The position numbers were made by a program, and so were the translations under genes. From Synechococcus sp. CCY 0621 (GTDB lineage Bacteria; Cyanobacteriota; Cyanobacteriia; PCC-6307; Cyanobiaceae), in assembly GCF_019038465.1 (NCBI RefSeq), contig NZ_JAFKRH010000031.1, forward strand, positions 62,001-126,000: a stretch of 64,000 nucleotides of DNA, written 5' to 3'. The notes under the pieces are model-generated. The model searched no databases. It had not been told where the DNA came from and saw only the letters and a program-made list of their open reading frames with translations. Position 1 is the stretch's first letter. Every line of letters begins with the position of its first letter. Below, one piece after another: positions 1 through 64,000 of the stretch.

Positions 1-30
1 GCCGTCGACCAGGACGGTGGCCTGGCTCAT
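1..30 (-). CDS. umuC: UmuC-type Y-family DNA polymerase, N-terminal fragment
   Basis: Only the first ten codons are inside the window. They read MSQATVLVDG, which fits the N-terminus of UmuC-type lesion-bypass polymerases, where the aspartate after VLV/ALV is a metal ligand of the palm. The start codon overlaps the stop of the upstream umuD-like gene by four bases (ATGA), as expected for a umuDC operon. The call rests mainly on this context, since the rest of the gene lies beyond base 1. Confidence 0.7.
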   Translation of the reverse strand, partial: MSQATVLVDG

Positions 31-353
31 CGGCCCCCCGGCAGCGAACGGATCACGTGCACGGCCACGCCCCAGAGCCGGTCGTCGTCGTTGCCACCGA
101 GGGCCAGGGGCGGGTAGGCGGGGTTGGCGGGCTCCAGCCACCAGTGCGCCCCCCGGCGCACCAGGCGCTTGAGGGTGAATCCCCCCTCCAGCAGGGCCAC
201 CACGATGCGGCCCGATCGGGGTGTGGCCTCCCGGTCCACGACGAGCAGGTCGCCGTGGCGGATACCGGCACCGAGCATCGAGTCGCCGCAGACGCGCAGC
301 AGCAGGGTGCGGCCGGGGTGGAGGTTCAGCTGTTCGTTGAGGTCGACCCCCAT
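27..353 (-). CDS. umuD: UmuD-like S24 peptidase, short (UmuD'-like) form
   Basis: This 108-residue protein is an S24/LexA-type serine-lysine peptidase domain. It has the nucleophile in CGDSM (Ser25) and the general base in FTLKRL (Lys62). In E. coli UmuD, RecA-promoted self-cleavage removes 24 residues, giving the UmuD' that joins UmuC in polymerase V. Here only 24 residues precede the serine and no cleavage-site arm is visible. An in-frame TGA lies about 22 bases before the ATG, so no longer form can be read. It probably acts directly as a UmuD'-like partner of the overlapping downstream umuC. Expression is probably SOS-controlled through the box at 382-395. Confidence 0.85.
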   Translation of the reverse strand: MGVDLNEQLNLHPGRTLLLRVCGDSMLGAGIRHGDLLVVDREATPRSGRIVVALLEGGFTLKRLVRRGAHWWLEPANPAYPPLALGGNDDDRLWGVAVHVIRSLPGGR

Positions 354-381
354 CCCGGCCCCGGGCGACGGCCTTCACCTT

Positions 382-395
382 AGTATGCTTGTACT
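382..395 (-). promoter_or_regulatory. LexA-type SOS box upstream of umuDC
   Basis: On the minus strand the site reads AGTACAAGCATACT. It matches the cyanobacterial LexA palindrome AGTAC-N4-GTACT with one mismatch. It lies 29 bases before the umuD ATG, in the 44-base gap after the upstream gene, and overlaps a possible -10 element (TACTAA). Position and sequence fit repression by LexA; binding itself is inferred. Confidence 0.7.
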
Positions 396-397
396 GG

Positions 398-814
398 TCA
401 GTCGTCGTCTTCGAGCAGCAACTGCTGGAAGGCGGTGTAGAGGTCCAGCTCGGGATCGGCGGCTGCGGGGCGGCTGTTTCCTCCGCTCCGGGGGGTCTGG
501 GTGCGGCGGCGGCCGGTGTGGGCAGGAGGCTGGCTGCTGCCGGCGGGGGTGCTGGTGGGGGGAGGCACCTCCAGTTGCCGCAGCCGCTCCAGCAGGTGGG
601 GCGGCACGCTGCCGTCGGCGCTGACGTCCATCAGCCCGCGGAACAGCTTCTCGGGGTCCTGCTCGGTTTCGACGGGATGGCGGCGGTCGACCGCCCGGCT
701 GCCCGGGGCCGCATCGCCGGTCGTCGGGGTGGGTGGGGGCGGAGCGGGAAGCTTGCTGGGCAGCTGGCGGCCGAGGGCCTCCAGCCGTTCACGGCTGCGG
801 GCATCGAAGCTCAT
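398..814 (-). CDS. Hypothetical proline-rich protein
   Basis: This is a 138-residue soluble protein with no family I can name. The N-terminal 25 residues are charged (RSRERLEALGRQLP). A segment around residues 52-82 (EKLFRGLMDVSADGSVPPHLLERLRQLE) looks folded and is flanked by proline/threonine-rich linkers. The C-terminus is acidic (AFQQLLLEDDD). No signal peptide or membrane segment is seen. It lies between the pentapeptide gene and umuD on the same strand, ten bases after the former, so the two may be cotranscribed. The codon use matches the high-GC neighbours, which supports a real gene. Confidence 0.55.
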   Translation of the reverse strand: MSFDARSRERLEALGRQLPSKLPAPPPPTPTTGDAAPGSRAVDRRHPVETEQDPEKLFRGLMDVSADGSVPPHLLERLRQLEVPPPTSTPAGSSQPPAHTGRRRTQTPRSGGNSRPAAADPELDLYTAFQQLLLEDDD

Positions 815-824
815 CGGGGCGGGG

Positions 825-1328
825 TCAGCTGCAGTTCAGTGTGTCGCGGGTGAGCCGACCGCTGACGGGGTTGGTGCCGCTGGCGGCGGCGCAGAGGGTG
901 GTGAGGGCATCGCCGCGCAGGGGCACGTTGGTGAAGTCGGCGCCGTCGATGAACACACCGCGGAATTTGGTGTTGAAGGCGAAGGCGTCGTCGAGGCGGG
1001 CGTTGCGCAGGTCGGTGCCCTCGAACACGGCCGAATCGAGGGTGGCGTCCCGCAGATCGCTGCCGCTGAGGTCGGCGTCCTGGAGCTTGGCGCCGAACAG
1101 GCTGGCGCCGCGCAGGTCGGCCCCGGAGAGATCGGCGTCGCGCAGGTTGGTGAGGTTGAAGGTGACGCCGCGCAGGTCGGCGCCGTGGAAATCGGCCCCG
1201 ATCAGCACCTGCTTGGCATAGTCCATCGCCGCCGCCACAGGGAGGGGGCCGGCCAGCAGCAGCAGGCTGCCCAGCAACAGGGACAGCAGCAGGGTCAGGG
1301 ACCGGGGCGGGACGAAGGGGCTCGCCAT
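825..1328 (-). CDS. Secreted pentapeptide-repeat protein
   Basis: The protein has 167 residues. Residues 1-34 form a signal peptide (a long leucine-rich core ending PVAAA). It is followed by consecutive A(D/N)LXX repeats such as ADLRG, ADLSG, ASLFG and ADLSG, which build a right-handed quadrilateral beta-helix. The last 30 residues contain two cysteines and the repeats have ended. The start at 1328 was chosen because it places the signal peptide at the N-terminus; an earlier in-frame ATG at 1514 would add 62 residues of low-complexity sequence overlapping the divergent EAL gene. Such proteins are common in cyanobacterial thylakoid lumen or periplasm, but the biochemical role here is unknown. 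Confidence 0.8.
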   Translation of the reverse strand: MASPFVPPRSLTLLLSLLLGSLLLLAGPLPVAAAMDYAKQVLIGADFHGADLRGVTFNLTNLRDADLSGADLRGASLFGAKLQDADLSGSDLRDATLDSAVFEGTDLRNARLDDAFAFNTKFRGVFIDGADFTNVPLRGDALTTLCAAASGTNPVSGRLTRDTLNCS

Positions 1329-1466
1329 CGGGGATGGAGCGAAGGAGTGCAGCCTAGGCAAAGGGTTCTCACCACTCCGCGGCCCGCGGAACGATGCCGA
1401 TGGGGACAGGGCGACTAGCGTGGTGAGGGTCTGGATCTCCGGCCCGTTCGCTCTCCGAATCCGTGG

Positions 1467-3104
1467 ATGGCCCAGGACCTCCAGCCCAAGGACTTGCAGC
1501 CCAGGGACTTCCAACCCAGAGATTCCCAGCGATCAGGGACCGAAGCGTTCGAGGCCCTGTTGGAGAGGATCGAGCGGCCGGCGGCCCTGGCGGATGGCCT
1601 GGGCGAGATCCAGGCGGCCAATGGGGCGTTCTGCCGGCGTTCGGGGCTGGACCTGCAGGCGTTGTGCCAGCGGGGGCTGCAGGGGCTCTGCGCCGCTGAT
1701 GTGACGCCGTTGCTGCAGGGTGCCGTGGCCAGCCTGAGCAGCGAACTGGCCGGCTCCCCGGTGGCGGATGGGGCGATTCCCCTGTCCCTGAGCCGCCTGC
1801 CGGCCAGCGGCGGGACGGAAGCGGTCTGGTGCCTGCTGGAGCTGCTCGACCGGCGGGTGGCCCTGGCTGACCTGGATGAACTGGTTACGGCCCGTTACGC
1901 GGATGGCGCCGTGCTGCTGCATCTGCAGGTGCTGCAACTCGACCTGGTGCGGGGCCGGTTGGGCATCGCCGCCTGCGAGGCCCTGATCGAGGAGATCGCC
2001 CACCGGCTGGAGGCGGCCCTTCCGGCCGGTGGCTTCTTCTCCCGCCAGGGGGGCGACCGCCTGCTGGCCCTGCTGCCGGGCGCGCTGGGCATCGACGCCG
2101 TGCGGGACATGGCCGGTGCGCTGCTCTCCAGCCTGGAGGCACCCACCACGGTGCTGGAGCACGTCATCGAGCCCTCGCTGAACGTGGGCATCAGCCGCGC
2201 CCCTGACGACGGCAACGAGTTCGCCGTGCTGCTGGAGGCCGCCACCCGGGCGCTGGAGGAGACCCATCGCCAGCCGTTCCCCAGCTGCTGCATCGCCTCG
2301 CCGGTGGAGCGATCCGTCCAGTTGCAGGAACTGCTGGCCCGTCCCCTGGCCCTGGCGATCGAGCAGGAGCAGCTGGAACTGGCCTATCAGCCGATCATAG
2401 AGCTGGAATCCGGCCGGGTGATCGCCGCCGAGGTGCTCTGCCGCTGGGATGATCCGGTGCTGGGCCGCCAGTCCCCCGCCGATTTCATCGACGTGGCCGA
2501 GGCCACGGCCCAGATCTCGTCCCTGGGGCGCTGGGTGATGGAGCGGGCGTTCGAGACCCTGCACCGCTGGGATGGGGCCGGACTGCAGCTGGCCAAGATC
2601 TGCGTCAACGTCTCGCCGCTGCAGGTGCAGGACCCCACCTGGAGCAGCGACCTGCTGATGGCCCTGGAACGCCACCAGCTGACCCCCGGTCGCATCGTGC
2701 TGGAGCTCACCGAAGGCAGCATCCTGGAGATGTCGAACCACGTCGCCAACCAGCTGCGGGACCTCCGGCGCCAGGGATTTGAGCTGGCCATGGATGATTT
2801 CGGTACCGGCTATTCGGGGTTGCAGCGCCTCACCGAGTTGCCGTTCAGCGAGGTCAAGATCGACAGGAGCCTGATCTCCGCGATCGACTACGACCAGCTG
2901 CAGCAGGCGATGCTCAGCGCCGTGATCCGGCTCAGCGACGCCACCGGAATCATGGTGGTGGTGGAGGGGGTGGAACGCTCCCGGCAGCGGCAGATGCTGC
3001 TCACCCTCGGTTGCCGCCATGGCCAGGGCTACCAGCTGTCGGCACCCCTTTCCGATCTGGAGCTGGAGGCCCTGCTCCAGAGCCAGATCGCTGCAGAGGC
3101 CTGA
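1467..3104 (+). CDS. Cyclic-di-GMP phosphodiesterase (degenerate GGDEF + EAL)
   Basis: The protein has 545 residues. An N-terminal PAS-like segment covers roughly 25-90. A degenerate GGDEF domain follows (about 140-280), with GGDRL at 195-199 in place of GGDEF, so cyclase activity is unlikely. The EAL domain runs from about 285 to 540. It keeps the metal and catalytic residues Glu322 (in AEVL), Asn381, DDFGTGYS (Asp443-Asp444), Lys464 in VKIDRS and Glu500 in VEGVER. It should therefore hydrolyse c-di-GMP. No membrane segment is present. The first 20 residues come from a 15-base tandem repeat, so the true start could lie further downstream. It faces the pentapeptide gene across a 138-base intergenic region. 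Confidence 0.9.
   Translation: MAQDLQPKDLQPRDFQPRDSQRSGTEAFEALLERIERPAALADGLGEIQAANGAFCRRSGLDLQALCQRGLQGLCAADVTPLLQGAVASLSSELAGSPVADGAIPLSLSRLPASGGTEAVWCLLELLDRRVALADLDELVTARYADGAVLLHLQVLQLDLVRGRLGIAACEALIEEIAHRLEAALPAGGFFSRQGGDRLLALLPGALGIDAVRDMAGALLSSLEAPTTVLEHVIEPSLNVGISRAPDDGNEFAVLLEAATRALEETHRQPFPSCCIASPVERSVQLQELLARPLALAIEQEQLELAYQPIIELESGRVIAAEVLCRWDDPVLGRQSPADFIDVAEATAQISSLGRWVMERAFETLHRWDGAGLQLAKICVNVSPLQVQDPTWSSDLLMALERHQLTPGRIVLELTEGSILEMSNHVANQLRDLRRQGFELAMDDFGTGYSGLQRLTELPFSEVKIDRSLISAIDYDQLQQAMLSAVIRLSDATGIMVVVEGVERSRQRQMLLTLGCRHGQGYQLSAPLSDLELEALLQSQIAAEA
1476..1535 (+). repeat. 15-base tandem repeat at the 5' end of the EAL gene
   Basis: Four imperfect 15-base units lie head to tail (1476-1490, 1491-1505, 1506-1520, 1521-1535). 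They encode D-L-Q-P-K, D-L-Q-P-R, D-F-Q-P-R and the partial unit D-S-Q. Unit length is a multiple of three, so copy-number change would keep frame. Confidence 0.75.
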
Positions 3105-3118
3105 GCGGTCCCGTCAGG

Positions 3119-3613
3119 ATGCACTGGATGGTCCCGCTGCTGCTGTCCGTGGACGTGGGGGATGGGCGCTCCGTGGCCGGCCTCTCCAAGGCGATCCAGC
3201 TGTCGGTGGCGCCGGTGTTCCTGTTCACCGGCGTCACCGGGCTGCTGAGCCTGTTCAGCTCCCGGTTGGCCCGGATCATCGACCGCACCCGCGTCATTCA
3301 GGAGGCCCTGGCCCAGAGCCGGGCGAAGGAGGAACCCGATCCTGAGGACGGCGACCGGCTGGAGCAGGTGCTGGCGGTGCAGCGGCGCCGCACCTTCCTG
3401 ATCAACCGGGCGATTTTGGCGGTCACCGTCACCGCCCTGCTGGTGGCGGCCGTGGTGGCGGTGCTGTTCATCAGTGCCGTGGCGGCCCTCGATGTCACCG
3501 CCATCGTCGTGCCCCTGTTCGTGGCGGCCATGGGCGCCATGATCGTGGGCCTGCTGCTGTTCCTGGTCGAGGTGCAGCTGGCCATCAGCCAGAACCCCCG
3601 CCGGTACTACTGA
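3119..3613 (+). CDS. DUF2721 family membrane protein
   Basis: The protein has 164 residues. The first half contains the family-typical stretch (SKAIQLSVAPVFLFTGVTGL, followed by RLARIIDRTRVI). A charged linker leads to an LAVQRRRTFLINRAI segment and two long transmembrane helices (about 102-125 and 130-155). The C-terminus is the short polar tail NPRRYY. This matches DUF2721 inner-membrane proteins, whose function is unknown. The start at 3119 was preferred over a longer frame that overlaps the EAL gene; an ATG three codons later (3128) is also possible. It follows the EAL stop by 14 bases and is probably cotranscribed with it. Confidence 0.8.
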   Translation: MHWMVPLLLSVDVGDGRSVAGLSKAIQLSVAPVFLFTGVTGLLSLFSSRLARIIDRTRVIQEALAQSRAKEEPDPEDGDRLEQVLAVQRRRTFLINRAILAVTVTALLVAAVVAVLFISAVAALDVTAIVVPLFVAAMGAMIVGLLLFLVEVQLAISQNPRRYY

Positions 3614-3689
3614 GCCCCATCGACCCCTGGTGCGCCGCTCGCTGGCTTGACCGTCGCCGGGAACCCTGCAGCAGCAGCTGCTTGCCGCC

Positions 3690-4055
3690 ATGCCCCCCAG
3701 CCCCGCCCAGCGTCAGGGAGCCTGGGCTGAGCAGCGGGTGCTGCGGCTGTTGCGGCTCCAGGGATGGCAGCTGCTGGCGCGCAACTGGCGCTGCCGGTGG
3801 GGGGAGCTGGATCTGGTGCTCCACAAGCCGGGACGGCTGCTGCTGGTGGAGGTGAAGGGGCGCCGCAGCGGCAGCTTGGACGGCTGGGGAATGGGCGCCC
3901 TGCGGCGGCCGAAGCGCCAGCGGCTGGAGCGGGCCTGGGACTGCTGGCTGGCGGCCCATCCCCACTGGGCGCGGACGCCGGTGGAGCAGGTGGCGGCCCT
4001 GGTGCCCCTGCCGCCCTCGCCGGGTCCGGTGCGCTGGATCCGGCTGGGCGATTAA
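3690..4055 (+). CDS. yraN: YraN/UPF0102 family endonuclease-like protein
   Basis: This 121-residue protein has the UPF0102 pattern: GAWAEQRVLRLLRLQGWQ, then LLARNWRCRWGELDLV, then LLLVEVKGRR. The E-D-(V)EVK residues form a PD-(D/E)XK-type nuclease fold core related to Holliday-junction resolvases. The physiological role of YraN is not settled. Length is normal for the family (about 115-125). It lies alone between the DUF2721 gene and a converging small gene whose stop is 25 bases beyond its own. Confidence 0.85.
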   Translation: MPPSPAQRQGAWAEQRVLRLLRLQGWQLLARNWRCRWGELDLVLHKPGRLLLVEVKGRRSGSLDGWGMGALRRPKRQRLERAWDCWLAAHPHWARTPVEQVAALVPLPPSPGPVRWIRLGD

Positions 4056-4080
4056 GGGTGTGCGGGCCGGGTGCCCCGGC

Positions 4081-4368
4081 TCAGGGCTGGCTGGTGGCAG
4101 GGGCCGTTGTGGCTGGAACTGGCTTGGCCGGGGCTGTTGTGTAGAAGACCGTGCAGCGGTAGCGGGTGTTGTCCATGCCCACCTCCAGGTCCTCGCAGAC
4201 CGTGCGGGTGATCGTGGCCCCCTTGGGCACCTGGCTCCTGGCCTGCTGGCGGGTGGCCTGACGGTCGAAGATCGATTCGGCGGTGACGCTGCCGGCCCGG
4301 GCGGCGCCTGCCAGCAGCGCAAGGACACCGGCCAGCAGGGCACCGGTCAGGCGGAAACCATGGGCCAT
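4081..4368 (-). CDS. Small secreted protein with ESI...NTRYRC mini-domain
   Basis: The protein has 95 residues. Residues 1-25 are a signal peptide (ALLAGVLALLAGAARAG). A compact domain of about 50 residues follows, with TAESIFDR, QVPKGATIT, a cysteine (VCED) and DNTRYRCTVFYT. A proline/threonine/alanine tail closes it. The two cysteines could form a disulfide after export. The same domain ends the caspase-like protein encoded at 5276-6481, with matching residues in the order ESI, R, QVP, GAT, C, NTRYRC, V, YT. I recognise no named family. It is divergent from rsmA across 77 bases. Confidence 0.75.
   Translation of the reverse strand: MAHGFRLTGALLAGVLALLAGAARAGSVTAESIFDRQATRQQARSQVPKGATITRTVCEDLEVGMDNTRYRCTVFYTTAPAKPVPATTAPATSQP
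4138..4280. repeat. Copy A of the sequence encoding the ESI...NTRYRC domain
   Basis: This stretch resembles 5291-5430 base for base in several blocks, including a shared GCAGCGGTAGCGGGT and ATCGATTCGG at the two ends. It lies inside the small secreted gene upstream of rsmA. The two copies are in the same orientation and bracket rsmA, so they are either an old local duplication or homologous domains retained side by side. Confidence 0.65.
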
Positions 4369-4445
4369 GGCGGACGGAGGAACACTGCTCCATCTCTAGC
4401 CAGGCCCGACGGCCCTGCAATCTGGGGAGACCTGCCGGCGCCTCC

Positions 4446-5315
4446 ATGACCTTCAGCGGCCACCGGGCCCGCAAGCGCTTCGGCCAGCACTGGCTCACCG
4501 ATCCCCAGATCCTCGATCGCATCGTGGCGGCCGCCGATCTTCACGGTGCCGACCATGTCCTGGAGGTGGGCCCGGGGCGGGGCGCCCTGACCGAACGGTT
4601 GCTGGCCTCGCCGGCGGCGTCCCTGCTGGCCGTGGAGCTGGACCGGGACCTGGTGGTGGGCCTGCGGCAGCGGTTCGGCGGCGACGGGCGCTTCAGCCTG
4701 ATCGAGGGTGACGTGCTTGAACTGGCCCTGCCCTGCCCCGAACGGCCCATCCCCACCAAGGTGGTCGCCAATATCCCCTACAACATCACCGGTCCATTGC
4801 TGGAGGTGCTGGTGGGCCGCCTCGGCCGGCCGGCCCCCTGCCGCTTCGAGCGGCTGGTGCTGCTGGTGCAGCAGGAGGTGGGCCAGCGCATCCGGGCCCG
4901 GCCGGGCAGCAGCGCCTTCTCGGCCCTCAGCGTGCGCATGCAGTTGCTGGCCCGCTGCAGCAGCGTCTGCACGGTGCCGCCCCGCTGCTTCTCCCCGCCA
5001 CCGAAGGTCACTTCGGAGGTGATCGTGATCGAGCCGGTGGCGGCGGCGGACCTGCCTCCACTGGACCAGGCCCTGGCAGTGGAGAGCCTGCTGCGGCGCT
5101 GCTTCGCCGGGCGGCGCAAGATGCTGCGCACCAGCCTGGCGGGCCTGCTGCCGGCGCCGCAACTGCTGGAGCTGGCCGCCGCCGCCGGTGTGGACCTGCA
5201 GCAGCGGCCCCAGGAGCTCGGTCCCGATCGCTGGATGGCCCTGGCCAGCGCCCTGATGCTCGTGCGCGACGTCGCTCAGGGAGAGGGGGGGGTGTACCAG
5301 ACGCTGCAGCGGTAG
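4446..5315 (+). CDS. rsmA: 16S rRNA dimethyladenosine transferase RsmA (KsgA)
   Basis: The protein has 289 residues. It uses S-adenosylmethionine to dimethylate two adjacent adenosines in the 3' loop of 16S rRNA during small-subunit maturation. Visible motifs are KRFGQHWL (11-18), the SAM-binding EVGPGRG (40-46), the acidic VELDRD (63-68) and the catalytic NIPYNITGP (109-117). Length fits the family. The last eight or so residues (GVYQTLQR) are read from DNA that is antisense to the end of the caspase gene, with which it overlaps by 40 bases. The usual picocyanobacterial neighbour ispE lies 1.8 kb downstream beyond the caspase cassette. Confidence 0.95.
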   Translation: MTFSGHRARKRFGQHWLTDPQILDRIVAAADLHGADHVLEVGPGRGALTERLLASPAASLLAVELDRDLVVGLRQRFGGDGRFSLIEGDVLELALPCPERPIPTKVVANIPYNITGPLLEVLVGRLGRPAPCRFERLVLLVQQEVGQRIRARPGSSAFSALSVRMQLLARCSSVCTVPPRCFSPPPKVTSEVIVIEPVAAADLPPLDQALAVESLLRRCFAGRRKMLRTSLAGLLPAPQLLELAAAAGVDLQQRPQELGPDRWMALASALMLVRDVAQGEGGVYQTLQR

Positions 5316-6481
5316 CGGGTATTGCCGACCACGGAAATCTCGGTGCATCGGGAGTCCGTCACCGTTGCGCCGAGGGGCACCTGATCCAGCGCCAACCGGA
5401 GGGCATCGCCACGATTGCGGATCGATTCGGTGCTGATCAGGGTTGGCTTCCCCAGCGGCACGGACGGCTGAGGCACGGTGAAGGCGGGCTCGGGCTGCCG
5501 GGGCATCGGCAGGTTTTCGATCCGACTTCCCCCTGGCGGAGCCGTCGCCTGGGGAGGTGGTGAGGCCGAAGGCGGTGAGCGTGGGTGGAGGGGCTGGAGG
5601 CTGCCGCCAGAGGCCCCGACGACTCGGAACACGATGTCGCCTTCATCCAGGCGAGGATCACGAATCTTTCCGTATTGGGGATTCTGAGCCGTGCTGTAGT
5701 TGGCCATCTGCTGGGGAAGATACTCGCCCAGTTCAGAACCAGTGATGTAGCCATCGCGGTTGATATCTGCCGCACCATCCAGGGCTCGTATGAGCAGTGG
5801 GGTGAATAAACTTGTCGCAGGGACCACCTCATTGACATCACCGGCAGTAAGAAACTGTCTGACCGGTAAATTCATCTTTCGTTGCAGGTAGGTGGGTACA
5901 GGAGAGGCTGATCGCACCTTGAAGATGGCACCGGAAAAACAGCTGTCGAAAATGAAAAGTACGTGCTTGGCCTCCATCTGCTTTGCCCATGACATGATCT
6001 GCTCCATGCTGAGGGCAGACCTCGCAAACTCAAGATCACTGTCTTGACGAGCGGCGGCTGGAGCATCCACTGGCACGAGATAGCCGAGGTCATTGTTGCG
6101 GGTCCAGCCGTGACCAGCGAAGTAGATCACCAAACGATGATCTGGGCGATAGCCAAACCGCTTCACGAAGTCTTCGATGGACTGCTTCAGCTTCAATGAG
6201 CCTGGATTAGCAACGACATCAACCTCAAACCCCTGGCGATTCAGCGCTGCGGCGACATCGGCGGCTTCATGCCGCAGATTGTTGAGTTTCTTCCAGAAAG
6301 GATCTTTGTAATCGCCTGCCCAGATGACCAGAGCGTGGCTGCCCCCGTAGCGGAACAGGACCGTGCCTCTGGGGTCGGTGACCTGCAATCCATCCTGAGC
6401 CGATGAGCTCGTGACGCACCCCCACCCAAAGCAAAGGGCGCACGCCAGCTGCACAAGGGCCGGGGGGCGGCTGGTGGTCAT
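5276..6481 (-). CDS. Exported caspase-like peptidase (C14, orthocaspase type) with C-terminal NTRYRC domain
   Basis: The protein has 401 residues. An N-terminal signal-like segment (1-29) suggests export. The p20-like domain (about 45-235) has the catalytic dyad His124 in YFAGHG and Cys181 in IFDSCFSG. Residues 239-250 (DINRDGYITGSE) form a textbook EF-hand loop, so calcium may regulate it. A proline-rich linker (about 297-345) leads to a C-terminal domain of about 55 residues with TESIRNR, QVPLGATVT, Cys379 and NTRYRC, shared with the protein at 4081-4368. Arg/Lys specificity is usual for the family but cannot be read here. It overlaps the upstream partner gene by four bases and rsmA by 40 at its 3' end. 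Confidence 0.88.
   Translation of the reverse strand: MTTSRPPALVQLACALCFGWGCVTSSSAQDGLQVTDPRGTVLFRYGGSHALVIWAGDYKDPFWKKLNNLRHEAADVAAALNRQGFEVDVVANPGSLKLKQSIEDFVKRFGYRPDHRLVIYFAGHGWTRNNDLGYLVPVDAPAAARQDSDLEFARSALSMEQIMSWAKQMEAKHVLFIFDSCFSGAIFKVRSASPVPTYLQRKMNLPVRQFLTAGDVNEVVPATSLFTPLLIRALDGAADINRDGYITGSELGEYLPQQMANYSTAQNPQYGKIRDPRLDEGDIVFRVVGASGGSLQPLHPRSPPSASPPPQATAPPGGSRIENLPMPRQPEPAFTVPQPSVPLGKPTLISTESIRNRGDALRLALDQVPLGATVTDSRCTEISVVGNTRYRCSVWYTPPSP
5291..5430. repeat. Copy B of the sequence encoding the ESI...NTRYRC domain
   Basis: This is the counterpart of 4138-4280, inside the 3' end of the caspase gene. Its first 25 bases also encode, on the plus strand, the last residues and stop of rsmA. 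Confidence 0.65.
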
Positions 6482-6969
6482 CGCAGCAGGGGGGTGATCG
6501 CCTCAAGCAACTCCCCGGAACCGGGCTTTTCACCGGCTCGGAAGATCCGCACCTCCTTCGCCTTTCCCTGATCGATGAGAATCGTTCCTCCTTCCAGGCG
6601 CTTGTCGTTCTGGATCTCCAACCTGCCATCGGCTCCACGACGAACAACGATGCCGCCGTAGCGCACCTCCTTGTAGGCGGTCATCAAGGTCTTCACCAGC
6701 AGATCGACGCTCACGATGCCCACGAGGACGTAGATCAGGGCCGGTGATCGGACGTCGGCTTGGGATGGACCCTCCGGCGTCACACGGCCATCGAAGGCAA
6801 GTTCCTTCTGGATGGCGATGGATTGACGCCCTGGGGCCCTCCAGAGGATGTCCACGGTTCGTCCAGACATCGGGTCGGCCCCAAGGGCTGCAGAGGTCTG
6901 CAGCAGCAGACTGAACAACACGACAGCGCCGAAGGTTGCTCGAAAGGTGTTGCCATGGCTGGCTTTCAT
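6478..6969 (-). CDS. Exported or membrane protein of unknown function, partner of the caspase gene
   Basis: The protein has 163 residues from the chosen start. Residues 1-31 look like a signal peptide ([17 protein letters not shown]). A second hydrophobic helix lies at about 74-97 ([23 protein letters not shown]), followed by a charged soluble domain containing YGGIVVRRG and [11 protein letters not shown] recognise no family. The start at 6969 was chosen because it places the signal peptide first; an in-frame ATG at 7023 adds 18 residues. The stop overlaps the caspase start by four bases, so the two form one transcription unit. Its job may be to anchor or control the protease; that is inference. 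Confidence 0.65.
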
Positions 6970-7109
6970 CTGTGCACCCTGACGTTTCCACCATTCTGAT
7001 TGCTCTGGCCGGACCCACGCCATGGTCGAGGGCCTCCCAGCGCCTGCCGGGTGCTCCGCTTGAATCAGGCCTGCACTCCGCGTTTCTGCAGGGACGTCCG
7101 CCCAGCCCC

Positions 7110-8060
7110 ATGCCCGATCTGATCGTTTCGGCCCCCGCCAAGATCAACCTGCATCTCGAGGTGCTGGGGCTACGGCCCGATGGTTACCACGAGCTGGCGA
7201 TGGTGATGCAGAGCATTGACCTGGCCGACACCCTGGTGCTGCGCTCAAGCGCCGACGCCACGATCCGGCTGCGCTGCGACAACGCGGATCTGCCCACCGA
7301 CGGCACCAACCTGATCGTCAGGGCGGCGGAAATGCTGCGCTCCCGGGTCGGCCTGCCGGAGCTGGGGGTGGAGATCACACTGGACAAGCGCATCCCCATC
7401 GGCGCCGGCCTGGCGGGCGGCTCAAGCGATGGAGCCGCCACCTTGGTGGGTCTGGATGCCCTCTGGGGTCTGGGGCTGGGCACCGAGCGGCTCCATGGAC
7501 TGGCGGCCGAGTTGGGATCCGACATGCCCTTCTGCCTGGAGGGCGGCACCCAGCTCTGCTTCGGCCGTGGGGAGAGGCTGGAGCCCGTGCCGCGGCAGCA
7601 GGTGGCGCAGCGGGCAGTGCTGCTGCTCAAGCACCCGCAGGCCAGCGTGTCCACCCCCTGGGCCTATGGCCGCTGCCGGGAGCTGCGTGGCGACTTCTAC
7701 CTGGAGAGCGAGGCGGACTTCGAGCAGCGGCGCCAGGCCCTGCGCCAAGGCCCGCTGCTGGCCGCCCTGGCCGAGCCTGGCCCCCTGCCACCGTTGCGCA
7801 ACGACCTCCAGTCGGTGGTGGCGCCGGAGGTGGAGAGCGTCCGCGCGGGCCTTGATCTGCTGCGCCGCGGACCGCAGGCTCTGGCCGTGGCGATGAGCGG
7901 TTCCGGACCGAGCCTCTATGCCCTCTACCCCGACCTGGCCGCAGCCGAGGCGGCCAGGAGCGCCCTGGCGGGGGAGCTAGGCGCCCTCGGTTTGGCCTCC
8001 TGGTGCTGCCGTTGCGGCGGGTCCGGTGTCAGCCTGGTGACGGATGGATCCCCACCATGA
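7110..8060 (+). CDS. ispE: 4-diphosphocytidyl-2-C-methyl-D-erythritol kinase IspE
   Basis: The protein has 316 residues and is a GHMP-family kinase. It phosphorylates CDP-methylerythritol in the MEP pathway that supplies isoprenoids for chlorophyll, carotenoids and quinones. [10 protein letters not shown] (9-18) carries the catalytic-site lysine and [15 protein letters not shown] (96-110) is the phosphate-binding loop. A C-terminal [12 protein letters not shown] motif completes the set. The start was chosen because it precedes the conserved [10 protein letters not shown]. It overlaps the DUF3082 gene by four bases and heads a long plus-strand run to secF. Confidence 0.95.
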
Positions 8061-8359
8061 CGGACGAACAACCCACCCCGCCGCCGCGCAAGGGACCGCT
8101 GAGCTTCCTGTCCGGTGCCCTCACCAGTGGCCTGCTGGCCTGGCTGAGCCTGGGCGTCAGCCAGCGGGTGGTGGGCTGGTACGTGACCCATCCGCCCCAC
8201 TTCGATTCGGCCTTCGCCCAGAGCATTGCCACGGCGATGAAGACCCTGATGGTGGGGATGTGCTTCCTGGCCACCTTCACCTTCGCCTTCATCGGCCTGG
8301 GGCTGTTCCTGGTGTTCATCCGCAGCCTGTTGCCGGCTGAAGCGGAATCCCCTTCCTAA
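8057..8359 (+). CDS. DUF3082 family membrane protein
   Basis: The protein has 100 residues with a proline-rich N-terminus and two hydrophobic helices, about 17-37 ([20 protein letters not shown]) and 67-93 ([23 protein letters not shown]). It matches the cyanobacterial DUF3082 proteins typically found next to ispE; their function is unknown. The ATG overlaps the ispE TGA, so translation is probably coupled. Confidence 0.8.
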
Positions 8360-8387
8360 GCTGCCACCGCCGCCGTCCTTCCCCCTG

Positions 8388-8483
8388 ATGACTCCCCACG
8401 ACCTGGGTCTGCTGGTGGTTCTGCTGCTGCCGGGCATGCTCCTGTCGGTCCTGCTGCTCAGCACCTTCGCCGCCGGCGGCTGA
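8388..8483 (+). CDS. 31-residue predicted membrane peptide
   Basis: The frame reads MTPHDLGLLVVLLLPGMLL and continues SVLLLSTFAAGG. It is a single hydrophobic helix with a short polar start. It lies 28 bases after DUF3082 and 31 before pdhB, in the same orientation. Its length resembles the tiny subunits of cyanobacterial thylakoid complexes, but I cannot assign it to one. Support is composition and position only. Confidence 0.5.
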   Translation: MTPHDLGLLVVLLLPGMLLSVLLLSTFAAGG

Positions 8484-8514
8484 GATAGGTTAGCCGCGCA
8501 AAGGCCCCCGCTCC

Positions 8515-9498
8515 GTGGCTGAAACTCTCCTGTTCAACGCCCTGCGCGAAGCCATCGACGAGGAGATGGCGCGCGACCCCCATGTCTGTGTCATGGGCGA
8601 GGACGTGGGCCATTACGGCGGCTCCTACAAGGTCACCAAGGACCTCTGTGAGAAGTACGGCGAACTGCGGGTGCTGGACACCCCCATCGCCGAGAACAGC
8701 TTCACCGGCATGGCCGTCGGTGCCGCCATGACCGGCCTGCGGCCGATCGTGGAAGGCATGAACATGGGCTTCCTGCTGCTCGCCTTCAACCAGATCTCCA
8801 ACAACATGGGGATGCTGCGCTACACCAGCGGCGGCAACTACACCATCCCGGCCGTGGTGCGCGGTCCCGGCGGCGTCGGTCGTCAGCTCGGTGCCGAGCA
8901 CAGCCAGCGCCTCGAGGCCTACTTCCACGCCGTTCCAGGCATCAAGATCGTGGCGGTCAGCACCCCCACCAACGCCAAGGGCCTGATGAAGGCCGCCATC
9001 CGCGACAACAATCCCGTGCTCTTCTTCGAGCACGTCCTGCTTTACAACCTCAGCGAAGACATCCCTGAAGGCGACTACATCTGCGCCCTCGACCAGGCCG
9101 AGGTCGTCCGTGAAGGCAAGGACGTCACCATGCTCACCTACTCGCGCATGCGCCACCACTGCCTCAAGGCGGTGGAGCAGCTGGAGCAGGAGGGCGTGGA
9201 TGTGGAGCTGATCGACCTGATCAGCCTCAAGCCCTTCGACATGGAGACCATCGCCCGCTCCATCCGCAAGACCCACAAAGTGGTGGTGGTGGAAGAGTGC
9301 ATGAAGACGGGCGGCATCGGTGCCGAACTGATCGCCCTGATCACCGAGCACTGCTTTGACGACCTCGACGCCCGGCCCCTGCGTCTCTCGTCCCAGGACA
9401 TCCCCACCCCCTACAACGGCAATCTGGAGAACCTCACGATCATCCAGCCGCACCAGATCGTCGCCGCGGCGCTCGATCTGAAAGCGGGCCGTCGCTGA
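8515..9498 (+). CDS. pdhB: Pyruvate dehydrogenase E1 component, beta subunit
   Basis: The protein has 327 residues. With the alpha subunit it forms the thiamine-diphosphate E1 that decarboxylates pyruvate to feed acetyl-CoA synthesis. Conserved segments include [15 protein letters not shown], the cofactor-contacting EGMNMGF region, [16 protein letters not shown] and the C-terminal [15 protein letters not shown]. The start is GTG, directly before [13 protein letters not shown]. The alpha subunit is not in the window, as usual in cyanobacteria where pdhA and pdhB are unlinked. It is followed one base later by secD. Confidence 0.95.
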
Positions 9499-9499
9499 G

Positions 9500-11026
9500 A
9501 TGGGACGCCAACAGGGCTGGTTCGCCCTCATCCTCGCCCTCACCATCGCCTCCGGCGCCCTGCTGGCCAACTACGGACTGCAGCTCGGTCTCGATCTGCG
9601 TGGCGGCAGCCAGCTGACCCTCCAGGTGATGCCCGCCGGCGCCATCACCCGGGTGGACACCGAGCAGCTGGAGGCCGTCAAGGACGTGCTGGAACGGCGC
9701 ATCAACGGCCTGGGCGTGGCCGAATCCACCCTCCAGGCCGTGGGCAGCGACCAGCTGGTGCTGCAGCTCCCCGGCGAGCAGGATCCCAGCCAGGCGGCCC
9801 GGGTTCTGGGCAGCACCGCCCTGCTGGAGTTCCGCGCCCAGAAGCCCGGCACCGAGGAGGAGATGCGGGGTCTGCTGGCCCTCAAGCGCCAGGCCGAGTC
9901 GGTGCTGCGGGCCAAGCGCCCCCCCTCCCCCAGCGATGACCCCACGTCACCCCCCCCGCCGGAAACACCGTCCCTTTCGCCCCAGGATCTCTCCAAGGCG
10001 CTCAGCTCCCTCGGCATCCAGGTTCCCGCCGGCAGCACGGAGGTTGACCAGATCGAGCTATTGCTGCGGGAGACCAACCGCCGCATCCTCGGCCTCTACG
10101 GGCCGCCGCTGATCACCGGCAAGGATCTCACCAGCGCCGGTCGCCAGCAGCAGGCCACCGGTACCGGCTGGGAGGTGACCCTCGGCTTCAACCGGGAAGG
10201 GGGCGAGAAGTTCGCCTCCCTGACCCAGTCGATCGCCGGCACCGGCCGGGTTCTGGGCATCGTCCTCGATGGCCGCTCGATCAGCGAGGCCAGTGTCGGC
10301 GAGCAGTTCAAGGTGGCCGGCATCACCGGTGGTTCCGCTTCGATCACGGGCAATTTCAGTGCCGAAGAGGCCCGAGACCTGGAGGTCCAGCTGCGTGGTG
10401 GCTCCCTGCCCCTGCCGGTGAAGATCGTCGAGGTGCGCACGGTCGGCCCATCGCTGGGAGCCGAGAACATCCGCTCCAGCCTGGTGGCGGGCCTCTCGGG
10501 CCTGGTGCTGGTGGCGGTGTTCATGGCGGTTGTGTACCGCCTGCCAGGGATCGTCGCGGTGGTGGCCCTGAGCCTCTATGCCCTGTTCAACCTGGCGATC
10601 TACGCCCTGATCCCTGTCACCCTCACCCTGCCCGGCATTGCCGGCTTCATCCTCTCGGTGGGGATCGCCGTGGATGCGAACGTGCTGATCTTCGAGCGCA
10701 TCAAGGAGGAACTCCGCGGCGGCAACACCCTGATCCGTTCGATCGACATGGGATTTTCCCTGGCCTTTTCCTCGATCTTCGACGGCCACGCCACCGGCCT
10801 GATCAGCTGCGCCGCCCTCTTCTTCCTGGGCACCGGCCTGGTCAAGGGTTTCGCCGTCACCCTGGCGATCGGTCTGCTGCTGAGCCTGTTCACCGCCCTC
10901 ACCTGCACCCGAACCCTGCTGCGCCTGTTGATGAGCTATCCCGCCCTGCGGCGCCCCACCTACTTCCTGCCGGCCCGCCAGCTGCCCCCCGCCAAGTCCG
11001 GTGCGGCCCAGGCGGGTCTGGCCTGA
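9500..11026 (+). CDS. secD: Protein translocase subunit SecD
   Basis: The protein has 508 residues. It forms the SecDF complex that uses the proton gradient to help pull proteins through SecYEG. It has an N-terminal membrane helix (about 9-28), the GLDLRGGSQLTLQ motif, and a large extracytoplasmic P1 domain. This includes a low-complexity proline-rich insertion (about 140-165). Five membrane helices occupy the last 180 residues, with GIAVDANVLIFERIKEELR containing the conserved aspartate. The ATG lies one base after pdhB. The next gene, secF, begins immediately after its TGA. Confidence 0.95.
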   Translation: MGRQQGWFALILALTIASGALLANYGLQLGLDLRGGSQLTLQVMPAGAITRVDTEQLEAVKDVLERRINGLGVAESTLQAVGSDQLVLQLPGEQDPSQAARVLGSTALLEFRAQKPGTEEEMRGLLALKRQAESVLRAKRPPSPSDDPTSPPPPETPSLSPQDLSKALSSLGIQVPAGSTEVDQIELLLRETNRRILGLYGPPLITGKDLTSAGRQQQATGTGWEVTLGFNREGGEKFASLTQSIAGTGRVLGIVLDGRSISEASVGEQFKVAGITGGSASITGNFSAEEARDLEVQLRGGSLPLPVKIVEVRTVGPSLGAENIRSSLVAGLSGLVLVAVFMAVVYRLPGIVAVVALSLYALFNLAIYALIPVTLTLPGIAGFILSVGIAVDANVLIFERIKEELRGGNTLIRSIDMGFSLAFSSIFDGHATGLISCAALFFLGTGLVKGFAVTLAIGLLLSLFTALTCTRTLLRLLMSYPALRRPTYFLPARQLPPAKSGAAQAGLA

Positions 11027-11989
11027 ATGACTGCCATGACCCCCGCCCCTACCCCCCGTTTCCGCATCAGCCGCCACCGGCGCCTGGCCTGGCTGGGATC
11101 GGCCCTGGCCTGCGGCCTGAGCCTGCTGGGTCTGGCACTCTGCTGGCTGAACCCGGCCATCCACGCACCCCTGCGGCCCGGCCTGGATTTCACCGGCGGC
11201 ACCCAGGTGCAGGTGGAGCGCGATTGTGCCCCCTGCACGGCGATCACCGCCGCAGAGATTCGCCAGGGTCTGAGTGGCCTCAACCTGCCCTCCTCAGAGG
11301 GCGATCGCGCACCCAACCTGGGCAGTGCCTCCGTTCAGGTGCTGGATAGCGGCCGGTCCCTGCTGCTGCGGCTGCCGGCCCTCGAGGCTGAGCAGAGCTC
11401 GGCCTTGGTCGATGACCTGGCCAGCAAGTTTGGCCCACTGCTCAAGAGCGGCACGTCGGTGAACACGATCGGCCCCACCCTCGGCTCGCGCCTGCTGCGG
11501 GGCAGCCTCATTTCCCTGCTGGTCAGCTTCGTCGGGATTTCGGTGTACATCTCCTTCAGCTACAGCGGCATTTTCGCTGTCCTGGCCCTGCTGTGTCTGG
11601 CCCATGACGTCCTGATCACCTGCGGACTGTTCGCCTGGCTGGGCCTGCTGCAGGGCATCGAAGTGGATTCCCTGTTTGCCGTTTCCCTGATCACGATCGC
11701 CGGCTATTCGGTCAACGACACCGTGGTGGTGTACGACCGGATCCGTGAACAACGCCGCACCCTGGGTGATCTGTCGCTGGTGGATCAGGTGGACGTGGCC
11801 GTGGATGCCACCCTCACCCGCTCGCTTTACACCTCCTTCACCACCCTGTTGCCCCTGGTGGCCCTGATCTTCTTCGGCGGCAGCACCCTGTTCTGGTTCG
11901 CGGTGGCGCTCACCGTGGGTATCGCCGTCGGCAGCTGGTCGAGCATCGGTGTGGCTCCCACCCTTCTGCCCGTCCTCTCCAAGCGATGA
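11027..11989 (+). CDS. secF: Protein translocase subunit SecF
   Basis: The protein has 320 residues with one N-terminal helix, the GLDFTGGTQVQV motif, a small periplasmic domain and five C-terminal helices. These include the conserved SVNDTVVVYDRIRE, which parallels the SecD proton-path segment. Its ATG follows the secD stop with no gap, and its own stop overlaps the next small gene by four bases. The unit is therefore secD-secF-small membrane protein. Confidence 0.95.
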   Translation: MTAMTPAPTPRFRISRHRRLAWLGSALACGLSLLGLALCWLNPAIHAPLRPGLDFTGGTQVQVERDCAPCTAITAAEIRQGLSGLNLPSSEGDRAPNLGSASVQVLDSGRSLLLRLPALEAEQSSALVDDLASKFGPLLKSGTSVNTIGPTLGSRLLRGSLISLLVSFVGISVYISFSYSGIFAVLALLCLAHDVLITCGLFAWLGLLQGIEVDSLFAVSLITIAGYSVNDTVVVYDRIREQRRTLGDLSLVDQVDVAVDATLTRSLYTSFTTLLPLVALIFFGGSTLFWFAVALTVGIAVGSWSSIGVAPTLLPVLSKR

Positions 11990-12210
11990 GGGGCCCGGAA
12001 CGTGTCGAAGGGGGCCGGCGTGGCTGGTCCATGTTGCCGCTGGTGCTGCTGGTGCTGGCCCTGATCGATCTGCGGGTGGAGTTGATCCTGCTCTGGGACC
12101 ACTTCACCCTGGCGTCCCTCAGCGCCGCCGTCCGCTCCCATCTGCTGGCCGTGGCGGTGCTGGTGGCCCAGCCGTCGCTCTGGCACCACTACCGCCGCTC
12201 CCGCGGCTGA
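11986..12210 (+). CDS. Small two-helix membrane protein downstream of secF
   Basis: The protein has 74 residues with a basic start (MRGPERVEGGRRGW). Helix 1 is at about 17-38 and helix 2 at about 46-63, followed by a basic tail (HHYRRSRG). No family is recognised. Its ATG overlaps the secF TGA, which supports it as a translated, translationally coupled gene. The positive-inside rule would place both ends in the cytoplasm. A link to SecDF is suggested only by position. Confidence 0.6.
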   Translation: MRGPERVEGGRRGWSMLPLVLLVLALIDLRVELILLWDHFTLASLSAAVRSHLLAVAVLVAQPSLWHHYRRSRG

Positions 12211-12239
12211 GCCGATCGGGACCGGATGGCTAGTTCTGT

Positions 12240-13247
12240 TCAGGTCAGGTCCCAGCGGTCCATCACGTCCCGCACCAGCACCTCTTCGCAGGCCACCTGC
12301 AGCACCACCACCAGGGGCAGGGCCAGTAGAAGCCCGGGCAATCCGAGCAGAGCCCCCAGACTCAACTGGGCCATCAGGGCGACGGTGGGCAACAGGTTGA
12401 CGGTGCGGCTCAGCAGCAGGGGAGTCAGCAGGAAGGCTTCGCCGTTCTGCAGCAGCAGCCGCAGCACGAGCACCTGGACCACCTTCGCCGGAGAGATCAG
12501 CAGGGCCACAGCCAGTGGAAGCAGGGTGGCGGTCGTGGGTCCGATGGTGGGCACAAAGGTGAGAAGGCCGCAGACCAGGCCACTCAGCAACGCCAGGGGC
12601 ACTTGCAGCAGGGCCAGCCCCGCCCAGGTGGTGATGAACACCACGGTGCCTGAGATCGTCATCCCCGCCAGCCAGCCACCGAGGGCCTCGCGGCATTCGC
12701 CCAGCAACTGCTCCATGCGCCGCCGGTAGAAGCGGGGTGTGGCGGCGATCACCAGCCGTTGGTGGCTGACCGGATCGAGTGCCATCAGGATCGCCAGCAA
12801 CAGCATCAGCAGCAGCTGGATGGTGCTGTTGGCGGCACCACCCGCCACGCCGAGCAGTTGGCTGCCCAGGGGCTGAAGCCGGTCCCAGAGGGTTCCATCG
12901 TCCAGCTGCCGCTCCAGGTCGCGCAACAGGGGGGTCTTGGGCGCCATGTCACCGAGTCGCTGGACCAGCTCGGGCACCAGCTGGCTGAACTGGCGGATCT
13001 GGTCGATCAGCTCCGGCAGCAGCAGATGGCCCAGCAGCCAGCCGATCACCAGCAGCACCAGCAGCACCAGCGACAGGGCAGCCCCCCGGTTGAGGCGGGT
13101 GAGCCGCCGCAGCAGGGTGGTGGGCACATCCAGCGCCACCGCCAGCACCACGGCGCCGAAGAGGATCAGCAGCACCCAGCGAAGTTCCCAGAGCAGCAGG
13201 AACAGCGCCACCAGGGCCAGGGCCCCGAGCAGGGTGCGTGCCTTCAT
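12240..13247 (-). CDS. AI-2E family (PerM/TqsA-type) permease, copy 2
   Basis: The protein has 335 residues and about eight hydrophobic helices. It has the family's central cytoplasmic-side region followed by VPTIGPTTATLLPLAVALL and the C-terminal [21 protein letters not shown]-2E/PerM proteins include quorum-signal exporters and Na+/H+-type antiporters, so the substrate is unknown. Its ATG overlaps the stop of the preceding paralogue by four bases. The pair is one transcription unit behind psb28. Confidence 0.85.
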   Translation of the reverse strand: MKARTLLGALALVALFLLLWELRWVLLILFGAVVLAVALDVPTTLLRRLTRLNRGAALSLVLLVLLVIGWLLGHLLLPELIDQIRQFSQLVPELVQRLGDMAPKTPLLRDLERQLDDGTLWDRLQPLGSQLLGVAGGAANSTIQLLLMLLLAILMALDPVSHQRLVIAATPRFYRRRMEQLLGECREALGGWLAGMTISGTVVFITTWAGLALLQVPLALLSGLVCGLLTFVPTIGPTTATLLPLAVALLISPAKVVQVLVLRLLLQNGEAFLLTPLLLSRTVNLLPTVALMAQLSLGALLGLPGLLLALPLVVVLQVACEEVLVRDVMDRWDLT

Positions 13248-14317
13248 GTCTGCCGGCGCTCCCGCTTCCAGGGATCGAGGATGTCATGGATCAGCACATC
13301 CCGCAGCAGCACCTGCAGACAAACCGCCAGTGGCAGGGCCAGCAGCAGGCCGAGGGGGCCGAACAGCAGGGTGAAGAGGAGCTGGGCGGTGAGGGTCAGG
13401 CCCGGCAGCAGCTGCAGCTGATGGTGCATCACCGAAGGGGTGATGACATAGCTCTCGAGGTTCTGGATGACCACGTAAACCAGCAGGACGGCCACGGCCT
13501 TCCAGGGGGCATCCAGGAGCGCCACCGACATCGGGAAGATCGTGCTGAGCGTCGGTCCCACGTTGGGGATGATGTTGAGCAGGCCGGCCAGCAGGGCATT
13601 GGCCGCCACCAGCTTGACCCCCAGCACGGACAGGCCGATGGCGGCCAGCAGGCCCACGCAGACGGAGCTGATCAGCACCCCCACCATCCAGCTGCTCAGG
13701 GCGGTGCCGCAGGACACCAGCACCTGGCGCAGGCGCCTTCGGTAGAAGGACGGCGCCAGCAGCAGCAGGGCCTCCCGGTAGCCGGTGGGTTGGGCCGCGA
13801 CCATCAGGGAGACGGCCACCACGAACAGGGTCTGGAGCAGGCCGGCACCGAGGTTGCCGGCCACGCCCACCAGGCCGATCGCCCCACCGCCGAGCCGGCC
13901 CAGCAGGTCAGGGGGCAGGCTGGCGGGAATCGAGAGAGTGGATTTGAGCCAGTCCAGGCTGCCGTCCCTGCGGCCGTAGACCATCTGGGACGCCCCCTCG
14001 AGGGCGTTGCGCACCAGCTTCCAGAGCTCCGCCCAGGCCCGCGGCACCTGCTGCACCAGTTCGCGGAACTCGGCGATGAAGGGGGGGATCACGACCGTGG
14101 CCACCAGCAGCACCACCAACGTCACCAGCAGCAGGGCCAGCAGCAGGGCGATGGGTCTGGCCACACCGAGGCGTTCGCGAATGGCGCCCACCAGGGTGCA
14201 CAGGGCCATGGCAAGCACCACGGCGGCGAACAGCAGGATCAGGGCGTCACGCAGGCTCCACAGCAGAACCAGCGCTGCCAGCAGGGCGATCAGGCCCAGC
14301 CACTGCCCGAACTTCAA
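13244..14317 (-). CDS. AI-2E family (PerM/TqsA-type) permease, copy 1
   Basis: The protein has 357 residues with the same architecture as its downstream neighbour: paired N-terminal helices, a loop containing [16 protein letters not shown], and [22 protein letters not shown]. The C-terminal helix contains [18 protein letters not shown]. The two copies resemble each other around the N-termini and the (P)xxGPT segment, which suggests an old tandem duplication. The start overlaps the psb28 stop by four bases. The substrate cannot be predicted. Confidence 0.85.
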
Positions 14318-14688
14318 ACCTCCTCCTGGCCCTCCTCGGCCGGTTCGTCACCCTGGCCGGCAAATCCCAGACCATGGCCGTCGGCATAGCGCTGCGCGAA
14401 GCGCATGAAGCGCTCGAAATCGGCGGTGCTCTTCCAGGTGTAGGTGGCTTCCAGGGCGCTGGCCTTGCCGTTGACGAAGCGGGCCTTCACCTCCCGGGTC
14501 ACCATCTCGCCTTCCTCATCGAGCATGAACATGCCGGTGATGTCGCCCACCGCCTGGGGGGCCAGGGCCTCGGGTTCCTCGAACACGAAGGTGGCCTGGC
14601 CGGTGCGGCCATCCCGGGATCGGGTCAAGCGGATGTCGGGCACGACCGTCTCGTCCACCCCGCGGAAGAACTGAATGGCGGCGGCCAT
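14314..14688 (-). CDS. psb28: Photosystem II assembly factor Psb28
   Basis: The protein has 124 residues. It begins [20 protein letters not shown] and contains [29 protein letters not shown] and the wheel-like core [22 protein letters not shown] (written here in part). Psb28 binds the cytoplasmic side of CP47 in PSII assembly intermediates and affects chlorophyll-protein assembly. The C-terminus is extended by an acidic stretch ([12 protein letters not shown]). It is first in an operon with the two AI-2E permeases. Confidence 0.93.
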
Positions 14689-14813
14689 GGCACTCGCTGA
14701 AAAGGGGACTTTAGGCAGAGCCCGAACCCGCCCTCCACGCCCCTGGAGCCAGTGCCCATCGGCCCTGACATAGTGGGACCCACCATGCTGCCTTCTCGGC
14801 TGGTCGTTTTCCC

Positions 14814-15560
14814 ATGCTTTCCGGTCCTCCGGTTTCCAGCACCGTTGATGCCGATCAGCTGCTGGAGCGTTTCCTGGCAGGCTCCGCGCGTCAGCGCCGC
14901 AGCCTGCTGGGCCCGCTCGAGCAGGCCGGCTCCGACCTGCTCGAGCGGATCCCGGACCGGCTCGACCGGCTCGATGCCACCGGTGATGACTGGGCAGCGG
15001 GCCATCTGATCCAGCTGCTGCTGGCCCGCGGGGACACAGGCCGGCAGGAGGCCTGGCGGGCCCGACACCCCGAGGGCTGGCTCGCCGTCGCCAGCGCCGC
15101 CGGCCTTGACTACACGCCGCTGCAGCAGCGCCTGATGCGGCAGGACTTCGAAGCGGCCGATCGCCTCACCAGCGAGCACCTGCGCCAGCTGGCCGGAGAG
15201 GCAGCCGTGCGGCGCGGCTATGTCTATTACAGCGAGGTTGCGGTGATGCCAGCCACCGACCTCACCAGCCTCGACCGTCTCTGGTGCTGCTACTCCCAGG
15301 GGCGTTTCGGCTTCTCGGTCCAGGCCCGCCTGCTGCAGGTGTGTCAGGGACAGTGGGATCGGCTCTGGCCCCGGCTCGGCTGGAAGAGCAACGGCACCTG
15401 GACCCGCTACCCGGGCTCCTTCCAGTGGTCGCTGGAGGCCCCGGAGGGCCACATGCCCCTGATCAACCAGCTGCGGGGCGTGCGGTTGATGGACGCGGTT
15501 CTGCAACATCCCGCCATACGGGCCCGCCTGGGGGAGGCGCCGGCCGGGGGTGCGCGTTAG
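14814..15560 (+). CDS. gun4: GUN4 domain protein
   Basis: The protein has 248 residues. An N-terminal helical bundle (about 10-90) precedes the GUN4 core (about 95-235). The core is recognisable from [20 protein letters not shown], then [22 protein letters not shown] and the [33 protein letters not shown] region (quoted in pieces). GUN4 binds protoporphyrin and Mg-protoporphyrin and stimulates magnesium chelatase at the entry to chlorophyll synthesis. It may be cotranscribed with the ATPase gene 32 bases downstream. Confidence 0.92.
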
Positions 15561-15592
15561 GTTCCGGAGAGGCGAACTGGACTTCCTGCTGC

Positions 15593-16018
15593 ATGCAGCT
15601 CCGCTGGGCCGATTACATCACCCCCTCCACCCTGCAGCTGGCCCCGCTGGTGGAGTTGCTGCTTGAACCCATTGGCTGCGCGCTCCGCCAGGCGGAGCTG
15701 CAGCTCGGTCTGCAGGAGGCCCTTGTCAATGCCGTGCGTCACGGCAACGGCTGCGATCCCGGCAAGTGCCTGAGGGTCCGCCGCATCGTCACCCCCCGCT
15801 GGGTGATCTGGCAGGTGCAGGACGAAGGCCCCGGGCTTCCACCCCATGCCCGCCACAGTTCCCTGCCCTGCCAGCAGGATGCTCCCTCAGGCCGGGGCCT
15901 GTTCCTCATTCATCACTGTTTTGATGACGTGCGTTGGAGCGGCCGGGGCAACCGGCTGCAGCTGGCGGCTCGGCGTGCGGTGGTCAGCGACCGTGGGCCG
16001 GGCAGCCCGGATCGCTGA
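15593..16018 (+). CDS. RsbW/SpoIIAB-type serine kinase-like ATPase (HATPase_c)
   Basis: The protein has 141 residues and is a stand-alone GHKL ATP-binding domain. It has the N box in LQEALVNAVRHGN, a G1 motif in DEGPGLPP and a G2-like SGRGLFLIHHCFDDV. This is the pattern of anti-sigma-factor serine/threonine kinases of the RsbW/SpoIIAB type. No RsbV-like antagonist or sigma factor is nearby. It follows gun4 on the same strand. The 3' end overlaps the converging DUF6439 gene by 35 bases. Confidence 0.75.
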   Translation: MQLRWADYITPSTLQLAPLVELLLEPIGCALRQAELQLGLQEALVNAVRHGNGCDPGKCLRVRRIVTPRWVIWQVQDEGPGLPPHARHSSLPCQQDAPSGRGLFLIHHCFDDVRWSGRGNRLQLAARRAVVSDRGPGSPDR

Positions 16019-16346
16019 TCTCGGCCCGCAGCCAGGCCAAGGCGTTCTCCAGCAGGGCGATGGCGCTGCGCCGACCTTCGCTGTCCGCACGGGCGGCCGG
16101 TTCATCGGCGGCCAGAAGCTGAACCAGGGCTGCTGCCACCTGTTCGGCCGCGCGCCGGGAGCGCTGGTGCTTGAGGGCATGCCAGTCCCGATCACCGATG
16201 CTGAGCTGGCGATGCAGGCGTTCGGCCAGGGGCAGGGTCTCCGGCGGCCACGACCGGTGCGACGGGATCACAGCATCGGAAGGAGACGCCGTTTCGGCTG
16301 GAGAGCTGGTGGCTTCCACTGGACGATCGGACCACGGTGGCCCCAT
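15984..16346 (-). CDS. DUF6439 family cyanobacterial protein
   Basis: The protein has about 120 residues. The conserved part is the second half: LAERLHRQLSIGDRDWHALK, QRSRRAAEQVAAALVQLLA, IALLENALAWLRAEISDPGCP. It looks fully helical and soluble. It resembles a small cyanobacterial family (DUF6439) of unknown function, assigned from memory. The start at 16346 was preferred to one at 16421, which would overlap the divergent gene at 16385. Confidence 0.65.
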   Translation of the reverse strand: MGPPWSDRPVEATSSPAETASPSDAVIPSHRSWPPETLPLAERLHRQLSIGDRDWHALKHQRSRRAAEQVAAALVQLLAADEPAARADSEGRRSAIALLENALAWLRAEISDPGCPAHGR

Positions 16347-16384
16347 CCTGTCGTTCCAGGCCTCGCCCTGTCGATCGCGCCACC

Positions 16385-16654
16385 ATGAGCCGCCTCCAGC
16401 GCCCCCGCCGCTCACCACCACCCGGACTCCTGCACCATCTGGCCGCGGTGCTGAGCATCGCCGGCCGCCCGGGGGCCGTTGCCCCCACTGGCGTGACGCT
16501 GCGGCGGCGGCGGCAGAAGCTGGAGCTGGCCCAGAGGCTGCTGGATCCCCTCCCCGACGGCCTGCTGCCGAGCAGCCGTCATGGCGAACGTTTCTGGTCG
16601 GCCCTGCGCTGGGGGGGGCTTGGGCTGCTGCTGGCCTGGCTGCTGCGTCCCTGA
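16385..16654 (+). CDS. Small hypothetical protein with C-terminal membrane helix
   Basis: The protein has 89 residues. It has a basic, proline-rich N-terminus (MSRLQRPRRSPPPG), a charged helix with TLRRRRQKLELAQRLL, and a final hydrophobic helix LGLLLAWLLRP. No family is recognised. It lies alone between the divergent DUF6439 gene and the converging glutamine synthetase-like gene, with one base between their stops. Composition matches the neighbours. Confidence 0.45.
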   Translation: MSRLQRPRRSPPPGLLHHLAAVLSIAGRPGAVAPTGVTLRRRRQKLELAQRLLDPLPDGLLPSSRHGERFWSALRWGGLGLLLAWLLRP

Positions 16655-16655
16655 G

Positions 16656-17984
16656 TCAGCCGATGGGGTCACTGGCGAACTCAAGGGGATGGGGCCGGCG
16701 CTCCAGTTCCTCCAGCTCCAGGCGTTTGAGGGCGATCCAGTCCTCGATCAGCTCCTGGCTGAAGACACCACCGGCCAGCAGGTAGTCATGGTCGCCGGCG
16801 AGGGCCGCCAGGGATCCGCCCAGGTCGGTGGGCAGGCTGGCGCCAGCTGGCGGGACAGAACCGGCGGCGGGCTCCAGATCGCTGGGGGATCCGGGATCGC
16901 TCTGGCGGCGCACGCCATCGAGCCCTGCCATCAGCATCGCCGCCAGGGCCAGATAGGGATTGGCCAGCCCATCCGCCTGGCGCAGCACCAGCCGCCGCTT
17001 GTCGGGGTCGCTGCCGCTGTCGGCAACCGCGACCACCGTCGAGGGGTCGTTCCTGGCGTAGGTCAGGCGGGTCGGGGCCGCGGGGCCGCTCCGCAGCCGC
17101 CGGTAGCTGTTGGTACCTGGATTGGTGAAGGCGGCCAGGGAGGGGCCATGGTGCAGCAGCCCCCCCAGGTACCAACGGGCGGTCTGGGACAGGTCGCCAT
17201 AGGTGCCTGCACCGCAGAACAGGGGCTGGCCGGCCCTCCAGAGGCTCTGGTGCACCGCCAGGCCGGCGCTGATCGGATCCAGCGTGGGCTTCGGCAGCAT
17301 GGTGGCGCTCCAGCCGTGGCGCCGGGCCACGTGGCGCAGCACATAGCGGCTGACCATCAGGGCATCGGCGGCCCGCAGCAGGTCGTCGCTCCCCAGGCTC
17401 AGCCCAAGCAGGGGGGCCGGCGGAGACGGCTGACGCAGGCGGGCCGGCAGGCCCAGGGCCGTCAGGGTAAGCACCAGTTCGTTGCCAAGCGCCTCCGGTG
17501 GCTCAGTGCCGTTGGCGATCTGGTAGCCACAACCCTGGTCACTGCAGTGCCAGATCAGCTGGTTGAACAGGAAAAAGTCCTGCGTCACTCCGAAGCGGGC
17601 TGCATCGGCCAGGCCGCTGCCGGCCAGCAGGGCCAGGGCGCGGCCGGCCAGGGAGCGGGGGCAGTGGCGGACGTTCGGCCCGGACCCCGCCGGTGCCTCG
17701 ACCGTGGCGATCAGGCTGAGGCTTCGGGGGGAGAGAAAGGGGTCGATCCAGGCGGTGGCGGGGTCCGGATGCAGGACCAGACCGCTGGCACGGCTGTCGA
17801 AGGAATCGCTGTCGAAGGAAAACTTGTCGAGGCAAAGGCCCCGCTGAAAGGCCCCCTCGCCGAGCTGGTCGGCCTCCAGCCCGAACGAATGCCAGCGGCC
17901 CTGCAGGTCACTCACCTTGAGGTCGATGCGCTCGATGCCGTCCTCCCCGAGGCGGCGCAGGACGTCCTGGGCGGAGGTGGCCAT
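16656..17984 (-). CDS. Glutamine synthetase homologue lacking catalytic residues (pseudoenzyme)
   Basis: The protein has 442 residues and aligns end to end with type I glutamine synthetase. Landmarks are DVLRRLGEDGIERIDLKVSD, PDPATAWIDPF, VHQSLW, AFTNPGTNSYRRL, ANPYLALAAMLMAGLDG and the C-terminal RPHPLEF. The metal and substrate ligands are altered. The usual E-x-E before FFLF is T-Q-D, the HHEVA and GQxEL glutamates are gone, GMHCH is GLAVH, the flap YEAP is PAAP, RSASIRIP is absent, and EFR is VLR. It is therefore unlikely to make glutamine. It is divergent from apcF; a regulatory or structural role is possible but unproven. Confidence 0.85.
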   Translation of the reverse strand: MATSAQDVLRRLGEDGIERIDLKVSDLQGRWHSFGLEADQLGEGAFQRGLCLDKFSFDSDSFDSRASGLVLHPDPATAWIDPFLSPRSLSLIATVEAPAGSGPNVRHCPRSLAGRALALLAGSGLADAARFGVTQDFFLFNQLIWHCSDQGCGYQIANGTEPPEALGNELVLTLTALGLPARLRQPSPPAPLLGLSLGSDDLLRAADALMVSRYVLRHVARRHGWSATMLPKPTLDPISAGLAVHQSLWRAGQPLFCGAGTYGDLSQTARWYLGGLLHHGPSLAAFTNPGTNSYRRLRSGPAAPTRLTYARNDPSTVVAVADSGSDPDKRRLVLRQADGLANPYLALAAMLMAGLDGVRRQSDPGSPSDLEPAAGSVPPAGASLPTDLGGSLAALAGDHDYLLAGGVFSQELIEDWIALKRLELEELERRPHPLEFASDPIG

Positions 17985-18146
17985 GGTGGAGGTGGATGGG
18001 AAGGCTGCCGCCACGATGGTGCCCCCCCGGCTGGCCGGTGGCCGCGTAACCGTTTCTGTCAGATTCCCCAGAACCAGCCGCAGCACAGGAATCTGGCGGA
18101 TTGCGAGTGCTACCTTCCGCTGCAGGTGCGTCGATCCGTTTCGTCC

Positions 18147-18665
18147 ATGCGAGATGCCATCACCGGTCTGATTGGTCGTTACGACCAGCTGGGCCGCTAC
18201 TTCGATCGTTCCGCGATCGATCGGATCGATGCCTACTACGGCCAGGCCGAGTTGCGACTCGCCGCCGTCGAACTGATCAACCGGGAAGCGGCCGTCATCG
18301 TGCGCGAGGCAGCCCAGCGCCTCTGGCTTGAGGACCCCGAGCTGCTCCTCCCCGGTGGCAACGCCTACACCACCAGGCGCCTGTCGGCCTGCCTGCGCGA
18401 CATGGATTACTTCCTGCGCTACGCCAGCTATGCCCTGGTGGCGGACGATTTCACCATCCTCGACGAGCGCGTTCTCAACGGCCTCGATGACACCTACAAG
18501 AGCCTGGGTGTTCCCACCGGTCCCACCGTCCGCAGCATCGCCCTGCTCGGTGAGGTGATCGCCGAGATGCTGGCCGATGCCGGCCTGGTGGACACCGGAC
18601 TGGTTCGGGCCCCCTTCGAGCATCTCTGCCGCGGCCTTTCCTCCAGCAACGTCCGCGCCCGCTGA
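18147..18665 (+). CDS. apcF: Allophycocyanin beta-18 subunit ApcF
   Basis: The protein has 172 residues and is a phycobilisome core subunit of the globin-like phycobiliprotein family. The phycocyanobilin-binding cysteine is Cys82 in SACLRDMDYFLRYASYAL. The preceding GGNAYTTRR keeps the asparagine (Asn72) that is methylated in beta-type subunits. The N-terminus MRDAITGLIGRYDQLGRYFD and VLNGLDDTYKSLGVPTGPT fit ApcF better than ApcB or ApcD. ApcF sits in the core cylinder with ApcE and helps pass energy to photosystem II. It is monocistronic in appearance and divergent from the glutamine synthetase-like gene across 162 bases. Confidence 0.88.
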   Translation: MRDAITGLIGRYDQLGRYFDRSAIDRIDAYYGQAELRLAAVELINREAAVIVREAAQRLWLEDPELLLPGGNAYTTRRLSACLRDMDYFLRYASYALVADDFTILDERVLNGLDDTYKSLGVPTGPTVRSIALLGEVIAEMLADAGLVDTGLVRAPFEHLCRGLSSSNVRAR

Positions 18666-18726
18666 GCGGCTGTTCCCTAGTCTCAGATCACTTCTGCCGC
18701 TCCGCCAGGTCTTGCCTCTTCTCCCA

Positions 18727-19908
18727 GTGCCTCCCACCGTCAGCAGCACCCACAGGCTCGCTCTGGATCCCATCGCCACCCCGGAGCGGCTGCTGCTGGG
18801 CCCTGGCCCCTCCAACGCCCACCCCACGGTGCTGCAGGCCCTGGCACGGATGCCGATCGGGCACCTCGATCCCCTCTACATCGAGCTGATGGGTGAGGTG
18901 CAGGAGCTGCTCCGCTACGCCTGGCAGACCGACAACCGGCTCACCATCCCGATGAGCGGCACCGGCAGCGCCGCCATGGAGGCGACGCTGGCCAACACCA
19001 TCGAACCCGGCGACAAGGTGCTGGTGGCGGTGATGGGCTACTTCGGCCAGCGCCTGGTCGACATGGCCGGCCGCTACCGGGCCGAGGTGGCCACCATCGA
19101 ACGGCCCTGGGGCGAAGCCTTCGATCTGGCCGAGATTGAGGCGGCCCTGATCGCCCACCGGCCCGCCATCCTGGCCATGGTCCACGCCGAGACCTCCACC
19201 GGGGTGTGCCAGCCGATGGAGGGCATCGGGGAGCTCTGCCGGCAGCACGACTGCCTGCTGCTGCTCGACACCGTCACCTCGCTTGGGGCGGTGCCGCTGC
19301 ACATCGATGCCTGGCAGGTGGATCTGGCCTACAGCTGCAGCCAGAAGGGGCTCAGCTGCCCTCCCGGCCTGGGTCCCTTCACGATGGGACCGCGGGCCGA
19401 GGCCAAGCTGGCCGGCCGCTCCGGCAAGGTGCCCAACTGGTACCTCGATGTCTCCCTGCTCAACAAGTACTGGGGCAGCGACCGGGTGTACCACCACACC
19501 GCACCGGTGAACATGAACTTCGGCATGCGCGAAGCCCTGCGGCTTCTGGCCGAAGAGGGCCTGGAGGCCGCCTGGGCGCGCCACCGCAGCAATGCCGAGC
19601 GCCTCTGGGCCGGTCTGGAGCGGCTGGGCCTTGAACTGCATGTCAGCGAGCCCCTGCGCCTGCCCACCCTCACCACCGTCCGCATCCCAGAGGGGGTCGA
19701 CGGCAAGGCCTTCAGCCGCCATCTGCTCGATCGCTTCGGCATCGAGGTGGGCGGCGGGCTCGGGGATCTGGCCGGCAAGGTGTGGCGCATCGGCCTGATG
19801 GGCTACAACAGCACCCCGGAGAACGTCGATCGCCTGCTCGACCTCTTCGCCAGCGAACTGTCCGCCTTTCAGTCGTCCCCTGCCGCCGTGCCCGCCGCCA
19901 TCGCCTGA
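18727..19908 (+). CDS. Alanine-glyoxylate / serine-glyoxylate aminotransferase (class V)
   Basis: The protein has 393 residues and is a fold-type I PLP enzyme. LLLGPGPSNAHPTVLQA opens the domain, followed by MSGTGSAAMEATLAN. The cofactor aspartate is Asp181 in LLLDTVTSLGAVP and the Schiff-base lysine is Lys207 in CSQKGLSCPPGL. These match the AGXT/SgaA family, which converts glyoxylate to glycine in photorespiration. GTG at 18727 was taken as the start, with no suitable ATG upstream. Its 3' end overlaps the converging tadA by 40 bases. Exact amino-donor preference is not readable. Confidence 0.9.
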   Translation: MPPTVSSTHRLALDPIATPERLLLGPGPSNAHPTVLQALARMPIGHLDPLYIELMGEVQELLRYAWQTDNRLTIPMSGTGSAAMEATLANTIEPGDKVLVAVMGYFGQRLVDMAGRYRAEVATIERPWGEAFDLAEIEAALIAHRPAILAMVHAETSTGVCQPMEGIGELCRQHDCLLLLDTVTSLGAVPLHIDAWQVDLAYSCSQKGLSCPPGLGPFTMGPRAEAKLAGRSGKVPNWYLDVSLLNKYWGSDRVYHHTAPVNMNFGMREALRLLAEEGLEAAWARHRSNAERLWAGLERLGLELHVSEPLRLPTLTTVRIPEGVDGKAFSRHLLDRFGIEVGGGLGDLAGKVWRIGLMGYNSTPENVDRLLDLFASELSAFQSSPAAVPAAIA

Positions 19909-20375
19909 CGGGCCAGGCGTCGCTGCCGGAACCACTGCTCCAGCTGCTGACCGGCCCGCGCGCCCCTCACCCCACCGCTGACCGCCATGTGGTGGTGGGC
20001 GCTGGGGTGGCTGGAGAGGTCGAGGCTGCCGCCGAGGGCACCACGCTTGGGGTCGCCTGCGGCGTAGATCACACGGCCCACCCGCGCCTGGATCAGGGCG
20101 CCGGCGCACATCGGACAGGGCTCAAGGGTCACCAGCAGGGTGCAGCTGTTGAAGCGCCAGTCGCCCCTCGCAGCCGCAGCCTGGCGCAGGGCCAGCAGTT
20201 CGGCATGCCCAAGGGGATCTGCCTGTCGGTGGCGACGATTGCTGCCCCAGCCGACGCAGCGGCCGGCCTCATCCAGTAAGGCGGCGGCGACGGGGATCTC
20301 CCCCCGGGCCCCGGCCGCCTCGGATAGGCGCAGGAGCCGGTCCATCCACAGCAGGCTGACGGCGTCACTCACCAT
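19869..20375 (-). CDS. tadA: tRNA-specific adenosine deaminase TadA
   Basis: The protein has 168 residues and is a zinc deaminase that converts A34 to inosine in tRNA-Arg(ACG). The zinc site is His57-Ala-Glu59 (GHAEL) and Cys87/Cys90 in LEPCPMCAGAL. The second half contains the family's AAGDPKRGALGGSLDL and a C-terminal arginine-rich helix (QLEQWFRQRRL). A later in-frame ATG at 20345 is an alternative start. It is divergent from the PLP decarboxylase across about 40 bases. Confidence 0.92.
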   Translation of the reverse strand: MVSDAVSLLWMDRLLRLSEAAGARGEIPVAAALLDEAGRCVGWGSNRRHRQADPLGHAELLALRQAAAARGDWRFNSCTLLVTLEPCPMCAGALIQARVGRVIYAAGDPKRGALGGSLDLSSHPSAHHHMAVSGGVRGARAGQQLEQWFRQRRLARQAMAAGTAAGDD

Positions 20376-20416
20376 CCTGTTTTTCTAGCCATCCCTCCGC
20401 CAGGGCAGGCGGCAGA

Positions 20417-21874
20417 ATGCCGAAGCCCCCACAGTCGCCGTTGGCCAGCGTCCCCCCCGCCCACCGGCCATCGCCGTCCCCTCAGGACTTCGGCGCCTTT
20501 GCCGATCCCTTTCAGCCGGACCCGGCCCTGGAAGAGGTCCTGCAGCAGGCGTCCGGACTCCTTTGCCGCTGGCTTGGCCAGGCCGGCCACGGCACCCCCC
20601 TTCCCGGGCTGAGTGTGCTGCCGGCGGTGGAACCGGAGCTGGCGGGACTGGGAAGCGACCGGCTGCTGGCCGATCTGCAACTGGTGATGGAAGGGGCCTA
20701 CAACCCCAACCATCCCGGCGCCCTGGCCCACCTCGATCCGCCGCCCCTGTCGGCCTCGATCGTGGCCGATCTGATCTGCGCCGGCCTGAACAACAACCTG
20801 CTGGCCGAGGAGCTCTCCCCCAGCCTCAGCCGTCTGGAGCGGGCCCTGTGCGCCTGGATGGCCGGGCGGCTTGGGCTTCCTGACGGTGCCGGGGGCGTGG
20901 CCGCCAGCGGCGGCAGCCTCAGCAACCTGATGGCCCTGGTCACCGCCCGCCATCAGCGTGGCCTGGCCTGCCGGGGCGAGGCGGTGGTGCTGTGCAGCGA
21001 GGAGGCCCATGTCTCGCTTGTCAAGGCCACCGCCGTGATGGGTCTGCCGCCCGAAGCCCTGGTGCAGCTCCCCGTGACGGCTGCCGGCACGCTCGAACCC
21101 CAGGCCCTTGAGGAACGGCTGGCGCAGCTCGATCGGGCTGGTACGCCGGTGATCGCCGTGGTGGCCACCGCCGGCACGACCGTGCGCGGCGCCTTGGATC
21201 CCCTGGAGCCGATCGCGGCCCTGTGCCGGCGCTACGGCCATTGGCTGCACGTGGATGGCGCGATCGGCGCGATCTTCGCCTTCAGCGAACGCTTCCGTCC
21301 CGCGCTGACGGGCCTGGGGCTGGCCGATTCGATCACGGTCAACCCCCAGAAGCTGCTTGGCATCACCAAGACCTCCTCGCTGCTGCTGCTGGCGGATCCG
21401 CGCCACCTGCAGCGGGCCTTTGCCACCGGCCTGCCCTACATGGAACCCAGCTGGGGCGGCGGCCACCAGGGGGAGGCGGGGCTGCAGGGCACCAGGCCCG
21501 GGGAGATCCTCAAGCTCTGGCTGGGTCTGCGCCAGCTCGGCCTCGACGGCGTGGCCGCCCTCATCGACGCGGCCGTCCAGCGCCGCACGCAACTGGAGCA
21601 GCGGCTGCGGGCCATCGGGGGCCTCAGCCTCTGCAGCGGCCCCCTGCACCTGCTCGCGTTCCGGCCCGAGGGCTGTGAAGGGGTGCAGGCGGAGCGCTGG
21701 AGTGCCGCCACCCGGGCGGCCCTGCTGGCTGAACAGCTGATGCTCTCGCGGCCCGTCTACCGGGGCCATCACCATCTCAAGGCGGTGCTGGGCAACCCGC
21801 ACACGCTCCCGTACCATCTGGACCGGCTCAGCCTGGTGGTGCAGCAAAGCCTGGCGGAGCCCAACCATGGCTGA
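20417..21874 (+). CDS. PLP-dependent group II decarboxylase (DABA/aromatic-type)
   Basis: The protein has 485 residues and is a fold-type I decarboxylase. It has the AYNPNHPGALAHLDPPP substrate region, GGSLSNLMAL, HVDGAIGAI with the cofactor Asp280, and NPQKLLG with the probable PLP lysine Lys312. The last motif replaces the DAHKW usual in aromatic, glutamate and diaminobutyrate decarboxylases, so substrate prediction is unsafe. Picocyanobacteria carry one such gene annotated as L-2,4-diaminobutyrate decarboxylase-like. The 3' end overlaps a small downstream gene by 8 bases. Confidence 0.82.
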   Translation: MPKPPQSPLASVPPAHRPSPSPQDFGAFADPFQPDPALEEVLQQASGLLCRWLGQAGHGTPLPGLSVLPAVEPELAGLGSDRLLADLQLVMEGAYNPNHPGALAHLDPPPLSASIVADLICAGLNNNLLAEELSPSLSRLERALCAWMAGRLGLPDGAGGVAASGGSLSNLMALVTARHQRGLACRGEAVVLCSEEAHVSLVKATAVMGLPPEALVQLPVTAAGTLEPQALEERLAQLDRAGTPVIAVVATAGTTVRGALDPLEPIAALCRRYGHWLHVDGAIGAIFAFSERFRPALTGLGLADSITVNPQKLLGITKTSSLLLLADPRHLQRAFATGLPYMEPSWGGGHQGEAGLQGTRPGEILKLWLGLRQLGLDGVAALIDAAVQRRTQLEQRLRAIGGLSLCSGPLHLLAFRPEGCEGVQAERWSAATRAALLAEQLMLSRPVYRGHHHLKAVLGNPHTLPYHLDRLSLVVQQSLAEPNHG

Positions 21875-22112
21875 ACCAGTGGCTGAACCGATGCCGGATC
21901 CGATCCCGCCGAAGCCCCCGCTGAAGGATCCCCGCGGCAGGTGGGTGGCGATCTTCACCGGTGCCATCTCGATCCTGATCGGGGTGGCCTACCTGGTGCT
22001 GATCACGGTGCTGGATTCCCGCGGTCCCCTTCAGCCGCCCCCCCCCGAGGCCCTGGTCGGGGCGGTAGCCGCCGTCTCTGGCGTTGCTGCAGAGGTTCCA
22101 CCACCCTGTTGA
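21867..22112 (+). CDS. Small single-helix membrane protein
   Basis: The protein has 81 residues. A proline-rich start leads to DPRGRWVAIFTG, a hydrophobic helix (AISILIGVAYLVLITVL) and DSRGPLQPPPPEAL. I believe this core recurs in picocyanobacteria, but I recognise no named family. The start overlaps the preceding decarboxylase by 8 bases. The last 37 codons lie antisense to the 3' end of the GTPase gene, a 110-base convergent overlap, so the C-terminal part may be an unselected extension. Confidence 0.55.
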   Translation: MAEPVAEPMPDPIPPKPPLKDPRGRWVAIFTGAISILIGVAYLVLITVLDSRGPLQPPPPEALVGAVAAVSGVAAEVPPPC

Positions 22113-23598
22113 GGGCTGTTTCCAGGAAGCTGCGCAGCATCCCCTCCCGTTTGTTGAGGTCGTATTCGCGTTGCAGCACCTCCTGCAGCCCCCCATCGCC
22201 CCAGTCCTGGTTCTGGCTGAAGTAGGTGATGAAGCTGCGCCCCGCCACCCGGGTCAGCCAGGCCGCGCTGACCGCCTGAATCGCCCGGCTGACCACCAGG
22301 GCGGGGAGATTGAGGCTGAGGGCCGAAGTGAGCAGACCCACGCCCCCCTTGACCAGCCCCAGCCCGGCCAGGGTCCGGCCCACCGAGAGGGCCAGATCCT
22401 GGGCGATGTCGCGGCTGAGGCTGACGCCGTAGACACGGCCGATCTCCACCACCATCTGGGCATTCACCGCGGCGGTGGCGAGCAGGTCGACGCCCGGCAG
22501 CGGGGTCACCATCACCACCCCTGCGCCGATCCACATGTAGCGATCGACGATCGAGCTGGCGTCGCTGTTCCGTTGCCGGTCCAGCAGGTCCTGGCTGGCC
22601 TGGTTGAGGCGGCGGCACTGCAGCAGCAGGTTGTCGGCGATCAGCTCCTCCCCATCGGCATGCAGAACGCTGGCGACACGGCGCAGCAGGGCCTCCACCT
22701 CCGGGGCCGGCTGCAGGGGTCGGCCACCGGGCATCGGCACACTCTGGGGAGCGGCGCTGGCGGGGATCACATCCTCGGGGGCGAGTCGGCCGGCGCAGCG
22801 TTGCCGCAGCAGCGCCAGCAGGCGCCGCTCCTCCTCTTCGCCGCGCAGGTCGCACTTGTTGAGCACCAGCAGCAGCCGCTTGCCCAGCCCGGCCAAAGCC
22901 TCGAACACCTCCATCTCACTGGCGCGCAGGTCGCCATCCAGCACCAGCAGCAACAGATCGGCCCTGGCGGCCAGCCCCCTGGCCAGCCGCTCCCGCTCCC
23001 GGCCCTGGCGGCCCGCTTCGAGGATCCCCGGGGTGTCTTCCAGGATCACCGCGCGGGGCAGATCCCGCAGCCGCAGCCGGTAGCGGGTGGCGGCGGTGGT
23101 TGAACCCATCGGGGCGCCCACCTCACCCACCAGCTCCTGCAGCAGGGCGCGGATGAGTGAGGTCTTGCCGGCCGAGCCGGTGCCGAACACAACGATCACC
23201 AGGTCGCCCCGTTCCAGTTCCGCCTCCATGCGCTGCCGTTCCTGGCGCAGGGCTTCGCGCTCCACCGCGTGGCGCACCTGCTCCAGGGTCCGGTCGATGG
23301 CGCCCAGATTGCGCTGGGCCGCCTCCCGGCGGCTGGAGGGCACCGCCGCAGGAATGCGCTTGCCTGCCACCGAAGGGCCCGGGCGGCGCAGCCTCTGCAG
23401 CCAGGGCCAGCCGAGCTGCACCAGGGCCAGCAGCAACGCCACCAGCACGACCAGCATCAGCGGTCCCACCATCCAGTAGGGCAGCCAGGTGCTCAGGGTC
23501 CATTGCAGTTGCTGGACCGCCTGAAGCACCATCCCCAGCACCACCAGCGCCAGCAGACCCAGCAGGATCCAGATCCAGAGGCGTTGGGGCAGCTTCAT
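22003..23598 (-). CDS. Membrane GTPase with DUF697-like C-terminal domain
   Basis: The protein has 531 residues. Two N-terminal membrane helices (about 7-30 and 42-64) precede a basic coiled segment (90-130). An Era/TrmE-like G domain follows with GTGSAGKTS (139-147), EDTPG (187-191) and NKCD (247-250). The C-terminal part (about 365-490) contains VVMVTPLPGVDLLATAAVNAQMV, typical of DUF697/YcjF-type domains that associate with membranes. Its role is not established; related proteins are linked to stress and envelope functions. The start overlaps the stop of the PBP gene by four bases, so it belongs to the bioY-lspA-PBP chain. Confidence 0.82.
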   Translation of the reverse strand: MKLPQRLWIWILLGLLALVVLGMVLQAVQQLQWTLSTWLPYWMVGPLMLVVLVALLLALVQLGWPWLQRLRRPGPSVAGKRIPAAVPSSRREAAQRNLGAIDRTLEQVRHAVEREALRQERQRMEAELERGDLVIVVFGTGSAGKTSLIRALLQELVGEVGAPMGSTTAATRYRLRLRDLPRAVILEDTPGILEAGRQGRERERLARGLAARADLLLLVLDGDLRASEMEVFEALAGLGKRLLLVLNKCDLRGEEEERRLLALLRQRCAGRLAPEDVIPASAAPQSVPMPGGRPLQPAPEVEALLRRVASVLHADGEELIADNLLLQCRRLNQASQDLLDRQRNSDASSIVDRYMWIGAGVVMVTPLPGVDLLATAAVNAQMVVEIGRVYGVSLSRDIAQDLALSVGRTLAGLGLVKGGVGLLTSALSLNLPALVVSRAIQAVSAAWLTRVAGRSFITYFSQNQDWGDGGLQEVLQREYDLNKREGMLRSFLETALNRVVEPLQQRQRRRLPPRPGPRGGAAEGDRGNPAP

Positions 23599-25769
23599 GA
23601 CCCCGGTGGGGCGGAGCGCACGATCTCCCCGAACAGTGAGGCCGCCAGGGCGCTGCTGGCGGCGGTGGGGCTGTTGTCATCGTTGCCCAGCCAGATGCCG
23701 ATCACCCACTGACGCCGGGGTGCATAGCCCACGAACAGCAGGTCCCGGCCGTCGTTGGTGGTGCCGGTTTTTCCCCAGCTGCCGGCGCCCACGTAGGCGG
23801 CGCTGCCGGTGCCGCCGCTGACCACCGCTTCGAGCAGCGTTCGCATCGCCTTGGCGGTGGCGGGGCTCATCACCCGGCGGCCGGGACTGCTCACCGTCCT
23901 GGAGCTGCCGGCGGAGGCTCGGCAATCGGCTCCGCCCGAGGTGCCGCAGGCCTCGGCATCGGTGAGCCGCCGGATCGTGGTGGGTGTCCGCCAGAGCCCA
24001 TCGGCGGCGACGGTGGCATAGGCGGCCGTGAGCTCCAGCAGGGTCACTTCGCTCTGGCCGAGGGCCAGGCCCGGCACCGGGGCCAGGGGACTGGTGAAGC
24101 CCAGATCCCGGCCCTTGCTGACGACGGCGTCGAGGCCATCTTTTCGGGCCAGGCGCAGGGCGGCGGTGTTGCTGCTGATCGCCAGGGCCTGGCGCAGGCT
24201 GAGGCTGCCGCCACAGCCGCTGCTGAAATGCTGGCCGCCCCAGTCCAGCGGTCCACAGCCGATCCGGTCTCCGGGCCGGGCGCCCCGCTCCAGGGCCACC
24301 ACGTAGGGGACGAGCTTGAAGGTGCTGCCGGGTTGGCGCAGGGCCATCGAGGCCCGGTTGAACTGGCTCTGCAGGTAGTCCCGGCCGCCGGCGATGGCGC
24401 GGATTCCCCCCGTGCGGCTGTCGATCACCACCACCGCCCCCTGGCTCACCCCCAGGGAGCGGCTGGCATCGATGCGCTGCCGCAGCACCAGTTCCACCCG
24501 CTCCTGCAGCAGCGGATCCAGGTGGGTGTCGATCAGGAAGTTGCCTTCGGCGGCCACCTCCTTGCCCACCAGGTTCTCCAGGTCGCGGCGCACCTGGTCG
24601 GTGTAGAAGGGGGCCCCGCGCTGCTGGGCTGATCGGCAGGCATCCGGCGCCAGCCGGATCGGTTGGCGCCGGGCCCGCCGGGCCTGATCGGCGCTGATCC
24701 GGTTGGAGGCGGCCATCTTGTCGAGCACCTGGTTGCGGGAGGCCAGGGCGGCCGAGGGATCGATGCAGGGGTCGTAGCCGTTCGGGGAGGGCAGCAGGCC
24801 CACCAGCAGGGCGGCCTCCTCGAGCTTCAGGGCCGCTGCCGGCCGGCCGAAGAAGCGCCGGGAGGCATCCTCGAAGCCCCAGACCGCGCCGAGATAGACC
24901 CGGTTGAGGTAGCTCAGCAGCAACTCCTGCTTGCTGAAGCGCGCCTCCAGCTGCAGGGCCACCAGCAGCTCGCGCCACTTGCGCCCCAGCGTCTCGCCCT
25001 GGCCCACCTGCTCCGGGTAGAGGCTGCGGGCCATCTGCTGGGTCAGGGTGCTGCCGCCTTCCAGCACCCGGCCGCCGAGCAGGTTGGTGAGCAGGGCGCG
25101 GGCGGTGCCGATCGGGTCCACGCCAGGATGCCACCAGAAGCGGTTGTCCTCACTGGCGAGCAGCGCATCGATCAACACGGCGGGATAGGCGCCCAGGTCG
25201 GGGAGTTCGCGGCGTTTGCGATCGGCCACCGACGCCACCGGGCGGTTGTTGCGGTCGTACAGGAGCAGCGGTCCCCGCACCGTCGCCAGGCTGCCGCTGG
25301 TGGGCACCTGCAGCAGGGACAGGGCCAGCAGCAGGCTGCCGGCGCCGGCCACGGCGACCGCGGCCCGCGCCCCCCAGCGCCCCTTCCAGGACCGGCGCAG
25401 CCCCCCCTCAGGTCCGAACAGCAGCGTCGGCAGGTCCTCCTGATCAGCGGGCCCGAAACGCACCTGATCCCCCTGGCGCAGCACCAGCTCCCGCACCCGC
25501 CGGCCCTGCCACCAGAGCCCGTTGGTGGAGCCGGCATCGCTCAGTAACCAGTGGCCGCCGTGGTTTTCCAGCAGGGCATGGTGGCGGCTCACGGCCGTGT
25601 GGTCGATGACGATGCTGTTGTCGGTGGCGCGGCCGATCCGGTAGAGGCTGCCGTGCAGCGGATGGCTCTGCTCCGGCAGGCCGGGCCTGAGCACCCGGAG
25701 TTGGGGACCGGCGGCGGGGGAGCGGGGCCGCAGCCGCCGCTCCAGCCCCTCAAGGATGGCGGTCGGCAT
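23595..25769 (-). CDS. FHA domain-containing class A penicillin-binding protein
   Basis: The protein has 724 residues. An FHA domain opens it (about 24-119), with YRIGRATDNSIVIDHTAVSRHH and SDAGSTNGLW-type phosphothreonine-binding motifs (quoted in part). A single membrane helix lies at 134-153. The glycosyltransferase domain has the catalytic Glu207 in ASEDNRFWWHPGVD and GGSTLTQQMAR. The transpeptidase has STFK, SSN and KTGTTND motifs. It polymerises and cross-links peptidoglycan in the periplasm. The cytoplasmic FHA suggests control by Ser/Thr phosphorylation. The start at 25769 overlaps lspA by 20 bases and removes 76 out-of-family residues. Confidence 0.9.
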   Translation of the reverse strand: MPTAILEGLERRLRPRSPAAGPQLRVLRPGLPEQSHPLHGSLYRIGRATDNSIVIDHTAVSRHHALLENHGGHWLLSDAGSTNGLWWQGRRVRELVLRQGDQVRFGPADQEDLPTLLFGPEGGLRRSWKGRWGARAAVAVAGAGSLLLALSLLQVPTSGSLATVRGPLLLYDRNNRPVASVADRKRRELPDLGAYPAVLIDALLASEDNRFWWHPGVDPIGTARALLTNLLGGRVLEGGSTLTQQMARSLYPEQVGQGETLGRKWRELLVALQLEARFSKQELLLSYLNRVYLGAVWGFEDASRRFFGRPAAALKLEEAALLVGLLPSPNGYDPCIDPSAALASRNQVLDKMAASNRISADQARRARRQPIRLAPDACRSAQQRGAPFYTDQVRRDLENLVGKEVAAEGNFLIDTHLDPLLQERVELVLRQRIDASRSLGVSQGAVVVIDSRTGGIRAIAGGRDYLQSQFNRASMALRQPGSTFKLVPYVVALERGARPGDRIGCGPLDWGGQHFSSGCGGSLSLRQALAISSNTAALRLARKDGLDAVVSKGRDLGFTSPLAPVPGLALGQSEVTLLELTAAYATVAADGLWRTPTTIRRLTDAEACGTSGGADCRASAGSSRTVSSPGRRVMSPATAKAMRTLLEAVVSGGTGSAAYVGAGSWGKTGTTNDGRDLLFVGYAPRRQWVIGIWLGNDDNSPTAASSALAASLFGEIVRSAPPGS

Positions 25770-26226
25770 GGGGTCGCAGCAGATCGATGAGGAAGCACGC
25801 CACGGCCAGGTTGATGGCCACGTCGGCGAGGTTGAAGATCGGGAAATGGATCGGGACGAACTCCAGAAAATCCACCACCGCGCCGTAGCGCCAGCGGTCG
25901 ATGCCGTTGCCCAGGGCGCCTCCGAGCAGCAGTCCCAGGGCCAGGCCGCTCCAGAGGCCGGCGGGAGGGCGCCAGAGGATCCAGACCAGCAGACCAAGGC
26001 TCACCAGGGCGCTCACCAGGCCCAGCTGGTTCGTCGCCCCGGTGAACAGGCTGAAGGCGGCCCCGGTGTTGCTGACCCGCTGCAGCTGGAGCAGGCCAGG
26101 CAGCAGCGGCCGGATGCTGCCGCTGGCGAGGTGGTCGAGGGCCCAGGCCTTGCTCACCTGATCCAGCAGCAGGGCAAGGGCCGCCAGCAGCACGATCCCC
26201 AGCCGCCGACGCAGCGGACGGGCCAT
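25750..26226 (-). CDS. lspA: Lipoprotein signal peptidase LspA
   Basis: The protein has 158 residues and four membrane helices. It cleaves signal peptides from prolipoproteins at the membrane. The aspartic catalytic pair is visible in GNGIDRWRYGAVVDF and FNLADVAIN. DQVSKAWAL and NTGAAFSLF are further family signatures. The start MARPLRRR was chosen because it overlaps the bioY stop by one codon (ATGA) and gives normal length; a longer frame would add 20 residues inside bioY. Confidence 0.95.
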   Translation of the reverse strand: MARPLRRRLGIVLLAALALLLDQVSKAWALDHLASGSIRPLLPGLLQLQRVSNTGAAFSLFTGATNQLGLVSALVSLGLLVWILWRPPAGLWSGLALGLLLGGALGNGIDRWRYGAVVDFLEFVPIHFPIFNLADVAINLAVACFLIDLLRPHADRHP

Positions 26227-26795
26227 CACGAGGGCACCAGCAGCAGCCGGCGCAGCAACCAGCCCAGAACGCCGGCGGCACAGCACAGCAGCAGCTGGGG
26301 CAGCAGGGCCAGGCTGTAGCCCACCACCAGGGTGAGGGTGTCACCCCCCCAGCGGCCGGCCAGGCTGCCCAGCAGTAGGTTGGTGAGGCCGCAGAGATGC
26401 AGCACCACCAGGCCGATGGCGGCGGCCCCGGCGAGGGTGAGCGGATCGTCCATGCCCGGCTGGCGCGCCAGCTTGCCGGTGATCCAGGCGGCCGGCAGGA
26501 AGCCGGCCAGGTAGCCGAAACCCGGATCCAGCAAGTAGCCGATCCCTCCACCTTCGTGGAATACCGGTAGCTGGAACAGACCGACGCTGAGATAGGCCAC
26601 GGCCGCCAGGGTCGCACTGCGGGGCCCGCAGACCAGGGCGGTCAGCAGCAGGGCCGGCACCTGCAGGGTGATGCCGAGGGGCCGCACGCCCCAGCCACCG
26701 GCCTCGTGGACGGGAAAGGCCGCCGGCACCAGACCGCCGACAAGGATGAGCAGGAGGCCGGCGATGGCTCCGCTCCAGGTGGCAAGGGCTCGCAA
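26226..26795 (-). CDS. bioY: Biotin transporter substrate-binding subunit BioY
   Basis: The protein has 189 residues and six hydrophobic helices. GITLQVPALLLTALVCGPRSATLAAVAYLSVG and GGIGYLLDPGFGYLAGFLPAAWI (read in pieces) are BioY signatures. BioY is the S component of an ECF transporter for biotin. No ecfA/ecfT genes are nearby. A TTG at 26795 was chosen as start because it gives normal length and avoids overlapping the divergent sipA; the frame stays open upstream to an ATG at 26897. It heads the chain bioY-lspA-PBP-GTPase. Confidence 0.88.
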   Translation of the reverse strand: MRALATWSGAIAGLLLILVGGLVPAAFPVHEAGGWGVRPLGITLQVPALLLTALVCGPRSATLAAVAYLSVGLFQLPVFHEGGGIGYLLDPGFGYLAGFLPAAWITGKLARQPGMDDPLTLAGAAAIGLVVLHLCGLTNLLLGSLAGRWGGDTLTLVVGYSLALLPQLLLCCAAGVLGWLLRRLLLVPS

Positions 26796-26877
26796 TGAAC
26801 CGTCCGTGGCTGGCGCCCATCCTGCTCCAGCTAGGTTCGGCTGAGAAGGGCCCCCAGCCCGCTGAAGCGCCGTACCG

Positions 26878-27159
26878 ATGCCGGATCTCACCCCCACCGA
26901 TCCTGCGCCAGGGGAGGGTCTGCCGCTGGAGGCACCGGTGGTGATCCATCTGGGCGATGCCGTGCGGCTGCGCCAGCCCCTGCGCTACCTCAAGACCGCA
27001 GACCCGATGCCGATGCTGCGTCCCCCGGATCTGGTGGATCCGGGGGAAGTGGGCCGGGTCGTTGAAATCCGGGCGCTGGAACTGAGGGCCATCCGTTTCC
27101 GTCGGGGCACCTTTCTGATCAACCTCTCCGATCTGGAGCCGGCCTCGACGGACGGCTGA
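26878..27159 (+). CDS. sipA: SipA-like regulatory protein (DUF3148)
   Basis: The protein has 93 residues. After a 20-residue proline-rich start it shows VIHLGDAVRLRQPLRYLKTADPMPMLRPPDL and RGTFLINLSDLE (quoted in part), the pattern of the SH3-like SipA/DUF3148 family. In Synechococcus elongatus SipA binds the sensor kinase NblS and tunes high-light and nutrient-stress responses. That role is transferred by family only. The last 41 bases overlap the converging M16 gene. Confidence 0.82.
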   Translation: MPDLTPTDPAPGEGLPLEAPVVIHLGDAVRLRQPLRYLKTADPMPMLRPPDLVDPGEVGRVVEIRALELRAIRFRRGTFLINLSDLEPASTDG

Positions 27160-28444
27160 GTGCATGCTTCAGCCAGGCCTGGTGCGCCTGCTCCAGGGCC
27201 GGGGCTGGCCCCACCAGGCTCAGGCTGGGGGCGACCAGCCAGCGGCGGGCCGCCGCCCGCAGATCCTCGGGGCTGATCCCGGGTGCCCGCTCCATCACCT
27301 GGCGCACATGGTCGGAGGGCAGGCCATGGCTGAGCACAAGGGCCTGGCGTTCAGCGATCTGGGAGCAGGTCTGGCGCCCCATGGCGTCCTGCCCCTGGAA
27401 CTTGGCCAGGGCCAGCAGCCGTGAGCCCTCGTCCAGGAGCTCCTCCAGGAGCCGCTGCCACTCCTCCAGCAGGCAGGTGGTGGCCTCGGCCACCCGCTCC
27501 GCCGACGTGGACAGGTGCATCACAAAGGGCGGAGCGCCGCGATAGGCCGGCAGGTGAACACCGACGTCGTAGGCCAGACCACGCTCCTCCCGCATGGTGA
27601 TGAACAGTCGGCTGGACATGCCGAGGCCCAGGTGCGCCTGCAGCAACCGCAGGGCCAGGGCATCGGGATGGGCCAGGGGAACGGTCGCGGCCCCCAGCAT
27701 CAGCACCACCTGTTCGGTGTCCTGCACCTGCTGGCCAAAGTGGCCCGTTGCCCGTGGTGGACCGGCGAACGCCTGCGGCCGGGGGGCGTGGGTGTTCCAG
27801 GGGGACGCCGCCAGTTCCCGCTCCAAAGCCGCCTCCAGGGCATAAGGGGCGTCGCCACAGAGCACCAGCACGGCCCCGTCAGCCCCGAGGCCATCCACCA
27901 GAGGGCGCAGGTCCTCCGGTCCGAGACCGGCCAGCTCGGCCTCGATTCCGAGGGGGTCATGGCCGTAGGGGCCGTCGCCGTAGAGCAGGCGGCGCAACTG
28001 GTCGTGGGCCAGCTGGAAGGGGTCCTCCTTCTGGCGCTGCAGCATCTGCAGGTTGAGCTGCCGTTCGATCGCCACCTGCTCGGGCTCCAGCCGCGGCCGC
28101 CGCGCCATCGCCAGCAGCAGGGGCACCAGGGTGGGGGCGTCGTCGGCGGCACATTTCAGGGCCAGCACCAGACCGTCCTCATGGGCCTCCACCCGCAGGG
28201 CGGCGCCGGCCCCCTCGACGCAATCGGCCAGGGCCTCGGCATCCAGCTCGCCGCAGCCCCGGGTCATGCTGCCGGCCAGCAGCTGGTGGGCCCCCCGGCC
28301 TCCGGCCGGGTCCCGGCCGCTGCCGCCTGGAATGGCCAGTCGCGCCGCCAGGATCGCCGGCCCTGGCCGATGCAGGATCCTCAGGGGCAGGCCGCCGTCC
28401 AGGGTGCGGTGGTCCTCGGCGCTGGCAGGCGTAGCGAGGCTCAT
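27119..28444 (-). CDS. M16 peptidase family protein, non-catalytic partner
   Basis: The protein has 441 residues and the fold of M16B processing peptidases. The zinc motif HxxEH is replaced by HQLLA (around residue 52), so it should not bind zinc. It keeps the C-terminal R/Y segment in SSRLFITMREERGLAYDVG, which M16B partners use to contribute to substrate binding. It forms the second half of a two-gene operon with the catalytic subunit, overlapping its stop by four bases. The start at 28444 was chosen for that overlap. Confidence 0.87.
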   Translation of the reverse strand: MSLATPASAEDHRTLDGGLPLRILHRPGPAILAARLAIPGGSGRDPAGGRGAHQLLAGSMTRGCGELDAEALADCVEGAGAALRVEAHEDGLVLALKCAADDAPTLVPLLLAMARRPRLEPEQVAIERQLNLQMLQRQKEDPFQLAHDQLRRLLYGDGPYGHDPLGIEAELAGLGPEDLRPLVDGLGADGAVLVLCGDAPYALEAALERELAASPWNTHAPRPQAFAGPPRATGHFGQQVQDTEQVVLMLGAATVPLAHPDALALRLLQAHLGLGMSSRLFITMREERGLAYDVGVHLPAYRGAPPFVMHLSTSAERVAEATTCLLEEWQRLLEELLDEGSRLLALAKFQGQDAMGRQTCSQIAERQALVLSHGLPSDHVRQVMERAPGISPEDLRAAARRWLVAPSLSLVGPAPALEQAHQAWLKHALSRPSRPAPDRRG

Positions 28445-29715
28445 GCCGGCACCGCCTCGAGCAGGCAGGCCCGGGCCGGATCCAGCAGGTCCAGCATCTG
28501 CTCCTGGAGCCGGTCTGGCGACCATCGGTCCAGCAGTGCCAGGGGGTGGTCGAGGGGCTGGCGCCGTCCCCAGAGGCGGCTGCTGCCGATCAGGCCCGCC
28601 ACGCCGCCAGGGGATTCCAGGGAAAAGCGATAGCCGTTGGCCACCAGGCGGCGGGCCCGCCACCATTCCTGTTCGCCGAGGCTCTCCTGGCGCAGCTCCT
28701 GCCACACCTGGGTGATGGCCTCCCGCACGGCCGCCAAATCCTCCTCGTCGCAGACCGCCTCCAGCAGGGCGAAGCTGCCGCCCTCCATGGCGTGCAGGTC
28801 CAGGTCGATGCTCTCGACGATCTGCAGCTGCTCCCGCAGGCGGTCAACCAGACGGCTGCGGCGTCCCTCCGCCAGCACGGTGGTGGCCAGATCCGCCCCC
28901 GCCAGTCCTTCCACATCGCTGGCGGCCGGCAGCCACCAGAGCATCAGCAGCCGGGCGGCCTCCAGTCGCGGCAGGGCCAGTCGGTGCACCCCCGGGGTGA
29001 CATGAAGCGTTGCCGGGGCCATGGCCGCGCTGGTGGCCGGCAGGCCCGCGAGGGGGCCTGCCGCAGCACGCGCCAGCAGATCGCCATCCGCCACGGCGCC
29101 GCTGAGGGCCAGGACGCAACGGCCGGCGGCGTACTGGCGCTGATGAAAGGCGGCCATGGCGGCCGGGTCGTGGGCCACCAGCGCCTCGCGCCGACCGAGG
29201 ATCGGCAGGCCGTAGGGGTGATTGGGGCAGGCCAGGGAGAGCAGGCGCTGCAGGGCCACCTCCTCGGGCTGATCCTCGCTCTGGGCCAGTTCCTCCAGCA
29301 CCACCTGCCGCTCCATGGCGAAGCTGTCCGGATCGAGGCGGGGCTGCAGCACCAGATCCATCAGCAGATCCATGGCTTCAGCGGCCCCCTCCGGCGGCAT
29401 CAGAGCGTGGAAGTGGACATCGTCGAAGCCGGTGGCGGCATTGCTGCTGCCGCCCAGAGCCTCGATGCGGCGATCAAATTCGCCGGCCGCCAGCCCGTCA
29501 CTGCCCTTGAACACCATGTGCTCGAGGAAATGGGCCATGCCGCTTTCCGCCGGGTCTTCGAAGGCGCTGCCGGCCCGGCACCAGAAGTCGATGCAGACCA
29601 GGGGGGCGTCCTTCAGATCGAGCTGCACCAGTTCGACGCCATTGGCGAGGGTGTGGCTGACGGGGTCAGCCAGCCCAGGCAGCAAGGACCCGCAACAACC
29701 CAGGGACACACTCAC
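28441..29715 (-). CDS. M16 family zinc peptidase, catalytic subunit
   Basis: The protein has about 424 residues. It has the inverted zinc motif HFLEH in SGMAHFLEHMVFKGS. The downstream third ligand lies in the MERQVVLEELAQSED region. ALGGSSNAATGFDDVHFHA matches the substrate-site strand. Together with the overlapping non-catalytic gene it should form an M16B heterodimer that degrades small or unfolded peptides. GTG codons at 29715 and 29709 are the likely starts; the frame stays open to 29967, but that would cover the divergent pcyA start. Confidence 0.9.
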   Translation of the reverse strand: MSVSLGCCGSLLPGLADPVSHTLANGVELVQLDLKDAPLVCIDFWCRAGSAFEDPAESGMAHFLEHMVFKGSDGLAAGEFDRRIEALGGSSNAATGFDDVHFHALMPPEGAAEAMDLLMDLVLQPRLDPDSFAMERQVVLEELAQSEDQPEEVALQRLLSLACPNHPYGLPILGRREALVAHDPAAMAAFHQRQYAAGRCVLALSGAVADGDLLARAAAGPLAGLPATSAAMAPATLHVTPGVHRLALPRLEAARLLMLWWLPAASDVEGLAGADLATTVLAEGRRSRLVDRLREQLQIVESIDLDLHAMEGGSFALLEAVCDEEDLAAVREAITQVWQELRQESLGEQEWWRARRLVANGYRFSLESPGGVAGLIGSSRLWGRRQPLDHPLALLDRWSPDRLQEQMLDLLDPARACLLEAVPA

Positions 29716-29757
29716 GGACGCATGGCAGGATCCGCATTCTGCTGTCACGACGTGTCC

Positions 29758-30510
29758 ATGGGTGAGGTCGCTGCGGCCGGAGTTGGTGGTACCCACCCGC
29801 TGGTGGATGGCCTGGCGGAGCGGATCCGGCTCTGTCGCAACACGCTGCCGGATCTGGCGCCGTTGGCGATCGATCCCGAGCTCGAGGCCATCAGCGGCAG
29901 CCTGGACGGGGATGCCCTGTTCATCCGCAACGAGGTGCACCGCTGCCGCGGCATGCGCAAGCTGCATCTGGAGACGGCCCGGCTAGGCGCCGGACTGCAG
30001 ATCCTCCACTGTGTTTTCTTTCCTGATCCCCGCCACGATCTGCCGGTGTTCGGCGCCGACATCGTGGCCGGCAAGGCCGGGGTAAGCGCCGCCATCGTTG
30101 ACCTCTCGCCGGTCGGGGAGGCGTTACCGGCGACGATCGCCGCGGCCCTGGCCGCCCGCCCCCGTCCAGGCTTCGAGCAGGTGAGGGAGCTGCCGCCCTG
30201 GGGCTCGATCTTCTCGCCGCATGTGCTGTTCGTAAGGCCGGTGTCGGAGGCGGAGGAGCAGGGGTTCGTCGAGGAGGTCGCCGCGTTCCTCGGGGTGCTC
30301 GCCGAAGCCGCCAGAATCAGCCCTTCCCAAGCCCATGACCACCCAGCTACCGTTGCGCGATGGCAAGCGCAGTTAAGGTATTGCAAGCAACAGAAACAAA
30401 ACGACAAGACCCGCAGGGTCCTGGAGAAGGCCTTCACCCCCCAGTGGGCGGATCGCTACATCGAAGACCTGCTCTTCGACGACCCACCGGCCCCTGGCGC
30501 AACACCCTGA
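29758..30510 (+). CDS. pcyA: Phycocyanobilin:ferredoxin oxidoreductase PcyA
   Basis: The protein has 250 residues. It reduces biliverdin IXalpha with four electrons from ferredoxin to phycocyanobilin, the chromophore of the allophycocyanin encoded at 18147. The catalytic residues are present: Glu72 in LHLETARLG, His84 in QILHCVFFPD and Asp101 in FGADIV, matching Glu76, His88 and Asp105 of Synechocystis. The C-terminus has the family's NDKTRRVLEKAF and WADRYIEDLLFD. The end overlaps the frame of the downstream HlyD-like gene by at least 67 bases. Confidence 0.95.
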   Translation: MGEVAAAGVGGTHPLVDGLAERIRLCRNTLPDLAPLAIDPELEAISGSLDGDALFIRNEVHRCRGMRKLHLETARLGAGLQILHCVFFPDPRHDLPVFGADIVAGKAGVSAAIVDLSPVGEALPATIAAALAARPRPGFEQVRELPPWGSIFSPHVLFVRPVSEAEEQGFVEEVAAFLGVLAEAARISPSQAHDHPATVARWQAQLRYCKQQKQNDKTRRVLEKAFTPQWADRYIEDLLFDDPPAPGATP

Positions 30511-31391
30511 TCGTCGCCGGTTTGTTGGCCGCTGTGGCACTCACTGTCACAGGTGTCCGCAGAATGCTCTCAGCCAAGCCGGTAGCTGCCCCTCTAGTCA
30601 CGCGTGCACCCGCCCCGATCAAGGCGGTGGCAGCTCTTGGGCGCCTCGACCCTGCCGGAGACATTCGTGTCCTGGCAGCCCCGATCACTGGCATCGGCGG
30701 CAGCCCCCGCATCACCCAGCTCTTGGTGGGGGAGGGTGACAAGGTGAGTTCCGGCCAGCTGTTGGCACTCTTCGACAACCAGCCCGTTCAGAAGGCCGAG
30801 CTCAACCTGATCCGTACACGCATCACCAACCTCATTCGCCGCCTCAGCATTCAGCAACGGGATCTGGACCGTTACAGGCGTCTCGCCAGTGACGGGGCCT
30901 ATTCAGCAGCGGATCTTGATGTGCTTGAACAGCGAACTCTCGAGCTGCAGGGGCAGCTGCTGGAGGCAAAGGCGGCGCTGCTCAAGGCGAGCACCGACCT
31001 GGTCAACACCGAGTTGCGTGCCCCCATGGACGGCACCGTGCTGCGCATTCAGTCCCGTGTCGGCGAACGCCCTGGCGATAAGGGAATCCTTGAGCTGGGT
31101 GCGAGTGACCGGATGGAAGCTCTCCTCGAGGTCTACGAGAGCGACATCGATCGGGTGCGTCTTGGCCAGGCTGTGAACCTCACCAGTGAAAACGGTGGTT
31201 TCAGCGGCACCCTCAAGGGCACGGTCAGCCGCATCAGTCCTCAGGTGCGCCAGAGATCAGTGCTTTCCACCGACCCCACCGGAGATGCTGATGCCAGGAT
31301 CGTGGAAATTCGCGTGCGGCTTGACGCCAACGATGCGGCCAGAGTCAGTGATCTCACGGGCCTGAAGGTGATTGCCCGGCTGGTCCCCTGA
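30444..31391 (+). CDS. devB: HlyD/DevB-type membrane fusion protein of an ABC exporter
   Basis: The protein has about 315 residues from a GTG at 30444; the frame is open from an ATG at 30360. One N-terminal membrane helix (NTLIVAGLLAAVALTVTGV) precedes a hairpin of lipoyl-like and coiled-coil segments. These contain ITQLLVGEGDKVSSGQLLALFDN and the long helix with RRLSIQQRDLDRYRRL. LRAPMDGTVLRIQ closes the lipoyl half. It links the DevCA inner-membrane pump to an outer-membrane channel. DevBCA of Anabaena exports heterocyst glycolipids; the substrate here is unknown. The helix is encoded partly inside pcyA, so the true start must lie in the overlap. Confidence 0.82.
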   Translation: MGGSLHRRPALRRPTGPWRNTLIVAGLLAAVALTVTGVRRMLSAKPVAAPLVTRAPAPIKAVAALGRLDPAGDIRVLAAPITGIGGSPRITQLLVGEGDKVSSGQLLALFDNQPVQKAELNLIRTRITNLIRRLSIQQRDLDRYRRLASDGAYSAADLDVLEQRTLELQGQLLEAKAALLKASTDLVNTELRAPMDGTVLRIQSRVGERPGDKGILELGASDRMEALLEVYESDIDRVRLGQAVNLTSENGGFSGTLKGTVSRISPQVRQRSVLSTDPTGDADARIVEIRVRLDANDAARVSDLTGLKVIARLVP

Positions 31392-31403
31392 AATCCACGC
31401 CAA

Positions 31404-32573
31404 GTGATGCATTTCTGGCAAGCTCGAAAAATTCCCCTGGCGTGGTTGCTTCTGACCCGTCAGCCGATGCGGCTGGCGGTTGCCTTGGCAGGCATCGGCT
31501 TTGCAGGTCTGCTCATGTTCATCCAGCTGGGTTTCCGCGACGCGCTCTTTGACTCCAGCGTCACGATCCACAAGCTGTTTGACGCTGATCTGGTGCTCCT
31601 GAGTCCACGCACGACCAGTTCCATCCGAATGGCCAGTTTCCCCCGACGCAGGCTCATCCAGACCATGGCTGATCCTGATGTTGCGGAAATTGCCCCTGTG
31701 CATTGGGATTTTCTGCTCTGGAGAAACCCTGAAAACTTCAGTAATCGCCCCATCCTCGCCCTCGGATACGAACCCACGGATACCGTGTTTCTTGATCCAG
31801 CGGTCACGGAACAGTCCAGCCTGCTGTCCCAGAAGGGTCGCGTCATTTTCGATGAACTTTCCCGCGATGAATTCGGTCCCATACCCGAATGGTTTCGCCA
31901 GGGACGCACCGTCGAGACAGAAGCAGCTGGCAAAAAGCTTCGCGTGGCTGGTCTCTTCACCGCAGGCCCTTCCTTCGGAGCCGACGGAACGCTTCTCACC
32001 AGCACCGAAACGTTTCTCAGTCTGCTGCCCAACAACCCTCAGGGCGCTATTGAACTTGGGCTGATCCGTCTGAGACCGGGAGCAGACCTCCTGCAAGTGA
32101 AAAAGAGCCTCGGACGCCTTCTACCTGATGATGTAAAGGTTTTCACCATGCAGGACTTTGTAGATCTGGAGATGAACTACTGGAAAAACAGCACAGCCAT
32201 CGGATTTATATTTGCACTTGGTGCTGCCATGGGTTTTGTTGTCGGCTGTGTCATTGTTTATCAGATTCTCTACTCCGACGTCAGTGACCACTTGCCTGAG
32301 TACGCCACCCTCATGGCGATGGGATACAAGCTGTTTACTCTGCTCGGTGTTGTCGCCCGAGAAGGCTTCTTGTTGGCGCTCATTGGTTATGTTCCTGCCT
32401 ATGGGATTAGTCAGCTTTTATACATCTTCATACAGTCAGCCACAAAACTTCCCGTCATGATGGTTTTCGACAGAGCGGTGCTTGTGTTTGCCATGATCCT
32501 CGTGATGTGCATGGGCTCGGCAGCCTTGGCCATGCGCCGTCTCGGCGACGCCGACCCGGCCGAAATCTTCTGA
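31404..32573 (+). CDS. devC: DevC-type ABC transporter permease
   Basis: The protein has 389 residues. It has an N-terminal helix (MRLAVALAGIGFAGLLMFIQLGFRDALF, quoted in part) and a large extracytoplasmic MacB-like domain (about 45-250). Three C-terminal helices follow, with YATLMAMGYK, the FtsX/DevC coupling segment. Codons are noticeably more AT-rich than in flanking genes (for example runs of ttt, att and aaa), unlike the high-GC devA that follows. GTG at 31404 and ATG at 31407 are both possible starts. The unit is devB-devC-devA. Confidence 0.88.
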   Translation: MMHFWQARKIPLAWLLLTRQPMRLAVALAGIGFAGLLMFIQLGFRDALFDSSVTIHKLFDADLVLLSPRTTSSIRMASFPRRRLIQTMADPDVAEIAPVHWDFLLWRNPENFSNRPILALGYEPTDTVFLDPAVTEQSSLLSQKGRVIFDELSRDEFGPIPEWFRQGRTVETEAAGKKLRVAGLFTAGPSFGADGTLLTSTETFLSLLPNNPQGAIELGLIRLRPGADLLQVKKSLGRLLPDDVKVFTMQDFVDLEMNYWKNSTAIGFIFALGAAMGFVVGCVIVYQILYSDVSDHLPEYATLMAMGYKLFTLLGVVAREGFLLALIGYVPAYGISQLLYIFIQSATKLPVMMVFDRAVLVFAMILVMCMGSAALAMRRLGDADPAEIF

Positions 32574-32578
32574 AGCCC

Positions 32579-33310
32579 ATGACGGTCTCGCTCCAGGCCG
32601 ATGACACGGCTCGCGGCGCCTCCACCATCGTCTCGGTGCGGGGTCTGAGCCACTGGTACGGCACCGGCTCCATGGAGCGCCAGGTGCTGCAGGGCATCGA
32701 CCTCGACATCCACCCCGGGGAGGTGGTGCTGCTCACGGGACCCTCCGGCTGCGGCAAGACCACCCTGCTCACGCTGGTGGGGGCCCTGCGCCAGGTGATG
32801 GAGGGATCGGTGCGGGTGCTGGGCTGCGAGCTCAAGGATTCCAGCCGCCACGAGCGCCAGCTGCTGCGCCGCAGCGTCGGGATGATCTTCCAGGGCCACA
32901 ACCTGCTGCGCTGCCTCACGGCGGAGCAGAACGTCCAGATGGGGGCCGACCTGCTGCCGGATTTGGGCTATCGCGCCCGTCGCGATCTTTCCCGGGAATG
33001 GCTGCGGGCCGTGGGGCTGTCCGACCACCTCGGCAAGCTCCCCCACGACCTTTCCGGCGGCCAGAAGCAGCGGGTGGCGATCGCCAGGGCCCTGGCCGCC
33101 CACCCCCGCCTGCTGCTGGCCGACGAACCCACCGCCGCCCTCGATAGCCGCACCGGCCGGGAGGTGGTGGATCTGCTCAAGCGGCTGGCCCGGGATGAGG
33201 GCTGCGGGGTGCTGATGGTGACCCACGACCCGCGCATCCTCGATGTGGCCGACCGGCTGGTGCGCATGGAGGATGGCCGGCTCTGGGCCAGTGAGGTCCT
33301 GGTCGGTTGA
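32579..33310 (+). CDS. devA: DevA-type ABC transporter ATP-binding protein
   Basis: The protein has 243 residues and is an ATPase of the MacB/LolD/DevA class. Walker A is GPSGCGKTT (54-62), the Q loop is FQGHNLL (Gln105), the signature is LSGGQKQ (158-164), Walker B is LLLADEP (178-184) and the switch histidine is in VTHDPR. It powers the DevBC exporter. It starts five bases after the devC stop. Its base composition is that of the host chromosome, in contrast to devC. Confidence 0.92.
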   Translation: MTVSLQADDTARGASTIVSVRGLSHWYGTGSMERQVLQGIDLDIHPGEVVLLTGPSGCGKTTLLTLVGALRQVMEGSVRVLGCELKDSSRHERQLLRRSVGMIFQGHNLLRCLTAEQNVQMGADLLPDLGYRARRDLSREWLRAVGLSDHLGKLPHDLSGGQKQRVAIARALAAHPRLLLADEPTAALDSRTGREVVDLLKRLARDEGCGVLMVTHDPRILDVADRLVRMEDGRLWASEVLVG

Positions 33311-33352
33311 GTAGGGTGGAGCCTGACAGTCTTTTCGAAGCGCCGAAGCCCT

Positions 33353-33508
33353 ATGTCGAAACGCAGGAACCTGAAGAAGGAAAAGCAGGAACGCAACCGG
33401 GCCTACGCCCGCAAGTTCAAGAAGCGCAAGCTGCGTAACGACGGCCGTGGTGAAGGGGCCGGCAACGGTGTGACCGGCACGGCCAACAACGGCGGCGCCG
33501 CGGACTGA
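33353..33508 (+). CDS. Small, highly basic conserved protein
   Basis: The protein has 51 residues. The first half is strongly basic (MSKRRNLKKEKQERNRAYAR, then KFKKRKLRND) and the second half is glycine/asparagine-rich and disordered. The charge pattern suggests RNA or ribosome binding, but no function is known to me. I recall similar short proteins in picocyanobacteria. It is followed 27 bases later by a strong intrinsic terminator, which supports it as a separate expressed gene. Confidence 0.65.
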   Translation: MSKRRNLKKEKQERNRAYARKFKKRKLRNDGRGEGAGNGVTGTANNGGAAD

Positions 33509-33535
33509 TCGCGCCTGTCCGGTCATGGCGACACC

Positions 33536-33565
33536 GGGGGGATTCGATCGGGATCCCCCCTTTTT
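33536..33565 (+). terminator. Rho-independent terminator
   Basis: A perfect 8-base stem (GGGGGGAT / ATCCCCCC, 33536-33543 and 33553-33560) encloses a 9-base loop and is followed directly by TTTTT. It ends the transcript of the small basic protein gene, and possibly of devBCA, before the glycosyltransferase. Confidence 0.9.
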
Positions 33566-33625
33566 CATGGCCGCCTTCCCCATCTCCTTGCCGCTGCCTA
33601 CGGCCCTGCCACGCCCCGGACCCCG

Positions 33626-34564
33626 ATGTTCATCAGCGTCGTCATCCCCACCTACAACCGGCTGCCGATCCTGCGCCAGTGCCTGCAGGCCCTGGAGCGC
33701 CAGGAGACCGGCGGCCCCCTGCAGGCCTATGAGGTGGTGCTGGTTGATGACGGCTCCACCGATGACACGGTGCGCTGGCTGGATGCCCATGCCACCGCCT
33801 TCCCCCATCTGCGCCTGATCCGCCAGGACCACGGCGGCCCCGCCGAAGGCCGCAACCGGGGGGTGGACGAGGCCCGCGGCGACGTGATCGTCTTCATCGA
33901 CAGCGACCTGGTGGTGACGGAGCGGTTCCTGCTGCACCACGCCACGGCCCTGCAGCGCGCCTGGGCGGAGAGCGGCGATCGGCTCTGCTTCACCTACGGC
34001 GCCGTGATCAACACCCACAATTTCGAGGCGCCCACAGCGGAGCCCCACAAGCTGCGCGATCTCTCCTGGGCCTACTTCGCCACCGGCAACGTGGCGATCG
34101 ATCGCCGGGTGCTGGAGCAGTCCGGTCTGTTCGACACCGGCTTCCGTCTCTACGGCTGGGAGGACCTGGAGCTGGGGGAACGGCTGCGCCGCATGGGTGT
34201 GCGGCTGGTGCGCTGCCCCGAAGCCGTGGGCTACCACTGGCATCCGCCCCTGAGCCTGGATCAGATCCCGGACCTGGTGCGGGTGGAGCGGGAACGGGCC
34301 CGCATGGGCCTGGTGTTCTACCGCAAGCACCCCACCTGGCGGGTGCGCTTCATCATCCAGTACACCTGGCTGCACCTGGCGTTGTGGGAGTTGCTCACCC
34401 TGGGCGGCCTGATCAATGAGCGCAGCCTGCGGCCCCTGCTGCGCTGGCTGATCCGCCACGGCAAAGCGGGTCTGGCGATGGAGCTGCTGCGCTTGCCCCT
34501 CAATCGTTTCGGAGTGCGGGCCCTCCATGCCGAAGCCCGCCAGCAGGGCCATTTGGTAGGTTGA
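33626..34564 (+). CDS. Family 2 glycosyltransferase
   Basis: The protein has 312 residues and a GT-A fold. It has SVVIPTYNRLPILRQCLQAL, the nucleotide-binding VLVDDGSTDDT, and the DxD-like FIDSDLVV. The acceptor-side segment is LYGWEDLELGERLRRMG, where the E-D pair holds the probable catalytic base. No membrane segment is convincing, although the C-terminal 80 residues are amphipathic and could bind the membrane. The sugar and acceptor cannot be read; the ED-E motif resembles chondroitin-polymerase-like and cell-surface enzymes. It lies between the terminator at 33536 and rpsB. Confidence 0.85.
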   Translation: MFISVVIPTYNRLPILRQCLQALERQETGGPLQAYEVVLVDDGSTDDTVRWLDAHATAFPHLRLIRQDHGGPAEGRNRGVDEARGDVIVFIDSDLVVTERFLLHHATALQRAWAESGDRLCFTYGAVINTHNFEAPTAEPHKLRDLSWAYFATGNVAIDRRVLEQSGLFDTGFRLYGWEDLELGERLRRMGVRLVRCPEAVGYHWHPPLSLDQIPDLVRVERERARMGLVFYRKHPTWRVRFIIQYTWLHLALWELLTLGGLINERSLRPLLRWLIRHGKAGLAMELLRLPLNRFGVRALHAEARQQGHLVG

Positions 34565-34672
34565 CTGGGTAACCCCAACACCGCACACCTGCACGTTTCG
34601 GGTGATCCGCTGCCTGTCCTATGGCGCGGCATCCCTGGCAGGTGGAGGCCAACCCGAAACCCCCCAACACCC

Positions 34673-35389
34673 ATGGCTGTCGTCACTCTCTCCGAGATGA
34701 TGGAAGCTGGTGCCCACTTCGGACACCAGACCCGTCGCTGGAATCCCAAGATGTCGCGCTACATCTATTGCGCGCGCAACGGAGTCCACATCATTGATCT
34801 CGTGCAGACCGCCGTCTGCATGAACAACGCCTACAAATGGACCCGCAGTGCTGCCCGCAGCGGCAAGCGCTTCCTGTTCGTCGGCACCAAGAAACAGGCC
34901 TCCGAGGTGATCGCCCAGGAAGCCGCCCGCTGCGGCGCCTCCTATGTCAACCAGCGCTGGCTGGGCGGCATGCTCACCAACTGGAGCACGATGCGCGCCC
35001 GCATCGACCGGCTCAAGGACCTGGAGCGCATGGAGTCCTCCGGCGCCATCGCCATGCGGCCCAAGAAGGAAGCCGCCGTGCTTCGCCGTGAACTCGACCG
35101 TCTGCAGAAGTACCTCGGTGGGCTGAAGAACATGCGCCGCCTGCCCGATGTGGTGGTGCTGGTGGACCAGCGCCGCGAAACCAACGCCGTGCTCGAGTGC
35201 CGCAAGCTCGACATTCCGCTGGTGTCAATGCTCGACACCAACTGCGATCCGGATCTCTGCGACGTCCCCATTCCCTGCAACGACGACGCCGTGCGCTCCG
35301 TGCAACTGGTGCTGGGCCGCCTTGCGGATGCCATCAATGAAGGCCGCCATGGAGCCCAGGATCAGCGCAGCGGCGACGACGACGCCTGA
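34673..35389 (+). CDS. rpsB: 30S ribosomal protein S2
   Basis: The protein has 238 residues. [25 protein letters not shown] (quoted in part), [28 protein letters not shown] and the C-terminal [12 protein letters not shown] and [16 protein letters not shown] motifs are typical S2. It binds near the 30S head-body junction. It forms the conserved rpsB-tsf pair, 38 bases before tsf. The 108-base leader after the glycosyltransferase may hold its promoter; a TTGACT at 34561 is the best -35 candidate, but no good -10 follows it. Confidence 0.97.
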
Positions 35390-35427
35390 GCCCTTCACTC
35401 CCTCCCGACCTCCCTCCCACCCAACCC

Positions 35428-36087
35428 ATGGCTGAGATCACAGCGAAGCTCGTCAAGGAACTGCGCGACAAGACCGGCGCGGGCATGATGGACTGCAAGA
35501 AGGCCCTCACCGAGTCCGGTGGGGATGCCACCAAAGCGGCCGAATGGCTGCGCCAGAAGGGCATCGCCACCGCCGAGAAGAAGGCCGGCCGCACGGCGGC
35601 TGAAGGGGCCGTCGGCAGTTACATCCACACCGGTGCCCGCGTCGGTGTGCTGGTGGAGGTGAACTGCGAGACCGATTTCGTGGCCCGCGGTGAGCTCTTC
35701 CAGGAGCTGGTGCGCAACGTGGCGATGCAGATCGCCGCCTGCCCCAACGTGGAATACGTCACCACCGACGACATTCCCCCTGAAGTGGCGGAGCGCGAGA
35801 AGTCCATCGAGATGGGTCGCGACGATCTCGCCGGCAAGAAGGAGGAGATGAAGGTCAAGATCGTGGCCGGGCGCATCGGCAAACGCCTCAAGGAACTGGC
35901 CCTGATGGACCAGCCCTTCATCCGCGACAACACCCAGACGGTGGGTGAGATGGTCAAGTCGGCCGCCGGCAAGACCGGCGAGAACATCCGCGTGCGCCGC
36001 TTCACCCGCTACACCCTCGGCGAGGGCATCGAGGTGGAGCAGTCCGACTTCGCAGCGGAAGTGGCGGCGATGGCCAAGGCGGCCTGA
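35428..36087 (+). CDS. tsf: Elongation factor Ts
   Basis: The protein has 219 residues. It begins with [21 protein letters not shown] (quoted in part), MDCKKALTE and the core signature [12 protein letters not shown]-Ts exchanges GDP for GTP on EF-Tu. The length is that of the short bacterial/cyanobacterial form, without the S1-type extensions found in some plastid versions. It is cotranscribed with rpsB upstream and followed 10 bases later by the acidic hypothetical gene. Confidence 0.97.
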
Positions 36088-36097
36088 GCCGGAGCCG

Positions 36098-37198
36098 TTG
36101 AGCGAACCCTCCGACGCGATCGATCTGCCGGGTCAGTTGCAGGCCCTGACCCGGCAGCTGACCGCCTCGAACCCGGAGCTCTATCGCCATGTGGCCCTCT
36201 ATCTGCAGGTGCTGCGCCAGGTGCTGCCCCAGCGGGTGCAGCAGGCCTGCTTCCATCTGGCCACCCAGGTTCACCCCCATCGCTACGCCGAACTCCCCGA
36301 AGAGCGCCGTCGCCTGCTGCTTGGCCAGATCAACGAGCTGGTGAGCCGTTGCTCCAGCCTGCTGACGGTGGAGCAGCTGGTGATCCTCGCCTCCCAGATC
36401 TCCCGCGAACGTCAGCGGCGGGAGCGCCACGAGCGCCAGCAGCTCCTGGAGGAACTCTCCTGGGATGGGGAGTCCCCCGACCGTTCTCCCGAGCCGGAAC
36501 CCCTCCCGCCAGGGTCGGTGCAGATCGCCATGGCTCCGCCCCTGAGCGGGGCCTCCTTCCTGATGGCAGCGCTGGCCCATGGGGCTGGCGTGGCCGCCGA
36601 TGACCGCCCTTCCGACGACGAGGAGGCGGACGAGGACACCGATGGCGACGTCCAGGCCGAAGCCCAGGACCAGCCCGTTGACGACGAACAGGACGACGAC
36701 GATGAGCCTGCATCCCCGCAGGATCAGTCCCTGTGGCAGGCGGGCCGGTTACCGGAAGATCCCGAGCAGGTGCTGCGCTGGATGGATGGCATGGAGCTGG
36801 CCCTGGGCCGGCGTCTTCGCAACCTGTCCCATGCCATCAACGTGGAGCTGCTGCGGGGCGGCGTCAGCCGCAGCCTGCTGCCGGTGAGCCTGCTGGATGC
36901 GGTGCTCGACGGTCAGCTGGAGACCATGGCCGCCCCAGCCAACCTGATGCGACTGCCCCTCCCCTTCGGCGCCAGCCGTTCCCCCCAGGCCCACGCCATG
37001 GCGGTGCTGCTGCGCCCCGTGGAACTGGAACTGGAAGAACCCCGGCTGCGCACCTGCCGGCGGCGGCTGCAGCAGCATCGCCAGGAGGTTCGCAGAATGG
37101 CCCAGCAGTTCCGTCGTCTGCAACGGCGGTCACGGATCCATCAGGCCGAACAGCTTTGGCTGCAGGACATCCGCCCCCCATCGATTCCCAGCGACTGA
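36098..37198 (+). CDS. Conserved hypothetical protein with acidic central linker
   Basis: The protein has 366 residues from a TTG start ten bases after tsf. The N-terminal helical half (about 1-130) includes LYRHVALYLQVLRQVLPQR and the YAELPEERRRLLLGQI region. A highly acidic linker follows (about 168-208, with DDEEADEDTDGD and DDEQDDDDE). The C-terminal helical half ends in an arginine/glutamine-rich coiled coil (RRRLQQHRQEVRRMAQQFRR). No catalytic motif is recognised. It resembles uncharacterised cyanobacterial proteins encoded next to recG. The 3' end overlaps the recG frame. Confidence 0.65.
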   Translation: MSEPSDAIDLPGQLQALTRQLTASNPELYRHVALYLQVLRQVLPQRVQQACFHLATQVHPHRYAELPEERRRLLLGQINELVSRCSSLLTVEQLVILASQISRERQRRERHERQQLLEELSWDGESPDRSPEPEPLPPGSVQIAMAPPLSGASFLMAALAHGAGVAADDRPSDDEEADEDTDGDVQAEAQDQPVDDEQDDDDEPASPQDQSLWQAGRLPEDPEQVLRWMDGMELALGRRLRNLSHAINVELLRGGVSRSLLPVSLLDAVLDGQLETMAAPANLMRLPLPFGASRSPQAHAMAVLLRPVELELEEPRLRTCRRRLQQHRQEVRRMAQQFRRLQRRSRIHQAEQLWLQDIRPPSIPSD

Positions 37199-39690
37199 CC
37201 GGGTCCTCCGACGGCCAGGGAGGGGGCGCGTCCGCCCTGGACGCTGTCGATGCCTGGTGCACCCCCCTGCAGCTCGCCTGCCGTCTGGAGGCCGAAGCCG
37301 GCTTTGGCGATCTCCAGGGACGGCGGGACCGTTTCAGCGGCTTCGTCAGCGCCAGCCTCGCCGCTCCGGTGGCGGGGCTCGAGGCCGCCGAACGCCAGCA
37401 GCTGGCCGCCCTGGCCCGTGACTTCGGCGGCTATGGCGAGCTGGCCCTGGGGAGCCGCCAGGGCCTGGTGCGCAAGCTGCGCCAGGCCCTGCATGAGCTG
37501 CGCTGCCGCCGCCGGGAGGTCTTGCCAGTGGCGCCCCCACGGCTGCGGCTGGCGGCGCCCCCCGCACGCTCCGCGGCCCGCTTGACCGCCCAGACCCCCC
37601 TTTCGGAGGTGGCCGGCATCGGGCCGAAGACCGCCACCCGGCTGGCCGCCCTGGGGCTGCTGGTGGTGCGCGATCTGGTGCACCACTACCCCCGCGACTA
37701 CCTCGATTACGCCCATCTGGTGCGGATCGCCGCCCTGGAGCCGGGGCGGACCGCCACGATCGTGGCCACCGTGCGTCGTTGCCACGCCTTCGGCAGCCCC
37801 CGCAACCCGAATCTGGCGATCCTGGAGCTGCATCTCCAGGACGTCACGGGTCGCCTCAAGGTGACGCGCTTCTTTGCCGGCCGCCGCTTCAGCAGCCCCG
37901 GCTGGTTGAAGTCCCAGCAGCGGCTCTACCCGGTGGGGGCCACGGTGGCCGTAAGCGGCCTGGTCAAGGAGAGCCCCTACGGCCCTGGCTTCGCCGATCC
38001 CCTGCTGGAGGTGCTGGAGGCCCCCGGGGCGCCGGTGCGCTCGGAGCAGATCGGCCGCTTCGTGCCCGTCTATGCCCTCACCGAGGGCCTCAACGGCGAG
38101 ACCCTCGCCCGGGCCATCGCCGCGGTGCTGCCCTCGGCGATCCGCTGGCCGGATCCGCTGCCGGAACCCCTGCGCCTGGCGTTGGGGTTGGTGGGCCGTG
38201 GCGAGGCCCTGCAGGGCCTGCACCGTCCCGCCGACAGGGAGGAGTTGCAGCGTTGTCGGCGGCGGCTGGTGTTCGACGAGTTCCTGCTGCTGCAGCTGGC
38301 CCTGGGTCAGCGGCGCGAGCGCCTGCGCCGCTCACCGGCCCCACCGCTGCTGCTGCCCGTGGATGGCGAAGACCTGGTGAGCCGGTTCCTGGCCCTGCTG
38401 CCGTTCCCGCTCACCGGCGCCCAGAACCGGGTGCTGGCCGAGATCCGCGCCGACATGGAGCGGCCCCAGCCCATGGCCCGGCTGGTCCAGGGGGACGTGG
38501 GCAGTGGCAAGACGGTGGTGGCCCTGGCGGCCCTGCTGGGCGCCATCCAGGCGGGCCATCAGGGGGCCCTGATGGCCCCCACCGAGGTGCTGGCGGCCCA
38601 GCATTTCCACAAGCTGGCCGGCTGGCTGCCCCAGCTCAACGTCAGCATCGCGTTGCTCACCGGCTCCACCCCCGCCCGCCGCCGCCGCCAGATGCTGCAG
38701 GACCTGGCCAACGGGCAGGTGAACCTGCTGGTGGGCACCCACGCCCTGCTCGAGGACCCGGTCCAGTTCGACCGCCTCGGCCTGGTGGTGGTGGATGAGC
38801 AGCACCGCTTCGGTGTGCGCCAGCGCAACCGGCTGCTGGCCAAGGGGCTCCAGCCCCATCTGCTGACCATGACCGCCACGCCGATCCCCCGCACCCTGGC
38901 CCTCTCGATCCATGGCGATCTGGACATCAGCCAGATCGACGAACTGCCGCCGGGTCGCACCCCCATCCGCACCCGCCTGCTGCGGGGATCGGAGCGCCCC
39001 AGTGCCTGGGAGCTCGTGCGCCAGGAGGTGGCCAAGGGTCAGCGGGCCTACGTGGTGCTGCCCCTGGTGGAGGAATCGGAGAAGCTCGACCTGCGCTCGG
39101 CGGTGGAGGTGCACCGCCACCTTGATGAGGAGGTGTTCCCCGCCCTTGCTGTGGGGCTGCTGCACGGGCGCATGACAGGCGAGGAGAAGCAACGCGCCAT
39201 CAGCGCCTTCCAGGAGGGGCGCTCCCAGGTGCTGGTGTCCACCACGGTGGTGGAGGTGGGGGTGGACGTGCCGGAGGCGAGTGTGATGGTGATCGAACAT
39301 GCCGAGCGCTTCGGACTGGCCCAGCTGCACCAGCTGCGGGGCCGGGTGGGCCGGGGCGCCGCCGCCTCCCATTGCCTGCTGCTGCACGAGGGCGACAACG
39401 CCATGGCCCGCCAGCGGCTGGAGCTGCTGGCTCGCAGCAGCGACGGCTTCGAGATCGCCGAGATGGACCTGAGACTCAGGGGCCCCGGCCAGGTGCTCGG
39501 CACACGCCAGTCGGGGCTGCCGGACCTGGCCCTGGCCAGCCTCAGCGACGACGGCGCCGTGCTGGAGGAGGCCCGGCTGGCGGCGCGGCGCATCCTGGCG
39601 TCGGACCCTGGCCTGGAACGCCAGCCGAACCTGCGCGAAGCCCTTGAAGCCCAGCGGCGCCGTTCGGTGGAGGCGGCCCAGTTGAATTGA
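37156..39690 (+). CDS. recG: ATP-dependent DNA helicase RecG
   Basis: The protein has about 844 residues. A cyanobacteria-type N-terminal extension precedes the helix-hairpin element PLSEVAGIGPKTATRLAALG and the wedge/OB domain. The helicase core has Walker A GDVGSGKTVVA, the DEQH box in VVDEQHRFGVRQRNRL (quoted in part), TATPIPRTLAL and motif VI QLRGRVGRG. RecG remodels stalled forks and branch-migrates Holliday junctions. The start is uncertain: TTG at 37156 is the first candidate of suitable length and overlaps the upstream gene by 43 bases. Confidence 0.95.
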   Translation: MAAGHPPPIDSQRLTGSSDGQGGGASALDAVDAWCTPLQLACRLEAEAGFGDLQGRRDRFSGFVSASLAAPVAGLEAAERQQLAALARDFGGYGELALGSRQGLVRKLRQALHELRCRRREVLPVAPPRLRLAAPPARSAARLTAQTPLSEVAGIGPKTATRLAALGLLVVRDLVHHYPRDYLDYAHLVRIAALEPGRTATIVATVRRCHAFGSPRNPNLAILELHLQDVTGRLKVTRFFAGRRFSSPGWLKSQQRLYPVGATVAVSGLVKESPYGPGFADPLLEVLEAPGAPVRSEQIGRFVPVYALTEGLNGETLARAIAAVLPSAIRWPDPLPEPLRLALGLVGRGEALQGLHRPADREELQRCRRRLVFDEFLLLQLALGQRRERLRRSPAPPLLLPVDGEDLVSRFLALLPFPLTGAQNRVLAEIRADMERPQPMARLVQGDVGSGKTVVALAALLGAIQAGHQGALMAPTEVLAAQHFHKLAGWLPQLNVSIALLTGSTPARRRRQMLQDLANGQVNLLVGTHALLEDPVQFDRLGLVVVDEQHRFGVRQRNRLLAKGLQPHLLTMTATPIPRTLALSIHGDLDISQIDELPPGRTPIRTRLLRGSERPSAWELVRQEVAKGQRAYVVLPLVEESEKLDLRSAVEVHRHLDEEVFPALAVGLLHGRMTGEEKQRAISAFQEGRSQVLVSTTVVEVGVDVPEASVMVIEHAERFGLAQLHQLRGRVGRGAAASHCLLLHEGDNAMARQRLELLARSSDGFEIAEMDLRLRGPGQVLGTRQSGLPDLALASLSDDGAVLEEARLAARRILASDPGLERQPNLREALEAQRRRSVEAAQLN

Positions 39691-39725
39691 TCCGGCCCAC
39701 CGGGCCGACCCGTGCCCACCGCCCC

Positions 39726-40433
39726 ATGCCCCCTCTGCGCCCCTGGAGTCCGATCCCCATCGCCGAGGCCGGCGACCCCCTGGACGAGCTGCCGGCGACG
39801 CTGTGGCGACTGGAGCCCCATCCGTATCAGGCCCTGGGGGCGCCCTACGGCACCGGCGCCAGTCCGTTCCGGCTGAGGCGGGGGGTGATCGCCCGGCTGA
39901 AGATGGCCCAGGGCCTGCTTCAGCAGCAGCAGCCCCACTGGCGGCTGGCGATCTTCGATGCCTGGCGCCCCCTTGCCGTGCAGGCCTTCATGGTTCGCCA
40001 CGCCTTCTGCGAGGTCTGCCGGGAGCGGGGCCTCGACCCCGATGCGATCGGACCTGCCCAGGCGGCCGTGGCGGCGGAGGTGGATCGCTTCTGGGCTCCG
40101 CCGAGCCCTGATCCGGCCACGCCGCCCCCCCACAGCACCGGGGCGGCGGTGGATCTCACCCTGGCCGAGGCCGACGGCCAGCCCCTGGCGATGGGCGGGG
40201 AGATCGACGCGATCGGGGCCATCTCCCATCCCGAGCACTACGCAGGCTCCTCACCTGGCAGCGAGGCTGCCGACTGGCACGCCCGCCGGCGCCTGCTGGC
40301 GGCGGTGATGGGGGCGGCGGGGTTTGCCCAGCACCCGAACGAGTGGTGGCACTTCAGCCACGGTGACCAGCTCTGGGCCTGGCGATGCCAGGAGCCGCAG
40401 GCGCTCTATGGCGCCGTCGCCGGGGAGGGTTGA
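39726..40433 (+). CDS. D-alanyl-D-alanine dipeptidase-like protein (VanX/DdpX family)
   Basis: The protein has 235 residues. The zinc-binding motif SxHxxGxAxD is PHSTGAAVDLTL, and the second is EWWHFSHGD with the catalytic glutamate and a zinc histidine. FDAWRPLAVQ matches the substrate-site arginine segment. VanX-type enzymes split D-Ala-D-Ala during wall turnover. No vancomycin-resistance genes are nearby, so a housekeeping role is more likely. An ATG at 39687 overlaps the end of recG; 39726 gives the better fit. A small hairpin lies at 39693-39707. Confidence 0.85.
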   Translation: MPPLRPWSPIPIAEAGDPLDELPATLWRLEPHPYQALGAPYGTGASPFRLRRGVIARLKMAQGLLQQQQPHWRLAIFDAWRPLAVQAFMVRHAFCEVCRERGLDPDAIGPAQAAVAAEVDRFWAPPSPDPATPPPHSTGAAVDLTLAEADGQPLAMGGEIDAIGAISHPEHYAGSSPGSEAADWHARRRLLAAVMGAAGFAQHPNEWWHFSHGDQLWAWRCQEPQALYGAVAGEG

Positions 40434-40807
40434 GGCGCGGCCACGGGGATCACCGTGCCGGGCAGGGTCAGGCCCAGGGTCCTGAACAGCACGCTGGCCT
40501 GGGGACGGGTCAACAGCCCCTTCTGGACGCAGCGCTTGAGGCTGGCCAGGGTCAGGTCATCCTGGACGCGGCGCAACTTGGCCAGCACCTCGGGGCTCTG
40601 GTCGGCGTAAGGCCGCAGGTGGTTCTTGTAGGAGGCGCTGATCGACTCCGGTTTGCAGGCCTGGGGGTCTGAATCGAAGTACTGGACAGGCGCCTCGGGG
40701 GGCCGGGGGCGTTCCGCCGCCTCGCTGGTGCGGCCGGCCCCGGGCAGGAAACCCAGCAGCACTCCGCAGAGCAGGGCCTGGACGGCGACGTCCGTACGGT
40801 TCGGCAT
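40406..40807 (-). CDS. Secreted hypothetical protein
   Basis: The protein has 133 residues. Residues 1-25 resemble a signal peptide (VAVQALLCGVLLGFLPGAG). The mature part has two cysteines, in QACKPESISASYKNHLRPY and LKRCVQKGLLT, and a short helical domain with PEVLAKLRRVQDDLTLASLKRC (quoted in part). No family is recognised. The start at 40807 puts the signal peptide at the N-terminus. Its 3' end overlaps the converging VanX-like gene by 28 bases; it lies downstream of sir on the same strand with a 52-base gap. Confidence 0.6.
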   Translation of the reverse strand: MPNRTDVAVQALLCGVLLGFLPGAGRTSEAAERPRPPEAPVQYFDSDPQACKPESISASYKNHLRPYADQSPEVLAKLRRVQDDLTLASLKRCVQKGLLTRPQASVLFRTLGLTLPGTVIPVAAPQPSPATAP

Positions 40808-40859
40808 GCGCAGGAGCTGAAACGTGACCAACGTTAGGTGGCCTCCAGGGACGGCCTGA

Positions 40860-42635
40860 TCAGGCGGCGGAGAGCAGCTGGCCGACCCGATCGTCACCGA
40901 GCCGGTCAATGAAGTCGCCGAAGCGGCTGCGGGCGCCGCCCTCGTCGCGCCAGGCCGTCAGCAGGGGCTCCAGGGTGGCCTCCAGCTTCTCCAGGGGCAT
41001 CTTCTCCAGGTACGGCCGGGCCAGCCGCGTCAGGCCATGGCTGCCGCCGAGCCACAGCTGGTAGGTGTCCACGGCGCTCCCCACAAGCCCGATCTCCGCC
41101 ATGTAGGGGCGGGCACAGCCGTTGGGGCAGCCGGTCATGCGCACCAGGAGTGGTTTGCTGATCTCCAGCCGCTCCAGCAGGGCATCGAGGCGAACCAGCA
41201 CGTCCGGGAGGACCCGTTCGGCTTCGGTGACCGCCAGACCGCAGAGGGGCAGGGCCGGGCAGGCCAGGGCGTGCCGGGCCAGGGCCGGCGGGGCCTCAGG
41301 GCTGCTGAGACCCAGCGCCGCCAGCGCCTCACGCACCGACGTCCGCTGGGCGCTGCCGATGTTGCAGAGCAGCAGGTCCTGGTTGGGGGTGAGCCTTACC
41401 TCCAGCTGGTAGGTCTCGATCAGGCGGCGCAGGCCACTCTTGAGGTCTCCCTGCAGGCGTCCACAGAGCACGGGCAGACCCACGAACCACAGGCCCGGTG
41501 ACTGGCGGTGCCAGCCCAGGTAGTCGGTGAGGACAGGGGCCGGTTCGCGGCGCAGTCCCTTGATCGGATGGGGGAAGTAACGGCCCAGTTCGGTCCGGAA
41601 CCAGTCCACGCCACGGTCGTGGATCAGGTACTTCATCCGGGCGTGGCGGCGCTGTTCCCGGTCGCCGTGGTCGCGCTGCAGGGCCACGATCGCCTGCACC
41701 AGTTCCAGCACATGGGCGGCGGCCACGTAGCCGAGGGGATCGGCCGTGCGGGCGAAGGTCTCCTCCTTGTTGTGGGTCCGCCCCATGCCACCGCCCACGT
41801 AGACGTTGCAACCCAGGGGTCGGCCGGAGGGATCGCTGAACAGCACCAGGCCGATGTCCTGGGTCAGCAGGTCGACGGAGTTGTCACCGGGGACGGTGAC
41901 GGCCACCTTGAACTTGCGCGGCAGGTAGGTGGCGCCGTACAGGGGTTCGGCCGTGTCGCCACTGAACACGGCACCGCTCTCCTGCCGCTTGCGCGCCTTC
42001 CTCACGGGCCCTTTGGGCTTGATGCGGTAGCTCAGGTCACCGTCGACCCAGAGGTCCAGGTAGGACCCCTCGGCCGCCTGGGGCGCCAGCAGGTCGGCGA
42101 TCTGATCGGCCAGCAGACGGGCCTCCGGGTAGCCATCGCGCTCGAAGGGGGCGGCCGGGGCCATCACGTTGCGGTTGATGTCGCCACAGGCCGAGAGGGT
42201 CGAGCCAAGGGCGCGCACGATGCCGCCGATCACCTCCTTGAGGTCCGTCTTCAGCACGCCGTGCATCTGGAAGGCCTGGCGCGTGGTGATCCGCAGGGTG
42301 CCGTTGCCCAGCCGATCGGCGAGGGTATCGAGGGCCAGATACAGGGACGTGGGAATGCGGCCGCCGGGATTGCGCAGCCGCAGCATCATCTGCCAATCCT
42401 TTTCGGCCCCCTTGCGACGGTTGTCCCGGTCGTCCTGCTGGTAACTGCCGTGGAACTTGAGGATCTGGACGGCGGGATCGGTGAAGCTGGGCAGCGCGTT
42501 GCCCAGTTCGGCAGCCAGCGGATCATGCAGGTGGCCGCTGCCGGCCTTGAGCGCCTCCTGTTTGGTGGGGGGTTTGGCGGGGGATGCCGATGGGAGCGAC
42601 GTGCTGTCGGCGACCGTCGTCGAGGACATCGGCAT
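40860..42635 (-). CDS. sir: Ferredoxin-sulfite reductase
   Basis: The protein has 591 residues. It reduces sulfite to sulfide with six electrons from ferredoxin in sulfate assimilation. The siroheme/4Fe-4S ligands are Cys459, Cys465, Cys503 and Cys507 in ACPALPLCGLAV and TGCPNGCARPY. TRQAFQMHGVLK and GDINRNVMAP are siroheme-site signatures that distinguish it from nitrite reductase. The start may be the ATG at 42635 or two codons later. It is divergent from glyS across 107 bases. Confidence 0.95.
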   Translation of the reverse strand: MPMSSTTVADSTSLPSASPAKPPTKQEALKAGSGHLHDPLAAELGNALPSFTDPAVQILKFHGSYQQDDRDNRRKGAEKDWQMMLRLRNPGGRIPTSLYLALDTLADRLGNGTLRITTRQAFQMHGVLKTDLKEVIGGIVRALGSTLSACGDINRNVMAPAAPFERDGYPEARLLADQIADLLAPQAAEGSYLDLWVDGDLSYRIKPKGPVRKARKRQESGAVFSGDTAEPLYGATYLPRKFKVAVTVPGDNSVDLLTQDIGLVLFSDPSGRPLGCNVYVGGGMGRTHNKEETFARTADPLGYVAAAHVLELVQAIVALQRDHGDREQRRHARMKYLIHDRGVDWFRTELGRYFPHPIKGLRREPAPVLTDYLGWHRQSPGLWFVGLPVLCGRLQGDLKSGLRRLIETYQLEVRLTPNQDLLLCNIGSAQRTSVREALAALGLSSPEAPPALARHALACPALPLCGLAVTEAERVLPDVLVRLDALLERLEISKPLLVRMTGCPNGCARPYMAEIGLVGSAVDTYQLWLGGSHGLTRLARPYLEKMPLEKLEATLEPLLTAWRDEGGARSRFGDFIDRLGDDRVGQLLSAA

Positions 42636-42742
42636 GCAGAAGGGTTGTTGGAACGAAACTAGCGAACGGGACGGATCGGTCCGCTGGCGCTGATCGCCAT
42701 CTCCCTCCTTTGCATACAGTCGCGTCCTGCCCGCCCCCCCGC

Positions 42743-44908
42743 ATGGCCACCTTTCTTCTGGAGATCGGAACCGAGGAACTGCCGGCCGATTTCGTGCGCC
42801 TGGCCCAGCCCCAGCTGGAGGCGATTGTGGCCAGGGATCTGCAGGACGCTCGCCTGTCCTGGGACAGCCTCAAGGCCAGCGGCACCCCCCGCCGGCTGGC
42901 AGTGACCATCGCCGGATTGCCCGAGCGCCAGCAGGATCTGATCGAAGAGCGCAAGGGGCCCCCGGCCCAGCAGGCGTTCCGCGATGGCCAGCCCACCCCG
43001 GCCGCCCTGGGTTTCGCCCGCCGCTGTGGCTGCGACCCCGAGCAACTCGAGATCCGCGACACCGACAAGGGCCCCTTCGTGTTTGCCCGCACCACCGAGG
43101 CCGGCCGCTCCGCCGAGGCGGTGCTGGCCAGCTGCATCCCCGGCTGGATCCGCTCCCTGCAGGGACGGCGCTTCATGCGCTGGGGGGACGGTGACGGCCG
43201 CTTCAGCCGGCCCCTGCGCTGGCTGGTGGCGCTGCTGGATGGGGCGGTGGTTCCGGTGCAGCTCACCGATGTGGATCCCCCCCTGACCAGCGACCGCCTC
43301 AGCCGCGGCCACCGTCTGCACCAAGGCGCGGTGATGATCCCCTCCGCCGGGGCCTACGCCGCGACCCTCGCCGCCGCCGATGTGCAGGTCGACCGCCAGG
43401 CCAGGGGCCAGATGATCCGGCGGGAGCTGGAGGCGGCCGCAACGCGGGCGGGGGCCGAGCTGGACCTGCCAGGGGCCCTGTTCGATGAGCTGATCGACCT
43501 GGTGGAGTCCCCCCGCCTGATCGAGGGCAGCATCGATGCTGAGTATCTGGCCCTGCCCCCGGAGGTGCTCAGCACGGTGATGCGGTCCCACCAGCGCTAC
43601 GTGCCCCTGCGTCTCTCGGCGGCCAAGGCTGATCCCCTGGCCCTGGTGGCGGAGGGGGTGCTGCTGCCGCGTTTCCTCTGCATCTCCAACGGCCTCGAGG
43701 CCGCCGCCGCCACGATTCGGCGTGGCAACGTGCGGGTGCTGCGGGCGCGGCTGGCGGATGCGGCCTTCTTCCTGGCGGCCGATCGCCGCCAGAGCAGCGC
43801 CGAGCGGGTGGAGGCCCTCAACCGGGTCACCTTTGCTGAAGGACTGGGCAGCCTGGCCGATCGCAGCCAACGCCTGGCCTGGCTGGCCGATCTGCTCTGC
43901 CGCAGCCTGGAGATCGGCGACGACACCGCCACCGCTGTCCGCCGGGCCGCTCCCTTGTGCAAGCACGATCTGGTCAGCCAGATGGTGGGGGAATTCCCGG
44001 AGCTGCAGGGGGTCATGGGAGCCAAGTACCTGCTGGCGGAAGGGGAAACCCGCACCGTGGCCCTGGCGGTGCTGGAGCATTACCAGCCCCGCGGCGCCGG
44101 CGATGCCCTGCCGGAGTCGGAGGCTGGGGCGCTGCTGGCCCTGGCGGAGCGCCTGGAGCTGTTGCTCAGCATCTTCGCCAGGGGGGAGAGGCCCAGCGGC
44201 TCCTCCGATCCCTATGCCCTGCGCCGTGCCGGCAACGGCCTGCTGCAGATCCTCTGGGATCGGGGCTGGTCGCTCGATCTGGTGGCTGTGATGGCCGCAG
44301 CGACGGCCCATTGGCAGGGCCTGTTGCCGGCCCTGGCGATCCAGCCTGCGGCCCTGGCGGCCGACCTGCTCGAGTTCCTGCGCCAGCGCCTCGCCAGCCT
44401 GCTGGAGGAGGAGGGCTTCAGCGCCGATCTGGTCCAGGCCGTGGCTGGAGAGAGCGTGTCGCTGGAGCGGCTGCTGCGGGACCCGGCCGATGCCCGGGCC
44501 CGGGTGGAGCTGCTGCGGCGCCTGCGGGATGAGGAGCGCCTGCCCCTGGTGCAGGCGGTGGTGCAGCGGGCCTCCCGGCTGGCCGAACAGGCCGATCTGG
44601 CCGCCGACCTGCTCAGCCCCGCCGGGGTGGTGGATCCGGCCCTCTTTGCCTCGCCCAGTGAGGCCGCCGTCCTGTCGGTGCTGGAGCGGTTGGCGGTGCA
44701 TGCCGCCGCCAGCGGCACGGCCCGCTACGACCCCCTCGCCCGCCTGCTGGGGGAGAGCGGCGCCACCCTGTCCGCCTTCTTCGATGGCGACGACAGCGTC
44801 ATGGTGATGTGCGACGAGCCCGAGGTGCGTCGCAACCGGCTGCGGCTGCTGGCCGTGCTGCGCAACCAGGCCGCGGTGCTCGCCGACTTCGCTCGCCTGG
44901 GTGGCTGA
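42743..44908 (+). CDS. glyS: Glycyl-tRNA synthetase beta subunit
   Basis: The protein has 721 residues. It begins MATFLLEIGTEELPADFV, the family's opening, and carries RSHQRYVPL and the C-terminal ALRNQAAVLADFARLG-type anticodon-binding region (read as VLRNQAAVLADFARLGG). With GlyQ it forms the heterotetrameric GlyRS; glyQ is not in the window, as usual in cyanobacteria. A possible -10 (TACAGT, near 42715) lies upstream. It converges on the PKS gene with 17 bases between the stops. Confidence 0.95.
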   Translation: MATFLLEIGTEELPADFVRLAQPQLEAIVARDLQDARLSWDSLKASGTPRRLAVTIAGLPERQQDLIEERKGPPAQQAFRDGQPTPAALGFARRCGCDPEQLEIRDTDKGPFVFARTTEAGRSAEAVLASCIPGWIRSLQGRRFMRWGDGDGRFSRPLRWLVALLDGAVVPVQLTDVDPPLTSDRLSRGHRLHQGAVMIPSAGAYAATLAAADVQVDRQARGQMIRRELEAAATRAGAELDLPGALFDELIDLVESPRLIEGSIDAEYLALPPEVLSTVMRSHQRYVPLRLSAAKADPLALVAEGVLLPRFLCISNGLEAAAATIRRGNVRVLRARLADAAFFLAADRRQSSAERVEALNRVTFAEGLGSLADRSQRLAWLADLLCRSLEIGDDTATAVRRAAPLCKHDLVSQMVGEFPELQGVMGAKYLLAEGETRTVALAVLEHYQPRGAGDALPESEAGALLALAERLELLLSIFARGERPSGSSDPYALRRAGNGLLQILWDRGWSLDLVAVMAAATAHWQGLLPALAIQPAALAADLLEFLRQRLASLLEEEGFSADLVQAVAGESVSLERLLRDPADARARVELLRRLRDEERLPLVQAVVQRASRLAEQADLAADLLSPAGVVDPALFASPSEAAVLSVLERLAVHAAASGTARYDPLARLLGESGATLSAFFDGDDSVMVMCDEPEVRRNRLRLLAVLRNQAAVLADFARLGG

Positions 44909-44925
44909 GGCGCCTGGGGCCTGGA

Positions 44926-46005
44926 TCACTCCAGCAGGGCCACCTCGATGCACAGGCCGGGTCCGAAGGCCATGGCCAGGCAGGGCCCGGCAGCGCCGCT
45001 GCGGCGCAAGCGCTCAAGGATGAACAGCAGCGTCGGGGACGACATGTTGCCGTAGTCCCGCAGCACCGACCGGGACGGTTCGATCAGCTCTGGATCGAGC
45101 CCGAGGCCCTTCGTGACGGCGGAGAGGATGCGGGGCCCGCCGGGGTGCACGGCCCAGGAGCCGATGGCGTCGAGGCTGAGCTTGTGGCCGGCCAGCCACC
45201 CCTCCAGCCAGGGCCGCAGATGCTCGCCGATCAGATCAGGGACCTGCGGGGAGAGGCCCATGGCGAAGCCGTGGTCCCCGATCCCCCAGGACATGGCGTC
45301 CGTGCTGGCCGGCACCAGCAGGGAGCCGCTGGCGATCAACCGACCCAGCGGGGCGATGGCTGGTGTCCCGCTGGCCACCAGGGCAGCGGCGCCATCGGCG
45401 AACAGGGCGTTGGCCACGATCCGCTCGGCATCCCAGCCGTACTGGAGATGCAGGCTGCAGAGCTCGACGGCGCACAGCAGCACACAGGCGTCCGGCTCGG
45501 CAGCGGTGAAGGCCGCGGCGACCCTCAGTCCATTGAGGGCACCGTGGCAGCCCATGAATCCCACATGGGTCCGGGCCACGCCGGCGTCCAGCGGCAGGGC
45601 GGCCATCAAGGCGAGATCCACGCCGGGGGCATGGAAACCGCTGCAGGACACCGTGATCAGATGGGTGACCCGCTCCGCGGGCACCTCGGCCTGGGCCAAG
45701 GCCGCCTGGACGGCCCGCAGGGCCAGGGGCGGCGCTTCGCGGGCATAGCGGCGCATCCGCTCCCCGGTGCCGGGGCTGGTGGCTCCGAAGAAGGTCTGCC
45801 TGGGGTCGCTGCCGGCGGGCTGGAGCAGCACGCTGTTGCGGCTGGCGACGCCGGAGCGGCGGTGCAGGGTCTCGAGCAGCCGGCGCTGGCCTGGTGAGGG
45901 GGTCTGCTGGGGCAGGGCCACCTTGGCGGCAATGGCGGCGGCATCGCCCTGGGCGATGTGCTCGGGGGGCAGGGCCGTGCCCAACCCCTGGATGGTCAGG
46001 GACAT
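44926..46005 (-). CDS. Type III polyketide synthase (chalcone/stilbene synthase family)
   Basis: The protein has 359 residues and is a thiolase-fold condensing enzyme that extends acyl-CoA with malonyl-CoA. The catalytic triad is Cys121 in TVSCSGFHAPG, His287 in WAVHPGGPRIL and Asn320 in DYGNMSSPTL. HVGFMGCHGALNGL and GDHGFAMGLS line the cavity. The starter unit and ring-closure mode cannot be predicted. The start at 46005 overlaps the FAD oxidoreductase by 10 bases. It is the last gene of a three-gene operon, suggesting that its product is oxidised and methylated by the two neighbours. Confidence 0.92.
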   Translation of the reverse strand: MSLTIQGLGTALPPEHIAQGDAAAIAAKVALPQQTPSPGQRRLLETLHRRSGVASRNSVLLQPAGSDPRQTFFGATSPGTGERMRRYAREAPPLALRAVQAALAQAEVPAERVTHLITVSCSGFHAPGVDLALMAALPLDAGVARTHVGFMGCHGALNGLRVAAAFTAAEPDACVLLCAVELCSLHLQYGWDAERIVANALFADGAAALVASGTPAIAPLGRLIASGSLLVPASTDAMSWGIGDHGFAMGLSPQVPDLIGEHLRPWLEGWLAGHKLSLDAIGSWAVHPGGPRILSAVTKGLGLDPELIEPSRSVLRDYGNMSSPTLLFILERLRRSGAAGPCLAMAFGPGLCIEVALLE

Positions 46006-47150
46006 GGTTCGGGGACCGGCGGATACAGGCTGGTGCCAGCAGAGGGGTGCAGGAAGGGGGCGGCCAGGACCGGCCAGCGCTCCACCGCCGCCAGCAGCCA
46101 GTGGCTGAGGCCAGGGCGGCGCAGGGCGAAGGCCAGGCCATGGCAGAGGCGCTGGCGGGATCCGATCAGCTGGCCGTGGCGCCGCACCCATTGCCGCTCC
46201 AGCTCCCGGCTCCACTGGCCTTGGCCCTGCAGCACCAACGGCACCACCGCCAGAGCCCCCAGCAGGGCCCAGCCCATGCCCTCACCCGTGAACGGTTCGA
46301 CATAGCCGGCGGCATCCCCCAGCAGCAGCAATCGCTCGGACGCCGGCGGCCACTGGCGGCCGGTGAGGGCCGGGGTGGCCAGCCAGGCGGCAGCGGCGGC
46401 CTCGGGCAAAGGCTCAAACCCCGCCTCCGCCAGCACGCCCGCGGCGGCGAGCGCCGCTCCTCCCGCCGCGATCAGATGGCCCCGTTCAAAGGCCGCCGCC
46501 AGGTTGAGGTCGCCGGCTTCGGTGCGCACCAGCCCGACATAGCCATGCCGGCCGATCGCCATGTGGATCGTGCCCGGGGCATAGCCGCTGGCCTGGGCCT
46601 CGACGCGGCAGCCGGCACCGACCCTGGAGTGCGCCTGGACCTGGCTGCGGATCGGGATGGCAGGGGTCAGGCCCGGGCTGCCCAGCCCGGTGGCCACCAG
46701 CACCACCCGGGCGCTGGTGGTGACAGGCGCGCCGCCGCTGCGCAGGTGCACCTGCCGGCCGCCAGGGCAGGGACCGGCCACCGTGGCCTCGGTGTCCATC
46801 CGCACCACCGTGCCTGCCGCCTCCGCGGCTTCGCACAGGGCCAGATCGAGGCAGCCCCGGGAGAGGGAGCGACCCAGGGGCCGTTCCAGTTCCAGCTGAT
46901 GCTGTTGCAGGCCCAGACGCAGCCGCACCAGGGGCACACCGCCGAGGCCTTCCACCAGGTCGGAGAGGCCGACCTGCGCCAACGCCCCGAGGGCCACCCC
47001 GTTGAGACAGGTGCCGCACACCTTCCAACGGGGGAAGGTCCGCTTCTCCACCAGCAGCACCCGCAGCTGCTGTCTGGCCAGCTGGTGGGCCGCCAGGGCT
47101 CCGGCAGGCCCGGCCCCGATCACGATCACATCCCACTCCGGAGAGATCAT
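45996..47150 (-). CDS. FAD-dependent oxidoreductase of the PKS III operon
   Basis: The protein has 384 residues. It has the Rossmann VIGAGPAGALAAHQLA at residues 10-25 and the second FAD motif LLGDAAGYVEPFTGEGMGWAL. CGTCLNGVAL resembles geranylgeranyl-reductase-like and hydroxylase flavoproteins. In known type III PKS operons, such as the Streptomyces srs cluster, a flavin hydroxylase oxidises the phenolic product to a quinone; that role is inferred here. It overlaps the methyltransferase stop by four bases (start 47150) and the PKS start by ten. Confidence 0.87.
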   Translation of the reverse strand: MISPEWDVIVIGAGPAGALAAHQLARQQLRVLLVEKRTFPRWKVCGTCLNGVALGALAQVGLSDLVEGLGGVPLVRLRLGLQQHQLELERPLGRSLSRGCLDLALCEAAEAAGTVVRMDTEATVAGPCPGGRQVHLRSGGAPVTTSARVVLVATGLGSPGLTPAIPIRSQVQAHSRVGAGCRVEAQASGYAPGTIHMAIGRHGYVGLVRTEAGDLNLAAAFERGHLIAAGGAALAAAGVLAEAGFEPLPEAAAAAWLATPALTGRQWPPASERLLLLGDAAGYVEPFTGEGMGWALLGALAVVPLVLQGQGQWSRELERQWVRRHGQLIGSRQRLCHGLAFALRRPGLSHWLLAAVERWPVLAAPFLHPSAGTSLYPPVPEPCP

Positions 47151-47884
47151 GGCGCCGCAACCCAGCCGACAGGACGGTGCCAGCTGAGCAGGTAGCGCTC
47201 GGGCCAGCTGCGCTGAATGGTGGCGCCGCCGAGGCCGGCCCGTGCCGCCAGATCCAGCGCTTCGTCCATCCGGAAGGCACCTTGCACCGAAACGGGCCCA
47301 TCGAAATGCACGATCGCTGAGCGGCTCAGCAGGCGACAACCCACCCAGGCCAGCCCATAGCCCAGGGGACTGCGGATCAGGTCGTTCACCAGCACCAGAT
47401 GGCGGCAGCTCCGGCCCAGGCGGCGCAGCAGTTCGACGGCGTCAGCGTCGTCGAGGTGATGCAGAAACAGACTGCAGACCATGACGTCGTAGTCCGCAGG
47501 CAGGGGATCCACCAGCACGTCAGCCTGGAAGAAGGTTCCGGCCATGATCCCGCCGGCGCCATGGCGGCTGGCGATGGCCACCGCCTGCGGGCTCCGGTCG
47601 CAACCGTCGATCACAACGGCCAGTCCCTGCTTTCGGCAGCGTTCCGCCAGGGCGATGGTGTTGTCACCGCCACCACAGGCCACATCCAGAACCCGCAGAG
47701 GACGGGAGCGGTTCAGGGCGACGGCCAGAGCCTGGATCGGCGTGAACAGGGAGCCCACAGCACCGCTGACGGCGTTGATGCGGCGCAGCCCCTGGAGGGC
47801 CTGATCATGGGCAGCGGCGTCGAGGCCGCCCTGATCCATCCACTCAGGCTGTCGGTTTCGCTCGCCCAGGGGCTGCCATTGCAT
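47147..47884 (-). CDS. SAM-dependent methyltransferase of the PKS III operon
   Basis: The protein has 245 residues and a class I methyltransferase fold. Motif I is VLDVACGGGDNTIAL (66-80), the acidic ribose-binding residue lies in VIDGCDRSPQA, and the post-I core is VMVCSLFLHHLDDADAV. It is the first gene of the operon methyltransferase - FAD oxidoreductase - type III PKS, with translation probably coupled throughout. O- or C-methylation of a phenolic polyketide is a reasonable inference. A 165-base gap separates its start from the divergent CNNM-type gene. Confidence 0.88.
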   Translation of the reverse strand: MQWQPLGERNRQPEWMDQGGLDAAAHDQALQGLRRINAVSGAVGSLFTPIQALAVALNRSRPLRVLDVACGGGDNTIALAERCRKQGLAVVIDGCDRSPQAVAIASRHGAGGIMAGTFFQADVLVDPLPADYDVMVCSLFLHHLDDADAVELLRRLGRSCRHLVLVNDLIRSPLGYGLAWVGCRLLSRSAIVHFDGPVSVQGAFRMDEALDLAARAGLGGATIQRSWPERYLLSWHRPVGWVAAP

Positions 47885-48049
47885 CGGGGAAGGTCGCTGG
47901 GGGGATGGCCGTGTGTGGCCCAGATCGGCTGGAAGGGGGGCTGAGGACCTCTTGGGAGAAGGGGCTCCTGGCCAGAAGCTTCAACCGTCGTCCCCTAACT
48001 TGTCCTTTCGATCCGTTTGCCGGCCGAGGGGCCATCACTGGACTTGCCG

Positions 48050-49369
48050 ATGCTGTTCGATGGCGTTCTGATTGTCCTTCTGATTCTGATCAACGGGATC
48101 TTTTCCGGTTCGGAGCTGGCCATGATGTCGGCTCGGCGACTGCGCCTCGAGCACCAGGCGGAAGCTGGCGACCCGAAGGCGGATGTGGCTCTGAAACTAA
48201 TCCGATCGCCCAACGATTTCCTCTCGACGGTGCAGATCGGCATCACATTGATCGGCATCCTCAGTGGCGCCCTGGGCGGTTCACGGGTGGCCGAGGCGCT
48301 GCGGCCGCTGTTGGAGGCGGTGCCCCCGTTGCGGGCCTGGGCCGAACCTCTGGCCCTGGGAATCGTGGTGACGTTGATCACCTTTCTTTCCCTGGTGCTG
48401 GGGGAGCTGGTCCCCAAGCGCATCGCCCTGAGTGATCCGGAGCGCATCGCCTGCCTGGTGGCACCGCCCATGCGGACCCTGTCGCGCTGGATGGCCCCCC
48501 TGGCCCACCTGCTCGGCTCCTCCACCGATCGGTTGCTCAGCCTGATAGGCATCGGCGAGACCGGCGAGCCGGAGATCACCGAAGACGAGATCCGGACCCT
48601 GCTGCGCAGGGGAACGGAATCAGGCCTGTTCGACGTGGCGGAACACGCCATGGTGGAGCGGGTGTTTCGCCTGGCCGATCGGCCCGTCAAGGCGATCATG
48701 ACCCCCCGCACCGACATCTGCTGGCTGGATCTGTCCGAGTCCCCCCAGTCCCATCTGGAACGGGTGATGGCGGTGAATCACTCCCTGTTTCCGGTGGCGC
48801 GCGACAGCCTCGACGCCTGTGTGGGTGTTGTGCGAGGGCGCACCTTTCTGGCCGCCCAGCTGTGTGAGGGCCCGCGGAACATTGAGGCCTTCCTGCAGCC
48901 GCCGCTGTACGTGGGCGAGAGCACCAGGGCCCTGAAGCTGATCGAACAATTCAGAACCAGCGGTGTGCACATCGCCCTGGTGACCGATGAATTCGGCGGC
49001 ATCGAGGGATTGGTGACCCTCAACGACATGATGGCGGCGATCGTCGGCGATCTTTCCGCCGCCAGAGACAAGGAAGACCCGATGGTGGTCGTTCGCCAGG
49101 ATGGATCCTGGTTGCTGGATGGTGCCCTCGACATCGCCGACTTCAAGGACCTGGTGCAGAAAGGCCATCTGCCCGAAGAGGTCCGCGGCGGCTACCAGAC
49201 CCTGGGTGGCTTTGTGATGCACCATCTCGAGCACATTCCCAGCTCCGGTGAGGTCTTTGAATGGGAAGACCTGCGCATTGAGGTGGTGGACATGGATGGC
49301 AACCGGGTCGATAAGCTCCTGGTCAGCCGCCTCGAAGCAGCCTCAGACCAACCCGAAGGGCTGGCCTGA
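48050..49369 (+). CDS. CNNM/CorC (UPF0053) family membrane protein with CBS domains
   Basis: The protein has 439 residues. An N-terminal DUF21/CNNM membrane domain (about 1-185) contains NGIFSGSELAMMSARRLRLE, SPNDFLSTVQIGITLIGIL (quoted separately) and VLGELVPKRIAL. Two CBS domains follow (about 205-330), with IMTPRTDICWLD and EFGGIEGLVTLNDMM. The C-terminal CorC_HlyC domain ends it. The family transports or senses Mg2+ and other divalent ions; the older name hemolysin is not supported by biochemistry. ATG 48050 is preferred; a TTG at 48017 is in frame. Only eight bases separate it from the converging chlP. Confidence 0.9.
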   Translation: MLFDGVLIVLLILINGIFSGSELAMMSARRLRLEHQAEAGDPKADVALKLIRSPNDFLSTVQIGITLIGILSGALGGSRVAEALRPLLEAVPPLRAWAEPLALGIVVTLITFLSLVLGELVPKRIALSDPERIACLVAPPMRTLSRWMAPLAHLLGSSTDRLLSLIGIGETGEPEITEDEIRTLLRRGTESGLFDVAEHAMVERVFRLADRPVKAIMTPRTDICWLDLSESPQSHLERVMAVNHSLFPVARDSLDACVGVVRGRTFLAAQLCEGPRNIEAFLQPPLYVGESTRALKLIEQFRTSGVHIALVTDEFGGIEGLVTLNDMMAAIVGDLSAARDKEDPMVVVRQDGSWLLDGALDIADFKDLVQKGHLPEEVRGGYQTLGGFVMHHLEHIPSSGEVFEWEDLRIEVVDMDGNRVDKLLVSRLEAASDQPEGLA

Positions 49370-49377
49370 GGACCGGA

Positions 49378-50769
49378 TCACTTGGCCACCAGTTCCGGTT
49401 CCTTGGCGGAATCGCTTCCAGCCTGGGAATCCACCGACGCCGTGGTGGCATGAACGCCTGCAGGCTTCATCGAGGAACGCGGCTCTGCGGCCATGAAAAT
49501 CGCTTCCGCCTCCTCGGCTGAGCGCACGGCGCTGGGCACGGGCTTGTAGCCGGCCGGGGCCAGGGCCTGGCCCCGCAGCACCGCACCCAGGGTGAGCACG
49601 GTCAGCTTGATCTGCTGCCAGGGGTTCATCGCCACCACCCGCTTGTAGAGGTAGCTGTCGAAGGTGAGGCGCTGGACATCCTTGTCGTCGCACATCTCGA
49701 CGAAGGCTTCGCGGGCCGCATCGTTGCTGTAGAAAATGTTCTGCAGCAGCTCCAGCACCTTGTAGGTGGCGCCGTACTTGCGGTCCCACTTGCGGATGTA
49801 GACCTTCAGATCCTTCTCGCTGGGGATGCGGCTGCCGGAAGCGCTGGCCGCCACGATCTCCTCGGCACACATCCGGCCACTCTTGGCGGCGAAGTAGATG
49901 CCTTCGCCGGAGCTCTTGGTGACGTAACCGGCGGCGTCCCCCACCAGGGCCATGCGACCCACCACGCGCCGGGGGCGGGGATGCTCGGGAATCGGGTGCG
50001 CTTCCACCTTGATCACCTCGCCGCGCAGCAGCCGGCGGCTGGCCCGGGCGCGAATGCCCTTCTGCAGGCCCTTGATCAGCGACTGGTTGGCCTGCATCGT
50101 GCCGGTGCCCACCGCCACGTGGTCGTACTTGGGGAAGACCCAGGCGTAGAAATCAGGCGACACATCAGTGCCGACGTACATCTCCGCCAGATCCTCGTAG
50201 TAGGCCATCTCCTCGGCGGGGAGGCGGATGCGCTCCTGGAAGGCGATCGCCACGTTGTAGTCGCCGGCATCCATGGCCTTGGCCACCCGGCTGTTGGCGC
50301 CATCAGCGCCGACGATCAGGTCGACCTCAAGGGTCTTCAGCTCGCCGGTGGGGCCTCCGGAGGAATAGTCGGCGTAATGGAGGGTGTAGGGGCCCTGGCG
50401 CTGGCTGCCGGTGTCGATGCTCTGCACCAGGCCGTTGACCAGCTGGGCACCGACGTCGGCGGCCCGGTTGCGCAGGTAGCCGTCGAGCACTTCCCGACGG
50501 CACATGCCGATGTACTCGTTGCTGTTCTCCAGGTGGATGTCCACCTCCCTGTTGGAGGGGGAGATCATCCGCATGTTCCGCACCTTGCGGTCGATGATGG
50601 ATTCGGGCAGGTCGAACTCCTCCACCATGCAGAGGGGGATCGCGCCGCCACAGGGTTTGGCATTGTCGAGCTTGCGCTCGAACAGCCAGGTCTGGATGCC
50701 TGCCTTGGCGAGAACTTCCGCAGCACAGGAACCGCTGGGGCCGCCGCCCACGACTGCCACTCGCAACAT
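49378..50769 (-). CDS. chlP: Geranylgeranyl diphosphate/chlorophyll reductase ChlP
   Basis: The protein has 463 residues. It reduces the geranylgeranyl side chain to phytyl for chlorophyll a and for tocopherol/phylloquinone. It has the N-terminal FAD motif VAVVGGGPSGSCAAEVL, AKPCGGAIPLCMVEEFDLP, GADGANSRVAKAMD, and the second FAD motif MALVGDAAGYVTKSSGEGIYFA (quoted in part). A C-terminal low-complexity tail (about 420-463) is not conserved. The start at 50769 was chosen at MLRVAVVGGG, the family N-terminus. It is distinct from the shorter FAD oxidoreductase in the PKS operon. Confidence 0.95.
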   Translation of the reverse strand: MLRVAVVGGGPSGSCAAEVLAKAGIQTWLFERKLDNAKPCGGAIPLCMVEEFDLPESIIDRKVRNMRMISPSNREVDIHLENSNEYIGMCRREVLDGYLRNRAADVGAQLVNGLVQSIDTGSQRQGPYTLHYADYSSGGPTGELKTLEVDLIVGADGANSRVAKAMDAGDYNVAIAFQERIRLPAEEMAYYEDLAEMYVGTDVSPDFYAWVFPKYDHVAVGTGTMQANQSLIKGLQKGIRARASRRLLRGEVIKVEAHPIPEHPRPRRVVGRMALVGDAAGYVTKSSGEGIYFAAKSGRMCAEEIVAASASGSRIPSEKDLKVYIRKWDRKYGATYKVLELLQNIFYSNDAAREAFVEMCDDKDVQRLTFDSYLYKRVVAMNPWQQIKLTVLTLGAVLRGQALAPAGYKPVPSAVRSAEEAEAIFMAAEPRSSMKPAGVHATTASVDSQAGSDSAKEPELVAK

Positions 50770-50930
50770 CTTGAAACCTGCTCTGCCATTGGGATGTGGC
50801 CAGGAAGCTAACACCGCTGGGCCGGCATCGGTCCGGTAGAAAAACCACTGAAATGAGCCTCCACTTAGGATCGTCTCCGGCTTGCAGCTGAGGGAATGGC
50901 CGCCCAGCGCTTTGGTGATGCCCTACGGCG

Positions 50931-51644
50931 ATGACCCTCGGTGATGACATTCCGCTGGCCAGGCGCACGATGCCCCGCCCCCGCCGGCAGGCCTCCCTGC
51001 CCCGGCGTCTGGCCCAGGTCCTGCTCAGCGGTGCCCTGCTGGCCGGTGCTGCCGTGCTGCTGCTGGTCGGCCCGCTCCGCAACCTGATCACCCCTGTGCC
51101 CGTGCCGGGTCTGGCCGCCCGGCTCGGGGCAGACGGACGTTTGCTCGGCCATTTCCCCTACCCCGAAGCCAGGCCCGAAGACCTGGTGGCGATCGCCCCG
51201 GGTCTGCTGTTGCGGCCGGAGGCGGCCCGTTCCCTGGAAGCCATGCGGGCGGCGGCTGAGGCTGACGGCATCGCCCTCACGGTCCTGAGCGCCTATCGCG
51301 GCGTCGAGCTGCAGAAACAGCTGTTCTTTGATGTCAAGGCCGAGCGCAACCAGACCTCCGCCGATCGGGCCCGGGTGAGTGCCCCACCGGGCTTCTCGGA
51401 GCACAGCACGGGTTATGCGGTCGACCTGGGCGACGGCCGTCTGCCGGCCTCCAATCTGATGGAGAGCTTTGAGAGCACCGACGCCTACCGCTGGCTCGAT
51501 CGCCATGCCGCCCGCTTTCACTTCGTGCGCTCCTTTCCGAAGGGCAACCGCCAGGGGGTGATCTATGAACCCTGGCACTGGCGCTTTGAAGGATCCACCG
51601 AAGCCCTGGAGATGTTTGAGCCGGCCCAGCGGCTGGCGCGTTGA
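50931..51644 (+). CDS. D-alanyl-D-alanine carboxypeptidase, VanY family
   Basis: The protein has 237 residues. An N-terminal membrane anchor (about 28-50, LLSGALLAGAAVLLLVGPL) places the domain in the periplasm. The M15B zinc motifs are SEHSTGYAVDLGD and YEPWHWRFEG, and LTVLSAYRGVELQKQLF is the substrate-site segment. It should trim the terminal D-Ala from peptidoglycan stem peptides. It is the second M15-type enzyme in the window, after the VanX-like gene at 39726. Divergent from chlP across 161 bases. Confidence 0.9.
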   Translation: MTLGDDIPLARRTMPRPRRQASLPRRLAQVLLSGALLAGAAVLLLVGPLRNLITPVPVPGLAARLGADGRLLGHFPYPEARPEDLVAIAPGLLLRPEAARSLEAMRAAAEADGIALTVLSAYRGVELQKQLFFDVKAERNQTSADRARVSAPPGFSEHSTGYAVDLGDGRLPASNLMESFESTDAYRWLDRHAARFHFVRSFPKGNRQGVIYEPWHWRFEGSTEALEMFEPAQRLAR

Positions 51645-51953
51645 TCCGGGGGGTTCGGAGACCCGCCGCCTGTGGTCCTGGAGGGGGTGGGAGTAGGATC
51701 AAGATTCGCTTCAACGTTCGCCACTTGTCCATTCGGGCCGGCGCGGCAGGGTTTCACCGAAATCCCTGACGAAGCGTCAGAGCGCCGGTTGGCCCCATCA
51801 ACAGCGGCCCGTTTTCAGCGGCCCCTTTTTCTGGCTCGTTGGCAGCGACATGTCTTCTTCGTCTCGCCATCAACGTCTCGTTTCCCTGGAAACGACCACC
51901 GTCGATTCGATTCCGTTGAATCCTTTCCCCTTACTTCGCAGGACGACATCCCC
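51645..51953 (+). other. Intergenic region/leader upstream of typA with several small hairpins
   Basis: No coding frame looks real here. Small inverted repeats occur at 51766-51780 (CTGACG/CGTCAG), 51879-51894 (CGTTTCC/GGAAACG) and 51909-51922 (GATTC/GAATC). CAGCGGCCC occurs twice in direct repeat near 51800-51825. The last 150 bases are less GC-rich than the surroundings. This may be a structured 5' leader of typA; no known riboswitch was recognised. Confidence 0.4.
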
Positions 51954-53762
51954 ATGAGCGGCGAGATCAAAGGCGCCCCGATACGCAATATCGCGATCAT
52001 TGCCCACGTTGACCACGGCAAAACCACATTGGTGGATGCTCTGCTTGAGCAGTCCGGCATCTTCCGCGAAGGCGAAGCGGTGCCCACGTGCGTGATGGAC
52101 TCCAACGACCTGGAGCGGGAGCGGGGGATCACGATTCTCTCCAAGAACACGGCCGTGGATTACAACGGCATTCGCATCAACATCGTCGACACCCCCGGTC
52201 ACTCTGATTTCGGCGGTGAGGTGGAGCGGGTGCTCGGCATGGTCGACGGCTGTCTGCTGATCGTGGACGCCAATGAAGGCCCCATGCCCCAGACCCGTTT
52301 CGTGCTCAAGAAGGCCCTGGAGAAAGGGCTGAGGCCAATCGTGTTCGTCAACAAGATTGACCGGGCCCGGGTGGACCCTGAGCAGGCCGTCGACAAGGTT
52401 CTCGACCTGTTCCTGGAGCTCGGCGCCGACGACGACCAGTGCGATTTCACCTACCTGTTCGGTAGCGGCATGGCCGGCTATGCCAAGCCCGACATGGCCA
52501 CGGAAAGCGACACCATGAAGCCGCTGTTCGATGCCATCCTGCGGCATGTTCCGCCGCCGGTGGGAGATCCCGCCAAGCCCCTGCAGCTGCAGGTGACCAC
52601 CCTCGATTACTCCGATTTCCTGGGTCGGATCATGATCGGCCGGGTGCACAACGGCACCATCGTCGGTGGCCAGAGTGTCGCCCTGATCCGCGATGACGGC
52701 AGCATCAAGCGCGGCCGTATCAGCAAGCTGCTGGGCTTCCAGGGGCTGCAGCGGGTGGAGATTCCCGAAGCCCGGGCCGGAGATCTGGTGGCCGTGGCCG
52801 GTTTCGATGAGGTCAACATCGGCGAGACGATCGCCTGTCCCGATCACCCCGAAGCCCTGCCGCTGATCAAGGTGGACGAACCCACCCTGCAGATGACCTT
52901 CGTGGTCAACGACTCGCCGTTCGCCGGCAAGGAGGGCAAATTCGTCACCAGCCGTCAGCTGCGTGATCGCCTGCAGCGGGAACTGCTCACCAACGTGGCC
53001 CTGCGGGTCGAGGACACCGACTCCCCCGACCGTTTCTCCGTCTGTGGACGGGGCGAACTGCACCTCGGCATCCTGATCGAGACGATGCGCCGCGAGGGCT
53101 TCGAGTTCCAGGTGTCCCAGCCCCAGGTGATCTTCCGCACCATCGACGGCACGCCCCACGAGCCGTTCGAGACCCTGGTGATGGATGTGCCCGAGGAAGC
53201 GGTGGGCAGCTGCATCGAGAAGCTCGGCATGCGCAAGGGCGAGATGCAGAACATGGAGGCCACCAGCGATGGGCGCACCCAGCTGGAGTTCGTGGTGCCA
53301 TCCCGGGGCCTGATCGGCTTCCGCGGCGAGTTCATCAGGGCCAGCCGTGGCGAGGGCATCATGAGCCACTCCTTCCTCGATTACCGCCCCATGCAGGGGG
53401 ACTTCGACGCCCGCCGCAATGGCGTCTTGATCGCCTTCGAGGAAGGCACCGCCACCTTCTATGCCCTCAAGGGTGCCGAAGATCGCGGCCAGTTCTTCAT
53501 CACCCCCGGCACCAAGGTGTACAAGGGGATGATCGTCGGCGAGCACAACCGTCCGCCCGATCTGGAACTGAACGTCTGCAAGGCCAAGCAGGTCACCAAC
53601 ATCCGCTCAGCCGGTGCCGAAGTTCTCGACACCCTGCAGTCCCCGATCCAGATGACGCTGGAGCGGGCCCTGGAGTACATCGGCCCCGACGAGATGCTCG
53701 AAGTCACACCCGAGTCGATCCGGCTGCGCAAGCTGCCGGTGAAGAAGCCCGCCAAGCGTTGA
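51954..53762 (+). CDS. typA: Ribosome-associated translational GTPase TypA/BipA
   Basis: The protein has 602 residues. It has the G domain with [26 protein letters not shown] and FVNKIDRA, then EF-G-like domains II, III and V (for example [17 protein letters not shown]) and the TypA-specific C-terminal domain. TypA binds the ribosome like EF-G and supports growth under stress and at low temperature. The ATG starts at [15 protein letters not shown] after a long non-coding leader. Its stop overlaps the DUF309 start (TTGA). Confidence 0.96.
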
Positions 53763-54175
53763 GCGGCGGTCCTGGTCCCGCCGATGAGGAAACCCTGCTG
53801 CAGGCCGATCCCCGCCTGCAGCAGGCGGTGGCGGACTTCAACGCCGCCGACTGGTATGCCTGCCACGACGGCTTCGAGGCGCTGTGGCACGAGACCCAGG
53901 GACCCATGCGTCCGGTGCTGCAGGGCCTGCTGCAGATCGCTGTGGCCGAACTCCACCTGGAAAGGGACAACCGACGCGGTGCCACGGTGCTGATGGGCGA
54001 AGGACTCGGGCGGCTGCGCCGCTGCGACGATGAAGCCCTTGGTCTGGCCCTGGCTCCCGTGCGTCAACGGGCCGCCGCACGCTTCAACGCCCTGCAGCAG
54101 CAGTCCGATCTCGGTTCCCTGCCCCTGCCGCGGCTGGAACTGGCGCGAGCGGCGGGCACGTCGCCGGTACATTGA
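53759..54175 (+). CDS. DUF309 family protein
   Basis: The protein has 138 residues. The core DFNAADWYACHDGFEALWHE is the DUF309 signature with a histidine/glutamate pair, followed by GLLQIAVAELHLERDNRRGA. It is a small helical domain of unknown function, common in cyanobacteria and plastids. Its TTG start overlaps the typA stop by four bases and its stop overlaps the lptA start in the same way. Confidence 0.85.
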   Translation: MSGGPGPADEETLLQADPRLQQAVADFNAADWYACHDGFEALWHETQGPMRPVLQGLLQIAVAELHLERDNRRGATVLMGEGLGRLRRCDDEALGLALAPVRQRAAARFNALQQQSDLGSLPLPRLELARAAGTSPVH

Positions 54176-54678
54176 GCACACTCAAGGCCTCAACGATTTC
54201 CACCTTGACCCTGCCCCCACGCCCCCTGTTGTTCGTGCTCGCCGCAGGGCTTGCCGCCGCCGCCCTGCAGGTGATTCCGCCGCGCCCAGTTGCGGCTCAG
54301 GCACCAGCAGAAACGGCCCAGGCCCCCAGGGCGAAAACAGCCGCCACGGGCATGGTCACGATCGAATCCGACAAGCAGCAGGCCGACAACCAGAACGGCA
54401 TCGTCACTGCCACGGGCAACGTGCGCATCGTCTATGCCGACCGCGGCATGACGGCCACCTCGCGCCAGGCCCAGTACTTCACCAATGAAGGGCGCCTGGT
54501 GCTCACCGGCGATGTTGACGTGATCGACACCGATGGCCAGCGCCTGCGCGCGGAACGGCTGGTGTATCTGTTGGACAGCGAGCGCATGGTGGCGGAACCG
54601 CCGGCCGGCAAGCAGGTCTTCAGCAAGTTCCGCCTGCAGCAGCAGGGGAGTGGCAAGCCTGCCATCACCAAGCCGTGA
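54172..54678 (+). CDS. lptA: LptA/OstA-like periplasmic LPS transport protein
   Basis: The protein has 168 residues. It has a hydrophobic signal segment (about 18-42, ending PVAAQA). The OstA/LptA core has SDKQQADNQNGIVTATGNVRI, then GMTATSRQAQYFTNEGRLVL and GDVDVID. Such proteins form the beta-jellyroll bridge that carries lipopolysaccharide across the periplasm. The TTG start overlaps the DUF309 stop. It lies directly before lptB and lptF, giving a compact LPS-export operon. Confidence 0.88.
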   Translation: MSTLKASTISTLTLPPRPLLFVLAAGLAAAALQVIPPRPVAAQAPAETAQAPRAKTAATGMVTIESDKQQADNQNGIVTATGNVRIVYADRGMTATSRQAQYFTNEGRLVLTGDVDVIDTDGQRLRAERLVYLLDSERMVAEPPAGKQVFSKFRLQQQGSGKPAITKP

Positions 54679-55403
54679 GCCTGGTACTGGAGAGGGTGGC
54701 CATCACCCTCGCAGGCCGTCCCTTGGTGAGCGATGTGAGCCTCGACCTCCATCCCGGTGAGGTGGTGGGGCTCCTGGGGCCGAACGGGGCCGGCAAGACC
54801 ACCACCTTCAACCTGATCACCGGACTGCTGAGGCCCGATTGCGGCGAGGTGCTGTTGGACGGGGACTCCGTCGCCCATCTGCCGATGCCTCGCCGCGCCA
54901 GGCTGGGCATCGGCTACCTCCCCCAGGAGGCGAGCGTGTTTCGCCAGCTCAGTGTCCGCGACAACCTGATGCTGGCCCTCCAGGAGAGCGGTTCCGATCC
55001 GGCCGGTCGTCGCCAGCGGCTCGAGCAGCTGATCAACGACTTCCATCTGGGCAGCTTTCAGTACCGGCGTGGCTTCCAGCTCTCCGGTGGCGAACGGCGC
55101 CGTTGCGAAGTGGCCCGGGCTCTGGCCGTGGGGAACCAGGGTCCCCGCTACCTGCTGCTCGATGAACCCTTCGCCGGGGTGGATCCCATGGCCGTGGCCG
55201 ACCTCCAGACCCTGATCGACAGCCTGCGCCATCGTCAGATGGGTGTGCTGATCACGGATCACAACGTTCGGGAGACCCTGGCGATCACCGACCGGGCTTA
55301 CATCCTGGCCGATGGCAAGATCCTGGCGTCCGGAGCTTCCCTGTCGGTGGCCAATGATCCCCTGGTCAGGCGTCACTATCTCGGCGAGGGCTTCCAGCTT
55401 TGA
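54675..55403 (+). CDS. lptB: LPS export ABC transporter ATP-binding protein LptB
   Basis: The protein has 242 residues and is an ABC ATPase with Walker A GPNGAGKTTT, the signature LSGGERRRCEVARAL and Walker B YLLLDEPFAGVDP. These are LptB-type sequences, with the ERRR signature and FAGVDP typical. It energises extraction of LPS from the inner membrane with LptF/G. The GTG start overlaps lptA by four bases, and its stop overlaps the permease start. Confidence 0.95.
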   Translation: MSLVLERVAITLAGRPLVSDVSLDLHPGEVVGLLGPNGAGKTTTFNLITGLLRPDCGEVLLDGDSVAHLPMPRRARLGIGYLPQEASVFRQLSVRDNLMLALQESGSDPAGRRQRLEQLINDFHLGSFQYRRGFQLSGGERRRCEVARALAVGNQGPRYLLLDEPFAGVDPMAVADLQTLIDSLRHRQMGVLITDHNVRETLAITDRAYILADGKILASGASLSVANDPLVRRHYLGEGFQL

Positions 55404-56620
55404 AAGGAGCCCTGCTGGAAAGGCGCCCCACCTGGCTGCAGCTGCCCAGCCGTGAACGGCTGCGGAACTGGAAGCGAACCCCCCGCTGGCGGGATTTGCC
55501 CCTGCTGGATCGCTGGCTGCTGCAGGAACAGTTGGGGCCCCTGCTGTTCGGCATCGCCGCCTTCACCGCCGTCTCCCTGTCGGTGGGTGCCGTGTTCGAA
55601 CTGGTGCGGCGGGTTGCCGAGTCCGGCCTGCCTGTGCTGGCGGCGGTGAAGGTGCTGGTGCTGCGGCTGCCCTCCTTCCTGGTGCTCTCTTTCCCAATGG
55701 CCACATTGATGGCCACCCTGCTCGCCTACAGCCGTCTGTCGGGGAGCAGCGAACTGACCGCCCTGCGCAGCGTGGGCGTGAGCACCCGTCGCATGGTGCT
55801 GCCGGCGATGGCCCTGGCCCTGGTGATGTCCCTGCTCACCTTTGTGTTCAACGACGCGATCGTGCCGCGGGCGAATCTGGAGGCCACCAACAGCCTGGAG
55901 CGAGCTCTGGGCAAGGCCATCGCCACCGAGCAGAGCGACAACGCCCTGTATTCCCGCTTCACCGACGTCAAGCTGGCGAACGGAGAATCGGTCAAGTGGC
56001 TGACCCACATCTTCCACGCCCGCCAATTCCGCAAGGGGGTGATGCTCGACGTCACCCTGCTCGACTTTTCCCGCCACGGCTACCGGCAGATGCTCACCGC
56101 CCTCACGGGCAAGTGGAATGAGGAGCAGGGCATGTGGGAGTTCAACAAGGGCCGCATCACCAACATCGATGTGGCCAGCGGCACCACCACCTCCGCCAGC
56201 TTCGATCGCTACCTCTATCCGTTCACCCGTGATCCGATCGAAGTCGCCCAGCTGCCCACCGATGCCAGCACCATGACCGTGGGGCAGGCGCTCACGGCAG
56301 AAAGGCTGCTGCTGGAAGCCAACAACACCAAGGAGGCGCGCCGGTTGCGGGTGCGCATCCAGGAGAAATTCGCCTTCCCGGCCATCTGCCTGGTGTTCGG
56401 GCTGATCGGCAGCAGCCTGGGGGTTCGTCCCAACTCGCGCACCAGTCGCAGCCAGGGTTTCGGCATCAGTGTGCTGCTGATTTTCGGCTATTACCTGATG
56501 TCCTTCATCTTCAGCTCCCTGGGCATCACCGGCACCCTGATGCCCTTCCTGGCGGCCTGGTTGCCGGTGATCATCGGCCTGGCCGGCGGGCTCTGGTTGC
56601 TGCGTCAGGCCAGCCGCTGA
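55400..56620 (+). CDS. lptF: LptF/LptG family permease (YjgP/YjgQ)
   Basis: The protein has 406 residues. Basic N-terminal residues are followed by helix 1 (LFGIAAFTAVSLSVGAVFELV), two more helices, a periplasmic beta-jellyroll domain (about 155-290) and three C-terminal helices. These include LVFGLIGSSLGVRPNSRTSRSQGFGISVLLIF (quoted in part), the YjgP/YjgQ signature. Cyanobacteria often have a single such gene, which may form a homodimer in place of LptF-LptG; whether LptF or LptG is the better name cannot be decided here. The TTG start overlaps lptB. Confidence 0.9.
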   Translation: MKGALLERRPTWLQLPSRERLRNWKRTPRWRDLPLLDRWLLQEQLGPLLFGIAAFTAVSLSVGAVFELVRRVAESGLPVLAAVKVLVLRLPSFLVLSFPMATLMATLLAYSRLSGSSELTALRSVGVSTRRMVLPAMALALVMSLLTFVFNDAIVPRANLEATNSLERALGKAIATEQSDNALYSRFTDVKLANGESVKWLTHIFHARQFRKGVMLDVTLLDFSRHGYRQMLTALTGKWNEEQGMWEFNKGRITNIDVASGTTTSASFDRYLYPFTRDPIEVAQLPTDASTMTVGQALTAERLLLEANNTKEARRLRVRIQEKFAFPAICLVFGLIGSSLGVRPNSRTSRSQGFGISVLLIFGYYLMSFIFSSLGITGTLMPFLAAWLPVIIGLAGGLWLLRQASR

Positions 56621-56671
56621 GTCCCCAGCCGCCGGACGACACGGCAGAGTGGATCGGTTTCGCTGCGCTCC

Positions 56672-57586
56672 TTGGTGAACGATCCGGTCATCGGTCTTGG
56701 TCTGGCGGCCTTCGCCCTGCTGCTGCTGGTCCTGCCCATCGCCTTCTGGTCCGTCAGCGGCGGCCAAAGCAACCCGGTGGTGAGGATCCTGGTGGCTTCG
56801 GCCAACCTCTGCCTCACGGCCCAGCTGGTGCTGCGCTGGTGGGAATCGGGCCACTTCCCGATCAGCAACCTCTACGAATCCCTTTGTTTCCTGGCCTGGG
56901 CCTGCACCCTCACCCAGCTGCTGGTGGAGCGCAGCTGGCCCAACCCCCTGGTGGCGGCGGCAGCTACGCCGATGGGCCTGGGCTGTGTGGCCTTCGCCAG
57001 TTTTGCCCTTCCCGATCGCCTTCAGGAAGCCTCACCCCTGGTGCCGGCCCTGCGTTCCAGCTGGCTGGTGATGCACGTCAGCGTGATCATGGTGAGCTAT
57101 GCGGCCCTGCTGGTGGGCTCCCTGCTGTCGGTGGCCGTGCTGTTCGTCGACCGCAACCAGGACCTGGAGCTGCGCGGCAGCTCGATCGGCAGTGGCGGCT
57201 ACCGTCAGGCCCAGCTGGCCAACGACGGCCCCGGCGCCATGGCCCTCAGCAGCAGCAGCTTCCGCATCAGTGAACAGCTCGACAGCCTCAGCTACCGCAC
57301 GATCACGGTGGGTTTCCTGCTGCTGTCCGTCGGTCTGGTGAGTGGGGCGGTCTGGGCGAATGAGGCCTGGGGCAGCTGGTGGAGCTGGGACCCCAAGGAA
57401 ACCTGGGCCCTGATCTGCTGGCTGGTGTACGCGGCCTATCTGCACACCCGCCTGATCCGGGGCTGGCAGGGCCGTCGTCCGGCGCTCGTGGCCTCCGCTG
57501 GCCTGGTGGTGATCGCCGTCTGCTACATCGGCGTGAATCTGCTCGGCATCGGCCTGCACAGCTACGGCTGGTTCCTGGGCAGCTGA
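56672..57586 (+). CDS. ccsA: System II cytochrome c biogenesis protein CcsA
   Basis: The protein has 304 residues and about eight membrane helices. The tryptophan-rich heme-handling motif is [18 protein letters not shown]. Flanking histidines lie in [11 protein letters not shown] and YLHTRL. CcsA works with Ccs1 to deliver and attach heme to c-type cytochromes on the lumenal side of the thylakoid. Start is TTG at 56672 or the adjacent GTG at 56675. It follows lptF by 51 bases. Confidence 0.93.
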
Positions 57587-57764
57587 GCGGAATTCTCATT
57601 GCCAAGAAGGACGCAGCACACGAGGGCAAGGCTGCGAAGCAAGCTTGGCACTTCGTGAGCCTGGAGTCACACTATGCTCATTCGGATTTCACCAAGTCCA
57701 CCCCGCCCAATCAGGGCAAAGCGACACTTTCTCCTTATTTTAATTTATATGTGATTAAGCATCG

Positions 57765-58727
57765 ATGCTGATTTATGCTGGTGATAGTTTACTTGATACT
57801 GGAAACCTATTAGAGGTCACAAGCCTCGGAAAACGTTTTGCCGAGGCTCTCGGCATTCCTGTTTCCGACTTTTCCGTGAGCAACGCACCGGAAGAGGAGA
57901 TTGACCTCTACTTCACGGAACTCTTCTCAGGTGTATTTCCTGGTGTTAATCTTGACAACTCAGACTACACAGATGAGCTCGTCAACTTTTCCGTTTCAGC
58001 GGCTACCACTGGCAGCTTTGGGTCCAGCAGAGTCACCCTGCCGAACGGAACAAACCTGAGTGCGCTACCCGTCGGACTGCTGTCCCAGGCGGACTATCTG
58101 CTGACAAGTTTTCAATTCAATCCTGGCTTCCAAAACAGCTACAATGGATCCGACCTATTCTTGAGCGGTGGTGGGAATGACATCTTTGGCTTTCTTGATC
58201 GTGATGCCACAGATGCTCAATTGTTGAACCCTGAAATCCTCAGCGCCCTGCTGAGCCCCAATGCTGTGGATGACAAGCAGCTGATTGACAGCATTACGGG
58301 GACCGTAGTGGGCAATCTCAAGAGTGTGGTCGACAAGGTCTCTGCGTGGGTGGATGACATTGCCATCCTTGGGCCGCCGAAAGTCGCCGAGACACCCTTC
58401 CTGCTCGGAGTCGCTGAAGCTCTCAACAGCCAGTCACGAGGCCTGGGAAATCAATACACCATGTTCGTCAATAAAGTTTCAACTTCGATCAACGAGCAGT
58501 TGAGGAAAGACTTCAAGGGAGGTTACAAAGGAAAAGATATTCTCGTCATTGATGGCGAAAGACTCTTTGGCACTGTCATCACCCAGAAATACACCAAATT
58601 TTCCAGTATCGCATCATACCAACAGGCCTATTTTCAGGATCCAGTACATCCCAATGACGCCAGCAGCATTCTAGGGGCCGCCTATCTCGCCGATCTAACC
58701 ACCAACTATTTCGGTGAATTCGGCTGA
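57765..58727 (+). CDS. SGNH/GDSL-family hydrolase
   Basis: The protein has 320 residues. Block I is YAGDSLLDTGN with nucleophile Ser8. ELVNFSVSAATTGS matches the region that usually reads NFAVGGATT. Block III is SGGGNDIFGF (Asn138) and block V is DPVHPND with Asp292 and His295. A complete catalytic set suggests an active esterase or lipase. There is no signal peptide: an in-frame TAA lies nine bases before the ATG, and no clear ribosome-binding site is seen. The sequence is more AT-rich than flanking genes, suggesting acquisition or loss of a former 5' part. The substrate is unknown. Confidence 0.75.
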   Translation: MLIYAGDSLLDTGNLLEVTSLGKRFAEALGIPVSDFSVSNAPEEEIDLYFTELFSGVFPGVNLDNSDYTDELVNFSVSAATTGSFGSSRVTLPNGTNLSALPVGLLSQADYLLTSFQFNPGFQNSYNGSDLFLSGGGNDIFGFLDRDATDAQLLNPEILSALLSPNAVDDKQLIDSITGTVVGNLKSVVDKVSAWVDDIAILGPPKVAETPFLLGVAEALNSQSRGLGNQYTMFVNKVSTSINEQLRKDFKGGYKGKDILVIDGERLFGTVITQKYTKFSSIASYQQAYFQDPVHPNDASSILGAAYLADLTTNYFGEFG

Positions 58728-59190
58728 CCAACCAGGCCCTCTGACTGACAGAATGATGCTGCTTCGGTCGGGCAAGTGATCATCCTGCTGCTATGGCAGA
58801 GAAAACAGCTCCGTTATCCCCATGCCTGATGCCTTTCAAGCCATCCCGAGAGCGCAGCTGCCGGGAACGGAAGTGCGTGGCACAGGGGAAGGGGCAGGGT
58901 GCCTGACTTCGCGGCCATGGTTGATTTGCTTCCAATGGCCGGCAGGCTCCAGAGAATGGCCGATCCCCTTGGTGTCGCGGCTGGTCCGACATACACCGGA
59001 TTCGGACTGACCAGCTTTCCGAGGTTACTGGCCCTGGCCAAGGGAAGATCTGGTTGGGAGTGAAACACTGCGGCTTCCTCGCGGCTGACGATGGCATCGA
59101 GAGAACCGTCAGTCCTGCCCTGCGGAACCCTATGAGTCGGTGCCATGACAGGACGATCACAGCCCGGTCGGTGGGCTGCTTCAAACAGAT
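58728..59190. other. About 460 bases without a convincing gene
   Basis: Minus-strand frames are open through much of this stretch, but they have no recognisable start region and unusual composition. One frame (58814-59230) contains DAIVSREEAAVFHSQPDLPL, which vaguely recalls the C-terminal part of periplasmic substrate-binding proteins. It may be a decayed gene remnant between the SGNH hydrolase and rpe; I cannot support it as a gene. Confidence 0.3.
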
Positions 59191-59220
59191 CCTGGTCCCT
59201 GGGACATCCCAGGGACCAGG
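59191..59220 (-). terminator. Perfect 14-base inverted repeat after rpe, probable terminator
   Basis: CCTGGTCCCTGGGA (59191-59204) and its exact reverse complement (59207-59220) are separated by two bases. The element starts six bases after the rpe stop codon on the minus strand and is followed there by ATCTGTTTG, a weak T-run. It is probably the rpe terminator, although the near-absence of a loop makes it also a candidate protein-binding or cruciform site. Confidence 0.6.
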
Positions 59221-59226
59221 ATGGGG

Positions 59227-59910
59227 TCACACCAGCGCCGGTTCGGGGCGGCGGCTGTTGCGGATGCCGGTGATGGCCTCGGCGTAGTCGGCGTGGCCGA
59301 AGACACCGGAGCCGCTGACGATGGCGTTGGCGCCGGCCTCGATCACCTGCCAGGCATTGCTGCCCTTGACGCCACCATCCACTTCGATCCAGGGATCAAG
59401 GCCGCGCTCGTCGCAGAGCCGGCGCAGCTGGCGGATCTTCTCCACCTGGGAGGGGATGAAGCTCTGGCCGCCGAAGCCGGGGTTGACGCTCATGATCAGC
59501 ACCAGATCACAGAGCTCCAGGCAATACTCGAGGGTGTCGAGGGGGGTGCTGGGGTTGAGCACGGCGCCGGCCATCTTGCCCAGGTCCTTGATCTGGCTGA
59601 GGTTGCGGTGCAGGTGCGGGCAGGCCTCCACCTGGACGCTGATGATGTCGGCGCCGGCCTTGGCGAAATCAGCCACATAGCGTTCGGGTTCGACGATCAT
59701 CAGATGAACGTCCAGAGGCTTGGTCGTCACCGGCCGCAGGGCCTCGACGATCAGGGGGCCGATGGTGATGTTGGGCACGAAGCGGCCGTCCATCACATCC
59801 ACATGGATCCAGTCGGCACCGGCGGCGTCCACGGCCCGCACGTCGTCACCGAGGCGGGAGAAGTCGGCGGAGAGGATCGACGGGGAGATCACCAGGGGCT
59901 TGGTGCTCAT
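59227..59910 (-). CDS. rpe: Ribulose-phosphate 3-epimerase
   Basis: The protein has 227 residues and a TIM barrel. It interconverts ribulose-5-phosphate and xylulose-5-phosphate in the Calvin and pentose phosphate pathways. [58 protein letters not shown] and [11 protein letters not shown] hold the metal ligands and catalytic aspartates. It is divergent from glpX across 215 bases, so two Calvin-cycle genes may share a control region. Confidence 0.97.
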
Positions 59911-60125
59911 GGACAGCCACCGCAGCGGAAGAATGAAGGGATTGTAAGGAGCGGCCCACCTTGGGGCTTCCGAGGGGCTCCCGGGGGCCTCCCGGGCGCG
60001 CTGATACGATGGCCCCGCTTCGACTCCGAGAGGCCTTGCAGCGGCTGGATCCTTCCCCGCTTTGCCTGCGGTCCGCCTCCGGCGTGCCGGCCCCTCGTTG
60101 AGGCCCCTCCCCCCGCCGGACCGTT

Positions 60126-61130
60126 GTGGATCGCACTCTCATCCAGGAACTGCTCGAAGTCGTCGAGCAGGCCGCCATCGCCTCTGCCCGCCTGACAGGG
60201 CTCGGCAAGAAGGACGAAGCCGATGCCGCTGCCGTTGAGGCGATGCGCACCCGCATGGGCAGCATCGCCATGCAGGGCCGCATCGTCATCGGTGAGGGCG
60301 AGCGGGATGAAGCCCCGATGCTCTACATCGGCGAGGAAGTGGGCAGCGGCACCGGTCCCGGCGTTGATTTCGCCGTGGATCCCTGCGAAGGCACCAACCT
60401 CTGCGCCAACGCCCAGGACGGCTCGATGGCCGTGCTCGCCGCCAGCGACCGCGGCGGCCTGTTCTATGCGCCCGACTTCTACATGAAGAAGCTGGCGGCG
60501 CCGCCGGCCGCCAAGGGCAAGGTGGACATCCGCAAGAGCGCCACCGAGAACATCGCCATCCTGAGCGAGTGCCTGGGTGTGCCCGCCAGCGACCTCACCA
60601 TCGTGGTCATGGATCGCGCCCGCCACAAGGGCCTGATCGCCGAGATCCGCGCCACCGGCGCCCGGGTCAAGCCGATCAGTGACGGCGACGTGCAGGCCGC
60701 GATCGCCTGCGGCTTCGCCGGCACCGGCACCCATTGCCTGATGGGCATCGGCGCCGCCCCCGAAGGTGTGATCTCCGCCGCCGCCCTGCGCTGCCTCGGC
60801 GGCCACTTCCAGGGGCAGTTGGTGTATGACCCCGCCGTCGCCCAGACCAGTGAGTGGGCCGACTACACCAAGGAGGGCAACATCGCCCGCCTCAACGAGA
60901 TGGGCATCACCGACGTCGACAAGGTCTACGAGGCCGAGGAGCTGGCCTCCGGCGAGAACGTGGTCTTCGCCGGCAGCGGCATCACCCCGGGCCTGCTGTT
61001 CAAGGGCGTCGTGTTCGAGGCGGACTGCACCCGCACCAGCAGCCTGATCATCAGCTCCCTCGACCGCAGCGCCCGCTTCACCGATACGGTGCATATCAAG
61101 GAGGGCGCCAAGAGCATCGCCCTGCGCTGA
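60126..61130 (+). CDS. glpX: Class II fructose-1,6-/sedoheptulose-1,7-bisphosphatase
   Basis: The protein has 334 residues and is the cyanobacterial bifunctional F/SBPase of the Calvin cycle. It has [21 protein letters not shown] (quoted in part) and [15 protein letters not shown], the metal-binding motifs of the GlpX family. [22 protein letters not shown] is a further signature. The GTG start directly precedes [15 protein letters not shown]. It is followed 34 bases later by hemA. Confidence 0.96.
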
Positions 61131-61164
61131 ATCCACCAGAGCCCGGACCTCGGAGCCCGCCTGC

Positions 61165-62475
61165 ATGCACATCGCCGTCGTCGGTCTGAGCCATCGCACG
61201 GCTCCGGTGGAGATCCGCGAACGCCTGAGCATCCCCGAGCAGACGATGGAGGATTCCCTCCAGCGTCTGCGGGCGGATGAGCAGGTGATCGAGGCCTCGA
61301 TCCTGAGCACCTGCAACCGGCTCGAGATCTACACCTTGCTGCGCCATCCCGAACGGGGCATCAGCGCCGTCGGCGACTTCCTCAGCCAGCAGTCCGGGCT
61401 GGCGGTGGAGGAGTTGCGCCCCCATCTGTTCACCTACCACCACGAGGAGGCGGTGGGCCACCTGCTGCGGGTGGCCGCCGGCCTCGACAGCCTGGTGCTC
61501 GGGGAGGGTCAGATCCTTTCCCAGGTGAAGAAGATGGTGCGCCTGGGCCAGGAGCACCGCTCCGTGGGGCCGATCCTCAACCGCCTGCTCAACCAGGCGG
61601 TGAGCACCGGCAAGCGGGTCCGCACCGAAACCAACCTGGGCACCGGGGCGGTCTCGATCAGCTCCGCAGCCGTCGAGCTGGCCCAGCTCAAGGTGGGCCA
61701 GGCCCGCGGTCGGGACGAACTGGTGCCCCTCGACCAGGAACAGGTGGCGGTGGTGGGGGCCGGCCGCATGGCCCGGCTGCTGCTGCAGCACCTCCAGGCC
61801 AAGGGCTGCCGGGGCGTGGTGGTGCTCAACCGCACCGTCTCCCGGGCCGAAGCCCTGGCGGCCGATTTCCCCACCCTGCCGGTGCAGTGCCGTCCCCTGG
61901 ACGACCTCGACCACTGCCTGAGCACCTGCTCGCTGGTGTTCACCAGCACCGGCGCTGAGGAGCCGATCATCACGGCCCGCCGGTTGGAGGGGCTCAACCG
62001 CCGCTCCAGCCTGATGCTCATCGATATCGGTGTGCCCCGCAACATCAGCGCGGATGCGGCCGAGCTGCCGGGGGTCGACAGCTTTGATGTCGACGATCTC
62101 CAGGAGGTGGTGGCCCGCAACCAGGAGGCCCGCCGGGAGATGGCCGCCGAGGCTGAGGGGCTCCTGGCCGAGGAATCGCGCCTGTTCCTGGAATGGTGGG
62201 ACGGCCTTGAGGCGGTGCCCCTGGTCAACCGGTTGCGCCTGCAGCTGGAGGACATCCGCGAACAGGAGCTCCAGAAGGCCCTGAGTCGCATGGGCCCGGA
62301 CCTTTCCGCCCGGGAGCGGAAGGTGGTCGAAGCCCTCAGCAAGGGCATCATCAACAAGGTCCTGCACACCCCGGTCACCAAGCTGCGGGCCCCCCAGCCC
62401 CGTCAGCAGCGCCTGGCGTCGATGGCGGTGCTGCGCGACCTCTTCGAGCTCCACGACGAGCCACCGGAGGCCTGA
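61165..62475 (+). CDS. hemA: Glutamyl-tRNA reductase
   Basis: The protein has 436 residues. It reduces glutamyl-tRNA(Glu) to glutamate-1-semialdehyde, the committed step to heme, chlorophyll and bilins. The catalytic nucleophile is Cys50 in [23 protein letters not shown] opens the protein, [16 protein letters not shown] lies at the substrate site, and [15 protein letters not shown] is the NADPH-binding loop. A C-terminal dimerisation helix region ends it. It lies between glpX and glgC on one strand. Confidence 0.97.
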
Positions 62476-62612
62476 GCCCCCGTCCCCGGGATCACCCGGA
62501 CCCAGCCCCATCCACCACTGCAACGGAACATGAACCGAGTTGCCGCCGCGGGGCGCTCCGCGTCACCACGCTCCAGTACGGTCTGGCCAGCCAAGGACCG
62601 AGGACTGGGCTC

Positions 62613-63908
62613 ATGAAACGCGTTCTGGCCATCATTCTGGGAGGCGGAGCGGGAACGCGTCTCTACCCCCTCACCAAGATGCGGGCCAAGCCCGCCGTGC
62701 CTCTCGCAGGCAAGTACCGCCTGATCGATATTCCCATCAGCAACTGCATCAACTCGGAGATCAACAAGATCTACGTGCTGACCCAGTTCAACAGCGCCTC
62801 GCTCAACCGTCACCTGACGATGAGCTACAACCTTTCAGCCGGTTTCGGCCAGGGGTTCGTGGAGGTGCTGGCCGCCCAGCAGACCCCCGACAGCCCCAGT
62901 TGGTTCGAAGGCACCGCCGATGCGGTACGCAAATATCAGTGGCTGTTCCAGGAGTGGGACGTCGACCACTACCTGATTCTTTCCGGTGACCAGCTCTACC
63001 GGATGGACTACAGCAAGTTTGTGCAGCACCACATCGATTGCGGCGCTGACCTGACCGTCGGTGCCCTGCCGGTGGACGGGGCCCAGGCGGAAGGATTCGG
63101 CCTGATGCGGACCTCCTCCGACGGCCGCATCCTGGAGTTCAGCGAGAAGCCCACCGGGGACGCCCTCGAGGCGATGCGGGTCAACACCGAAAGCCTGGGC
63201 CTGTCCGCCGAGGAGGCCGTCAAGCGGCCCTTCCTGGCGTCGATGGGGATCTACGTCTTCAACCGCAACACCCTGTTCAACCTGCTGGCCAGCAATCCGG
63301 AGTCGACGGATTTCGGCAAGGAGATCATCCCCACCTCCCTGCGGGAAGGGGACCATCTGCAGACCTTCCTGTTCGACGACTACTGGGAGGACATCGGTAC
63401 GATCGGCGCCTTCTACGAGGCCAACCTGGCCCTCACCGAACAGCCCAACCCGGCCTTCTCCTTCTATGACGAGAAGTTCCCCATCTACACCCGGCCCCGT
63501 TACCTGCCGCCCAGCAAGCTGCAGGACGCCCAGGTCACCCAGTCGATCATCGGCGAAGGCTCCCTGCTCAAGGCCTGCAGCATTCACCACTGCGTCCTGG
63601 GGGTCCGCTCCCGGGTTGAAGACGAGGTGGTGCTCCAGGACACCCTGGTGATGGGGGCCGACTTCTTCGAGTCGTCGGAGGAGCGCCTGGTGCTGCGCGA
63701 GCGGGGCGGCACCCCGATCGGCGTGGGACGCGGCACCACGGTCAAGGGGGCCATCCTCGACAAGAACGTGCGCATCGGCCGCGACGTCACCATCGTCAAC
63801 AAGGACCGGGTGGAGGAAGCCGACCGACCGGAGCTGAACTTCTACATCCGCAACGGCATCGTGGTGGTGGTCAAAAACGGCACCATCGCCGACGGCACGG
63901 TCATCTGA
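62613..63908 (+). CDS. glgC: Glucose-1-phosphate adenylyltransferase
   Basis: The protein has 431 residues. It makes ADP-glucose for glycogen and is regulated by 3-phosphoglycerate and phosphate. The nucleotide-binding [22 protein letters not shown] (quoted in part), the catalytic [11 protein letters not shown], the glucose-phosphate site [11 protein letters not shown] and a left-handed beta-helix C-terminus are all present. [11 protein letters not shown] ends it. A 137-base gap separates it from hemA. Confidence 0.97.
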
Positions 63909-64000
63909 AGGCCACTTCGGGGGGAGGGCTGGGCCAGCAGTTGCTGACATCCCTCCCCAGGAGACCGACGAGCCGCCGACCGCTGGCCACACTGCCAACG
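63909..64000. other. Downstream flank of glgC
   Basis: No gene is visible in the last 92 bases. GGGGAGGG near 63923 can pair with CCCTCCCC near 63955 around an inner CAGC/GCTG hairpin. That makes a large stem that may act as the glgC terminator, although no T-run follows it. Confidence 0.35.

Follow-up and report, generated by a model that had tools for sequence, protein, structure and literature searches.

Organization of the glnA Locus

The window, which is the whole stretch of DNA that was analysed (64,000 nucleotides of Synechococcus sp. CCY 0621), contains a homologue of type I glutamine synthetase (GSI, GlnA) that is divergent from a phycobilisome core gene. The features of this locus are listed below.

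16656 to 17984, minus strand: glnA-locus pseudoenzyme, a GSI homologue whose catalytic residues are lost (442 amino acids)
17985 to 18146, no strand: 162-bp region between the divergent starts, in which exact NtcA-type boxes are missing
18046 to 18060, no strand: intergenic block, GACAGAAACGGTTAC in the glnA direction, unchanged in 39 of 40 apcF-glnA regions
18147 to 18665, plus strand: apcF-like phycobilisome core gene of the allophycocyanin-beta family, the ancestral neighbour of glnA

The frame of the pseudoenzyme opens with ATG at 17984, closes with TGA at 16658-16656 and comprises 442 codons without N. The product of 18147-18665 belongs to the allophycocyanin-beta family of phycobilisome proteins and scores below the apcB cut-off; it is named ApcF by resemblance. 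A GUN4-like gene is also present near the locus (14814-15557, plus strand, Pfam E 2e-55); GUN4 is a regulator of the tetrapyrrole pathway.

The apcF gene lies divergently upstream of glnA in all 18 aligned loci with a true glnA, and it does likewise for the dead form, that is, the pseudoenzyme of the window and its orthologues (at L186 the contig ends too early for the neighbourhood to be judged). Because the divergent apcF is common to true and dead glnA, the pseudoenzyme gene is glnA at its ancestral place. Given this ancestral synteny, the fact that it faces apcF has no special meaning. The earlier note had seen in this position a hint of a link between nitrogen status and antenna content. 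Such a link to the phycobilisome was rejected, since the arrangement is identical for true glnA and since the dead form is without the NtcA-type boxes of its genus.

The region between the two starts differs between the two kinds of locus. The 17 dead-form loci have 161-163 bp there, and 11 loci of the genus with a true glnA have 245-453 bp. Exact NtcA-type boxes (GTAN8TAC) are found in 8 of these 11 true-glnA regions and in 0 of the 17 dead-form regions, the chance of an exact box per region being about 4% and about 1%, respectively, by mononucleotide shuffling. Tolerating one mismatch raises these figures to 11 of 11 and 1 of 17. The argument from box loss is valid within the genus only, because true glnA of other genera also lacks exact boxes (0 of 7 GlnA loci). 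The GACAGAAACGGTTAC block is shared by several genera and precedes true and dead glnA alike, with L184 as the exception; from this conservation it is probably a regulatory site for apcF or for both genes.

Homology and Predicted Fold of the Pseudoenzyme

Homology to GSI spans both the beta-Grasp and the catalytic domains of the window protein (Pfam PF03951 Gln-synt_N, E 7.8e-9, 35.5 bits, cut-off 33.4; PF00120 Gln-synt_C, E 2.4e-67, 227.9 bits, cut-off 24). The protein matches the NCBIfam GlnA family TIGR00653 with 276.9 bits, which is below the equivalog cut-off of 429.15; for comparison, the GlnA at L106 scores 633.7 bits. It is a genuine GS homologue and chance is excluded, because both Pfam domains and the GlnA family match. 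The GSIII_N domain of Pfam has no match in it up to E 10.

An AlphaFold2 monomer model based on a 59-row alignment has a mean pLDDT of 83.8 and a pTM of 0.89. It resembles the GSI structure 7w85 with Z 52.8 (3.2 A over 423 residues) and the Synechocystis GlnA structure 3ng0 with Z 47.1; Foldseek was also run. A GS-like model is to be expected because the underlying alignment is mostly GlnA. The overall fold, as predicted, is that of GS, and it carries no information on activity.

Loss of the Catalytic Residues

Residues were compared in an alignment of 40 GS proteins of the family. These are 17 dead-form proteins (that of the window included), 18 GlnA, two proteins of g23 and three of g37, the last two being related GlnA-derived forms from two other genera of the family. 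Alignment A1 took in 58 of the 80 loci. Besides the 18 aligned GlnA rows, 23 more loci, some from the same genomes, were read by motif alone, and all 23 show all motifs in one frame. The catalytic set consists of 11 positions (E129, E131, E212, E220, N264, G265, H269, E327, R339, R344, and E357), in the numbering of Salmonella GS. All 18 GlnA references retain the full set. The window protein is changed at 11 of 11: E129 is T, E131 is D (a conservative change), E212 is S, E220 is G, N264 is I, G265 is S, H269 is A, the flap residue E327 is A, R339 is P, R344 of IRIP is A, and E357 is V. The register at E212 and E220 is less certain because this stretch adjoins a deletion. Counterparts of R321, H271, S273, R355, and R359 are retained. 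The central loop is partly deleted and the C-terminal tail is altered in comparison with the columns of GlnA. The earlier note had described a GS pseudoenzyme in which the metal glutamates, the histidine, the flap glutamate, and the IRIP arginine were replaced, and the residue mapping agrees with it. Judged from the alignment, the glnA-locus protein is confirmed as a GSI homologue stripped of its catalytic positions. A protein that is still an active GS by means of substitute residues would fit the predicted fold, but the alignment used for the model makes that fold likely in any case and it is no sign of activity, and with every catalytic site changed we regard continued activity as scarcely credible.

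The stretches that bear on the pocket and on its surroundings are the following; the coordinates of the first two come from residue numbers.

17400 to 17432, minus strand: QPSPPAPLLGL, residues 185-195, the degraded E212/E220 metal-ligand stretch, with neither ligand in any of 17 orthologues
17256 to 17258, minus strand: codon of residue 243 (Ala), the counterpart of metal ligand H269 (GMHVH changed to GLAVH)
17094 to 17255, minus strand: block strongly conserved in the dead clade, residues 244-297, VHQSLW..PLF.G.GTY.DLSQTARWYLGGLL.HG.SLAAFTNPG.NSYRRL
16914 to 16994, minus strand: second conserved block, residues 331-357, RLVLRQADGLANPYLALAAMLMAGLDG, with R355 and R359 counterparts present and E357 absent

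Seven of the 11 catalytic sites (E212, E220, N264, H269, R339, R344, and E357) are retained in none of the 17 orthologues. The other four are retained in part, E129 in nine, the flap residue E327 in seven, E131 in two, and G265 in one. R321, H271, and R359 are retained in all 17, and S273 and R355 in 16. Among 300 columns that are invariant in the 18 GlnA, 111 stay invariant with the same residue in the 17 dead forms, and 17 are deleted across all of them. Entropy is 0.83 to 2.44 in ten catalytic columns and averages 0.48 over 258 other columns that are invariant in GlnA (Mann-Whitney p 3e-6). By these column statistics the pocket of the dead clade drifts while much of the core stays conserved.

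The same columns bear on the idea that the GS fold was recruited as a new enzyme, either another ATP-dependent ligase or some other chemistry. The H271, S273, R355, and R359 counterparts are retained, and other GSI paralogues, Streptomyces GlnA3 and GlnA4, reportedly use amines as substrates. However, the E212, E220, H269, and E357 counterparts are gone from all 17, and their columns are variable and hold no conserved replacement set. A new enzymatic activity is therefore improbable in our estimate.

Distribution of the Dead Form and of GlnN

Each of the 42 genomes of the genus has exactly one GlnA-like place at E 1e-60 or better. In 17 genomes, that of the window included, it is the dead form (58-100% identity); one of these orthologues, L001, belongs to Cyanobium sp. 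Cruz-8D1. In the remaining 25 it is of GlnA type (46-49%), and the catalytic residues or motifs are intact in all 16 of those that were checked. One GlnA-type locus of the genus, L185 in G310, has an apparent frame shift around residue 66 with its motifs otherwise intact, which is either an assembly error or a first break. An insertion in the GlnA of G059 proved to be only an assembly gap. When 300 genomes of the family were searched with a true GlnA, 15 dead-form genomes returned the dead form only (E 1.3e-78 to 1.8e-87), and 10 other genomes of the genus gave matches at E below 1e-267. A true glnA overlooked in a draft assembly was considered and set aside, as it is absent from all 15 sampled dead-form genomes, including G090, which is a single contig.

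The window's own genome has no further close GSI, its other matches being at E 3.1e-27, 1.2e-24, and 4.2e-4. The suggestion that the pseudoenzyme binds GlnA is ruled out here, since the search of this genome found no canonical GlnA. Binding of a GlnA inhibitor, which had been suggested as well, is unlikely for IF7: the IF7A family (IF7 only, not IF17) has no match in the 42 genomes of the genus. In the same search for a sink of IF7, the control, Synechococcus elongatus, gave a signal only under the cut-off, and distant homologues could thus have escaped it. The absence of IF7 does not distinguish the dead form, because GlnA-type genomes lack it too.

Type III glutamine synthetase, GlnN (PF12437), is present in all 17 dead-form genomes and in 22 of the 25 GlnA-type genomes of the genus. 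The three genomes without it (G175, G243, and G314) are all of GlnA type. The association between the dead form and GlnN is not significant (one-sided Fisher p 0.20), yet no dead-form genome is without GlnN. The GlnN of the window's genome is a separate gene from the pseudoenzyme. Its open frame is 733 codons long, counted from a start that is not fixed. The product aligns to the GSIII structure 3o6x (E 2.4e-189), has the GSIII_N domain, and shows the catalytic motifs EQEYFL, RHNEVAPGQFE, NGSGKHVNWS, and NRTSPFAFTGNRFEFR. No exact NtcA-type box was found upstream of glnN in seven regions. In this genome (L195, contig C5, about 26-43 kb), as at L083, two further GS-like genes sit no more than about 16 kb from GlnN, forming a small GS-family gene cluster. 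The two GS-like genes on the contig of the window's own GlnN pass the TIGR03105 cut-off with 548 and 566 bits, and they could also yield glutamine or other gamma-glutamyl products. GlnN probably makes the glutamine in dead-form genomes; that it is the sole source is something we infer, because these two genes could contribute.

Selection on the Open Frame

The dead form is under purifying selection, and this selection is weaker than that on the core gene apcF. In a pairwise codon model, run with our own script, 12 dead-form pairs, which share branches and hence are not independent, gave dN/dS values of 0.13-0.24 with likelihood-ratio statistics of 32-134 against a value of 1. In the same pairs dN/dS of apcF is 0-0.07, and the dead form exceeds apcF at least about 1.9-fold in every pair. 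Eight GlnA pairs, one of them with saturated dS, have dN/dS of at most 0.14, and just one (0.14) falls within the dead-form range. The constraint is weaker than that of a core gene because dN/dS is higher than in apcF and in seven of the eight GlnA pairs. The g23 pair has dN/dS 0.24 and three g37 pairs have 0.20-0.25. Frame-disrupting mutations in close relatives had been named beforehand as what would refute a selected role, and none is present in the 17 dead-form orthologues, over pairwise dS values of up to 1.1. In a simulation of point mutations along one lineage, the probability that no stop arises is 0.41, 0.21, 0.03, and 0.03 at 0.06, 0.12, 0.3, and 0.5 neutral substitutions per site. 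Selection for a non-catalytic role, as proposed in the earlier note, is supported by both the dN/dS values and the unbroken frames.

An open frame in GC-rich DNA could also be a by-product of constraint on the DNA itself, for example on an antisense frame or on the promoter of apcF. A long antisense frame does run on the opposite strand (16581-18665), and the intergenic block is strongly conserved. That block falls outside the gene, however, and both L097 and L099, the latter a g23 form, have breaks in the codon-aligned antisense frame within the gene. In the GS frame synonymous sites change several times faster than nonsynonymous sites, and the conservation of amino acids tracks the GS fold. 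We judge an origin of the open frame in DNA-level constraint to be very improbable.

Degraded GlnA in Other Lineages

Two proteins of g23 (L099 of G023 and L101 of G069) are changed at 5 of the 11 sites (E129, E212, E220, H269, and E327) and keep R339, R344, and E357; their changes fall preferentially on catalytic positions (Fisher p 0.008). L099 passes the GlnA equivalog cut-off with 506.7 bits despite its lost ligands, so automatic annotation would name it an active enzyme. The three g37 proteins (L156, L157, and L158, from three genomes) have open frames at the apcF locus, are degraded still further, and are changed at all 11 sites when gaps are counted as changes. At L160 of G051, a GlnN-bearing genome, a remnant of glnA with shifted frames and stops lies beside apcF, and the genus-mate G084 has a canonical GlnA. 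Several GlnN-bearing genomes of the family, for example G032, G048, G143, and G205, have no match at the level of GlnA. As read from these genes, the family has a graded series of intact, partly dead, fully dead, frame-broken, and absent glnA.

An apcF tree with midpoint root gathers the genus's dead clade into a single group (98/97) amid GlnA-bearing relatives and joins g37 to the GlnA-bearing g35 (100/98). Since this tree places both the dead clade and g37 among GlnA-bearing relatives, it suggests no fewer than two, and probably three, independent conversions in the family. The protein tree separates the dead clade from all 18 GlnA (99/98) and does not nest it in the GlnA of its genus. Long branches may explain this placement; alternatively, the dead clade may descend from an older paralogue.

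The class was also sampled beyond the family, in 276 genomes (at least 90% complete, with at most four candidates scored in each). About 45 have no canonical GlnA, and none has a best score between 1e-42 and 1e-150, as read by eye. Strongly degraded forms thus look restricted to this family within the class sample. Partly dead forms are invisible by score alone, because g23 scores like a true GlnA (E 6.7e-230), and this applies to the class sample and to genomes of the family without a residue reading.

The main rival explanation is one of slow decay, in which the protein has been functionless since GlnN made it redundant and the residual constraint reflects selection against misfolding and the short time since the loss. 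The drift of the catalytic pocket without a fresh consensus agrees with it. So do the dN/dS values above those of seven of the eight true GlnA pairs, and the stages seen in the family, where g23 is partly and g1 and g37 are strongly degraded, G051 is frame-broken, and others have no glnA. Against it stand the unbroken frames of all 17 orthologues over such divergence and the simulated odds of escaping a stop. Moreover, dN/dS is far under 1 in every pair, and either the dead or the GlnA-type form is present in each of the genus's 42 genomes. Slow decay is unlikely on balance.

A Probable Non-Catalytic Role for a GlnA-Derived Protein

In our assessment the pseudoenzyme is probably a non-catalytic, GlnA-derived scaffold or regulatory protein, with GlnN doing the chemistry. 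The genus's own glnA would have been converted in place. The cell has a second complete GS, GlnN, and the resulting redundancy may have let GlnA shed the sites for metal, glutamate, and ammonium together with a portion of the central loop, all of which are lost. The nitrogen-regulated part of the promoter would then have vanished, leaving the shorter upstream region without boxes that is seen today. The folded protein would still be made, and the selection seen on its frame would serve a catalysis-free role. This role is most likely binding, by a scaffold or regulatory subunit that preserves an older second job of GlnA. The nucleotide-side residues that remain in the dead form (the H271, S273, R355, and R359 counterparts) could give a nucleotide-responsive scaffold. 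The old dodecamer may not form, because the C-terminal tail and the loops that form the ring interface in GS are altered. A counterpoint to the binding model is that other GlnN-bearing lineages lost or broke glnA and left no dead form. A broader proposal is that the second, non-catalytic job of picocyanobacterial GlnA outlives its activity, and that lineages in at least two, probably three, genera of the family independently shed catalysis in place while keeping the protein; we put it forward tentatively, as possible though doubtful. Of the earlier interpretation, a pseudoenzyme selected for a function other than catalysis has stood, and binding of GlnA, binding of IF7, and the antenna link have not. 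The context goes beyond it, in that the gene is glnA itself, altered in place, in genomes that bear GlnN.

The pseudoenzyme is like GlnA (Synechocystis 3ng0, TIGR00653) in its homology over both domains, its start motif, its apcF-adjacent locus, and its conserved core blocks. It is unlike GlnA in that it has no metal, glutamate, or ammonium residues, a partly deleted central loop, an altered C-terminal tail, no NtcA-type boxes of the kind found in its genus, and a score below the family cut-off. The GSI fold is used without GS activity in lengsin (LGSN), a GSI-derived lens protein of vertebrates. Lengsin is eukaryotic; in the present case the housekeeping GSI of a bacterium was itself altered where its gene stands.

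Glutamine synthetase stands at a central point of nitrogen entry. No description of a dead cyanobacterial GlnA was found among the matches listed, which cover titles and the starts of abstracts, with most subscription journals and preprints outside the coverage. According to one survey, glnA occurs in every picocyanobacterium except freshwater SC5.3 strains (PMC9361551). A study of Synechococcus WH7803 states that the analysed picocyanobacteria harbour glnA with the exception of RS9917 (PMC4923085). Some of the GlnA counted in surveys may be the dead form, and if so, the wrong enzyme would be named in models of nitrogen assimilation. With the graded series, the non-catalytic function of GlnA becomes a testable question.

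According to the WH7803 study, glnA is under NtcA control and glnN seemingly is not, RS9917 has two GSIII and zero GSI, and Pseudanabaena PCC 6903 has GSIII only (Crespo 1998, as cited in PMC4923085). Like these two GlnN-only strains, the dead-form genomes have type III GlnN without a functional GSI. Unlike them, reported there as free of GSI (PMC4923085), the dead-form genomes have kept a degraded GSI protein that is under constraint.
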